Positions 1 to 34,530 of a stretch of DNA of 34,530 bases are shown one piece after another. Under the pieces are notes generated by a model. It saw only the letters and a program-made list of their open reading frames with translations. It was not told where the DNA came from and made no database searches. Made by a program: the position numbers and the translations under genes. The stretch spans positions 1-34,530 of the IMG/VR virus record IMGVR_UViG_3300030012_002147; one strand, 5' to 3'. Positions within the stretch are counted from its first letter, which is position 1. Every line of letters begins with the position of its first letter. Source of the stretch: a virus.

Positions 1-180
1 GAAGGTAATCCTTCTTCAAATAAGATTATTGAGTTTAGTAATCTTGAAGAAGAACTTGCTGATGCAGTTATCCGTATCATGGATTATGCATTTGGTAAAG
101 ATTTAGATATTGCAGGTGCTATACTTGCAAAAGTGGAATATAATCAAAGCCGTGAATTTATGCATGGTAAATCCTTTTGA
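1..180 (+). CDS. MazG-like nucleotide pyrophosphohydrolase, C-terminal end (5' truncated)
   Basis: The reading frame is open from base 1 and ends at TGA 178-180, giving 59 residues, so the start lies outside the window. The end matches the C-terminal part of MazG-like all-alpha NTP pyrophosphatases: an EELADAVIRIMDYA helix with conserved E and D residues expected to hold metal, an acidic loop, then a KVEYNQSR...HGKSF ending typical of the short MazG-like family. Such enzymes hydrolyse (d)NTPs to monophosphates, and phage copies are thought to adjust nucleotide pools. The next gene follows after a GGTGA ribosome site. The family call rests on the C-terminal motif only. Confidence 0.68.
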   Translation, partial: EGNPSSNKIIEFSNLEEELADAVIRIMDYAFGKDLDIAGAILAKVEYNQSREFMHGKSF

Positions 181-189
181 GGTGAAACT

Positions 190-339
190 ATGGATGATTC
201 AAAATATAATGATGATGCAGAATATCTATTAAATATGATACAATCATTTCATTCTGTATTGTTGGAAAACAAGAACAAACCTGTTCGTAAGTTAATAGAA
301 GCATATGAACAGTATTTCAAATTCCAATTAAGGCTATAG
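190..339 (+). CDS. Small protein of unknown function (49 aa)
   Basis: The ATG at 190 follows GGTGAAACT directly after the stop of the MazG-like gene, and the frame ends at TAG 337-339. The protein is predicted mostly helical, with an acidic N-terminus and a C-terminal stretch rich in Lys, Tyr and Phe. No cysteine, membrane segment or known motif is visible. Tight spacing and a good ribosome site support it as a gene. Its function is unknown. Confidence 0.6.
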   Translation: MDDSKYNDDAEYLLNMIQSFHSVLLENKNKPVRKLIEAYEQYFKFQLRL

Positions 340-551
340 GTCGGTGGTTCGGCCTCTTCAGAGGCTTTGTTGGGAACGGAGGTTTGAAGTTAAAAATGTT
401 GGCATCGCTAATCTTGTCATGGATTGCTAATCTTGAGTCATTGTCCAATGTTTTCCTCCAACTTTAGGGGTTTATCCAGTAATAACGACAAAACATGTGT
501 AACATGGAGATAGTAGTCATTGTTTCTATGAAGTCGTTTCCCCGCCCTATG
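340..551 (+). ncRNA. Candidate structured RNA or leader, no ORF
   Basis: About 210 bases have no usable ORF in a genome where genes otherwise overlap. Several hairpins can be drawn by eye: GCCTCT/AGAGGC at 352-365 followed by TTTGTT, CATTG/CAATG at 439-450, CATGT/ACATG at 494-506, and CCC-TAT-GGG at 545-553. The last would cover the GGTGAT ribosome site of the gene at 562. Longer-range pairing is possible between GGAGG at 378-382 and CCTCC at 455-459, and between GGGG at 467-470 and CCCC at 540-543. The 10-mer GCTAATCTTG occurs twice (407-416, 426-435). The first hairpin could be a weak terminator. It matches no RNA family I can name. Confidence 0.4.
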
Positions 552-561
552 GGTGATAATT

Positions 562-762
562 ATGTTAAAATGGTTAAATAATATATTAAGCAAAGAAATA
601 TTCACAAGGAAACCCAAGATAAGATGTCATGTGTGTTTCCTTCCAGCAACTCACAATCTGAGAATAATCAGTAGTGAGTTTGATTCTAATGAAGAATCAG
701 AAATAATAATAACAATATGTAGTGGTTGTAATGAAGAAATATATGAAAGATATAATTCCTGA
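562..762 (+). CDS. Small zinc-ribbon-like protein (66 aa)
   Basis: The ATG at 562 is chosen over an in-frame GTG at 553 because GGTGAT at 552-557 is a normal ribosome site for it. The protein has two CxxC knuckles, CHVC in the first third and CSGC near the end, separated by a Ser/Glu-rich and Ile-rich stretch. It therefore probably binds one zinc ion. Its ribosome site lies inside the last hairpin of the preceding non-coding stretch, so translation may depend on RNA folding. It overlaps the next gene by 32 bases. Function unknown. Confidence 0.6.
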   Translation: MLKWLNNILSKEIFTRKPKIRCHVCFLPATHNLRIISSEFDSNEESEIIITICSGCNEEIYERYNS

Positions 763-907
763 GATGAATCATAGGTTGTATAAACCTGAGTTTTTGAATA
801 GGACAATAAAATACGAAGCAAAACGGGTTGAAAAATACCAAGAATTACTGGGCTTAGGAATGCGCCCATATCAAGCATACCAAAAATCAAAGAAGGTGAA
901 AATATGA
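731..907 (+). CDS. Small basic protein of unknown function (58 aa)
   Basis: The likely start is ATG 731, with GTG 722 in frame as an alternative. The frame ends in an ATGA overlap with the next gene (ATG 904). The protein is basic and mostly helical, with a Lys/Arg/Tyr-rich C-terminus including GMRPYQAYQKSKK. It could bind nucleic acid, but no domain is recognised. The coupled stop/start supports it as a real gene. Confidence 0.55.
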   Translation: MKKYMKDIIPEMNHRLYKPEFLNRTIKYEAKRVEKYQELLGLGMRPYQAYQKSKKVKI

Positions 908-1083
908 ATAATAAAATAAAAGAACACTTGTATGAACTAATAGATATGTGCATTAGAGCAATAAAGTTTCATGGCGAAGATGATGAACATTATGAAACTC
1001 TACTTAGTCTAATTAGTTACAGATGTAGAGATTATAGGAACGATTATGATTCTTATGTATCTGATACGGGGGAAGAAGAATGA
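904..1083 (+). CDS. Small acidic helical protein of unknown function (59 aa)
   Basis: The ATG at 904 overlaps the previous stop (ATGA) and follows an AAGGTGAAAAT ribosome site. The frame ends at TGA 1081-1083, overlapping the next ATG at 1080. The protein is helical and ends in GEEE; these Glu codons double as the purine-rich ribosome site of the next gene. Two cysteines are present without a CxxC pattern. Function unknown. Confidence 0.58.
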   Translation: MNNKIKEHLYELIDMCIRAIKFHGEDDEHYETLLSLISYRCRDYRNDYDSYVSDTGEEE

Positions 1084-1745
1084 ATATATTTGCACTAAGT
1101 AAATGTCCTGTTGAATCAGCACAACAAATGCTTGATAAGCACGTTGTAAAGATGCCAACAGAAACTTGTCAAATGCTACACACAAATATGCTTTTTACAA
1201 TGTTCAAAGGCATTTATGGTTTTGAACCATCTCTCAAAGAACTCAAGCAATTTCATACACAAACTAATTCTAATCTGATGAAACCTGCAATGCTAAATCA
1301 TCCTAGCACTATTTGGGCTAGACAATCATTACACAATACAAAATGGTTGTATGAGCATGGTTTGGCTCTTTGTAAAGAATACACATACAGATATGGAAAG
1401 ACTCATGGAAGTGAAAAAAGAATCCTTGATATGAATATCAATTTGCGAAATGCCTTTTCAGATAAAGCATCTCCCGTTACTATTGCTATGGATAATAAAT
1501 ATCGAATTGAAAGAGATTTTGAAATGACTTTTGCTGACCAAAACTGGTATGACGAAAGAGAATGGGAATTTGTAATACTATCATATCGTCATTATTATCT
1601 TGAAGGTAAATGGCGATTTGCTGAATGGCGAAAAGATAGAAGACCAGATTGGTTTCCTGCAAACCAATATGAAATTAAATACAATGAATGGGCGTTGGCA
1701 TTCAATAAACAATACCACGCAAATATACAATTAAAGGAGGAATAA
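1080..1745 (+). CDS. Conserved phage-type protein with DKHVVKM and ExCQML motifs
   Basis: The protein has 221 residues and starts in an ATGA overlap. It opens with MNIFALSKCPVESAQQML, then DKHVVKMPTETCQMLH, followed by NHPSTIWAR, WLYEHGLALCKEYTYRYGKTHG and a C-terminal YRHYY...KWR segment ending in PDWFP. This pattern is familiar from a family of uncharacterised proteins in marine phages, sometimes loosely compared with pyrimidine-dimer glycosylases. I do not think that assignment is proven. The many conserved H, K, E, W and Y residues suggest an enzyme or nucleic-acid-binding role. No membrane segment is seen. The next gene follows AAAGGAGGAATAAAT. Confidence 0.6.
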   Translation: MNIFALSKCPVESAQQMLDKHVVKMPTETCQMLHTNMLFTMFKGIYGFEPSLKELKQFHTQTNSNLMKPAMLNHPSTIWARQSLHNTKWLYEHGLALCKEYTYRYGKTHGSEKRILDMNINLRNAFSDKASPVTIAMDNKYRIERDFEMTFADQNWYDEREWEFVILSYRHYYLEGKWRFAEWRKDRRPDWFPANQYEIKYNEWALAFNKQYHANIQLKEE

Positions 1746-1747
1746 AT

Positions 1748-2041
1748 ATGAGTATTACGAGAGATAAAAGAGTAGAAACAATTAGACAGATGATTTCAGA
1801 AACTTTAGATGAAAACGATATAGACTATATGGTGTGGAAAAAGAAACTTGAAGAACTAATTTTTGAATATCAAAATCCTCACATTTATGGTGGTCAAAAG
1901 TTTTGGGAATTTGGTCATCGTGATGAAGAAGTTCTTAAAGATGCTCTTTGGAAACTTATTAAATGGATGATTTCCACTCATCCTGATTATAGAGGCAGCA
2001 CAGTTTGGCGAAGAGGATGGAAGCCACCAAAGGAGGAATAA
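1748..2041 (+). CDS. Hypothetical protein (97 aa), Trp-rich C-terminal half
   Basis: The ATG at 1748 follows the strong ribosome site AAAGGAGGAATAAAT. The protein has an N-terminal acidic helical region and a Trp-rich second half (KFWEFGHR, DALWKLIKWM, TVWRRGWKPPKEE). The last residues, KEE, are encoded by the AAGGAGGAA that serves as the next gene's ribosome site. No family is recognised. Confidence 0.6.
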   Translation: MSITRDKRVETIRQMISETLDENDIDYMVWKKKLEELIFEYQNPHIYGGQKFWEFGHRDEEVLKDALWKLIKWMISTHPDYRGSTVWRRGWKPPKEE

Positions 2042-2043
2042 AT

Positions 2044-2316
2044 ATGAAAGATGAAAGTAAAATATTTTTTAATAACGTAGAACAAAAGACTCTTCAAATA
2101 TTGAAGCAGAAGTATGGTTCAATCCATGACTCTGTTGATTTAATGGAGAAAGAACTAGGAATTGCAAACGCAAATAATTATTTACAAGCAGCATATGAGA
2201 TGTTTGTAGATAACCCTAGTTCAACAAACTACAATTATATGATTGCAACAATGCTAACTTATCAGTATTGGAGTCAAAAAGATATAAAAGAATTTATTAT
2301 CACGGAGGACTTTTGA
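2044..2316 (+). CDS. Hypothetical helical protein (90 aa)
   Basis: ATG 2044 is preferred over an upstream in-frame start at 2005 because AAAGGAGGAATAAAT lies just before it. This site is identical to the one before the gene at 1748. The protein is mostly helical and Asn/Tyr-rich, with no cysteine motif or membrane segment. It overlaps the next gene by one base (TGATG). Function unknown. Confidence 0.6.
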   Translation: MKDESKIFFNNVEQKTLQILKQKYGSIHDSVDLMEKELGIANANNYLQAAYEMFVDNPSSTNYNYMIATMLTYQYWSQKDIKEFIITEDF

Positions 2317-2594
2317 TGGTCTGTAAAGATTGTGATGGTCGTGGATTTATCCTTGAAGCAGACTATAATCATGATGTAATGATGAAAGTTGAATGTATGT
2401 CTTGTAAAGCGGAAGAAGCGTTTCTTGATTTCTTAGAGCAAGAAGTTCGAGATGTTTTAGTTAATTGCAGTATTCAGAAACTTGCTGAAACGGTTGCAAC
2501 TGCTATTATCCGTTCTAATACAGATAATACAGACCGCATTCAAATGCTTACTCAAACAAAGAACATACCTGCATTGTTAGCGTATGTTGGTTAA
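2316..2594 (+). CDS. Small zinc-finger protein, DnaJ-knuckle-like N-terminus (92 aa)
   Basis: The ATG at 2316 overlaps the previous stop (TGATG) with CGGAGGAC upstream. The N-terminus reads CKDCDGRGF, close to the CxxCxGxG knuckle of DnaJ-type zinc fingers. A second pair, CMSC, follows about 25 residues later, so one zinc ion is probably bound. The rest is helical with a conserved-looking ETVATAIIRS segment. DnaJ-type knuckles often contact unfolded protein, but here this is only a resemblance. A tRNA gene begins 8 bases downstream. Confidence 0.6.
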   Translation: MVCKDCDGRGFILEADYNHDVMMKVECMSCKAEEAFLDFLEQEVRDVLVNCSIQKLAETVATAIIRSNTDNTDRIQMLTQTKNIPALLAYVG

Positions 2595-2601
2595 ACAAAA
2601 T

Positions 2602-2673
2602 GGGCATATGGTGTAATGGATAGCATTTTGGCCTTCTAAGCCGAAGATACGGGTTCGATTCCTGTTATGCCCG
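2602..2673 (+). tRNA. tRNA-Arg (anticodon UCU, reads AGA)
   Basis: A full cloverleaf can be folded. The acceptor GGGCATA (2602-2608) pairs with TATGCCC (2666-2672), with discriminator G 2673. The D arm contains GGTGTAATGGATAGCA. The anticodon stem TTGGC/GCCGA encloses loop CTTCTAA, giving anticodon TCT at 2635-2637. The T arm has a TTCGATT loop. The CCA end is not encoded. AGA is by far the most visible arginine codon in the surrounding genes, so the tRNA may supplement a codon that is scarce in the host. Confidence 0.93.
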
Positions 2674-2721
2674 CTTATTCACAAAAAACAAGAAATATTA
2701 AGACAGTATGGAGAAATTATT

Positions 2722-2979
2722 ATGACAGTAATACAACAAAAGAAACCAGTAGAATTTAGAATAGTCGATGATGAGGAATTACCTCCCATTGTTGTAACTA
2801 TGAACGAAAAAGATGAACCAAAGGTGGTAATTAATACCTATCACCGTATTTGGATTGGCCTCAATAGGAAACTTATTGCGGGCATATTTGACGCATTACC
2901 AGAAAAGGTAGATTATATCCTTGATGGTTATTTGCGAGAACAACGACAGTACGAGAAAATGGATAAGGAGATGATTTAG
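2722..2979 (+). CDS. Hypothetical protein (85 aa)
   Basis: This is the first gene after the tRNA, with ATG 2722. The N-terminal half looks beta-rich (VEFRIVDDEELPPIVVTM, PKVVINTYHRIWIGL) and the C-terminal half helical and charged. No cysteine motif or membrane segment is present. The AAGGAG near its end serves as the ribosome site for the next small gene. No family is recognised. Confidence 0.6.
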   Translation: MTVIQQKKPVEFRIVDDEELPPIVVTMNEKDEPKVVINTYHRIWIGLNRKLIAGIFDALPEKVDYILDGYLREQRQYEKMDKEMI

Positions 2980-3087
2980 GTGTTTAAAGCATTAGTTAAA
3001 CTAGGAATGATGGCAGGGGCATTGGCAATTGCTGGCCCGATTATCCTTTTAGGAAATATGTCAGGAGATGTCTTCGATGACGAATAA
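2980..3087 (+). CDS. Small single-pass membrane protein (35 aa)
   Basis: GTG 2980 follows the TAG of the previous gene directly, with AAGGAG upstream. The protein has a short basic N-terminus (FKALVK), a hydrophobic Gly/Ala/Ile-rich helix from residue 8 to about 27 (LGMMAGALAIAGPIILLG), and an acidic tail (GDVFDDE). This is a typical layout for a tiny membrane protein. It overlaps the next ORF by 11 bases. Its role could be lysis- or envelope-related, but nothing shows this. Confidence 0.5.
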   Translation: MFKALVKLGMMAGALAIAGPIILLGNMSGDVFDDE

Positions 3088-3184
3088 ATTCGATTTAGAT
3101 GAAAATGAAACAAGCGCACAACCCCAACGATTAGTAACGCTTAAGTGGCTGAGGTATATGGAACGAATGGAAGTGAGAATATGA
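3077..3184 (+). CDS. Small hypothetical protein (35 aa)
   Basis: ATG 3077 lies inside the end of the preceding ORF, and TGA 3182-3184 overlaps the next ATG (3181) as ATGA. GGAGATG (3064-3070) is a fair ribosome site. The first half is acidic and polar; the second half is a basic amphipathic stretch with KWLRYMERMEVR. The evidence is coupling and spacing only. Function unknown. Confidence 0.42.
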   Translation: MTNKFDLDENETSAQPQRLVTLKWLRYMERMEVRI

Positions 3185-3387
3185 TAACACTAACAATTTT
3201 GAATGAAACAGGACATACTACGCTAACCTTATCGGAAAGCGAAGTAATTGAACAAATCGACACCCATCCTACCCATTGGGTTTTTATCAATGGTGAAATG
3301 GTTGCAAGAGAGCAAATTCGTGAAATTGCTTGGGATGACGTTACAAGCGTCGATTTAACCCCTGCAATTGTTGGAGGTTCATATTGA
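3181..3387 (+). CDS. ThiS/MoaD-like beta-grasp (ubiquitin-like) protein ending GG-Ser-Tyr
   Basis: The protein has 68 residues. ATG 3181 is coupled to the upstream stop (ATGA) after AAGTGAGAAT. Its order fits a minimal beta-grasp fold: a beta hairpin (residues 1-17), a helix (18-27), a strand with WVFINGEMVAREQ (33-45), and a final strand DDVTSVDLTPAIVGGSY (52-68). ThiS and MoaD proteins carry the same 'vNgeivpR' and 'GDrVeiv.avgGG' landmarks. In this family the C-terminal Gly-Gly is adenylated by an E1/ThiF enzyme, then either accepts sulfur or, as in archaeal SAMPs, is joined to lysines. Here GG (65-66) is followed by Ser-Tyr, so a protease would have to expose it. An E1-like gene (8321) and a JAMM protease gene (9682) lie downstream. 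The fold call is by eye. Confidence 0.62.
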   Translation: MITLTILNETGHTTLTLSESEVIEQIDTHPTHWVFINGEMVAREQIREIAWDDVTSVDLTPAIVGGSY

Positions 3388-3420
3388 TTTAATTCAATAT
3401 ATTTCAAGCCACAAACTTTT

Positions 3421-3461
3421 GGGGGAGAAGGACTGTTGGGGTTCTTCTCCCCCTTTTTTTT
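3421..3461 (+). terminator. Intrinsic hairpin terminator
   Basis: The perfect 10-base stem GGGGGAGAAG (3421-3430) pairs with CTTCTCCCCC (3444-3453) around a 13-base loop and is followed by eight T residues (3454-3461). It closes the block of small genes ending with the ubiquitin-like gene. The next gene starts at 3476, so a new transcript or read-through must serve the reductase block. Archaeal RNA polymerase stops mainly on the U-tract, which is strong here. Confidence 0.85.
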
Positions 3462-3475
3462 CATTGTTGATTATT

Positions 3476-3853
3476 ATGGATTTAAAATCTTTCATATCCG
3501 AAGAAGCCCTATCAATGATGATGCAAATTAACGGTTGGAAATTAATGAATCCTACTGTGATAAATAATATTGCCGTATTTAAGGCAGATTTTTACGACGA
3601 CGAATCAATTATAGCAGTATCTCCTAAAGGTTCTCAAATTAGAAGTTTAGGAACTACTGTTGTTAAATATCAAAATAAAATATTCAATTCAATATCCGAA
3701 CTAATAAAAGAGTTTGGAAACAAAGTAATAGACTCATTCGATGAATGGCAATTTATCGAAGAAAAAGAATGGGTTGTTTTTAAGGAAGGCGTATGGGTGT
3801 ATTCCTTTACCACTTTAGATAAATTGCCAAAGACTACAAAACTAAGGTGTTAA
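3476..3853 (+). CDS. Hypothetical protein (125 aa)
   Basis: ATG 3476 is the first start after the terminator T-tract, only 14 bases downstream and without a clear ribosome site. The transcript may therefore be leaderless, or the gene may rely on read-through. The protein mixes beta-strands with two Trp-rich C-terminal segments (DEWQFIEEKEWVVFKEGVWVY). The only cysteine is the last residue. It stands 2 bases before the reductase gene. No family is recognised. Confidence 0.58.
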   Translation: MDLKSFISEEALSMMMQINGWKLMNPTVINNIAVFKADFYDDESIIAVSPKGSQIRSLGTTVVKYQNKIFNSISELIKEFGNKVIDSFDEWQFIEEKEWVVFKEGVWVYSFTTLDKLPKTTKLRC

Positions 3854-3855
3854 TT

Positions 3856-5715
3856 ATGACGACAGAAAAAGAGATTTTATCAGACATCACTGTGCATATG
3901 AAATATGCTCGGTATCAAGAAGAAGTACAAAGAAGAGAAACATGGGCTGAAATTGTTAAAAGAAATATGGATATGCATATTAAAAAATATCCAGATTTGG
4001 AAACAGAAATTGTAAATGTTTATGATAACTTTGTAATTACTAAGAAAGTATTACCTTCCATGCGTTCTATGCAATTTGGTGGAAAGCCTATTGAGATTTC
4101 CCCGAATAGAGTCTACAATTGTGCATACTTGCCAATTGATTCTATTGTATCTTTCTCAGAAAGTATGTTCCTTTTATTGGGAGGAACAGGTGTAGGTTAT
4201 TCAGTTCAAAGACACCATATCGAACAATTACCAGAAATTGTTCAACCTAATCCTAATAGAACTCGAAGATACTTAATTGCTGATTCAATTGAAGGTTGGG
4301 CAGATTCTGTTAAAGTTCTATTAGAATGCTATACAGGTGTTCGTTCTTCTTCTCCAGTATTCGATTATTCAGATATTAGACCAAAAGGTTCTCTATTAAG
4401 GACTAGTGGTGGAAAAGCGCCAGGTTTTCAGCCATTAAGGGAATGTTTAGTTAAAATTGAAGGTATTCTTCAAAATATTCCTATTGGTGAAAAACTAAAA
4501 TCAGTTCAAGTTCATGATATTATGTGTCATTTGGCTGATGCGGTATTAGCAGGAGGAATTCGTAGAGCCGCTATGATTAGTTTGTTTAGTGCTGATGATA
4601 CCGATATGATTGCTTGTAAATCTGGTAATTGGTGGGAAAACAATGCTCAACGTGGAAGGGCCAACAATTCAGCAGTTATTCTACGACATAGAGTAACGAA
4701 AGATTTTTTCATGGAATTATGGGAACGTATTCAGCATAGTGGTTCGGGAGAACCTGCTATTTATTTCAGCAATGATAAAGATTGGGGAACTAATCCTTGT
4801 TGTGAAATTGCATTAAGACCTTATCAATTTTGTAATCTTACAGAAGTAAATGCTTCAAATGTTACCGACCAATTTGACTTAGAAGCGAGAGTTAAGGCCG
4901 CTTCGTTTTTAGGAACATTACAAGCAGGATATACTGACTTCCATTATCTAAGAGAAATTTGGCAAAAGAATAGCGAAAAAGATTCATTACTCGGAGTATC
5001 AATGACAGGTATTGCTTCTGGAGTTGTTGAAAAGTTAGATTTAGAAATGGCTGCTTTTGCTGCTAAAATGGAAAATAAAAGAGTTGCCAATATTATTGGA
5101 ATTAATGAAGCAAGTCGAGTTACTTGTGTAAAGCCAGCAGGAACTACTTCTCTTGTATTAGGAACTTCAAGTGGTATTCATGCATGGCATGATAAATATT
5201 ACATTCGTAGAGTAAGAGTTGGAAAGAATGAAGCAATCTATTCTTATTTAGCAGTTCATCATCCAGAATTAGTTGAAGATGAATACTTTAACCCAACAGA
5301 ACAAGCAGTTATCTCTATTCCGCAAAAAGCACCAACTGATGCAACAATTAGAACAGAAAATGTATTTGATTTATTAGACCGAGTTAAGAACTTTAGCATT
5401 CGTTGGGTTCGTGAAGGTCATAGGGATGGATTGAATACTCATAATGTTTCCGCAACAATTTCAATTAAAGATAATGAATGGGATGATGTTGGAGAATGGA
5501 TGTGGATGAATAGGCATTATTACAACGGATTGTCTGTATTGCCTTATGATGGTGGAACATATAAGCAAGCCCCATTTGAAACAATTACAAAGAAAGAGTA
5601 TGAAGAACTTGTGGGTAATTTATCTGAAATTGATTTAACTCAAGTAATTGAAAGTCAAGATAACACAAACCTATCGGGTGAATTAGCCTGTGCAGGTGGA
5701 CAATGTGAAATCTAA
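3856..5715 (+). CDS. nrdJ: Adenosylcobalamin-dependent (class II) ribonucleotide reductase
   Basis: The protein has 619 residues, with ATG 3856 after AAGGTG. It reduces ribonucleotides to deoxyribonucleotides using a cobalamin-generated thiyl radical, supplying dNTPs. Landmarks match the monomeric RTPR type of Lactobacillus leichmannii: YNCAYLP (first substrate-reducing Cys), GGTGVGYS, GGIRRAAM, NPCCEIALRPYQFCNLTEVN (N-x-C-x-E active site and the second reducing Cys in FCNLTE), KPAGTTSLVLGTSSGIHAWH, and a C-terminal CAGGQCEI with the paired cysteines that re-reduce the active site. It is shorter than the roughly 740-residue RTPR enzyme. A class II enzyme needs no oxygen and no separate small subunit, which suits a compact viral genome. 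Confidence 0.92.
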   Translation: MTTEKEILSDITVHMKYARYQEEVQRRETWAEIVKRNMDMHIKKYPDLETEIVNVYDNFVITKKVLPSMRSMQFGGKPIEISPNRVYNCAYLPIDSIVSFSESMFLLLGGTGVGYSVQRHHIEQLPEIVQPNPNRTRRYLIADSIEGWADSVKVLLECYTGVRSSSPVFDYSDIRPKGSLLRTSGGKAPGFQPLRECLVKIEGILQNIPIGEKLKSVQVHDIMCHLADAVLAGGIRRAAMISLFSADDTDMIACKSGNWWENNAQRGRANNSAVILRHRVTKDFFMELWERIQHSGSGEPAIYFSNDKDWGTNPCCEIALRPYQFCNLTEVNASNVTDQFDLEARVKAASFLGTLQAGYTDFHYLREIWQKNSEKDSLLGVSMTGIASGVVEKLDLEMAAFAAKMENKRVANIIGINEASRVTCVKPAGTTSLVLGTSSGIHAWHDKYYIRRVRVGKNEAIYSYLAVHHPELVEDEYFNPTEQAVISIPQKAPTDATIRTENVFDLLDRVKNFSIRWVREGHRDGLNTHNVSATISIKDNEWDDVGEWMWMNRHYYNGLSVLPYDGGTYKQAPFETITKKEYEELVGNLSEIDLTQVIESQDNTNLSGELACAGGQCEI

Positions 5716-6067
5716 TCGGGCATTAAGAAACATTTCTTACGCTGACTTTAAAGCGTATGTCCAATTGAATGCAGAGAGATTCTCGTTAGAATCTCAAGAA
5801 AGATTAGAAAAAACATTCAATGTCTGCGACCAGTTGGAAAACGAGCATGATAGAAAGGTAAGGTTATATAATGTGCTTTACCACAAGTGTTTGTGGGATA
5901 TTGACGAAGCCAAAGAGGTTGGTTTTGTTCTTTTCCTTGAAGATGAACTCAAAGATGTTGTAGAAATGTTTTCTTATTACCGTAATAACGATATAAATTA
6001 TATAGATGAAATAAATAATAAATATAGAGGTATGAAAAATGAAAGAAAAGAATCCAGACTTTGTTAA
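5705..6067 (+). CDS. Hypothetical protein (120 aa) downstream of RNR
   Basis: The likely start is GTG 5705, after AGGTGG inside the reductase gene, with an 11-base overlap; GTG 5690 is also in frame. The protein is helical and charged, with repeated acidic patches (DVCDQLENEHDR-like, FLEDELKDVVEMF) and Tyr-rich stretches. It has no membrane segment. The two cysteines do not form a motif. Overlap with nrdJ suggests co-translation, but a role in nucleotide metabolism is only a guess from position. Confidence 0.55.
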   Translation: MKSNRALRNISYADFKAYVQLNAERFSLESQERLEKTFNVCDQLENEHDRKVRLYNVLYHKCLWDIDEAKEVGFVLFLEDELKDVVEMFSYYRNNDINYIDEINNKYRGMKNERKESRLC

Positions 6068-6206
6068 AAGTCATAGAGCCTACGGTAAAAGAGTAGCAAC
6101 TCGTTGCCGTATTTGTGGGGGTCAATTATTGATTCCCGAAGAAATAAAGAGACAAGTTCACGAAGTATGTGAACAAAAAATAGATGACAATATGTACATG
6201 ATGTGA
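6039..6206 (+). CDS. Small Cys-containing protein (55 aa)
   Basis: ATG 6039 lies inside the end of the preceding gene, after AGAGGT, and the frame ends at TGA 6204-6206. The middle carries TRCRICGGQLLIPEE, one CxxCGG knuckle, and a third cysteine 20 residues later (EVCEQK). This could be half of a zinc site, completed by His or by dimerisation. The TGAGAATATG following its stop gives the start of the next gene. Function unknown. Confidence 0.5.
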   Translation: MKEKNPDFVKSHRAYGKRVATRCRICGGQLLIPEEIKRQVHEVCEQKIDDNMYMM

Positions 6207-6210
6207 GAAT

Positions 6211-7458
6211 ATGGAAGAAGTAAAGAATAAATTAGTATTAAGAATACAAAAAGCAGATGATACAGCAGGACATTTTGAAGCAGAAATATTCAGTGAAAGT
6301 TTTTATCGACATATAGGAATTGCTAGAATATTTCCTAGAACTTTTGCACACAAGAAAGACCCAACTAATGCAGCGATTTCAGAATTCGTTAGTAAGAACC
6401 TATTAGGTTCAAGGAGAAGGAATAGTAGTTTTTTAAGTATCAATACAACCAACGACTTCAATTTGTTTTTAACAATTGGAACGCTTCCTGTTTTTGTTCA
6501 AAGAAAGGGTAATCGTTTTTCTCTAAATGGTGTTGAGAAATCTAAAATTATTATTTGCGAAACTTTATCAAGAATTATCTACAAGTCTTGTTTCGAGAAA
6601 GATACTAAAGTTCTTCTTTCTGTTATGCATCATTATCTAAATATGCCTGAAAATGTTCGACATGTATTAGAGAATCGTTTAGCATATCATTTCTTTGATA
6701 AACTGTATAATCGACATGATGTTCTAATCAATGTGGAACAGATTGGTTCAGATGAATTTGCATTAGAAATTTCTGATGGTGTTTGGGGAACAATTAATAC
6801 TGCTAATCTAAATACTATGGTTAATTCATATGTTCATAATAAGAAGCGTGGTCATTGGAAGGACTTAACTCCATCAGTTCTCTTTGAAAGATTAATGGGT
6901 CGCCCATGTTCTGAATCAGAACATAAACTGATGGTAGAGTTTCTAAAACAAAATCGAAAGGATGGAATTGTAAGAGATAGGTCTTTGGAACTTCTTAGAG
7001 AAGTAGATGAGAAGTACGATAACATTTATGTTTCTTGGGGCGAACCTGATGAAAATGGAACTCGTTTGCCTAAAGAAGTCCTTGTTCGTGGAAAAGGTTA
7101 TGACTGGAGAATTGAACCTTCTCGCTACAAAGCAAGTGGAACACAAGATGTTCGTTCTTATGTTTGGGGAAGTGAAGAAGTTCATTGCTACGATAGAAGT
7201 GGAGAAAAGATTCTCGATGAACAAGGAAATCATATGAAGGTAATAAAAGGTGGACATTGGAAAGGCCCAATTTGTATTGATAATATGCAAAGTGGTTCTT
7301 CAATTGGCGACCAATTTGTTGCAAGAGCATTAGCGTTTTTAAATGATACTTTGACAGTTTCAAGAGTTTCTACAATTAGAAGGTATTTGACTCACGAAGC
7401 AGGGACTATTAGAAACCCTGCTCTAGACATAGTAATGAATCTTTTGGAGGAAGAATAA
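6211..7458 (+). CDS. Unknown 415-residue protein upstream of TFB
   Basis: ATG 6211 follows GTGAGAAT, and the stop overlaps the TFB start (TAATG). I do not recognise the family. The N-terminal half is mixed alpha/beta with a basic loop (GSRRRNSS). The centre is helical with several His residues (LLSVMHHYLNMPENVRHVL). The C-terminal half has YDWRIEPSRYK, WGSEEVHCYDRSGE and GGHWKGPICIDNMQSGSSIG, which look like conserved loops of an enzyme. There is no Walker motif, zinc site or membrane segment. Translational coupling to TFB suggests they are made together, so a role in transcription or early takeover is possible but unproven. Confidence 0.62.
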   Translation: MEEVKNKLVLRIQKADDTAGHFEAEIFSESFYRHIGIARIFPRTFAHKKDPTNAAISEFVSKNLLGSRRRNSSFLSINTTNDFNLFLTIGTLPVFVQRKGNRFSLNGVEKSKIIICETLSRIIYKSCFEKDTKVLLSVMHHYLNMPENVRHVLENRLAYHFFDKLYNRHDVLINVEQIGSDEFALEISDGVWGTINTANLNTMVNSYVHNKKRGHWKDLTPSVLFERLMGRPCSESEHKLMVEFLKQNRKDGIVRDRSLELLREVDEKYDNIYVSWGEPDENGTRLPKEVLVRGKGYDWRIEPSRYKASGTQDVRSYVWGSEEVHCYDRSGEKILDEQGNHMKVIKGGHWKGPICIDNMQSGSSIGDQFVARALAFLNDTLTVSRVSTIRRYLTHEAGTIRNPALDIVMNLLEEE

Positions 7459-8318
7459 TGATAAGTTGTGAAGAATGTGGATGTAGGGAATTTAACTTTA
7501 ATGAAAGACTAGGAGAAAAAGAATGTTCTAATTGTGGGCTTGTATTAATTTATGATGCCTTTGAGGAACAGGTTATTCTCGCAAAGGAAGGCGAACTTGT
7601 AAGAAATCCCGATAATAATAGATTAGGTTCTATTATTACAGGAAAGGGTTCGTATAAGTTTAATCGTGGTGGACTAAACAATAGTATGTCTACGCACATT
7701 AACAAAGCACTTGTAATGTCAAATATGATTCTAGCAAGATTAGGCTTTTCATCAATTAAGCGTGATGCTGAAATGATGTATATGTCTTTGTATGAAAAGA
7801 ACGTTTTTGGTGCTTCTAATCTTGAAGTCAGATGTAGTGCGATGGTCTATATTCTTCTTGAAGAGAATGGAACGCCAGTAAAAACAAAAGATATTATCGA
7901 AGAGTTTGATTGTAATATTAAACTTGTGAATAAGATGATTAGAAAGATTCGTAAACACAGGAAACCAAATATGAGAGACAACTCATTATTTAAGTTTAAG
8001 CGTGAACTTTCTAAATTAACAGATGACTTAGCCTTTCATTTGAAAGCAACAGAAGTTTATGAATTCTTTGAAGGAGTTATTCGAGATAGCCATTTCAATA
8101 AAGGTAAAAGTTATGATGCGACTATTTGTTGGATTACAGTAAATATGTTCAATTGGCATCCTATTAATAGAGGAATGATTTCCGATAAATTAGGATTAAG
8201 TACCGTAGCAATATGGAAACAAACTCAATTAGTTCTTGAACTGATTGGTTTAACAAAAGCAAAAGAAGTCAAAGGTAAAACCTTTGCAGATTTAATAAAC
8301 ATAAAAGAAGAGGAATAA
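7458..8318 (+). CDS. tfb: Transcription initiation factor TFB (TFIIB family)
   Basis: The 286-residue protein starts in a TAATG overlap. It has the TFIIB layout: an N-terminal zinc ribbon with C4, C7, C23 and C26 (CEEC...CSNCG), a linker with NRLGS...GSYKFNRGGLNN matching the B-reader region, and two cyclin-like repeats (about 80-180 and 190-280) holding SAMVYILLEENG and ATICWITVNMF. TFB binds TBP-promoter complexes and recruits archaeal RNA polymerase, so a viral copy could direct the host enzyme to viral promoters. It is close to the usual archaeal length (about 300). This gene is the clearest proof that the host is an archaeon. Confidence 0.9.
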   Translation: MISCEECGCREFNFNERLGEKECSNCGLVLIYDAFEEQVILAKEGELVRNPDNNRLGSIITGKGSYKFNRGGLNNSMSTHINKALVMSNMILARLGFSSIKRDAEMMYMSLYEKNVFGASNLEVRCSAMVYILLEENGTPVKTKDIIEEFDCNIKLVNKMIRKIRKHRKPNMRDNSLFKFKRELSKLTDDLAFHLKATEVYEFFEGVIRDSHFNKGKSYDATICWITVNMFNWHPINRGMISDKLGLSTVAIWKQTQLVLELIGLTKAKEVKGKTFADLINIKEEE

Positions 8319-8320
8319 AT

Positions 8321-8881
8321 ATGAAAAGAAAAATATTAGTAATTGGAGCAGGTGGAATTGGTTCGTTTTTGATTCAGTTCTTAGATAAAGTTGGGCTATA
8401 TGACATTACAGTTGCAGACCCTGATATTGTTGAAGAAAAGAACCTAACTTATCAAAACTTTAGGAAAGGACATGTTGGACAGAATAAGGCATTAGTTATG
8501 AGAGATTCATATTCTAGTGTTAGTTTTGGTAATACATTTAAAATTCTTTCAGAAAAACAAATGCAAGGTTATGACCTAGTTGTGTGTTGTGTGGATAACC
8601 TAGGAGTAAGACGTACTTTATACAACACAAGCCTTAAGTGGCTTGACCTTAGAGCGCAGGGTAGGAACTCGGCTTTGATTTCATCGCTTTCCGACCCAAT
8701 GCTTTATGATAGCCTATTAGCAGGAGATGATAGAAGTTTCAGTTGTCAAGGAGATTCTTGGGATGGAACTAATAAAAACGTTCAATTCATGCAAATTGTA
8801 ATTGCAGGAATGGGCGCACAATGGACACAAAAATTCTTTAACGAAGAAGAAGTAAAAGATTTCGTTATGATTAACCTATAA
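8321..8881 (+). CDS. E1/ThiF-like adenylating enzyme (short form, 186 aa)
   Basis: ATG 8321 follows GAGGAATAA. The protein has the E1-superfamily Rossmann fold: GAGGIGS nucleotide loop (9-15), VADPDIVEEKNLTYQNF (31-47, matching DxDxVxxSNLxRQ), GQNKA (53-57, conserved Lys56), and VVCCVDNLGVRR (87-98, with the conserved Asp92-Asn). The Arg of the usual RQ pair is Tyr44. Cys142 in SFSCQGDS is the best candidate for the thioester cysteine. These enzymes adenylate the C-terminal glycine of ThiS, MoaD or ubiquitin-like proteins. At 186 residues it is shorter than MoeB/ThiF (about 250) and shows no CxxC zinc pairs. The likely partner is the protein at 3181. A JAMM protease follows at 9682. Confidence 0.85.
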   Translation: MKRKILVIGAGGIGSFLIQFLDKVGLYDITVADPDIVEEKNLTYQNFRKGHVGQNKALVMRDSYSSVSFGNTFKILSEKQMQGYDLVVCCVDNLGVRRTLYNTSLKWLDLRAQGRNSALISSLSDPMLYDSLLAGDDRSFSCQGDSWDGTNKNVQFMQIVIAGMGAQWTQKFFNEEEVKDFVMINL

Positions 8882-8894
8882 GGAGATGAAAAAT

Positions 8895-9695
8895 ATGGTA
8901 AAGAAAAATAACAGATGGACTGCAGAACAAACAGCATTTATGTATTTGCATTTGAATAAGACTTCAAAGCAAATCTACAAAAAGTTTGTAGAAAAATTTG
9001 GAGAAGTAAGAACTTTCAAGTCAGTTGAAGTAAAGGCTTCCTCCATGAGAAAGAATAAGGTTGGGGCTAAACTTGTAGCAAATACAAGAGCAGTTGGTAA
9101 AAAGCCTAAGCCTAGCCCTAAGCCTAAGAAAAAGACTTCAAAGAAAAAGATTTCTAATAAGAAGAAATGCCGAACTTGTGGCGTTGAATTGACAGAAGAC
9201 AACCAATATCCTTCAATGAGAAAGAATGGCGCACGTCAATGCAAAACATGTTGGAATACTTACCTTAAAGAACGTAAGAAACTTAAGAAGGTTTCTTCTA
9301 TAAAGACAGAAAAGACTGTTTCTAAGAAAATGCCTTCTAAGAAAATGCCTTCTAAGAAAAAGCAATTGGAAAACGCAGACCTTTTGATTGCTGATAAGGA
9401 TAAGCAAATTCTAACGCTTAATCAATATCTTGAACAACGAAAGAAAGAGATTAGGCATCTAAAGGCAACAGTCAAGAATCTTAAACTACAAATTCAAACT
9501 CTTACAGATACTGCCGTATTGTCTGAAAAATCATGGAAAGCAGCATTTGAGAAGTACACGAAGGAAATGGAAGGTCTTTTGGCAGAAGCAAAGAAAAAGC
9601 CTCTAACTCGTCGAGAACGTCGAAAGTTAAAGAAGCAACAAAAACTCCAAGCAAAATTGGATAAACTAGTAGGTGAGAATAATGATACCGTATGA
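8895..9695 (+). CDS. Lys-rich zinc-knuckle and coiled-coil protein (266 aa)
   Basis: ATG 8895 is preferred to ATG 8886, which directly abuts the AAGGAG ribosome site. The N-terminus (NRWTAEQTAFMYLHLNKTSK...VEVKASSMRKN) resembles a Myb/HTH-like DNA-binding unit. A Lys/Pro linker (PKPSPKPKKK) follows, then a zinc knuckle CRTCG...CKTCW. After this come a short tandem repeat (MPSKKMPSKK), a long coiled coil (about 155-220) and a very basic C-terminal segment with LTRRERRKLKKQQK. It probably binds DNA or RNA and oligomerises. It lies between the E1-like and JAMM genes, so its many lysines could be modifier acceptor sites, but that is speculation. Confidence 0.65.
   Translation: MVKKNNRWTAEQTAFMYLHLNKTSKQIYKKFVEKFGEVRTFKSVEVKASSMRKNKVGAKLVANTRAVGKKPKPSPKPKKKTSKKKISNKKKCRTCGVELTEDNQYPSMRKNGARQCKTCWNTYLKERKKLKKVSSIKTEKTVSKKMPSKKMPSKKKQLENADLLIADKDKQILTLNQYLEQRKKEIRHLKATVKNLKLQIQTLTDTAVLSEKSWKAAFEKYTKEMEGLLAEAKKKPLTRRERRKLKKQQKLQAKLDKLVGENNDTV
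9321..9360 (+). repeat. 15-bp in-frame tandem repeat
   Basis: TCTAAGAAAATGCCT occurs at 9321-9335 and 9336-9350, followed by a partial third copy to 9360. It encodes repeated SKKMP units in the Lys-rich protein and probably varies in copy number by slippage. Confidence 0.8.
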
Positions 9696-10185
9696 AGAAG
9701 AATTGAAAAAGCGAAGAGATTACGTTGAGGAATCAATTAAAGAAACATGGGATGCTAGAACTGATTGGTATAATGAACATTCAGATTTTGAACCATTTGC
9801 AGAAACAAGTTTCTTTGGTGTTATTTGGGATATGTCCACAAAAATTCTACCTCATCTTGAAGTTCAAGTTGTAATTGATGATAACGATAATTGTTTTGTA
9901 TCATCTGGTTCAACAGGTTTTGTATCTTTTATGCAACAACCAACAGGAATGAAGTTACCGATTAAGTGTTGGATTCATACTCATCCTTTTGGTAGAGCAT
10001 ATTTTAGCGGAACTGATTGGAATACTGTCAATATTTGGCAGACAAAGATGAAAGAAGCGTATGTTCTCGGTGGTCGAGAACATTTTGGTTTTTGGCAGAA
10101 TACTGACCCTCATACTCTCTTTATTCAAGAAAGTAATATGGGTGAAAGTTATTATCAAAATCAATATAGGGAGGAAGAAGAATGA
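9682..10185 (+). CDS. JAB/JAMM-family metalloprotease (possible deubiquitinase-like)
   Basis: The protein has 167 residues. ATG 9682 follows GGTGAGAATA inside the end of the previous gene. It carries the JAMM zinc motif HTHPFGRAYFSGTD, with His99, His101, Ser109 and Asp112 in the spacing seen in RadC and archaeal JAMM proteins. Glu41 in AETSFFGVIW is a candidate catalytic glutamate. JAMM enzymes are zinc peptidases that remove or trim ubiquitin-like modifiers; in archaea JAMM1 removes SAMPs. The NlpC/P60 domain and long size of phage tail-tip JAMM proteins are missing. With an E1-like gene two genes upstream and a GG-Ser-Tyr beta-grasp protein at 3181, trimming or removal of that modifier is the best hypothesis. 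Confidence 0.85.
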   Translation: MIPYEEELKKRRDYVEESIKETWDARTDWYNEHSDFEPFAETSFFGVIWDMSTKILPHLEVQVVIDDNDNCFVSSGSTGFVSFMQQPTGMKLPIKCWIHTHPFGRAYFSGTDWNTVNIWQTKMKEAYVLGGREHFGFWQNTDPHTLFIQESNMGESYYQNQYREEEE

Positions 10186-10397
10186 GAAGTAAATCACCAG
10201 TAGCACAAAGAAGAGAAAAGCACTTTGAAAGACATCCGAATGACAAAAACATTCGTAGTCCACAAAAAGGAGTAACATGGGCTAAGAAAACTGAACGTGA
10301 TAAGAAACTTGAAAAGTTTCATAAAAATCACATTTGGACTTATACCGATATGACTCTAAAGAAGAAGTGGGTTTATATCGGAGGCGAAGAAGAATGA
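10182..10397 (+). CDS. Small basic protein of unknown function (71 aa)
   Basis: It starts in an ATGA overlap with the JAMM gene and ends in an ATGA overlap with the GroES-like gene. It is very rich in Lys, Arg and His over its first 50 residues and ends WVYIGGEEE. The GGEEE end is encoded by GGAGGCGAAGAAGAA, which is also the next gene's ribosome site, so the Gly-Gly is probably not a modifier tail. No family is recognised; nucleic-acid binding is possible. Confidence 0.55.
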   Translation: MRSKSPVAQRREKHFERHPNDKNIRSPQKGVTWAKKTERDKKLEKFHKNHIWTYTDMTLKKKWVYIGGEEE

Positions 10398-10606
10398 AAG
10401 CATATGGAAAGTATTCAGTAGTAATGCAGGATGAAGATAAAGTAGGACAAATTATTGTAAAAGAAAACAATGTCGGTCTTGTTGTAGATAGTAAGAACAA
10501 AGATATCATCGGAAAGCGTATTGTATTTTCTTTGATGAAGCCTATTGAAGATTTAGGTGAATTTAAGTTTATTCACGATGATTGGATTTTGGCGGTGTTA
10601 GGGTGA
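10394..10606 (+). CDS. GroES/Cpn10-like co-chaperonin (short form, 70 aa)
   Basis: It starts ATGA-coupled. Although short (usual length about 95), its order follows GroES: an N-terminal GKYSVVMQ strand, a VGQIIVKENN segment where GroES has GGIVL of the mobile loop, VGLVVDSKNKDIIGKRIVFS matching 'G.VvaVG...vGD.V.f', and a final EFKFIHDDWILAVLG matching 'e.livseedILAvl'. GroES caps GroEL during folding, and a GroEL gene begins 112 bases downstream. The mobile loop looks shortened, as in some viral co-chaperonins such as T4 gp31-type proteins, which replace the host cap. The call rests on pattern and position. Confidence 0.58.
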   Translation: MKAYGKYSVVMQDEDKVGQIIVKENNVGLVVDSKNKDIIGKRIVFSLMKPIEDLGEFKFIHDDWILAVLG

Positions 10607-10722
10607 AGTATGAAGGAATGTATAGAGAACTACATTACATCGTAACTAGACCGTCTTATTCAGAAAGAATTAATTTGTTTTATGAATGGCACTTGAAACA
10701 CAAAGGAGATGAAGAGGAATGA
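10603..10722 (+). CDS. Small protein between GroES-like and GroEL (39 aa)
   Basis: GTG 10603 overlaps the previous stop (GTGA) and follows GGCGGTG; TGA 10720-10722 overlaps the GroEL ATG (10719). The peptide is rich in Tyr, His and Arg and ends GDEEE. The Glu run is encoded by the GAGATGAAGAGGAA stretch that acts as GroEL's ribosome site. Coupling on both sides supports translation. Function unknown. Confidence 0.5.
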   Translation: MKYEGMYRELHYIVTRPSYSERINLFYEWHLKHKGDEEE

Positions 10723-12233
10723 TTTTATTCGGAGATGAAGTAAAGAAGAAGTTAATGGAAGGAATTAATCTTGTTGCTGATACAGTTAAGCCAACATTAG
10801 GCCCACAAGCAAGAACAGTTATTTTGCAAGGTAATCCTCCTGTTGTAATTAATGACGGAGTAACGATTGCAAAGTATGTAAATTCTGATGACGCTTTTGT
10901 TGATATGGGTATTCAGTTAGTTCAGAATATTGCATCAAAGGCCCAAGATACTTCTGGAGATGGAACTACCACTGCTTGTGTTTTAGCACAGGCTCTTTGC
11001 CAAAACATTCTTGATAATGAAGAAATGTATAATCTTCATCAATTAAGAATTGAATTGTTAGCGGCAGGTATAAAGGTTCGAGATTATCTGTATAAAACTT
11101 CAACAGAAATTGATGAAGAGAACGTATTTGATATTGCCATGATTGCATCAAATAATGATGAAGAAATGGCAAATATTATCAGCGAAGCAGTTAAAACCGT
11201 TGGTAAAGAAGGCATTATTGCAGTTGAAGAATCTAAGACAAACAAAACCTATCTTGAAGTAAAAGAAGGTATTGAACTAGATGAAGGTTATTTGAGTCAT
11301 CTTATGGCAAATGCTGAGAATGGTGAAGCCGTATTTGAGAACCCTCTTATCTTTATGTCGAATCTAAACATTCGTAACTTCAAAGATATTCTACCTCTTC
11401 TTGAAATTTCTTCTGCACAAGGTCGGCCTTTGTTAATTATGTGTAAAGGTATGGAAGGTTCAGCATTAAACAATCTTATCGCTAACGTAGTTGCAAATAC
11501 GATTCAATGTGCTGCTATTCTTGCACCTAATTTTGGTGACGCACAAATTGATGAATTAGGAGATATTCAATCCTTAGTCGGAGGTAAAGTATTTACTTCG
11601 GAAGCAAAGGATGACCCTCAGTTAGTTTCATTAACAGAACTTGGAAGTTGCTTGAAGGTTGTGGTGTCGAAGGAGAAAACTATTCTGATTGGTGGAGAAG
11701 GTAATCCAAAAGATAAAATCGCCCAATTGAGAGGTAGTGTCGAAGAAGCAAAGGGTATGGATAAGGCAAGATTGAAGCGTCGTTTGGCTCGTTTGGCGGG
11801 TGGCGTTGCCATTATTCATGTTGGTGCTGGCTCTACCGTAGAATTGCGAGAAACAAAAGAAAGACTCGATGATGCTCTAAATGCAACTAAATCTGCATTG
11901 AAGGGAGGAATTATTATTGGTGGCGGAAAGTCATTATATAATGCGAGAAAGGTTTTAGATATTGAAAAGAAAGGAGATTTTATTGTGTATAAGGCTTTAA
12001 CTGCTCCTTTACAAGCATTGGTAGAAAATGCAGGAATTAGCATTGATAGATATGATGCTATTCTCGATGATTATAAAGACACAGGAATTAATATGGTAAC
12101 AGGTGTTTCATGTGATTTGAGAGAAGCGGGAATTTTTGACCCAGTTCTTGTAACAATAGGAAGTTTTGATGCGGCTATGTCTATCGCAAACCTTTTCTTG
12201 ACTACCGACGTAGCAGTATTGATGGGGGAATAA
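10719..12233 (+). CDS. groEL: Group I chaperonin GroEL/Cpn60
   Basis: The protein has 504 residues and starts in an ATGA overlap. It forms an ATP-driven folding chamber. Group I landmarks are clear: TVKPTLGPQARTVIL (ATP loop), NDGVTIAKYV, TSGDGTTTACVLAQAL (catalytic Asp), EGYLSHLMAN in the apical domain, and RLARLAGGVAIIHVGAGSTVELRE with ERLDDALNATKSALKGGIIIGGG in the hinge and equatorial domain. This is the bacterial-type chaperonin, not the archaeal thermosome, and it is paired with a GroES-like gene upstream. It is shorter than GroEL (about 548), lacks the Gly-Gly-Met tail and ends in VAVLMGE. It probably folds viral proteins such as capsid or replication enzymes. Confidence 0.93.
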   Translation: MILFGDEVKKKLMEGINLVADTVKPTLGPQARTVILQGNPPVVINDGVTIAKYVNSDDAFVDMGIQLVQNIASKAQDTSGDGTTTACVLAQALCQNILDNEEMYNLHQLRIELLAAGIKVRDYLYKTSTEIDEENVFDIAMIASNNDEEMANIISEAVKTVGKEGIIAVEESKTNKTYLEVKEGIELDEGYLSHLMANAENGEAVFENPLIFMSNLNIRNFKDILPLLEISSAQGRPLLIMCKGMEGSALNNLIANVVANTIQCAAILAPNFGDAQIDELGDIQSLVGGKVFTSEAKDDPQLVSLTELGSCLKVVVSKEKTILIGGEGNPKDKIAQLRGSVEEAKGMDKARLKRRLARLAGGVAIIHVGAGSTVELRETKERLDDALNATKSALKGGIIIGGGKSLYNARKVLDIEKKGDFIVYKALTAPLQALVENAGISIDRYDAILDDYKDTGINMVTGVSCDLREAGIFDPVLVTIGSFDAAMSIANLFLTTDVAVLMGE

Positions 12234-12235
12234 AT

Positions 12236-12517
12236 ATGGGGAGAATGGGAAGAAAAAAAATGAGTGTTTATGCTAAACAGTGGTTGGAAGAAATAATAAC
12301 TTCCGAACCTAAAACAGTAAATACAATATTAGATGATATTTATATTTTTTTAGATAAACGGGAACATAGAAATGTATTTAAACGGATTCCCACAAGGGGT
12401 GAATTAATTTCGTTTCTTGACGCTAATTATAGCAAGGTAAGATTAAGTAATTTTACGGGAAAACCCGTAAAAGGATATGGCAATTCAAAGGTGTATTTTT
12501 TTAAGGAGGAAAAATAG
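12236..12517 (+). CDS. Possible winged-helix protein (93 aa)
   Basis: ATG 12236 follows GGGGGAATAAAT; an internal ATG at 12260 is also possible. The protein has a basic start (GRMGRKKM) and helices up to residue 45. RIPTRGELISFLDANYSKVRL then fits a helix-turn-helix, and FTGKPVKGYGNSKVYFF a two-stranded wing. It may bind DNA. The ORF at 24708 has a similar layout. It ends KEEK, encoded with the next gene's AAGGAGGAA. Family not proven. Confidence 0.55.
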   Translation: MGRMGRKKMSVYAKQWLEEIITSEPKTVNTILDDIYIFLDKREHRNVFKRIPTRGELISFLDANYSKVRLSNFTGKPVKGYGNSKVYFFKEEK

Positions 12518-12639
12518 TGGAAGATAGATTAATTAATGTATGTGCTGATGCCATTACTCTTTTGAATGTATTAGGCCATCCTGATTTAGCAAATACTCTG
12601 CAAGAAAGAGTTAATACAATTATGGGGGTTCATGAATGA
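12517..12639 (+). CDS. Small helical protein (40 aa)
   Basis: GTG 12517 overlaps the previous TAG, with TTAAGGAGGA upstream, and TGA 12637-12639 overlaps the next ATG (12636). The peptide is a likely helix pair rich in Leu, Asn and Ala, with a turn at HPD. The strong ribosome site and double coupling support it. Function unknown. Confidence 0.52.
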   Translation: MEDRLINVCADAITLLNVLGHPDLANTLQERVNTIMGVHE

Positions 12640-13031
12640 AAAGAGCGATTACTGTAACTTTACCTGCACCACACAAGGCGGAAATAAAATGTCCTATTTG
12701 TGAAGGTAATAAATGTAAAGTCTGCAATATGACTGGTAAATTACAGATTCCAGTAGCACCAAAGATTCCGATTCAAAGAGCGCATATCATAAAATATGTT
12801 GTAGAAAACATACATGAAATTGCTAAAGAGATAACAAAGTCTTATGGTTTAGTTCCAGAAATAAATACTTCTGAAGTATTAGAAGTAAATGAAGGGCAAT
12901 TTGAAATAGTTCAAATATCTTCATTAGGTGGAACGTGCTGGGTTGTTAATCGTTTAGACCAATTAGATGTTCCTAGATACTTTACATCTGCTCAAGACTT
13001 AAAGAAATTTAAACAGGGGTGGATGAATTGA
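12636..13031 (+). CDS. Zinc-knuckle protein (131 aa)
   Basis: It starts in an ATGA overlap. The N-terminus holds a compact zinc site, CPICEGNKCKVCNMTG (residues 19-34), resembling DnaJ- or rubredoxin-like knuckles. A long helix with HIIKYVVENIHEIAKEITK follows, then a beta-rich C-terminus including VQISSLGGTCWVVNRL. It may bind nucleic acid or protein. It ends TTGA-coupled to the next gene. No named family is recognised. Confidence 0.6.
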   Translation: MKRAITVTLPAPHKAEIKCPICEGNKCKVCNMTGKLQIPVAPKIPIQRAHIIKYVVENIHEIAKEITKSYGLVPEINTSEVLEVNEGQFEIVQISSLGGTCWVVNRLDQLDVPRYFTSAQDLKKFKQGWMN

Positions 13032-13240
13032 GTCTTGAAAGAATAGGTTCAGTCGTCAGAAATTCTGATGAAGAAATTGTAATTCAAACAGGAACATATT
13101 GGAATGTTGAAGTAGTTGATATTCGCTGGTTCAAGAAAGACAAACCGACAGGAAAAGGAATAAGAATGAATATTGATGAGGCTAATAAGGTCTTAAATTT
13201 ACTAAGGAGGAAATTAAATGAGAATAAAGAGGATGAGTGA
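13028..13240 (+). CDS. Small hypothetical protein (about 70 aa), TTG start
   Basis: TTG 13028 overlaps the previous stop as TTGA and sits just after GGGGTGGA, the same arrangement as the PCNA start at 21690. GTG 13019 is an in-frame alternative. The protein is beta-rich in the middle (EEIVIQTGTYWNVEVVDIRWFKK) with a basic C-terminal helix. The shape could suit a small nucleic-acid-binding protein, but no family is recognised. Confidence 0.55.
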   Translation: MSLERIGSVVRNSDEEIVIQTGTYWNVEVVDIRWFKKDKPTGKGIRMNIDEANKVLNLLRRKLNENKEDE

Positions 13241-13511
13241 TGTACAAACTAAAAAATCGTTGCGTAGAGCAAACCCGTTAAGAAAACATTCTATGGAAGC
13301 CTTTAACGAATTCAAGTTTAAAGCAGGTGAATTAGTTGATTTATTTGCTTGTTATGTTGATATTAGGAAAGGTATTCCCGCAGGTGAAGGACTTCGTGGG
13401 GCTACTATGCAACGTGAAGATGTAAAGAATTGTTTTGATACAATTCAAAGTATTTTACTTAAAGAAATACTAAACGAACAAATGAATCTATACGGAGATG
13501 AAGAAGAATGA
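13218..13511 (+). CDS. Hypothetical protein (97 aa)
   Basis: ATG 13218 follows AAGGAGGAAATTAA and overlaps the previous gene by 23 bases; ATG 13233 is also in frame. The N-terminus is very basic (TKKSLRRANPLRKH) and the rest helical, with FKAGELVDLFACYVDIRKG. It ends GDEEE, again encoded by the next ribosome site, and stops in an ATGA overlap. Function unknown. Confidence 0.57.
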   Translation: MRIKRMSDVQTKKSLRRANPLRKHSMEAFNEFKFKAGELVDLFACYVDIRKGIPAGEGLRGATMQREDVKNCFDTIQSILLKEILNEQMNLYGDEEE

Positions 13512-13792
13512 ACATTGAAAGAGAGATGAATATATGGCTAAAAGCACATTTTCCAGAAGTTTTAGAAAAATGGGAAAAGCACAAAAAACAATTCTTACTT
13601 GAACACTATCAAGAGAGATTTGATAAAATTAGAGAATGGTTTGACAATGGTGCTAATATTCCAGAAGAAATTGAAAAGGCAGTAAAATTGATTTTGAAAA
13701 TGCAAAAGGAAAATCCAGAAAATAGTCTCGACTATCGAAGAATGATTATGCAACTTTGTCGTGGATTGGAAGGATGGCCATATACTAGGTGA
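13508..13792 (+). CDS. Hypothetical helical protein (94 aa)
   Basis: It starts in an ATGA overlap with the preceding gene. The sequence is almost entirely predicted helical and charged, with many Trp, Glu and Lys residues (WLKAHFPEVLEKWEKHKKQF). No motif, membrane segment or zinc site is seen. Function unknown. Confidence 0.57.
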   Translation: MNIEREMNIWLKAHFPEVLEKWEKHKKQFLLEHYQERFDKIREWFDNGANIPEEIEKAVKLILKMQKENPENSLDYRRMIMQLCRGLEGWPYTR

Positions 13793-13796
13793 TACT

Positions 13797-14141
13797 ATGA
13801 ATAAACTATACTTAATTGCAAACAATGATAAAAAGTTTGCATCATGGTGCAAAGAAAAACGAAAGAAACTTGATGGAGTATTTCTTGACAGTTTTAATAT
13901 GAATGCTCAAGAAATTCGATATGCAAACTATTTTGCAAGAGCATCATTTATTTGTTACTGGGAAATACAACTAAATGGTTCATTAGCAAAATTAGCACCT
14001 GCAATAACACAAGCAACTCTAATTCATGTAATGCATAGACTTCTTGAAAAAGATAAGCAACATGAAGCAGAGGTTGTTTCTATGATGATGACTAATTTCC
14101 TAAGACTATTACAGGAGATTGATTCTAATGAAGAAGAATGA
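13797..14141 (+). CDS. Hypothetical protein (114 aa)
   Basis: ATG 13797 is chosen because AGGTGATACT lies just before it; an earlier in-frame start at 13761 lies inside the upstream gene. The protein is helical with several aromatic residues (YANYFARASFICYWEIQL) and a C-terminal segment with many Met and Leu residues. It ends SNEEE over the next gene's start region. No family is recognised. Confidence 0.57.
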   Translation: MNKLYLIANNDKKFASWCKEKRKKLDGVFLDSFNMNAQEIRYANYFARASFICYWEIQLNGSLAKLAPAITQATLIHVMHRLLEKDKQHEAEVVSMMMTNFLRLLQEIDSNEEE

Positions 14142-14355
14142 TTGGATATACTTAGCGAATGCTATGTGGGAATATTCTGAAAAACACGAAGGAAGAGTTA
14201 GTCAATTACTCAAACAATTGATAAAAGAAGTAAATAAAAATAAGGAAGTGATGATAGATGACAATGAAACAATTAGCGAGATTGTTACAAGCGAGCGAGT
14301 CTATGACTCCAACTCAAGCGGTAACATTCCTTTCAAGGGAAATGGGAAGATTTGA
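14128..14355 (+). CDS. Hypothetical protein (75 aa), long overlap with ligase
   Basis: ATG 14128 follows CAGGAGATTGATTCTA, inside the end of the previous gene. The first 45 residues look like an ordinary small helical protein (DWIYLANAMWEYSEKHEGR). The last 30 lie in a second frame over the ligase start, a 98-base overlap that is longer than any other here. Either both frames are used or this ORF runs past its ancestral end. Function unknown. Confidence 0.45.
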   Translation: MKKNDWIYLANAMWEYSEKHEGRVSQLLKQLIKEVNKNKEVMIDDNETISEIVTSERVYDSNSSGNIPFKGNGKI

Positions 14356-15775
14356 GGATAAGCAAATACTATTCAGTATTTTATCTCTTGAGTTAGCACC
14401 AAACAATATTGGTTTGGCAAAGGCTAAGAAATGGATGGCTAAAATCTATGATGTCTTTGAAGATGAAATTGATGTAGAATATGATACTTATGGAGATTTA
14501 GGAGAAGCAATGTATTGGTTTGATAACTCTCAGAAAGATAACAAGTACACAATTAAAACTTTCAAGACTCTTCTTGAATTAGATTGTTCTAATATGACTT
14601 CTAATTCATTTGCTTTGATTGAAGAACATCTACTAAATATGTCTGATACTGAAGTAAAGTGGTTTATTCGTTATTGGCTACGAACACCAAGAAACGGTAT
14701 TCAATCTACTACACTTAAGAAAGTATTAGCAAAGCACTATGGTAAAAAGATTGCAGATGTCAAAAAGCACTGTAACTTCAATAGTATGACCGACGTTATT
14801 TCATACTATGAAATGAATGAAGAACCGCCAATGAATCTAACTCATGGCGCATTTGTTTCACCTATGCTTGCAAGGGCAATGCCTATGAACAAATGGCCTA
14901 CAAATAAAATTGTAGATTTCAAGTATGACGGTAATCGTTATCAAATTCACAAGCAAGACGATAGCGTGATTATTTTTAATCGCACTGGAAAAATCGTAAC
15001 AGACCAGTTTTCTGATGTCGCAGAAATAGTCCGAAACTACGAAGTTAATAATCTTATTCTTGACGGAGAGATTTATCCTGTAGAGAACGGATTACCTGCA
15101 CCACATTCTAAACTTGCTACAAGAGTACATTCCAAAGACAAAGCAGAAGCAATTTCCAAGTGTCCCGTTAAGTGGGTAATTTTTGATTGTCTGATGTATA
15201 AAGGAGTAACAATAATGAATCTACCTTATTCCCAGCGTTTAATAGAAATGAATACTCTACCTGACCAAGCCGAGCGTTCAACAACTGATGTAATGGCTTT
15301 CTACAATAAAGCAATCAATGAAGGATTTGAAGGCATTATTGTAAAGGATGCAAGAGCGCCTTACGAATCTGGTAAGAGGTCAAAGTATTGGGCTAAGTAT
15401 AAACCACCTCTAATTGATTTAGATGTAGTTATTATTTCAGCAAAGTATGGTGACGGCAAAAACTCAAATGTATTTGCTACATTTGAAATTGCAGTAAAAT
15501 CAGATAACGGTTTTACTTCTGTTGGTTGGTGTGGAAGCGGCTTTACAGATACGCAACTAATTAATCTCACTAGCAATCTAAGAAAAAATGTCGAGTCTTT
15601 CAAAGAAGGAACATATCATTTCTTGCCTCGTATTGTATTGGAAATACGTGCTGATTTGGTAAGTAAAGATGCTAAAGGAAATCTTTCTCTCAGATTTCCA
15701 AGATGCAAAAGGATTAGAGAGGATAAATTCGTCAATGATATTGACACACTAAAAAGAATGGAGGAATTACAATGA
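14258..15775 (+). CDS. lig: ATP-dependent DNA ligase
   Basis: The protein has 505 residues, with ATG 14258 after GGAAGTGATGATAG. It seals nicks through a lysine-AMP intermediate, for Okazaki fragments and repair. The N-terminal 200 residues are a helical DNA-binding domain. The nucleotidyltransferase core follows with motif I FKYDGNRY (Lys222), LILDGEIYP (motif III), VKWVIFDCLMYKG, EGIIVKDARAPY (358-369) and SKYWAKYKP (motif V). An OB-fold domain ends the protein. Length and order match archaeal and eukaryotic type ligases (about 550-600), slightly shortened. ATG 14264 is also possible. The stop is coupled to the next start (ATGA). Confidence 0.93.
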   Translation: MTMKQLARLLQASESMTPTQAVTFLSREMGRFEDKQILFSILSLELAPNNIGLAKAKKWMAKIYDVFEDEIDVEYDTYGDLGEAMYWFDNSQKDNKYTIKTFKTLLELDCSNMTSNSFALIEEHLLNMSDTEVKWFIRYWLRTPRNGIQSTTLKKVLAKHYGKKIADVKKHCNFNSMTDVISYYEMNEEPPMNLTHGAFVSPMLARAMPMNKWPTNKIVDFKYDGNRYQIHKQDDSVIIFNRTGKIVTDQFSDVAEIVRNYEVNNLILDGEIYPVENGLPAPHSKLATRVHSKDKAEAISKCPVKWVIFDCLMYKGVTIMNLPYSQRLIEMNTLPDQAERSTTDVMAFYNKAINEGFEGIIVKDARAPYESGKRSKYWAKYKPPLIDLDVVIISAKYGDGKNSNVFATFEIAVKSDNGFTSVGWCGSGFTDTQLINLTSNLRKNVESFKEGTYHFLPRIVLEIRADLVSKDAKGNLSLRFPRCKRIREDKFVNDIDTLKRMEELQ

Positions 15776-16203
15776 CTTATGTAAATGGATATGTAGTAAA
15801 TCACAAGGGACAAATATATGAAATTTCTAAATTGTCTAAAAAGGCAGTAGGAACATTCATAGGAACTCATTATGGAAAAATTAGGTCTATTCAACGAGAA
15901 CTTTTCTTATTGCATCAACGCCTACATGATATTCGTATTGCAGATGGAGAAGAAGCAACTCTTACTAAAACTAACGTAAAGATTCTAAAAGAGTTAAAGA
16001 TTCAAGATAGCGACATTGATGAGTTTTTAGACTTTGAAGAACAGAAAAGAGTTTGGAATACACCCAAATTAACTCAAACAACTAATGAAATGTATAGGCT
16101 ACGACAAGTATTCAAACTGGCTATTCAGGTTCTTGAAAAAGAAGCCGACTATGAAGTAGTTAAATCAGTTCTAATGCAAGGAATACAGGAGGAAAAACAA
16201 TGA
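15772..16203 (+). CDS. Hypothetical helical protein (143 aa)
   Basis: It starts in an ATGA overlap with the ligase gene and ends the same way into the histone-fold gene. The N-terminus is beta-rich (YVNGYVVNHKGQIYEISKL). The rest is a long charged helical region with IRSIQRELFLLHQRLHDIR, consistent with a coiled coil. There are no cysteines. Position suggests a replication or repair accessory role, not shown by sequence. Confidence 0.58.
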   Translation: MTYVNGYVVNHKGQIYEISKLSKKAVGTFIGTHYGKIRSIQRELFLLHQRLHDIRIADGEEATLTKTNVKILKELKIQDSDIDEFLDFEEQKRVWNTPKLTQTTNEMYRLRQVFKLAIQVLEKEADYEVVKSVLMQGIQEEKQ

Positions 16204-16652
16204 TTAAGAAGGGAGATTTAACTGTAATTGATAGAATTACATATTCAGTAATTCGCATTGAAGAAGGAATGGCTCATCTAAAAGATGTTGTAAATCCACA
16301 AGGTCGGCCAAGAAAAATGAAAGTTGAATTGGTTCCATATTTCAATGAGGAAGGAGAATTTATTATTCCCGAAAAACCATCTCTACCGAAGTTTAATCGC
16401 AGTGGTAAAATTTCACTACGGGCTATGGTTAAGGAATATACTGATATGCCTATCTCTAGAGATTTTATTGCTTTTCTTAAATTATGGATGGAAGGAGCAA
16501 TAGAAGATTTAGTTGTAGCGGCTGAAGAAAATGCTGAAGAAAGGGGACATAGAACAATTACTCCTGCTCATTTCTATTGGTGGGAAATGCACCCTACTCA
16601 AGACCCTAACGGTTATTGGCCCGATAATTCAAAGTATTTGGAGGACTTATGA
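16200..16652 (+). CDS. Histone-fold-like protein (150 aa)
   Basis: It starts in an ATGA overlap after AGGAGGAAAA. The first 60 residues look like a small beta-barrel (KKGDLTVIDRITYSVIRIEE). Residues 71-130 fit a histone fold: a short helix (ISLRAMVKEY), loop, a long central helix (ISRDFIAFLKLWMEGAIEDL, continuing to 114), the loop RGHRTIT (115-121) and a third helix starting PAHFYWWEM. The loop matches the 'RkTit..h' signature that follows the long helix in archaeal histones and TAF/NF-Y type proteins. It might bend or package viral DNA or bind transcription machinery. The N-terminal barrel makes it unlike a simple archaeal histone. The fold is inferred by eye. Confidence 0.58.
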   Translation: MIKKGDLTVIDRITYSVIRIEEGMAHLKDVVNPQGRPRKMKVELVPYFNEEGEFIIPEKPSLPKFNRSGKISLRAMVKEYTDMPISRDFIAFLKLWMEGAIEDLVVAAEENAEERGHRTITPAHFYWWEMHPTQDPNGYWPDNSKYLEDL

Positions 16653-17050
16653 TGTTTAGTAAAGATATGTTATGTGGTATTCTTCTTTCATCAACAAAGA
16701 TGGACTTGAACATTGTTTCTTCAGATGCTTCTGCCATTGGTTATAGAGTTCGTTTACGATTAAATATTCGAGCAAACGCTGAATTTCTTCTAGCAGTACA
16801 ACGTAGTTTATTGCAACACGGTATTGAAACAACATACCGTTCAGAAGAACATTCTACAAGACGTAAACCTATTCTAAGAATTGGCGGAATTAAAAACTTA
16901 TATTTACTAAAGTCAATAGTGAATCCTAATCTCCCGCATTCAAAGGGAGAATGGCATTCATTTCTAGAATGCGTAGATATAATTTCAGAGAAGAAACATC
17001 TAACCTTAGAAGGTATGGAACGATTATTTGAAATAAAAGGTGTAGTATAA
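16649..17050 (+). CDS. LAGLIDADG-like domain protein (133 aa)
   Basis: ATG 16649 overlaps the previous stop (ATGATG), with GGAGGAC upstream. The second half resembles a single LAGLIDADG endonuclease repeat: a basic substrate face (TYRSEEHSTRRKPILRIGG), LYLLKSIVNPNLP, then FLECVDIISEKKHLTLEGME matching the 'f..iv.li..geHlT.eGl..i..lk' ending. The N-terminal helix LCGILLSSTKMDL sits where LAGLIDADG would be but lacks the usual acidic pair, so the protein may not cut DNA. It is not inside an intron or intein and starts the clamp-loader cluster. It could be a former homing enzyme with a new role. Confidence 0.5.
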   Translation: MMFSKDMLCGILLSSTKMDLNIVSSDASAIGYRVRLRLNIRANAEFLLAVQRSLLQHGIETTYRSEEHSTRRKPILRIGGIKNLYLLKSIVNPNLPHSKGEWHSFLECVDIISEKKHLTLEGMERLFEIKGVV

Positions 17051-17910
17051 TGGGATTAACAAATATGAAAAAGAACAGACCAATACTTCTGACAGGAAAA
17101 ACAGGAACAGGTAAATCTACAAAGGCAAAGACGTTTGTTAATAATCCTATTATTGTTTATGCTAATGAAATGGGAATCAAAGATGTATTCTCAATTCCAA
17201 TTGATGACGGAATTATTATCGAAGACGTTCATCACAAAGCAAAGAAAGAAGAAGTGTTGTTCTTAATTAGAAACTATAAAGGACAAATTGTTCTGACTTC
17301 TATTAATGAAAAGGATGTTCCAAAGGAAATCAAAAACCTGTGTCAAATCAAAAGAGCAGGAGGTAAAAATTATTTAAGGGAGTCCATTAAGAATAAAGCC
17401 CCTAGAAGTGAAGAACCTGTTCTTTACAAGAGAGATACTTATTCTCTAGTAAGAGAGTATCTTAAGCAAACAGATAGGGATTTAATGGCTGAATTATTAG
17501 TTTATAATAAACCTCCCGATGTTCAGATTCTTTCATGGTTGTGCGAAAACATACATCCTAACAAATTAGTTTTTATTGACAGTGTGGTAAAGAGAAGATG
17601 GAGTCAAAGGTATTTTTATGAAATGCTTGCGTATAGGCACGATGGTCTAAACTATGGCAGATTAAAAATGCCTCAGCGTAAATCCTATTCTAAGAAACCC
17701 TACTTAGCAAGAAAACTTGGCATTAGCAATTCTAACGTAAATGTTCTAAAGCAATTACTAAATGATGAAGGCTTTGCTAAATATGTAAGAAACAAACTTA
17801 ACAATGCTGATTCTAGATTGTTGGGGTTAAAAGAAAAGGAAAGAAGAACAAAAAGAACTCCTACCCGAATAGAGGTAAGAAGTTTAACGGATTATTTTAA
17901 TGGTGAATAA
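17050..17910 (+). CDS. AAA+ ATPase, probable clamp loader large subunit (RFC-L-like)
   Basis: The protein has 286 residues and starts in a TAATG overlap; ATG 17065 is also possible. The Walker A motif is GKTGTGKST (16-24). IIIEDVHH is the likely Walker B region, followed by QIVLTSINEKDVP as a sensor 1-like strand. The C-terminal 150 residues are helical, like an RFC collar. The protein ends VRSLTDYFNGE, matching an archaeal PCNA-interacting (PIP) box of the TLxxYF type, as at the end of archaeal RFC-L. The RFC small subunit gene lies one gene downstream. It is much shorter than cellular RFC-L (about 480), so it is a reduced form. The RFC-L role rests on context and the PIP-like end. Confidence 0.68.
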   Translation: MGLTNMKKNRPILLTGKTGTGKSTKAKTFVNNPIIVYANEMGIKDVFSIPIDDGIIIEDVHHKAKKEEVLFLIRNYKGQIVLTSINEKDVPKEIKNLCQIKRAGGKNYLRESIKNKAPRSEEPVLYKRDTYSLVREYLKQTDRDLMAELLVYNKPPDVQILSWLCENIHPNKLVFIDSVVKRRWSQRYFYEMLAYRHDGLNYGRLKMPQRKSYSKKPYLARKLGISNSNVNVLKQLLNDEGFAKYVRNKLNNADSRLLGLKEKERRTKRTPTRIEVRSLTDYFNGE

Positions 17911-17911
17911 G

Positions 17912-18373
17912 ATGTCATATAGCACATATATAAAGTTTGATGAAATGTTGATAGTTGGTTTTGGTCTTTCTCTTAATAAGGTTAAAACATTAAAAAAGAC
18001 AAGAAAAGTAGCACTTCCCCGAAATTTTATGCAAATGAAAATATGGAAAGTTTTAACGGAAGAACAATTTAATTTGCTATATACTGTTCTTCATAACGAA
18101 TCAACTGATATATTTATCGAATTGGCTGTTCTTATGAATAAAGAATGGAAAAATACAGTCGGTAGATACAATAAAAACAAAAGACAAAGGGAATACGAGA
18201 GGAAACCAGAAAGAAGGAAAAGGGCAGCCGCTTATGGTAGAAAATACCGTGAAGAGAATAAGGATAAAGTCAGAGAAATTCAAAGAAGGAGTTATCTTAA
18301 AAATAGAGATAAAAATAGAGATAAGGTTAATAGAAGACAAAGAGAACGTTATCACAAGAATAAGGAGAAATAA
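17912..18373 (+). CDS. Basic repeat protein between clamp loader genes (153 aa)
   Basis: ATG 17912 is chosen over ATG 17900 because GGTGA at 17902-17906 then gives normal spacing. Residues 1-80 are ordinary globular sequence. The last 70 are a highly basic series of Tyr/Arg/Asn/Lys repeats (YGRKYREENKDKVREIQRRS and similar), a pattern often seen in phage homing-type proteins and nucleic-acid-binding tails. No HNH or GIY-YIG core is visible. It may bind DNA. Its place between the two RFC genes suggests insertion or a linked role. Confidence 0.55.
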   Translation: MSYSTYIKFDEMLIVGFGLSLNKVKTLKKTRKVALPRNFMQMKIWKVLTEEQFNLLYTVLHNESTDIFIELAVLMNKEWKNTVGRYNKNKRQREYERKPERRKRAAAYGRKYREENKDKVREIQRRSYLKNRDKNRDKVNRRQRERYHKNKEK

Positions 18374-18375
18374 AT

Positions 18376-19287
18376 ATGTTATGGACAGAAAAATACAGAC
18401 CAAAAGGAATAGGCGACATTGTAGGACAAGAACATTTTACAATGGATGCTGAATTATGGATTGAAGAAAGAGATATGCCGAATCTTCTCTTTTATGGAAG
18501 AGCAGGGACAGGTAAAACAGGTGCAGGATTAGCACTGGCATATTCTATTTTAGGAGAAAATGCGGCAGATAACTTTTTCGAGATTAATGCATCTGATGAT
18601 AGAAAACTTGAAACTGTTAGAACACTTATCAAACAAATAGCACAAACAGGTACTATTGGTGATGTTCCGTTCAAGATTCTGTTACTAGATGAAATGGAAG
18701 GAATGACAAATGATGCTCAGAACGCTCTAAAGAGAATCATGGAGCGTTATGCGAATAACATTCGTTTTATTATTACTTGTAATAATAAAAACAAAATTAT
18801 TCACCCTATCCAAAGTAGATGCGCTAATTATCATTTTAAGCCTTTATCGAATGACCGAATATTGGAAGTTGTTAAAGGTATTCTTCAACGTGAAGAAATA
18901 ACTGGATTTGACGATAATGAATTGAGTTCCTTTATAGCCACTCTAAACGGTGACTTAAGGAGAGCGATAACCGAAATACAGGCCGCTAAATACTCAAACA
19001 TTTCACTCAAAAAGCAAAGTGAAATTTCATTAGAAGAATATGTAAAAATAATTAATTTGATAACTAATAAAGATACAACCGTTCTTTCTATACTCCATGA
19101 TATGATTTATGCAGGTCGTGATATTTCAGAAATTTGTATTGGATTACACGATGCAGTAATAAACATGAATGGATTAGATAGTAATGTTAAATTTAAGTAT
19201 CTAAGAACATTAGGAGAAAGTGAATATCGTTCAACAACTATGACACCAAGAGTATTGGTATCATGGTTTGTTGGGCAATTGATGTAA
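18376..19287 (+). CDS. rfcS: Clamp loader small subunit (RFC-S)
   Basis: The protein has 303 residues, with ATG 18376 after AAGGAGAAATAAAT. It loads PCNA onto DNA using ATP. RFC boxes are clear: WTEKYRPKGIGDIVGQE (box II), LLFYGRAGTGKTG (Walker A, 37-49), FFEINASDDR (box IV), FKILLLDEME (Walker B, Asp105-Glu106), TCNNKNKIIHPIQSRC (sensor 1 and the SRC arginine finger) and LNGDLRRAITEIQAA (sensor 2). The length is close to cellular RFC-S (about 320). It forms the core of the loader with the ATPase at 17050. Confidence 0.94.
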   Translation: MLWTEKYRPKGIGDIVGQEHFTMDAELWIEERDMPNLLFYGRAGTGKTGAGLALAYSILGENAADNFFEINASDDRKLETVRTLIKQIAQTGTIGDVPFKILLLDEMEGMTNDAQNALKRIMERYANNIRFIITCNNKNKIIHPIQSRCANYHFKPLSNDRILEVVKGILQREEITGFDDNELSSFIATLNGDLRRAITEIQAAKYSNISLKKQSEISLEEYVKIINLITNKDTTVLSILHDMIYAGRDISEICIGLHDAVINMNGLDSNVKFKYLRTLGESEYRSTTMTPRVLVSWFVGQLM

Positions 19288-19321
19288 AGGACAAAAAATA
19301 AGAAATACGGAAGTGAAAAGT

Positions 19322-20539
19322 ATGCAAGAAAAATTGAAAAAAGAAATTGAAATAGGCGCAAAGATTGTTGAAATGTCTGTCGAAGAAGCGATGAACAAAT
19401 TCAAAGAGATTTGTAAGGAAAACACAACAAGCGAGGATTCTCAAATCGCTCTCGCTCTATGGCGTGGATATGTTGGAAATGTTCAACGTATGAAGAAAGT
19501 AAGCAATAACTCTTCTAATACTGGAAGTAACTCTTTAGTAAAGAAGGCATTTGGTTTCTTCGTTGCTTTAGAAGCACCAAGAGATATGATGAGTTGGAAC
19601 CGTAATCGAGCAAAAGAAGAATATCTTCGTGATGCTGATAGAGCATTAGAAGATGGTCATGTTGCCGTCGCTACTCAAAATGATGATAATACGTGGACTG
19701 TTGCCCGTTATCATAACAACGAATATGAAGAGAAGAAAGTTTCATCTTTGCCCGATGGTGCAGAAGAAACAGAAGATGGTACTACCATTATTCCTCTTGA
19801 TAATCAACCAACTTATATGTCTGGTGCAAAGAATCGAAACTATGGAAATCCTCTTCCTTTGGAGCAGTTCCGAAGAACAGGTATTTTCTATGGTTCTTTA
19901 GAAGGCGGAGAAATGAAAACTTATATGTTTTCATACAAGAACCAACCTTCTGTTGATTTTGCTCCTAATTGTTATGAATGGGTTCATTTCCTTTGTATTC
20001 CTAGCGATGACGGTTCTGCAATCTATGGTATGACAGAAAATACTTTGAAGAGCCTTATGCTCAATACTGAAGTAGACCCCGAAGGCGACGATTATCGAGA
20101 TATGTCAAGTTTTGACTTTGAATCTTGTTTAGCAAGTAATTTCAAAAGTCATCTTGTTCCTCTTTCAAATGTTGATAGAGCGCATATTGAGCGACAAACT
20201 CTACCTGCAAGAGAACGATTTATTGTTACAGATGGTTCTGTTGATAGCATTACTATGACCGCTACTGCAAATGGTAATCGGATTATTAACATTAGTGACC
20301 TTTCTGCTGAATTCGTTGAAGATGGTGAAAATTACACAACTTGTTGGATTCCTAGCCATATTGATATTGACTTCGGAATTGCTTCTTCTGTTATTGTAGT
20401 TGGTCGAACATCTCAAAGAATTGTTGATGGTGTCGCTGATGCAGTAACAATTAACGTTTCAGGATTATTGGTAACTAACCGTGTTGGTGCGCCTCCAGAA
20501 ACAGTTGAAGTTGTTGAAGACGATTTAGATTGGTTTTGA
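19322..20539 (+). CDS. Probable single-stranded DNA-binding protein (acidic tail)
   Basis: The protein has 405 residues. ATG 19322 is preferred to an in-frame GTG at 19313 because GGAAGTGAAAAGT then serves as the ribosome site. The N-terminal 60 residues are a charged helix. The rest is beta-rich and could hold one or more OB folds (DNTWTVARYHN; the 200-260 region; SIVVGRTSQ-like strands near 360). The protein ends VEVVEDDLDWF, an acidic tail closed by aromatic residues, as in bacterial SSB and T4 gp32 tails that recruit partners. It lies between RFC and the recombinase-like and PCNA genes, where an SSB or RPA would be expected. No clear RPA signature was found, so the call is mostly contextual. 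Confidence 0.5.
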   Translation: MQEKLKKEIEIGAKIVEMSVEEAMNKFKEICKENTTSEDSQIALALWRGYVGNVQRMKKVSNNSSNTGSNSLVKKAFGFFVALEAPRDMMSWNRNRAKEEYLRDADRALEDGHVAVATQNDDNTWTVARYHNNEYEEKKVSSLPDGAEETEDGTTIIPLDNQPTYMSGAKNRNYGNPLPLEQFRRTGIFYGSLEGGEMKTYMFSYKNQPSVDFAPNCYEWVHFLCIPSDDGSAIYGMTENTLKSLMLNTEVDPEGDDYRDMSSFDFESCLASNFKSHLVPLSNVDRAHIERQTLPARERFIVTDGSVDSITMTATANGNRIINISDLSAEFVEDGENYTTCWIPSHIDIDFGIASSVIVVGRTSQRIVDGVADAVTINVSGLLVTNRVGAPPETVEVVEDDLDWF

Positions 20540-20630
20540 TTAGGTAATAATTAGAATTAAAGGATAGTGTAACAGTAGGCTGTTAATGACTGTCAAAGGG
20601 GTGCGAAGCCCTATTAAATGAGGAATTTTT
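20540..20630 (+). other. Non-coding leader with two hairpins
   Basis: This is the only sizeable gap inside the replication block. ACAGT (20572-20576) can pair with ACTGT (20589-20593) around a 12-base loop containing CTGTTAA. AGGG (20597-20600) can pair with CCCT (20609-20612) around GTGCGAAG. The order recalls the anticodon and T arms of a tRNA-Asn, but no acceptor or D stem forms. It may be a tRNA remnant, an RNA processing site or a translational control element for the gene at 20631, whose GAGGAA site follows. Confidence 0.4.
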
Positions 20631-20900
20631 ATGACAACAGATTTAAAAGAAGAAAGATTCCTTTTGAAAGGCGATGCATATATCGTTGATTTAGCGAACG
20701 TTGATTTCTTAACTTGGAGAAAGAACGAGAAAGAAAACGGAACTTATTGGCTAAAGATGCATTTCCAAACAAAGGAAGCAAGATATATTTGCGATAAATA
20801 CGAATTAGCAACTATCGTAATGGCATGGACAAAAATGCATGGTAAAGAATTAGATATAGATATAAATGAATTAGGTGATAGTTATGGGAATAACAGATAA
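20631..20900 (+). CDS. Hypothetical protein (89 aa)
   Basis: ATG 20631 follows GAGGAATTTTT. The protein is beta-rich at the start (FLLKGDAYIVDLANVDFLTW) with a charged middle and a C-terminal segment around WTKMHGKELDIDINELG. It overlaps the recombinase-like gene by 17 bases. No family is recognised. Its position suggests a recombination or replication accessory role. Confidence 0.58.
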   Translation: MTTDLKEERFLLKGDAYIVDLANVDFLTWRKNEKENGTYWLKMHFQTKEARYICDKYELATIVMAWTKMHGKELDIDINELGDSYGNNR

Positions 20901-21693
20901 TACAAATAAAGATGAGAAGACAAATTTTGGACAAAAGCAAGAAGCATTTAACTCTCGCTTTCGACAAATTATGGAACAAAAAAGAAAGGATAGAAAGAGC
21001 CGAATGGTTCTTGGTATTTGGGGAGAACCAAAGACAGGTAAAACTGGAATTGCTTTGGATTTTCCTGAACGTAAGATTTACGTTTTAGATTGGGATAGTG
21101 GAGTTGAATCTACATGGATTGAATGCCATGACGCAACAGAACGAATTGAAGTATTTGACCCAATTGTTCAAGACAAGGAAAATAAAATTGATATTACTGC
21201 ATCTGAACAAAACTCACATGATTTTATTCGTTATGTTCGAGGTCAAATTGAAAGTGGTGAAAAGCCTATCTTTGTGATGGATGGAGTAGATACATGGTTC
21301 AAGAAATGTATTTACAAGGTTAATCCGAATCCAACAGTTGTAACAAAAATGATGCCATTTCAATATGGTGCAAGAAACAAAACTTTCTATCATTTGCTTG
21401 AAGCAATCTTTAATCTAAAATGTGATGTAATTTTCATTACTCACGAAACTGAAAAGTTTGTAGATAATGTTGCTACTGGTATTCAACCTGCATGGAAGGA
21501 CTGGGGCGGAAAACTAGAACAAGAGATTCATTGTTCTAGGAGAAAGGTAAAGGGTGAAATACACTTTGTTGCTGAATTAATTGGTTCAAGAACTAATGGC
21601 AACTTAGTAGGAACACGCTGGACTATTCGACAAGGAACGCCACCAAATATCGTTTGGAACGGTATTCCTGAATTGCAGGAGGGAAAGATTTGA
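20884..21693 (+). CDS. RecA/RadA-like ATPase of the phage Sak4 type
   Basis: The protein has 269 residues, with ATG 20884 after GGTGATAGTT (GTG 20875 in frame). The RecA-core layout is visible: LGIWGEPKTGKTG (Walker A, 43-55), IYVLDWDSG (strand with the conserved Asp after the first helix), EKPIFVMDGVDTW (Walker B, Asp133), and CDVIFITHETEK (motif with the conserved His). Single-domain ATPases of this kind in phages (Sak4/AAA_24) assist recombination and annealing with the cognate SSB, and archaeal RadA is related. It lacks the N-terminal HhH domain of RadA. It is TTGA-coupled to PCNA and follows the probable SSB gene. Confidence 0.78.
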   Translation: MGITDNTNKDEKTNFGQKQEAFNSRFRQIMEQKRKDRKSRMVLGIWGEPKTGKTGIALDFPERKIYVLDWDSGVESTWIECHDATERIEVFDPIVQDKENKIDITASEQNSHDFIRYVRGQIESGEKPIFVMDGVDTWFKKCIYKVNPNPTVVTKMMPFQYGARNKTFYHLLEAIFNLKCDVIFITHETEKFVDNVATGIQPAWKDWGGKLEQEIHCSRRKVKGEIHFVAELIGSRTNGNLVGTRWTIRQGTPPNIVWNGIPELQEGKI

Positions 21694-22457
21694 AGTTCGC
21701 AGCAAACACAAAAGATATTACAGAAGCATTGGAAAGCATTCAAGGAAAAGGTAAATACCTAACTTCATCAGGGTTTTCTAGTAATTCAATGGGTACTTAT
21801 GTTTATATGAATTTAGAAGGCCGTATTCTTAATCTTTGGAATGGAGATGCAACCTTTGGAATGAATATTACATTACAAGTTTTAGGTGCAGAAGATGGAG
21901 AGTTTATTTGTGATACGCAAGTTATTCTACCATATCTCAAAAAGTTTGGAGATATGACTTTGTTTGAGGGAGAAGATTTTCTTAAGATTTCTTCTGATAA
22001 TAAAACTGCATCTGTTTCAAGGGTTGTTAATCATCCAAATATGACAGTATTGACTCGACTTAATACTATGCTTGAACATATTTCTTATGACGAAGGAATA
22101 GAAACCTTGCCTAAATTTGGTAGTTCTAATTTTGAAGGTGCTTTTACATTAGAACAATCAGTATTTGCAGATTGTATTTCATCTTGCGAATTAGCAAAGC
22201 ATGGTGCATATAAGTTGGATTATGATGGAACTTCCGTTGAGTTTTCAACGGGTTCTACTATTCAGAATAAATACAAAGAAACAATTACTCCTGACCAGAA
22301 TACAGGAGAACCTGCAACATTAGAATTTAGTGGGCCACTACATAAATTCTTTCCAAAGAAATCAAAAATTAATTTCTATGTGAAAGATGAGTTTCCGCTA
22401 CTTCTTGTTTCAGAAGATAGAAAATTAGTAAAAGCACCGTTCACATCGGGGAATTAA
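21690..22457 (+). CDS. pcn: DNA sliding clamp (PCNA)
   Basis: The protein has 255 residues. TTG 21690 overlaps the previous stop as TTGA, with GCAGGAGGGAAAGA giving good spacing. It forms a ring that tethers polymerase and other factors to DNA. The two-domain beta-rich pattern is clear: KFAANTKDITEALESI, GEFICDTQVILPYLKKFGDM in the first domain, FEGAFTLEQSVFADCISSCE in the second, ATLEFSGPLHKFFPKKSKI and a final strand DEFPLLLVSEDRKLVKAPF where PCNA has 'PL.i.......y.lAP'. The length fits archaeal PCNA (about 245-250). Clients in this window with PIP boxes are the PolB C-terminal half and the RFC-L-like protein. Confidence 0.86.
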   Translation: MKFAANTKDITEALESIQGKGKYLTSSGFSSNSMGTYVYMNLEGRILNLWNGDATFGMNITLQVLGAEDGEFICDTQVILPYLKKFGDMTLFEGEDFLKISSDNKTASVSRVVNHPNMTVLTRLNTMLEHISYDEGIETLPKFGSSNFEGAFTLEQSVFADCISSCELAKHGAYKLDYDGTSVEFSTGSTIQNKYKETITPDQNTGEPATLEFSGPLHKFFPKKSKINFYVKDEFPLLLVSEDRKLVKAPFTSGN

Positions 22458-22458
22458 A

Positions 22459-24114
22459 ATGATAATTAGTGCGTTAGATAATGGAAAAACAATTTATACT
22501 TCATGGAGAAACGGAAAAGAGAAGGTAGAACAGGTTATAAATTTTATACCTTATTTCTATATCTCAGTAAATTCAAAGCGACCAACTTCATACAAACCTT
22601 CAAAGTTTATTGAAAGGGATTTTGTCTATGAAGAAGGAGATTGGTATAATCTTGAAGGAACGAAACTTATTCGTGTATATGTTGAATCTGCTAAAGATAT
22701 TAAAATTGCAAAGAAGAGTTTTCTTCAAACATATGAAGCGGATGTTCCTTTAACATTTAGATACGCAGTAGACACTTTAGGTTCTTTGCCTGAATATAAA
22801 ATGCGTAAATGGTATTGGGATATGGAATGGCAACAAGGTGGACAATATCACGATTGTATTACTACTATTGTAATGTATGATAATTATGATGAAAGATACT
22901 ATCAGTGGGTGTGGTTTCCAGAAAATACTCAACCTAATCTTGCTGTAAATTTTGATACAACCTTTATCTTTGAAAATGAAAAAGATATGATTGAAAACTT
23001 TATGCAAACAATTCAAGAAAAAAATCCAGATATGCTTATTTCATGGTTTGGTAATTTTGCTGATGTTCCGAAACTACTTGAGCGAGCGTGTGCTTTGGGT
23101 CTGAATCCCTTAGTAATATCTCCTGTAAGCGAAGTAAGGGGTGTTGTATCAACGAAGAACGGTCATAAATTCCTTTACAGTGAAAAGGGGTTCGGGAGTA
23201 TCGAACAGCCCATCAAGGGGCGCATTACCCTCAATTTAGACATGGCCTTTGAACGTCAATGGAATGACTCACAAAGAGGTACTTTACCTTCATTGAGTTT
23301 AGATTATGTATCTGAATTAGTTCTTAATCGAAAGAAACTAGTTTCGGAAAAGTTTCCTGACCCTAACGAGTTTTATCGTAGGGCGTGGTTAGAAGATACT
23401 CAAACATATTTGAAGTATGCTTTGATTGATGTTGAACTAATGGTAGAATTGGATGAATTAAATTATTGTAGTGAAGCAATTATCGCACTACAAAGATTAT
23501 TGATTGCACCCTTTGATGCTTGTTTTTATGCTAGTCATATGGGTTCAATTTATTTTATGCGTAATGCTACATGGATTGCACCAACAGGTGAAAAGGTAGA
23601 GAAGCGTCAAGAATATGATGGTGCTATGATTTATGACCCATTAAGTGAAGGAACAAATGGATTGCATCTTAATGTTGCTGCTTTTGATTTTGCTGGTCTT
23701 TATCCCAGTATGATGATTGCTAGAAACATTTCATGGGAAACTAAATCAGAAAAACCAACAGAGTTTGGAGTAAATATCTTAACACCAAGAGATTTCAGTA
23801 TTACTGATAGAGAACAAATGCTCTATTATAAGACAGATGAATTGGGTCTTCTGCCAAGAGCAGTTCTTGAATTAAAAGAATTAAGAAATGAATACAAGCG
23901 TCTTATGAAAGAAGCAAGAGAGAATGATGATAAAAATGAATATGTCAAGTGGTATAACAATCAAATGGCAGTAAAGCGATTAATGGCCTCTTTTTATGGA
24001 ATTGTCGCTTTTCAAGGATTTGGTTGGGCTGATGTAGATTTAGCCGCTAGTATTACTGCTAGTGCAAGAGAAGCAATTCGTTTAGCCGCATTTAAAGCAA
24101 AGGAGATGGAATGA
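22459..24114 (+). CDS. polB: DNA polymerase B, N-terminal part (exonuclease, motifs A and B)
   Basis: The part has 551 residues. It carries the 3'-5' proofreading exonuclease: WYWDMEWQ (Exo I, Asp121/Glu123), DMLISWFGNFADVPKL (Exo II) and YLKYALIDVELMVEL (Exo III). It also has polymerase motif A FDFAGLYPSMM (Asp410) and motif B KRLMASFYG (506-514, with Ala where most enzymes have Asn). It stops at SAREAIRLAAFKAKEME, just before the catalytic motif C, which is encoded at 25412. If rejoined, KEME would run directly into KVVYGHTDS with nothing missing. The HNH gene starts immediately after the stop. The two parts presumably assemble as a heterodimer, as in Methanothermobacter PolB1/PolB2. Confidence 0.92.
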   Translation: MIISALDNGKTIYTSWRNGKEKVEQVINFIPYFYISVNSKRPTSYKPSKFIERDFVYEEGDWYNLEGTKLIRVYVESAKDIKIAKKSFLQTYEADVPLTFRYAVDTLGSLPEYKMRKWYWDMEWQQGGQYHDCITTIVMYDNYDERYYQWVWFPENTQPNLAVNFDTTFIFENEKDMIENFMQTIQEKNPDMLISWFGNFADVPKLLERACALGLNPLVISPVSEVRGVVSTKNGHKFLYSEKGFGSIEQPIKGRITLNLDMAFERQWNDSQRGTLPSLSLDYVSELVLNRKKLVSEKFPDPNEFYRRAWLEDTQTYLKYALIDVELMVELDELNYCSEAIIALQRLLIAPFDACFYASHMGSIYFMRNATWIAPTGEKVEKRQEYDGAMIYDPLSEGTNGLHLNVAAFDFAGLYPSMMIARNISWETKSEKPTEFGVNILTPRDFSITDREQMLYYKTDELGLLPRAVLELKELRNEYKRLMKEARENDDKNEYVKWYNNQMAVKRLMASFYGIVAFQGFGWADVDLAASITASAREAIRLAAFKAKEME

Positions 24115-24738
24115 ATGGGAAAAAGGTCAATACCAATCAAAAAAACGATATACAATTATTGGGAAAAAAGCCCACTAAAATCAGTTTTAAACGAGCAAGC
24201 GTTTGACGGAAATAACAATAGATGTATGGCTTGTGGTGCAGAAGCAAATATAGACCGAGCGCATATTGTTTCTCGATTTTATGGAGGTTCAAACAATCCA
24301 TCAAATATCCATTGTTTATGTCAAATTTGTCATAAATTAAGTGAAAATTTAGAAGGACATGATTATTGGTTATGGGTTGCCTTAAAATCAAAATTGTTTT
24401 CTTATGGAACAGATATGACATATGAAATGGATTACAAATCATCAAAAGACAAAACTCTTGTTCCGTATTATACGGAATTTGAATATCCTATTAAACTAAA
24501 GAAGTATTATAGAGAATATACACAACTATCTTTGCTTGAAGGGTGGACGGGAAGAAGTGCTTTATGTTACCTATATCTAGCAAGATGCTTACCTAATGAA
24601 TTGGATATAAGTTATCCTAACTTATCAGATATAGAAGAAGTTTTAGAATATAATTCAGAATTACATGATTATATTACTGTTATTAAAAAAGCAGAAGAGG
24701 TGATAAAATGGGAAGAAGTGCAGGAAATCACAGAATAA
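24115..24738 (+). CDS. HNH homing-type endonuclease inside the split polymerase
   Basis: The protein has 207 residues, with ATG 24115 directly after the PolB stop and AAGGAGATGG as the ribosome site. The HNH core lies at residues 37-73: CMACG, IDRAHIVSRFYGG (His50), NNPSNIHCLCQICHK (Asn64, His73), with two CxxC pairs holding a structural zinc. The remaining 130 residues are helical and probably give DNA specificity. HNH enzymes found freestanding in split genes usually cut the intact allele, spreading the insertion. Here the natural target would be an uninterrupted PolB gene at the motif B-C junction. Confidence 0.87.
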   Translation: MGKRSIPIKKTIYNYWEKSPLKSVLNEQAFDGNNNRCMACGAEANIDRAHIVSRFYGGSNNPSNIHCLCQICHKLSENLEGHDYWLWVALKSKLFSYGTDMTYEMDYKSSKDKTLVPYYTEFEYPIKLKKYYREYTQLSLLEGWTGRSALCYLYLARCLPNELDISYPNLSDIEEVLEYNSELHDYITVIKKAEEVIKWEEVQEITE

Positions 24739-24968
24739 AAAAGAAGTTGATTGAGTCACTAAAACAACTTGAAAACCCCGATGAATTCCAAATTAGCGAA
24801 ATAATCTCTTTTTATGAAAGAGAGCATGGGAGAACTTATAAAGTGAATCGCTTAACATCTCTTTTGAAGCCATACGCTTTCCCTGTTGGAAACAGGTCAA
24901 GAACAAGTCATTGGACAGTAAAAGGAAAATGGAGGCATATTTATGAAGAAGAAAATTGTAACAGTTGA
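24708..24968 (+). CDS. Possible winged-helix protein in the PolB insert (86 aa)
   Basis: ATG 24708 follows AGAGGTGATAAA and overlaps the HNH gene by 31 bases. A basic N-terminal helix is followed by EFQISEIISFYEREHGRTYK, VNRLTSLLKPY as a recognition-type helix and RSRTSHWTVKGKW as a wing. This fits a winged-helix DNA-binding fold. It could regulate transcription or partner the HNH enzyme. The layout is similar to the protein at 12236. Confidence 0.55.
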   Translation: MGRSAGNHRIKKKLIESLKQLENPDEFQISEIISFYEREHGRTYKVNRLTSLLKPYAFPVGNRSRTSHWTVKGKWRHIYEEENCNS

Positions 24969-25107
24969 AGTATCTTATGATACAGAAGAAACATGGGATA
25001 TTACTTTACAAGAAGTAAAAGAATTATTTCAGATGATGAACAATCTCAAAAGGAACGCTATTATTACAAGGATAAGTGAAGAGAATGATGATGGACAAAA
25101 CCAATGA
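24943..25107 (+). CDS. Small protein in the PolB insert (54 aa)
   Basis: ATG 24943 follows GGAGGCATATTT inside the end of the previous gene. The first half is a beta hairpin-like stretch (KKKIVTVEVSYDTEETWDIT), the rest a helix. It overlaps the next small gene. No family is recognised; support is the ribosome site and tight packing. Confidence 0.48.
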   Translation: MKKKIVTVEVSYDTEETWDITLQEVKELFQMMNNLKRNAIITRISEENDDGQNQ

Positions 25108-25216
25108 ACTTCTCGAAGAACTTCTTGCTATGATAGCAAAAAGCAATAAGATATTGATGATGGTAAATATCGTAAATATAATAACCATTATAACAATCGT
25201 AACGGTGATAGTATGA
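25088..25216 (+). CDS. Small membrane protein in the PolB insert (about 42 aa)
   Basis: ATG 25088 or the adjacent ATG 25091 follows AAGTGAAGAGA. TGA 25214-25216 overlaps the next ATG as ATGA. A polar helix (KTNELLEELLAMIAKSNK) is followed by a strongly hydrophobic C-terminal segment of about 20 residues (LMMVNIVNIITIITIVTVIV), a likely C-tail membrane anchor. The next gene encodes a coiled coil, so the two might act together. Function unknown. Confidence 0.48.
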   Translation: MMDKTNELLEELLAMIAKSNKILMMVNIVNIITIITIVTVIV

Positions 25217-25407
25217 GTAAAGAAATCAAAGAATTGAAAGCGGAAATAGCAAATCTAAAGCAAACAGTAAAGCGACTCGAAAATGAGTTGAATCTTCTCT
25301 ATGAAGAGAATACTACGTTTGTAGATTTATTAAAGGACATTAAAACAATCAAACAGGAATTGATGCAATACACTGATAATAAAATCTATTTTGAGAACGC
25401 ATGGTGA
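25213..25407 (+). CDS. Coiled-coil protein in the PolB insert (64 aa)
   Basis: It starts in an ATGA overlap. Residues 3-50 form a heptad-like coiled coil (EIKELKAEIANLKQTVKRLE and onward) and the C-terminus ends IYFENAW. The TGA lies inside the GGTGATACT ribosome site of the PolB C-terminal gene, so translation of the two is probably linked. No further homology is visible. Confidence 0.52.
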   Translation: MSKEIKELKAEIANLKQTVKRLENELNLLYEENTTFVDLLKDIKTIKQELMQYTDNKIYFENAW

Positions 25408-25411
25408 TACT

Positions 25412-26299
25412 ATGAAAGTAGTTTATGGGCATACAGATTCAATCTATGTTCAGATTGAATCTATTGAAAAGGCTGAATCATCAATCAAAGAGATTGAAGA
25501 ATCAGTCCGTGAACACTTTCCTAATGTATTGAATCTTGAACAACATCCTGTTGTTCTTGAATTTGAAAAGTATTTCTCAGCATTAGGTGTTGGTACAACA
25601 AAGAATAGAAATGCAGGTTTGGTATCTTGGGAGGATGGAGTTTGGCTCGATGAACCTAAATTCACAATGACTGGCTTTACTGCAAAGCGAGTTAGTGAAA
25701 CTAAACTTGCAAAAGAGGTACAAACAAATGTACTGAAAATGTGGGTAGAACAAAGAGATATGAAAGAAATTAACAAATACTTACATAAAAAGTACAATGA
25801 CGTCATCAATGGTAAAATCGAAAACAAAGAGATTATCAAGAGAAGTCGATTGCGTAAAGAAAGATTTGAGGTTAAATGCCCAGAATGCAGAAAGCAACAT
25901 CATTTAACTGAGTGTCTTAAAATTAAATGGTGCGATAAATGTGGAACTGAAACCAAATTCTTCTTAACAACTAAATACAAGAAACCCACAATCGGTTCGG
26001 GTATCGCAGGGGTTCTGTATGCTTGGGAAAAAGAAGATAAAACCTTTGATGATTCATATTTGTTTATGAAAGTACAAGGCGTTAATGATACTTATACGCA
26101 TCCTCTCACGAAGGAAAAAAGAGAAGTAGAGTTTGTTTCGGGAACCGTTTATGAAGATTTTAATAATTATATTCCCAACTATAAACACTACGCAGAAGAA
26201 GTGATAAACAAAGCAAAGCCTATTTACAAGGCGATGGAATGGGACATTTCTTCAATACGAACAGGAAAACTACAAATGAAATTAGACGAATGGTGGTAA
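25412..26299 (+). CDS. polB: DNA polymerase B, C-terminal part (motif C, thumb, PIP box)
   Basis: The part has 295 residues. ATG 25412 follows GGTGATACT; TTG 25391 is in frame but lies inside the upstream gene. It opens with motif C, VVYGHTDSIYV, where His7 replaces the first Asp of the usual DTDS while Asp9 is kept. KNRNAGLVSW follows, the KxY-type motif before the thumb. A zinc ribbon (Cys156, 159, 174, 177) interrupts the thumb, which most family B polymerases lack. The C-terminus QMKLDEWW (288-295) is a canonical PIP box for PCNA. Polymerase activity needs this part plus the protein at 22459. Confidence 0.9.
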   Translation: MKVVYGHTDSIYVQIESIEKAESSIKEIEESVREHFPNVLNLEQHPVVLEFEKYFSALGVGTTKNRNAGLVSWEDGVWLDEPKFTMTGFTAKRVSETKLAKEVQTNVLKMWVEQRDMKEINKYLHKKYNDVINGKIENKEIIKRSRLRKERFEVKCPECRKQHHLTECLKIKWCDKCGTETKFFLTTKYKKPTIGSGIAGVLYAWEKEDKTFDDSYLFMKVQGVNDTYTHPLTKEKREVEFVSGTVYEDFNNYIPNYKHYAEEVINKAKPIYKAMEWDISSIRTGKLQMKLDEWW

Positions 26300-26300
26300 A

Positions 26301-26474
26301 ATGAAAAAAGATAATTTAGATAAAATAAGAGAAAAATGGATTTATGAATATGGTAAGTTTCAATTAACTGTTAAAGAAGATGTGTCCTTTGAGGATTTTC
26401 TTCTTTGGCATGTTGATATGTTAGAGGGTGAATATCAAGCATTTATTGATGAGGTGAAGAAGAATGAACGATGA
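26301..26474 (+). CDS. Small acidic protein (57 aa)
   Basis: ATG 26301 follows GGTGGTAAA right after the polymerase stop. The protein is helical with a Trp/Phe-rich core (FEDFLLWHVDML) and ends KKNER, overlapping the nuclease gene start by 11 bases. No cysteine or motif is seen. Function unknown. Confidence 0.52.
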   Translation: MKKDNLDKIREKWIYEYGKFQLTVKEDVSFEDFLLWHVDMLEGEYQAFIDEVKKNER

Positions 26475-27369
26475 TGAAAGATATAATGCGGTGATTTCCT
26501 CGATGAGAGAGTTCACCTACCAATGGAAACCTGAAAATTATGATGACCCTTCACAACCAATCTTGAAAATAACAAAGTCTTCTTTGGGTTCTTTCGATTG
26601 GTGTCCGAAAAAATACGACTTTTCTTACATCCAAAGATTGCCTCAAGACCAAACGGAGGCTATGCTAAAGGGAACAGTATTGCACAATCATAGAGAGAAC
26701 TTTTTCAATGACTTCGATATTGAGAAGGCATCAAAGATGAACAATAGTGAAATTTTAGAATACTGCACAGGATTAATGCCCGTTGATGAGTATTATGATA
26801 TTTCAGTAACAGTAGCATCGCTTGAAGCACAGCGATTTATTGAAGCAAAGTCAGAAGATAAGATAGAAGAATATTTGCCAGTTTGTAATGAAGGAATGTT
26901 TGATGCTGAAATTACAATCCCTGCAAACATCAATCCAAAGTTTCCTCTTCAAAGGGATTATGTAATTCACATTCAAGGAATCATTGACCGAATTTTTAGA
27001 GAGAATGGAGGACTCGTTCCCTTTGAATATAAAACTGGTCTTTGGAAAGATTACAAAACAACTTCAATGAGAAAAGAAATGGCGTTTTATGAATTACTTA
27101 TCGAGAATGCAGCCGATGAAGTTATGATTAAGAATGGTCTTGACCCAAATGATAAAGTAACTCACTGGGGTTGGTATTATCCAGCATCAAATTACATTTA
27201 TGCAGAAGAGAGAAAAAAGAGGTCTATGACTTCTGTGATGAATAATATCGCTAAATTGATTCATCACTATGAAAGAAACACATTTCCTACTAAGTTCTTT
27301 TACAAAACTTGCGCTCATTGCTCTTACTTTGGTATTTGTGATGCAGCACAAGAAGATTCATGGGTGTGA
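26464..27369 (+). CDS. PD-(D/E)XK nuclease with iron-sulfur cluster (Cas4/AddB-like)
   Basis: The protein has 301 residues, with ATG 26464 after GAGGTGAAGA. LGSFDWCPKKYDFSY (Cys47) begins the domain. LKGTVLHNHREN supplies the conserved His, HIQGIIDRIF the catalytic Asp, VPFEYKTG the E-x-K pair and KEMAFYELLI the motif that follows. The C-terminus has CAHCSYFGIC (Cys283, 286, 292). With Cys47 these make the 4Fe-4S set of Cas4 and AddB type nucleases. Such enzymes resect or process DNA ends. No CRISPR array or cas1 is near, so a role in viral recombination or replication is more likely than spacer acquisition. Confidence 0.87.
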   Translation: MNDDERYNAVISSMREFTYQWKPENYDDPSQPILKITKSSLGSFDWCPKKYDFSYIQRLPQDQTEAMLKGTVLHNHRENFFNDFDIEKASKMNNSEILEYCTGLMPVDEYYDISVTVASLEAQRFIEAKSEDKIEEYLPVCNEGMFDAEITIPANINPKFPLQRDYVIHIQGIIDRIFRENGGLVPFEYKTGLWKDYKTTSMRKEMAFYELLIENAADEVMIKNGLDPNDKVTHWGWYYPASNYIYAEERKKRSMTSVMNNIAKLIHHYERNTFPTKFFYKTCAHCSYFGICDAAQEDSWV

Positions 27370-27373
27370 TAAT

Positions 27374-27538
27374 ATGAGAAAAACATTAGTTGCAAGAGAT
27401 AAGATTGTAGAATATAAAATCGAACTGAAGGATTTGTATGACCAAATGAAGTTTAATTACCAACCGCCTTTGTCGTTTAGTGATTTTCTTATTATGAAGA
27501 TAATGACTATGGAGGTAGAAAATGAAAGAAGTAATTGA
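27374..27538 (+). CDS. Small helical protein (54 aa)
   Basis: ATG 27374 after GGTGTGATAAT is preferred to an upstream in-frame start at 27269 inside the nuclease gene. The protein is helical and charged, with IVEYKIELKDLYDQMKF and a hydrophobic SFSDFLIMKIMTME stretch. It overlaps the next gene by 17 bases. Function unknown. Confidence 0.52.
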   Translation: MRKTLVARDKIVEYKIELKDLYDQMKFNYQPPLSFSDFLIMKIMTMEVENERSN

Positions 27539-27893
27539 AGCAAAAGTAAAAGTAAGGACTTGGACATTCAATGAAATATCAAATCTGATGGTAACGATTG
27601 AAAGCCTATCAAATGAAATCTATTCAGAAATGAATCTGATAGAAAGATTCGATATGGTCAAAGAAACAAAAATCAATGATAGTATGGTTGGTTACTACTA
27701 TGCTGATATATTGAGAGAGATGTGCCTTACACATATTAAAGCAGAAGTAGCAGGAACAATAAAAGATATGCTGAATACAGCAACAGTAAATTTTGGAGGG
27801 ATAAATAATGAAGTTTCCGAGAGCAGTTTGGGCGGGAAGTCACCTGAAAAACGCAAGACAAATGAAAAGAAGAATAGTTCTAACGAAGAATGA
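27522..27893 (+). CDS. Hypothetical protein overlapping primase start (123 aa)
   Basis: ATG 27522 follows GGAGGTAGAAA. The first 95 residues are helical (EISNLMVTIESLSNEIYSEM, YYADILREMCLTHIKAEVAG). The last 29, in a second frame over the primase start, are Ser/Lys/Asn-rich and look disordered. The 86-base overlap is unusually long for this genome. A primase accessory role is possible from position only. Confidence 0.52.
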   Translation: MKEVIEAKVKVRTWTFNEISNLMVTIESLSNEIYSEMNLIERFDMVKETKINDSMVGYYYADILREMCLTHIKAEVAGTIKDMLNTATVNFGGINNEVSESSLGGKSPEKRKTNEKKNSSNEE

Positions 27894-28848
27894 TTATATT
27901 CAATTCGTCAAAGATTACAACAATAAGATGAATGTATATACAACTGTATATGATTTTAAGCATTTTAGTGAAACAGCACCAATTGATTCTTCTGTAATTA
28001 GAAACAGAATATTCTTAGACTTTGATGGACATAATGATGACCTTGACAAAGCATACCGTGATGTTAAAATAATTATGAACTGGGTTATGGAGAATGACAT
28101 CATGCATACTTTATTCTTTTCTGGAAGAGGTTTTCATTTATTTTTAGATGGTGAAGAAACTCAGGACATTCGAGATATACAGGCTTATTTTAAAGTTATC
28201 AAAAATATCTTAAAAGAAAAAGTAGGCGATGATAATACATTAGATGATAGGGTTGGACAAATTACTCGTTTAAGGAGAGTTCCGAATACTGTTAATATGT
28301 CATCTTCAGATAAGAATGGTAACTCTCTTTTCTGCATTCCTTTGTTATATGATGACCTTAATTTAAGTCTTGAAGATATTATTTTGTTAGCATCTAAACC
28401 TAGAAGTATTCCTTTCAGAAAGGTCGGCAATACAAAGGTCAAGTTTCCCGAACAACCCCCCATTGAAGCGGTTGAAGGGGAAGTTAGCGTACCGTTCTAT
28501 GAAGGAAAACTTCCAATGTTGCCGTGTTTGCATAACGCAGTAATGACGGAGAATCCTTCACATTTAGCGAGAGCATATCTTGTATCTTGGTATCGAGATT
28601 TATTGACTTTGCGAACTAATCTTACTTCATTGGAAGAAAAGAATAAAGTTTTAGATATGGTTGTTGAAGAGATTAAATCTATTGCTGAAAATAATGATGA
28701 AGTCTGGTTAGACTGGGATGAAGGACAAACACGCAAACATGCACGTTTTACGGTGCATGGTAATTACAAAACTCCTTCTTGTGATAAACTTATTTCAGAA
28801 GGATATTGCATAGGTAAATGTTGGAGGTTTCCAAATGTTGATAATTGA
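27808..28848 (+). CDS. Archaeo-eukaryotic primase, PriS-like core fused to PriL-like Cys domain
   Basis: The protein has 346 residues, with ATG 27808 after GGAGGGATAAATA. The N-terminal AEP catalytic core has RIFLDFDGH (Asp71, Asp73, metal ligands) and FFSGRGFHLFL (105-113, the SxGRGxH motif with His110). TRLRRVPNTVN is the third conserved segment. The C-terminus resembles the iron-sulfur domain of the large primase subunit PriL: MLPCLHNAV (Cys240), PSHLARAYLVSWY, and TPSCDKLISEGYCIGKCW (Cys325, 334, 338). In cells these lie on two proteins. It makes primers for the split PolB. The order with the helicase and nuclease genes suggests one replication transcript. Confidence 0.87.
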   Translation: MKFPRAVWAGSHLKNARQMKRRIVLTKNDYIQFVKDYNNKMNVYTTVYDFKHFSETAPIDSSVIRNRIFLDFDGHNDDLDKAYRDVKIIMNWVMENDIMHTLFFSGRGFHLFLDGEETQDIRDIQAYFKVIKNILKEKVGDDNTLDDRVGQITRLRRVPNTVNMSSSDKNGNSLFCIPLLYDDLNLSLEDIILLASKPRSIPFRKVGNTKVKFPEQPPIEAVEGEVSVPFYEGKLPMLPCLHNAVMTENPSHLARAYLVSWYRDLLTLRTNLTSLEEKNKVLDMVVEEIKSIAENNDEVWLDWDEGQTRKHARFTVHGNYKTPSCDKLISEGYCIGKCWRFPNVDN

Positions 28849-29530
28849 TAGTAGAGAAAAAGAAGGTTCTAAGTTAGTGAAACTAGTTGAAGAACGGGCA
28901 AGAATTCTAAACATACCAACGGAAAAGAAGTGGTTAGAAATAGGAGATTATGTCTTTTCTGACGTATGTTTTGAAGCAAAATCTGTTGTAGATTTTATTG
29001 GGTCTGTAATGTCTAAAAGACTTTGGACTCAATTAGATAATATGGATAGGCATTACAAGAACAATGTTGTAATTATCTATGGAGATTTATCGGAAGGAAT
29101 ATACAATATTATTGAACACAGTAAAAGTAAATTACCTATCGCTTCTAGAAAGATTATGTTATCAAATAAATTTCTAGGAGCAATAGGTAGAATTGTATTA
29201 GACACAGATATAAAACCCTTTTGGGTAAAGAGCGAAGATGAAGCATCATTGATAATTACAGCGATTTGTAAAATGCAACCAATAGAAAGAGAAGTTATAA
29301 GACCACAAGTATTTAAGAGAATAAGCACCGACGATTTAAGACTTGATATTTTAACTAGCATCAAAGGCGTATCCTATAAAAAAGCAAAGGTATTAATTGA
29401 TACCTTTGGGTCTGTTATGGAAATAGGAGAACAAACTAGTTTTGACATACAGAAACTAGATGGGTTTGGAAAGGTATTAGCAGACAGAATACTTAATGTA
29501 TTAAATTCAGAAGATAAGGTGAAACTATGA
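28835..29530 (+). CDS. XPF/ERCC4-type structure-specific nuclease with HhH domain
   Basis: The protein has 231 residues. ATG 28835 overlaps the primase end by 14 bases. The ERCC4 nuclease core reads IIDSREK, EIGDYVFSDVCFEAKSVVDF (Asp38, Glu47, Lys49; FEAK in place of the common VERK) and KRLWTQLDNM. The C-terminal region (about 165-225) holds two helix-hairpin-helix motifs (LTSIKGVSYKKAKVLIDTFG and LDGFGKVLADRIL). It matches archaeal XPF/Hef nucleases without the helicase part. These enzymes cut flaps and fork structures and often bind PCNA. No PIP box is seen at its end. Confidence 0.92.
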   Translation: MLIIDSREKEGSKLVKLVEERARILNIPTEKKWLEIGDYVFSDVCFEAKSVVDFIGSVMSKRLWTQLDNMDRHYKNNVVIIYGDLSEGIYNIIEHSKSKLPIASRKIMLSNKFLGAIGRIVLDTDIKPFWVKSEDEASLIITAICKMQPIEREVIRPQVFKRISTDDLRLDILTSIKGVSYKKAKVLIDTFGSVMEIGEQTSFDIQKLDGFGKVLADRILNVLNSEDKVKL

Positions 29531-31026
29531 TAGATGAATATGAAATGAATGAAGAAGATTACTATGCTCAATTTACAGAAGAAATGAGCGTAATCAAAAC
29601 GGAACTACCCGCTATTATGAAAGCATGGGCAAATACAGCAACTAGTTATTCAAAATATAATGATACTCCTGCATCATTAATGTTTTTTAATTTACTTAGT
29701 TCAGTATGTAAAGACTTTGTGCATATTCCTGATGGTGATTTATCAGATGATATTAGAATTCATTTGTGTTGGATTCAAACATCAGGTACAGGTAAATCTA
29801 CAATGTGGAGATTTGTTGGGCCTATTGCAAAATCTCTATACAAAAAAATTAATGAAACAGGGAAACACCCTCCAACTCTAATAAGTAATGGACAGATAAT
29901 GGACACAAACTTTGATATATTTTCTCTCGTTGATTATACTGATGCTGCTTTAATTGGCTATATGGATAAGAAACTCATTAAGAATGATGAAGATGCAGAA
30001 CTTCATGGTGGTGAAATTGGCGATGCCTATTTTGAAAGAGTAGCAGGTGCTTTAGAAGGAAGTGGTTTGGCTCATTGGGATGAGTTTGAGTATTCTGGAG
30101 TATTTAAAGAAAGCCAACACAAATCAAGTTCTATTGTTTATTTAAATACACTAATGAATTCATTAACTGGAGAGTCGTGGGAAATAACAAAGCAATTAAA
30201 AGAAGGTGGGCAGATAACTTGCTATTGTCAAAGGACAGTAGTATCAATGACATACCCTCCGAGAAATCTTCAAGAGATTATGGCTACAACAGGTGTTTTA
30301 CCAAGAATGGTCATGTATGTCCATGATGTTCCTTCTTTTATCCAAGATAAAATCAGAAGAGAATTGATTGGTCAGTTTGGGATTATTACTGAAAGAAAGG
30401 AACCTCCGACAGAAAGATTTGCTAATAACTTATTTGAGATATACAATCTTGTAAAAGAAAGATTTGTTGAAGTAGGTTGTGACCCTCTTAAAACTATGAC
30501 TTATACTCAAGATGCTAGAGATAGATTGTTATATGAGTATGATAAGATGGATAGGTATATCAAAGATGCTAGGCAAGAAGTAAAAGAAATCCTTGATGTA
30601 TTCATTACTAGATTGAATCAAAATCTCAAAAAGATGGCAGTTTTATGCTCTATTGCTCAATCTAGAAGCATTAAAGATAAGGATAAGAGATTCATTGTTA
30701 CGGGTAAAAACGTCGAACAAGCGGGACAGATTGCCGAAAAGTGTTATATAACCCTTGTCGCATGGCTTGAACGTAGCCTCCGTGTCCGTCGAACTTCGGT
30801 TACTGAAAAGTCAATGTTAAGCACATTTAAGACTGTTTATGTTGCTATGGAAAAAGATGAAGACGGATTCATAAGTAAAAAAGATTTCTTATCAGAAGTG
30901 AAAAGAGAAAGCAAGAAAAGTCAGGCTAGTGTTTACAACTACTTCAAATCAATTGAAAACCTATTTGAAATAGAAAAACAAGGCCGAGCAGTATTTATTA
31001 AATTTAAAGGAGAGGAAAAGAAATGA
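29527..31026 (+). CDS. AAA+ ATPase, probable replicative helicase (MCM-like or DUF3987-like)
   Basis: The protein has 499 residues and starts in an ATGA overlap. The ATPase core has IQTSGTGKSTMWR (Walker A, Lys90), LAHWDEFEY (Walker B, Asp185-Glu186), QRTVVSMTYPPRNLQEI as sensor region and TGVLPRMVMYV (Arg260) in arginine-finger position. The WDEFE and LPR segments recall MCM (DEFDKM, SRFDL), and the spacing also fits DUF3987-type helicase domains of phages. The C-terminal 70 residues look like a winged helix (DGFISKKDFLSEVKRESKKS), as in MCM. No cellular MCM N-terminal domain is present. It lies directly after primase and XPF, supporting the replicative helicase role. Confidence 0.75.
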   Translation: MIDEYEMNEEDYYAQFTEEMSVIKTELPAIMKAWANTATSYSKYNDTPASLMFFNLLSSVCKDFVHIPDGDLSDDIRIHLCWIQTSGTGKSTMWRFVGPIAKSLYKKINETGKHPPTLISNGQIMDTNFDIFSLVDYTDAALIGYMDKKLIKNDEDAELHGGEIGDAYFERVAGALEGSGLAHWDEFEYSGVFKESQHKSSSIVYLNTLMNSLTGESWEITKQLKEGGQITCYCQRTVVSMTYPPRNLQEIMATTGVLPRMVMYVHDVPSFIQDKIRRELIGQFGIITERKEPPTERFANNLFEIYNLVKERFVEVGCDPLKTMTYTQDARDRLLYEYDKMDRYIKDARQEVKEILDVFITRLNQNLKKMAVLCSIAQSRSIKDKDKRFIVTGKNVEQAGQIAEKCYITLVAWLERSLRVRRTSVTEKSMLSTFKTVYVAMEKDEDGFISKKDFLSEVKRESKKSQASVYNYFKSIENLFEIEKQGRAVFIKFKGEEKK

Positions 31027-31247
31027 AATGGGAAAATACATACCTAGTGTTTGAAGTATCAAAAGGGCCAAAAGTAATCATAGAATCATTAGATACATAT
31101 GGTGCTGATGGTTGGGAATGTTGTTCTATGCTAACAGTAGCGGGAAGTAACATTGTTTGCTTCTTAAAGCGAAGAATTGACGATGATGAAGAACCCGAAG
31201 TAGATAAGGAAACAGAAAAGATTTCTAAACTTTGGTCGCAGGATTGA
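31023..31247 (+). CDS. DUF4177-like small protein (74 aa)
   Basis: It starts ATGA-coupled to the helicase gene. WENTYLVFEV, then ESLDTYGADGWECCSMLTVAG and IVCFLKRR fit the DUF4177 pattern ('ln..g.eGWElv.......f.l.R'), a small beta-alpha-beta domain common in phages. The acidic tail may be disordered. The molecular role of DUF4177 is unknown. Confidence 0.65.
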   Translation: MKWENTYLVFEVSKGPKVIIESLDTYGADGWECCSMLTVAGSNIVCFLKRRIDDDEEPEVDKETEKISKLWSQD

Positions 31248-31252
31248 GATAA

Positions 31253-31846
31253 ATGTCAGTAATGGCTCTCGATATTGAAACAAAGAATATGTCGTATGAC
31301 ATAGGCGGTTTTGGTAATACTCATATGTTTCAAGTATCAACCGTTGCTACATGGGATGGAAATACTGGAACTGTTTATGTTGATGAACCCGTTGATTCTT
31401 TTGCTAAATCTGGTCATATTGTAAAGTCTTTAAGAGAACTAAAGTATGATTTAGATGAGCATTTTCAGAAAGGTGGATTATTATTAGGACATAATATTGC
31501 CGCATTTGATTTGCCTATTCTAAAGGACTCTATGGATATTTATTGTATTAAGCAATATCTAGAAGATAAAAGATATATTGATACTAGTAGAATCTTAACT
31601 AAAGAACATGGTGAAAGATTCCCATTGAGTAACTTAGTTAAATGCACAATGAATGATTTTAAACTCATGGATAGTGCTGATGCTCCTAAGTTATGGAAGG
31701 CTGGTCAATATGATGAAGTTGTTGAGTATTGTATGAAAGATACTCAGTTAGTTTATGACCTTTGGAAGTATGGTCAAGATAATGGGATTGTCAAAGCATT
31801 TTCTGTAGATAAAGAAAAGTTTGTAGAATTAGAGGTGAAATGGTAA
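31253..31846 (+). CDS. DEDD-family 3'-5' exonuclease (RNase H fold)
   Basis: The protein has 197 residues. ATG 31253 or ATG 31262 follows GATTGAGATAA. The RNase H-like exonuclease motifs are in order: MALDIETKN (Asp7, Glu9), LLLGHNIAAFDLPIL (second Asp near residue 89) and EVVEYCMKDTQLVYDLW (third motif, YxxxD type). It is a standalone exonuclease domain similar to the proofreading domain of DNA polymerases and to phage predicted exonucleases. It could trim DNA ends or RNA. It stops TAATG-coupled to the small membrane protein. Confidence 0.85.
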   Translation: MSVMALDIETKNMSYDIGGFGNTHMFQVSTVATWDGNTGTVYVDEPVDSFAKSGHIVKSLRELKYDLDEHFQKGGLLLGHNIAAFDLPILKDSMDIYCIKQYLEDKRYIDTSRILTKEHGERFPLSNLVKCTMNDFKLMDSADAPKLWKAGQYDEVVEYCMKDTQLVYDLWKYGQDNGIVKAFSVDKEKFVELEVKW

Positions 31847-31995
31847 TGGAAGGCTGGGATTGGTTCTTTCTTCTTGTTTTCTTAACAGTTCTCTTATTGC
31901 TTTTCTTTGCCGCTTTCGGTGGAACTAATATCACCGATGATAGCGTCGAAGATTACATGAGAAGATTGATGAGAAACAAGGAAGATGGACAGTAA
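31846..31995 (+). CDS. Small membrane protein (49 aa)
   Basis: ATG 31846 overlaps the previous stop (TAATG) after AGAGGTGAAATGG. The start EGWDW is followed by a strongly hydrophobic segment (FFLLVFLTVLLLLFFAAFGG, residues 7-26) and a charged C-terminal half with VEDYMRRLMRNKEDGQ. It is a clear single-pass membrane protein, with the charged half probably in the cytoplasm. Its role could be membrane remodelling or lysis; nothing distinguishes these. Confidence 0.62.
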   Translation: MEGWDWFFLLVFLTVLLLLFFAAFGGTNITDDSVEDYMRRLMRNKEDGQ

Positions 31996-32138
31996 TGGGA
32001 TTGAAACAACAATGCCCGTATTGTGGCAATAAGACGTTAGCGAAGCGTTTATTGGGTTTTTATGTAGGTTCTCCCGAACAGGTTAAGTTGTGGGAATGTC
32101 GGGAATGTCAGAAAATTTGGTCAATTAAGACTATTTGA
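31995..32138 (+). CDS. Small zinc-ribbon protein (47 aa)
   Basis: It starts in a TAATG overlap. Two knuckles, CPYCGNK and CRECQKIW, are spaced about 25 residues apart as in zinc ribbons of the TFIIS/TFB kind. The whole protein is little more than this ribbon. It could contact nucleic acid or RNA polymerase. It is the last + strand gene, ending 1 base before the terminator stem. Confidence 0.6.
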   Translation: MGLKQQCPYCGNKTLAKRLLGFYVGSPEQVKLWECRECQKIWSIKTI

Positions 32139-32177
32139 GGGGAGGTGGCTCTTTTGGGTCGCCTCCCCTCTTTTTTT
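32139..32177 (+). terminator. Intrinsic hairpin terminator at the convergent junction
   Basis: GGGGAGGTGG (32139-32148) pairs with TCGCCTCCCC (32159-32168), including two G-T pairs, and is followed by the T-rich tract TCTTTTTTT (32169-32177). It ends the + strand transcript just before genes on the opposite strand begin. The reverse direction lacks a good U-tract. Confidence 0.83.
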
Positions 32178-32189
32178 GGCTTTTGAAAT

Positions 32190-32273
32190 TTACCATTTTT
32201 CATCAATTGTTGCAAGCCATGTAGATAGAAAACCTACAACAAAGGCTATTATAGCCAATAAAATTAATTGCAT
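32190..32273 (-). CDS. Small membrane peptide downstream of the tail fiber (27 aa)
   Basis: On the - strand the tail fiber gene stops with TAA, one base follows, and ATG (32273) begins this ORF, giving TAATATG. The same junction occurs between the two upstream tail genes. The peptide is almost all membrane helix (LILLAIIAFVVGFLSTWLAT) with a short acidic end (DEKW). Its place after tail genes suggests a holin-like or envelope role, but it is very small and this is a guess. Confidence 0.45.
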   Translation of the reverse strand: MQLILLAIIAFVVGFLSTWLATIDEKW

Positions 32274-32274
32274 A

Positions 32275-33660
32275 TTAAGGGCTTATAATATAATAAGAAT
32301 TTTGCAATGGTGCTGGATTACCGTCAGAAACCGCATGAACAACAACAGTATCGCCAACAGGTAAATCTATTTGGTCAGGGGTATTTACCAAACGATGAGT
32401 TGTTAAAGAAGTTCCCGAAAGAGAAGGAACAAAATCAATCTTACCTGCACCAAGAACAGTAATCACAGTAGGAGCAGTTCCTAAATTTCTTATGGTAAAG
32501 ACTGAATTAGCAACTGTATTTGGTGGCGGTAAAGTAAAGGCATTACCCGTAGCATCATGAATATAAATAATACTTGTTGTAAATGAAGGAACAGTGGGAA
32601 CACCACCACCAAGAGTTCCACTAAACGCTTCACCTCTATTAAACATTAAACCATTAGTTGTTAAAGCAGTAGTAGCAGTAATAGTATCTCCAATTACTGC
32701 CGAAGTTGCAGTAACATTGGTGGAAACGGTGTTTCCTGCAATTTCAAGTTTATTACTAGGACTGGCTGTTCCTATTCCAACATTACCATTACCATCAATT
32801 CTCATTATTTCATTTAATGGTTGATTAAACAAATCTAATGGCCCCTTTGTTTTAAAAGCAATATAACCTTCATAGTTATTGCTGTTAGCACCTGCCATCG
32901 CTATTTCAGATAAAGAAGTAGTGCTTCCGCTATTTCTTAATTTAATAAGTCGTTCTGTTGTTCTACTTGTGGTAGTTAAAGAAATATTGCCATCTTCAAC
33001 ATCTAATCTTTCATCAGCAGTAACATTTTGATTAAGTCGAATACCTACATTTCCTGTTGAACCATCAATGCGCAATACTTCAGTTGATGCACCACCATCA
33101 TTAACTTTTAAAACAATATCTTTATCTTGTTCTTTTGCTTCTATTACTACATCACCTGCACTACTAGTAATAGAAAGACTTTCAGTATAACCAGAATCAT
33201 CTCTACCAACACTTAAACTATTTTCAGTTTTATTTACAGTAAGATATTGAATACCTACATTTGCAGTTCCATTATGAGTAATAACTGCAATAATAGTATC
33301 TCCTGTTGCATATTCAGCCACTTTATCTACCGCAGTAGGGTTTTTTATTTGTAAAACAGGAGCAGTAGCGTGGTTGTTTGCAACTAACAAATGGTAGCCA
33401 TTTGTATATGTTGAACTTAAAGTTAAATTATTTACACCCGCAACAGCAATTCTTTTACCATCACGAAAAATAACTCCTGCACCAACATCAATCTGCGTTG
33501 CACTATCAATAGTAATATCAAAACCACTAATTGCATAGTTTTGTCCTAAACCATCTGAAAGGGCTTTAATAATTCCAGTATGGGGAAAATCTACACCATC
33601 TTCTATTTGATTAGGTGTTCCATGTGTGCTTTGTCCATAAAAGTTCGGATTACTTACCAT
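32275..33660 (-). CDS. Tail fiber-like structural protein (461 aa)
   Basis: ATG 33660 is chosen because GGAGG lies 9 bases upstream; a TTG three codons earlier is adjacent to that site and unlikely. The N-terminus has conserved phage-fiber features (NPNFYGQ, GIIKALSDGLGQNYAISGF). The body is Thr/Ser/Asn-rich beta structure with repeats of the form LRIDGSTGNVGI and MRIDGNGNVGIGTASPSNKL. Such GNVGIGT repeats are typical of trimeric fibers and tail spikes. No S74 chaperone peptidase domain is seen at the C-terminus. It probably contacts the host surface. Confidence 0.83.
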   Translation of the reverse strand: MVSNPNFYGQSTHGTPNQIEDGVDFPHTGIIKALSDGLGQNYAISGFDITIDSATQIDVGAGVIFRDGKRIAVAGVNNLTLSSTYTNGYHLLVANNHATAPVLQIKNPTAVDKVAEYATGDTIIAVITHNGTANVGIQYLTVNKTENSLSVGRDDSGYTESLSITSSAGDVVIEAKEQDKDIVLKVNDGGASTEVLRIDGSTGNVGIRLNQNVTADERLDVEDGNISLTTTSRTTERLIKLRNSGSTTSLSEIAMAGANSNNYEGYIAFKTKGPLDLFNQPLNEIMRIDGNGNVGIGTASPSNKLEIAGNTVSTNVTATSAVIGDTITATTALTTNGLMFNRGEAFSGTLGGGVPTVPSFTTSIIYIHDATGNAFTLPPPNTVANSVFTIRNLGTAPTVITVLGAGKIDFVPSLSGTSLTTHRLVNTPDQIDLPVGDTVVVHAVSDGNPAPLQNSYYIISP

Positions 33661-33661
33661 A

Positions 33662-34000
33662 TTACTCAACCTCCAACAAAATAAACAGTTCTAATGTTTC
33701 TGTTGTGGAAAACGGACCAACTCCATCAAAATTGGTTCTATATACCATATCGCTCCCATCAAATAGGCCGACTTCACGAATTACCTTTCCTTGAATACTA
33801 CTTCCTGATATAGATACTTTTACTTCAAGGACATTTAAATCTGATTTTGTAATAATAATAGATGGAGTAACGCTTAAGGGAACATCTAAATCATTAGCCG
33901 TAGGGTTAGTGCTATTACCCCCTAAACCAATTTTAGCACTATCAAATAAATTATCTTTAATGTGAGTAGCGATTAATGTTTTTAATTTATCTGTAATCAT
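33662..34000 (-). CDS. Tail/baseplate-associated protein (112 aa)
   Basis: It starts in an ATGA overlap with the upstream gene and stops one base before the fiber gene. The C-terminal part, VIREVGLFDGSDMVYRTNFD, resembles the 'EiGLfd...g.l..r..f' strand pattern of phage tail-fiber assembly and baseplate-edge proteins. The N-terminus is helical and the rest beta-rich. It lies directly between a baseplate-like protein and the fiber, which supports a connecting role. Confidence 0.63.
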   Translation of the reverse strand: MITDKLKTLIATHIKDNLFDSAKIGLGGNSTNPTANDLDVPLSVTPSIIITKSDLNVLEVKVSISGSSIQGKVIREVGLFDGSDMVYRTNFDGVGPFSTTETLELFILLEVE

Positions 34001-34530
34001 GCTAAATCTTCCTCCAATAAATCAGTAATGGTAATCGTTGCTCCGCCAGTAAATCCTAATTTGGCAGTAAATCCAAGTGCAGTACCAAAGCCAAGAGTCC
34101 TTCCACCCGATGCTTCTCTCTTACGCACCAACAATTTAAGTTCTTTGGTGTTGAGGGTGTTTAAGAAATTAAATGATACTTCGTTAGAAGTTAAATCCGC
34201 ACTTCTTAATGCAGACTTTGTTTCTTTACTAGCAATTAATAATTCTGAGAAAATATCGGATAAGTCCTTCGTATATCTTCCTAATTGTAATTTAATAAAA
34301 CCAGTTAGTTGATGTTCCATCTCCAAAACAATAAATTCTCCAGTTTCTATATTCTCTCTGGGAAGTGAAACAGTTACAATATCACCAACTCTTAATTGAT
34401 TGATTCCTTTATTCTGCATCGTAAAGGACAACTTTTGATTAAATCTTGAATGTATTCTAAGTAGTTTGGTTGCTCTTTTATCTACTTCTTCTTGTGTAAG
34501 TAATGTGCCATCAACTACTTCCAATGTTTT
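33997..34530 (-). CDS. Baseplate/tail protein, C-terminal part (5' truncated by window edge)
   Basis: The frame stays open to the window end, so the gene starts outside; a TTG at 34524 is not taken as the start. RVGDIVTVSLPRENIETGEF and VLEMEHQLTGFIKLQLGRYT fit the end of phage baseplate hub or tail proteins (gpD/gp27-like, 'GD.V.v.....g.f.v....h......t.l.lg'). A Gly/Thr-rich C-terminus follows (GGRTLGFGTALGFTAKLGFT), which may fold late or pack against neighbours. It shows that structural genes continue past the right edge. Confidence 0.65.
   Translation of the reverse strand, partial: KTLEVVDGTLLTQEEVDKRATKLLRIHSRFNQKLSFTMQNKGINQLRVGDIVTVSLPRENIETGEFIVLEMEHQLTGFIKLQLGRYTKDLSDIFSELLIASKETKSALRSADLTSNEVSFNFLNTLNTKELKLLVRKREASGGRTLGFGTALGFTAKLGFTGGATITITDLLEEDLA

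Follow-up and report, generated by a model that had tools for sequence, protein, structure and literature searches.

The window, the stretch of 34,530 nucleotides of viral DNA analyzed here, encodes a family B DNA polymerase (PolB) in two genes, polB-N and polB-C, that are divided between motifs B and C. Our analysis strongly favors a model in which this PolB works as two chains, the split is old, and the HNH endonuclease gene that lies between the halves is a late, mobile arrival at a tolerated junction. Isolated cases of split replicative polymerases have been described; in this large set of ocean viruses the arrangement appears to be fixed. Annotation pipelines that expect a single PolB gene will truncate PolB or mark it as broken when applied to such genomes.

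Table 1 Features of the polB locus (positions are those of the window).
Feature	Position	Strand	Remarks
Candidate sliding clamp (PCNA) gene	21690-22457	+	Immediately upstream of polB-N; assigned from gene order and sequence
PolB-N	22459-24114	+	551 amino acids; Exo I-III, motif A, motif B; C-terminal KAKEME, then TGA
polB-N 3' tail	24092-24114	+	AAAGCAAAGGAGATGGAATGA; contains Shine-Dalgarno-like GGAG predicted to serve the next gene
HNH endonuclease gene	24115-24738	+	PHROG HNH families, best E 3.1e-8
86-aa ORF	24708-24968	+	First gene after polB-N in relatives with an empty site
54-aa ORF	24943-25107	+	Gap core
41-aa ORF	25091-25216	+	Gap core; hydrophobic, probable membrane protein; alternative in-frame starts at 25085 and 25088
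64-aa ORF	25213-25407	+	Gap core; coiled-coil-like
Shine-Dalgarno-like GGTGAT	25403-25408	+	Ahead of PolB-C start
PolB-C	25412-26299	+	Starts MKVVYGHTDS; motif C (YGHTDS), remaining palm, thumb
Predicted PCNA-interacting (PIP) box	26273-26296	+	QMKLDEWW; C-terminal end of PolB-C

A polymerase encoded by two genes

The Pfam profile PF00136 matches the window's own 43.4-kb record twice, once in each half of the polymerase and nowhere else. PolB-N scores above cut-off for both PF00136 and PF03104, whereas PolB-C scores above cut-off for PF00136. Within PHROG 262, a full-length PolB family of 856 positions, PolB-N spans positions 15–560 and PolB-C positions 574–716. These matches and the coordinates confirm the claim of a first-pass annotation of the sequence that the polymerase is interrupted between motifs B and C, and the record contains no other, intact polB. 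The stop codon of polB-N is separated from the ATG of polB-C by 1297 nt, and the two genes occupy different frames. The KAKEME end of PolB-N falls just ahead of the motif C strand, and the polB-N tail is conserved among relatives. The annotation had also stated that no residues are missing at the join, which holds to within approximately one residue: in a hand alignment the joined halves are one residue short compared with an intact halovirus PolB, and many relatives have 1–3 additional residues at the seam.

The true conserved start of PolB-C is the ATG at 25412, not the TTG at 25391 given in the ORF list. An ATG, TTG, or GTG start occupies the same residue in 160 of 161 alleles, and Shine-Dalgarno complementarity of at least 4 nt precedes 94% of PolB-C starts compared with 35% of random places. 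Nearly all alleles equip PolB-C with a start codon and a Shine-Dalgarno sequence of its own, and the proposal that the two halves are translated separately is supported. Profile searches with the product of the putative clamp gene upstream of polB-N returned no Pfam or PHROGs match.

The virus looks like a magrovirus, a marine archaeal virus. The gene set of Magrovirales (PolB parts, RFC, ligase, chaperonin, and tRNA-Arg) is present, a fit that applies at the level of the order only. The ICTV map of the Aoguangviridae (magroviruses) already labels PolB-NTD, PolB-CTD, and 'endo' (PMC10768690). The profile shares with the window the split PolB, the 'endo' gene (named in a figure legend), PCNA, RFC, GroEL, and a marine archaeal virus as bearer; it provides gene labels only.

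Conservation of the split among related viruses

From IMG/VR we assembled 198 distinct PolB-N 3' ends; for 161, the locus also includes PolB-C. Throughout this set the break falls at the identical point, with no fused allele, while the distance between polB-N and polB-C ranges from −4 to 2392 nt. Four alleles (L259/L333, L266/L329, L288, and L330) contain no insert at all; the polB-N stop overlaps the polB-C start by 4 nt, and the halves remain in different frames. Because relatives are split at the same point and these four alleles are insert-free, the split predates the HNH gene of the window and needs no such gene. The insert-free alleles are nested within alleles that carry inserts, and their state may therefore be derived.

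A pattern search that barred ATG before KVVYGHTDS recovered 15 loci, all of which begin PolB-C with GTG or TTG and all of which are still split. In a polymerase tree of 136 tips, the split occurs in both deep halves; the root of this tree consists of only two haloviruses on a very long branch, cyanophage PolBs having been fetched as outgroups and then left out when the motif pattern did not match them. A genome scan added a single relative: both halves, with a 180-nt gap, are carried by a contig of a Maricaulis MAG. Records of 78–185 kb from 16 relatives contain split copies only, and neither these nor the window's own record holds a second, intact polB. One record of 184.7 kb carries two split polB copies.

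The first-pass annotation had proposed a search for uninterrupted alleles in related viral genomes. Viral contig scans, two of which used junction-directed patterns, found no intact polB in related viruses; the closest intact PolB found is ~25% identical, and intact copies turned up only in remote viruses. A scan with a YGDTDS-variant pattern yielded only two pattern matches, contigs of ~245 kb each. The universality of the split points to a single origin, most likely before diversification of the family. The nearest intact PolB found is so distant that it gives little hold on what happened first at the root, where an insertion may have caused the original split before being lost. The collection provides ~200 natural variants of one junction, a data set on how a catalytic palm can be built from two chains.

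Origin of the split

In Methanobacteriales, the two genes of PolB, PolB1 and PolB2, are broken between motifs B and C and, unlike those of the window, lie far apart in the host genome. This archaeal PolB in two genes, a likeness to the window, was described by Kelman (1999), as cited in PMC4104785. PolB is also encoded by two genes, gp43A and gp43B, in Aeromonas phages 44RR2.8t and 25; the free-standing endonuclease seg43 lies between them in phage 25, and gp43A and gp43B co-purify with polymerase activity (PMC2988022). The window resembles these phages in having a viral PolB in two genes and, as in phage 25, an intervening nuclease. However, the phage 25 nuclease is of the Seg (GIY-YIG) type rather than HNH, and the split sites are not the same: the break in 44RR is upstream of motif B (gp43B starts MELELFRDFN...NSLYG), whereas that of the window is between motifs B and C. 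In Pseudomonas phage MIJ3 (PMC6892783), an HNH gene likewise separates two PolB genes; this phage differs in having intein halves, which are absent from the window.

Such cases bear on a possible, tentatively held account in which an older mobile element (endonuclease, intron, or intein) made the split in the common ancestor and was later lost or replaced, the present nucleases being its successors. Several nuclease types still visit the site, phage MIJ3 combines a split PolB with a split intein and an HNH gene (PMC6892783), and the split PolB of Methanobacteriales has been attributed, as a proposal, to erratic excision of an intein (PMC4104785). On the other hand, no intein remnant or half was found on the PolB-N ends or PolB-C starts; the PolB-N stop is never more than a few codons from the conserved end, and PolB-C opens directly with the motif C strand. 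The break is, moreover, a few residues upstream of YxDTD, which we take to be the intein site, and a simple stop/start overlap, as in L288, yields the same split without any element. This account concerns origin only and is compatible with an old split that received the HNH gene late. A gene fractured by a split intein was rejected, since neither part carries additional sequence.

We consider it unlikely that the two-chain state is itself selected, with the divided active site regulating or suiting replication and the junction serving as a safe harbor. On this reading, the whole lineage would keep the active site divided even where the insert is gone and the genes merely overlap, and the junction would see a turnover of viral accessory genes and competing homing endonucleases.

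The HNH gene

The HNH gene and the four small ORFs that the first-pass annotation had placed between the halves are present. The HNH gene follows the polB-N stop with no intervening base and in the polB-N frame, and its motif lies outside any intron or intein. Pfam HNH_5 is slightly below cut-off on its product, and PF01844 is slightly above in a six-frame search. This position and the precedent of free-standing HNH genes that split phage genes (PMC2988022) would fit the reading that, in this lineage, arrival of the HNH gene broke up an intact polB, as mobE did with nrdA of phage Aeh1. We regard that reading as very unlikely. Every relative examined is split, nearly all of them without this HNH gene, and the four insert-free alleles are split without any insert. 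In the closest relative, L009, polB-N is followed directly by the 86-aa gene, leaving a clean empty site with flanks ~95% identical, and relatives with ~95% identity around the HNH gene lack that block only. The gene occupies the boundary between polB-N and the small gene that follows, rather than the interior of an intact polymerase gene.

The HNH gene is a sporadic, horizontally mobile, and recent visitor, not the cause of the split. It occurs in the window, L090, and L092, and is 96–99% identical between viruses whose polymerases are ~79% identical. Between the window and L090, nucleotide identity is 97–99% for the HNH gene and mostly 62–90% for flanking genes; dS is 0.10 for the HNH gene versus 0.81–1.05 for the polB halves. 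Motifs A and B are normally conserved, which also lifts PolB-N identity near the HNH gene and makes any co-conversion tract indistinguishable from this background. These empty and occupied sites and the low divergence relative to the flanks agree with the earlier suggestion of a homing type, and the gene behaves like a free-standing homing endonuclease. MobE-type HNH enzymes, for example of T4 and Aeh1 (PMC2988022), similarly lie outside introns at gene boundaries, are patchy and mobile, and are translationally tied to the end of the upstream gene. The parallel with Aeh1 that had been drawn therefore suits the nuclease but not the origin of the split, the gene having been split already before the HNH gene came.

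We propose that the HNH gene arrived late, by horizontal spread among these viruses, and settled directly behind polB-N, ahead of the gene that had followed it; there it would use the GGAG in the polB-N tail as its ribosome site. Its distribution suggests that it moves by cutting empty alleles. The junction may show how homing endonucleases exploit, rather than create, gene fissions.

A divided active site

Exo I–III, the motif A Asp, the motif B Lys, Tyr, and Gly, and the motif C Asp are invariant in 136 alleles. The polymerase has the features of family B apart from two replacements, motif B Asn by Ala (135 of 136 alleles) and the first motif C Asp by His across the family. These replacements could be taken to mean that one or both halves have decayed and that the virus relies on a host polymerase, which is exceedingly unlikely: the other catalytic residues do not vary, dN/dS (0.13–0.21 for PolB-N and 0.03–0.14 for PolB-C) is well under 1 and indicates purifying selection on both genes, and genes for a clamp loader, a ligase, and a nuclease lie nearby.

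Because the catalytic Asp residues are on different chains and invariant in the 136 alleles, PolB-N and PolB-C very likely form a working heterodimer, as the first-pass annotation had suggested. By the same reading of the sequences, PolB-C would be an obligate partner of PolB-N; with the metal-binding aspartates divided, neither half should polymerize alone. In the model that we favor, a magrovirus-like archaeal virus would make its replicative polymerase as two polypeptides that assemble non-covalently. The exonuclease, motif A, and the motif B-bearing fingers would come from PolB-N; motif C, the remaining palm, the thumb, and a PCNA-binding tail would come from PolB-C; and the palm would form at their interface. 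A PIP-box pattern, Q..[LIM]..aa, is found at the extreme C-terminus of 122 of 136 PolB-C proteins. We infer assembly, activity, and tethering to PCNA from these features. Structure models of the single halves match the same archaeal PolB structures. Confidence is high for the exonuclease and the thumb, outside the palm, and low within the palm; the models were built on 15-sequence alignments, and the low palm confidence may be partly technical.

Contents of the gap

Could the insert be a self-splicing intron whose removal yields one polymerase chain? Gene 43B of Aeromonas phage 25 does have an annotated group IA2 intron, yet the probability of this explanation is close to negligible. Rfam searches of the insert detected no intron RNA at the gathering threshold or at E up to 5, different alleles hold different gap contents, insert-free alleles have nothing to splice and halves in different frames, and PolB-C carries its own translation start. 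A group I or II intron was ruled out on the Rfam result.

The intergenic space appears to have become a place where small viral genes, as well as free-standing endonucleases of several unrelated types, are tolerated. Nucleases found at the same boundary among relatives comprise HNH, a second HNH-like family, and MUG113/T5orf172 (GIY-YIG-like). The gap-core ORFs recur at this place among ~150 alleles: the 54-aa ORF cluster in 81, the 41-aa ORF, in which third codon positions vary most, in 85, and the 64-aa ORF in 81. The 86-aa ORF is present in 25. Compared with near relatives, dN/dS is 0.13–0.24 for the 86-aa ORF and 0.03–0.15 for the 64-aa ORF.

PolB is encoded in two parts throughout the virus family

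The family B DNA polymerase (PolB) of this virus is encoded by two separate genes (PolB-N and PolB-C), with the break between motifs B and C. The first-pass annotation described a PolB in two parts with an HNH gene and four small ORFs between them; this arrangement, with ORFs of 86, 54, 41, and 64 amino acids, is borne out by the coordinates and by PF00136, which in a search of the full 43.4-kb record matched both halves above the cut-off and nothing else, leaving no second, intact polB in that record. PolB-N covers PHROG 262, a profile of full-length PolB, up to position 560, and PolB-C covers it from position 574. The joined halves were also said to lack no residues. The junction is indeed near-complete, but hand alignment leaves it one residue short of an intact PolB from a halovirus (...TLTGQAVIKRTAKHVNEETVANVAYGDTDS), a remote virus; the missing residue is supplied in relatives whose PolB-N ends in KAKEMEV or KAKEMKIDE. 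PolB-C of the window is preceded by the SD-like sequence GGTGAT, 3 bases from its ATG, and SD complementarity of 4 nt or more precedes 94% of PolB-C starts, compared with 35% at random.

Positions of the polymerase genes and other features in the window
Feature	Position	Strand	Description
PolB-N	22459-24114		ends ...FKAKEME, then TGA
Motif B substitution	23986-23988		Asn to Ala
HNH gene	24115-24738	+	putative endonuclease, directly after polB-N stop
41-aa ORF	25085-25216		gap ORF
PolB-C	25412-26299		ATG start, MKVVYGHTDS
Motif C substitution	25430-25432		first Asp to His
Cysteine-rich segment	25877-25952		zinc-finger-like, CPEC...CDKC, in PolB-C thumb
231-aa protein	28835-29530		weak PHROGs HNH match at C-terminal end (E 7e-4)

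The split is real, well conserved, and family-wide. With both halves as queries, IMG/VR yielded loci down to ~56% identity for PolB-N and ~39-50% for PolB-C. None of the 150 distinct alleles with both halves was fused; the PolB-N stop falls no more than a few residues from KAKEM, VREL, or VMEL, and PolB-C starts at the same residue in nearly all of them. The final census comprised 198 distinct PolB-N 3' ends, again with no fusion, and the uninterrupted PolB sought in related viruses was absent from all 161 loci with both halves, where PolB-C opens with ATG (153), TTG (5), GTG (2), or ATC (1). A pattern scan designed to catch intact genes by excluding ATG before the motif C strand returned none; all 15 loci were split, with GTG or TTG starts. 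In 16 records of 78-185 kb, every copy is split.

Two records deserve mention. IMG/VR 3300021958_000021 (184.7 kb) carries two different split PolB pairs; its length is double that of the usual genome, which raises the possibility that two genomes were joined or that the assembly is chimeric. A split-PolB virus contig (NZMJ01000151.1) lies inside a MAG named Maricaulis, probably through a binning error.

The split is found with and without an insert

The shortest gap between PolB-N and PolB-C is -4 nt and the longest 2392 nt. The PolB-N stop overlaps the PolB-C start (ATGA) in four insert-free alleles (L259/L333, L266/L329, L288, and L330), with the two genes in different frames. The split is thus independent of any insert, and the suggestion that the HNH gene caused it is incorrect for this virus. 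In a tree built from both halves, L288, which has no gap, groups as sister of L298 with its 361-nt gap, indicating rapid turnover of the gap content and a lasting split. The root of this tree is unreliable because two distant haloviruses formed the sole outgroup.

The nearest relative of the window, L009, is ~95% identical on both sides of the HNH site, where it has an empty site in which PolB-N is followed directly by the 86-aa gene. The HNH gene of a second relative, L090, shares 97-99% nucleotide and 96% amino acid identity with that of the window, whereas protein identity is 80% for PolB-N, 79% for PolB-C, and 65% for the upstream gene; dS is 0.10 for HNH and 0.81-1.05 for these three genes. 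L092 shows the same pattern of HNH versus flank identity, and a scan with the HNH protein placed close copies at the polB-N site only. Judged from these comparisons, the window's HNH gene is mobile, as expected of a putative homing endonuclease of the free-standing kind.

Some other alleles also carry a nuclease directly 3' of the PolB-N stop. Relatives of the window's HNH occur in ~7 alleles, a second HNH-like protein in L006/L134 and L059/L182, and a MUG113/T5orf172 protein, which we take to be GIY-YIG-like, in L020/L145 and L128; other HNHs in the gap are single occurrences. Copies of the polB-N tail end the second HNH-like protein of L182 (KAKEMEV) and the T5orf172 protein of L145 (KAKEMKE), and in L145 the string AAGCAAAGGAG stands at both ends of the nuclease gene. 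The L182 and L145 nucleases are mutually unrelated, and both end as if insertion had duplicated the tail with its GGAG. Since this GGAG resembles a ribosome site for the next gene, an insert that duplicates tail and GGAG would leave its neighbour translatable.

A probable two-chain polymerase and its parallels

Across 136 alleles, PolB-N retains invariant Exo I, II, and III, Asp410 of motif A, and Lys506, Tyr513, and Gly514 of motif B, and PolB-C an invariant motif C Asp; the complete exonuclease residue set resides on PolB-N. In family B enzymes, the aspartates of motifs A and C jointly bind the catalytic metals. Here these residues lie on different chains, so both proteins would be needed for polymerisation. 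At its C-terminus PolB-C carries a PIP box (QMKLDEWW here; 122 of the 136 alleles fit the strict pattern), through which the pair could be tethered to a sliding clamp. Single-chain models were confident for the PolB-N exonuclease and the PolB-C thumb and poor for the palm in both, and the two models match the same archaeal PolB structures; with alignments of 15 sequences, this is no more than suggestive. On sequence grounds, a working PolB-N/PolB-C heterodimer is very likely.

The motif B Asn is Ala in 135 of 136 alleles and the first motif C Asp is His in all 136; haloviruses have the usual residue at both positions. The first two cysteines of the zinc-finger-like segment are present in 134 of 136.

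The virus encodes RNR, a GroEL-like chaperonin, ligase, clamp loader, Cas4-like nuclease, and tRNA-Arg(TCT), a gene set that fits magroviruses. PolB-NTD/CTD and an endo gene are already marked in the Aoguangviridae ICTV profile (PMC10768690), and the split as such was therefore known before; we found no text in the literature discussing it, and earlier discussion may have been missed. The main value of the case lies in how large and uniform the data set is, and in the insert-free alleles. The best studied viral parallel is gp43A/gp43B of Aeromonas phages, active as two chains (PMC2988022), although their break lies upstream of motif B. In phage 25 a nuclease sits between gp43A and gp43B and, according to a review, may have invaded an already split gene (PMC2988022). 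Pseudomonas phage MIJ3 combines a divided PolB bearing intein halves with an HNH (PMC6892783); the window polymerase has no intein halves. By description, the nearest cellular case is the split PolB of Methanobacteriales (PMC4104785).

Small genes in the gap

The 54-, 41-, and 64-aa core ORFs recur in 81-85 of ~150 alleles; the 86-aa ORF is less widespread (25). Variation in the three core ORFs is highest at third codon positions, and dN/dS of the small gap ORFs is mostly <0.4, which together indicate that they are genes. The 41-aa ORF is nearly unchanged at synonymous sites (dS 0 versus L090 and 0.08 versus L030; polB dS ~0.8), which may reflect a hidden second signal or a recombination tract. 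In L272, an archaeal tailed-virus contig, a 114-aa protein at offsets 620-965 past the PolB-N stop has a Viral_Rep match (PF02407, E 4.4e-17); this is the HUH domain found in replication proteins of small circular ssDNA viruses.
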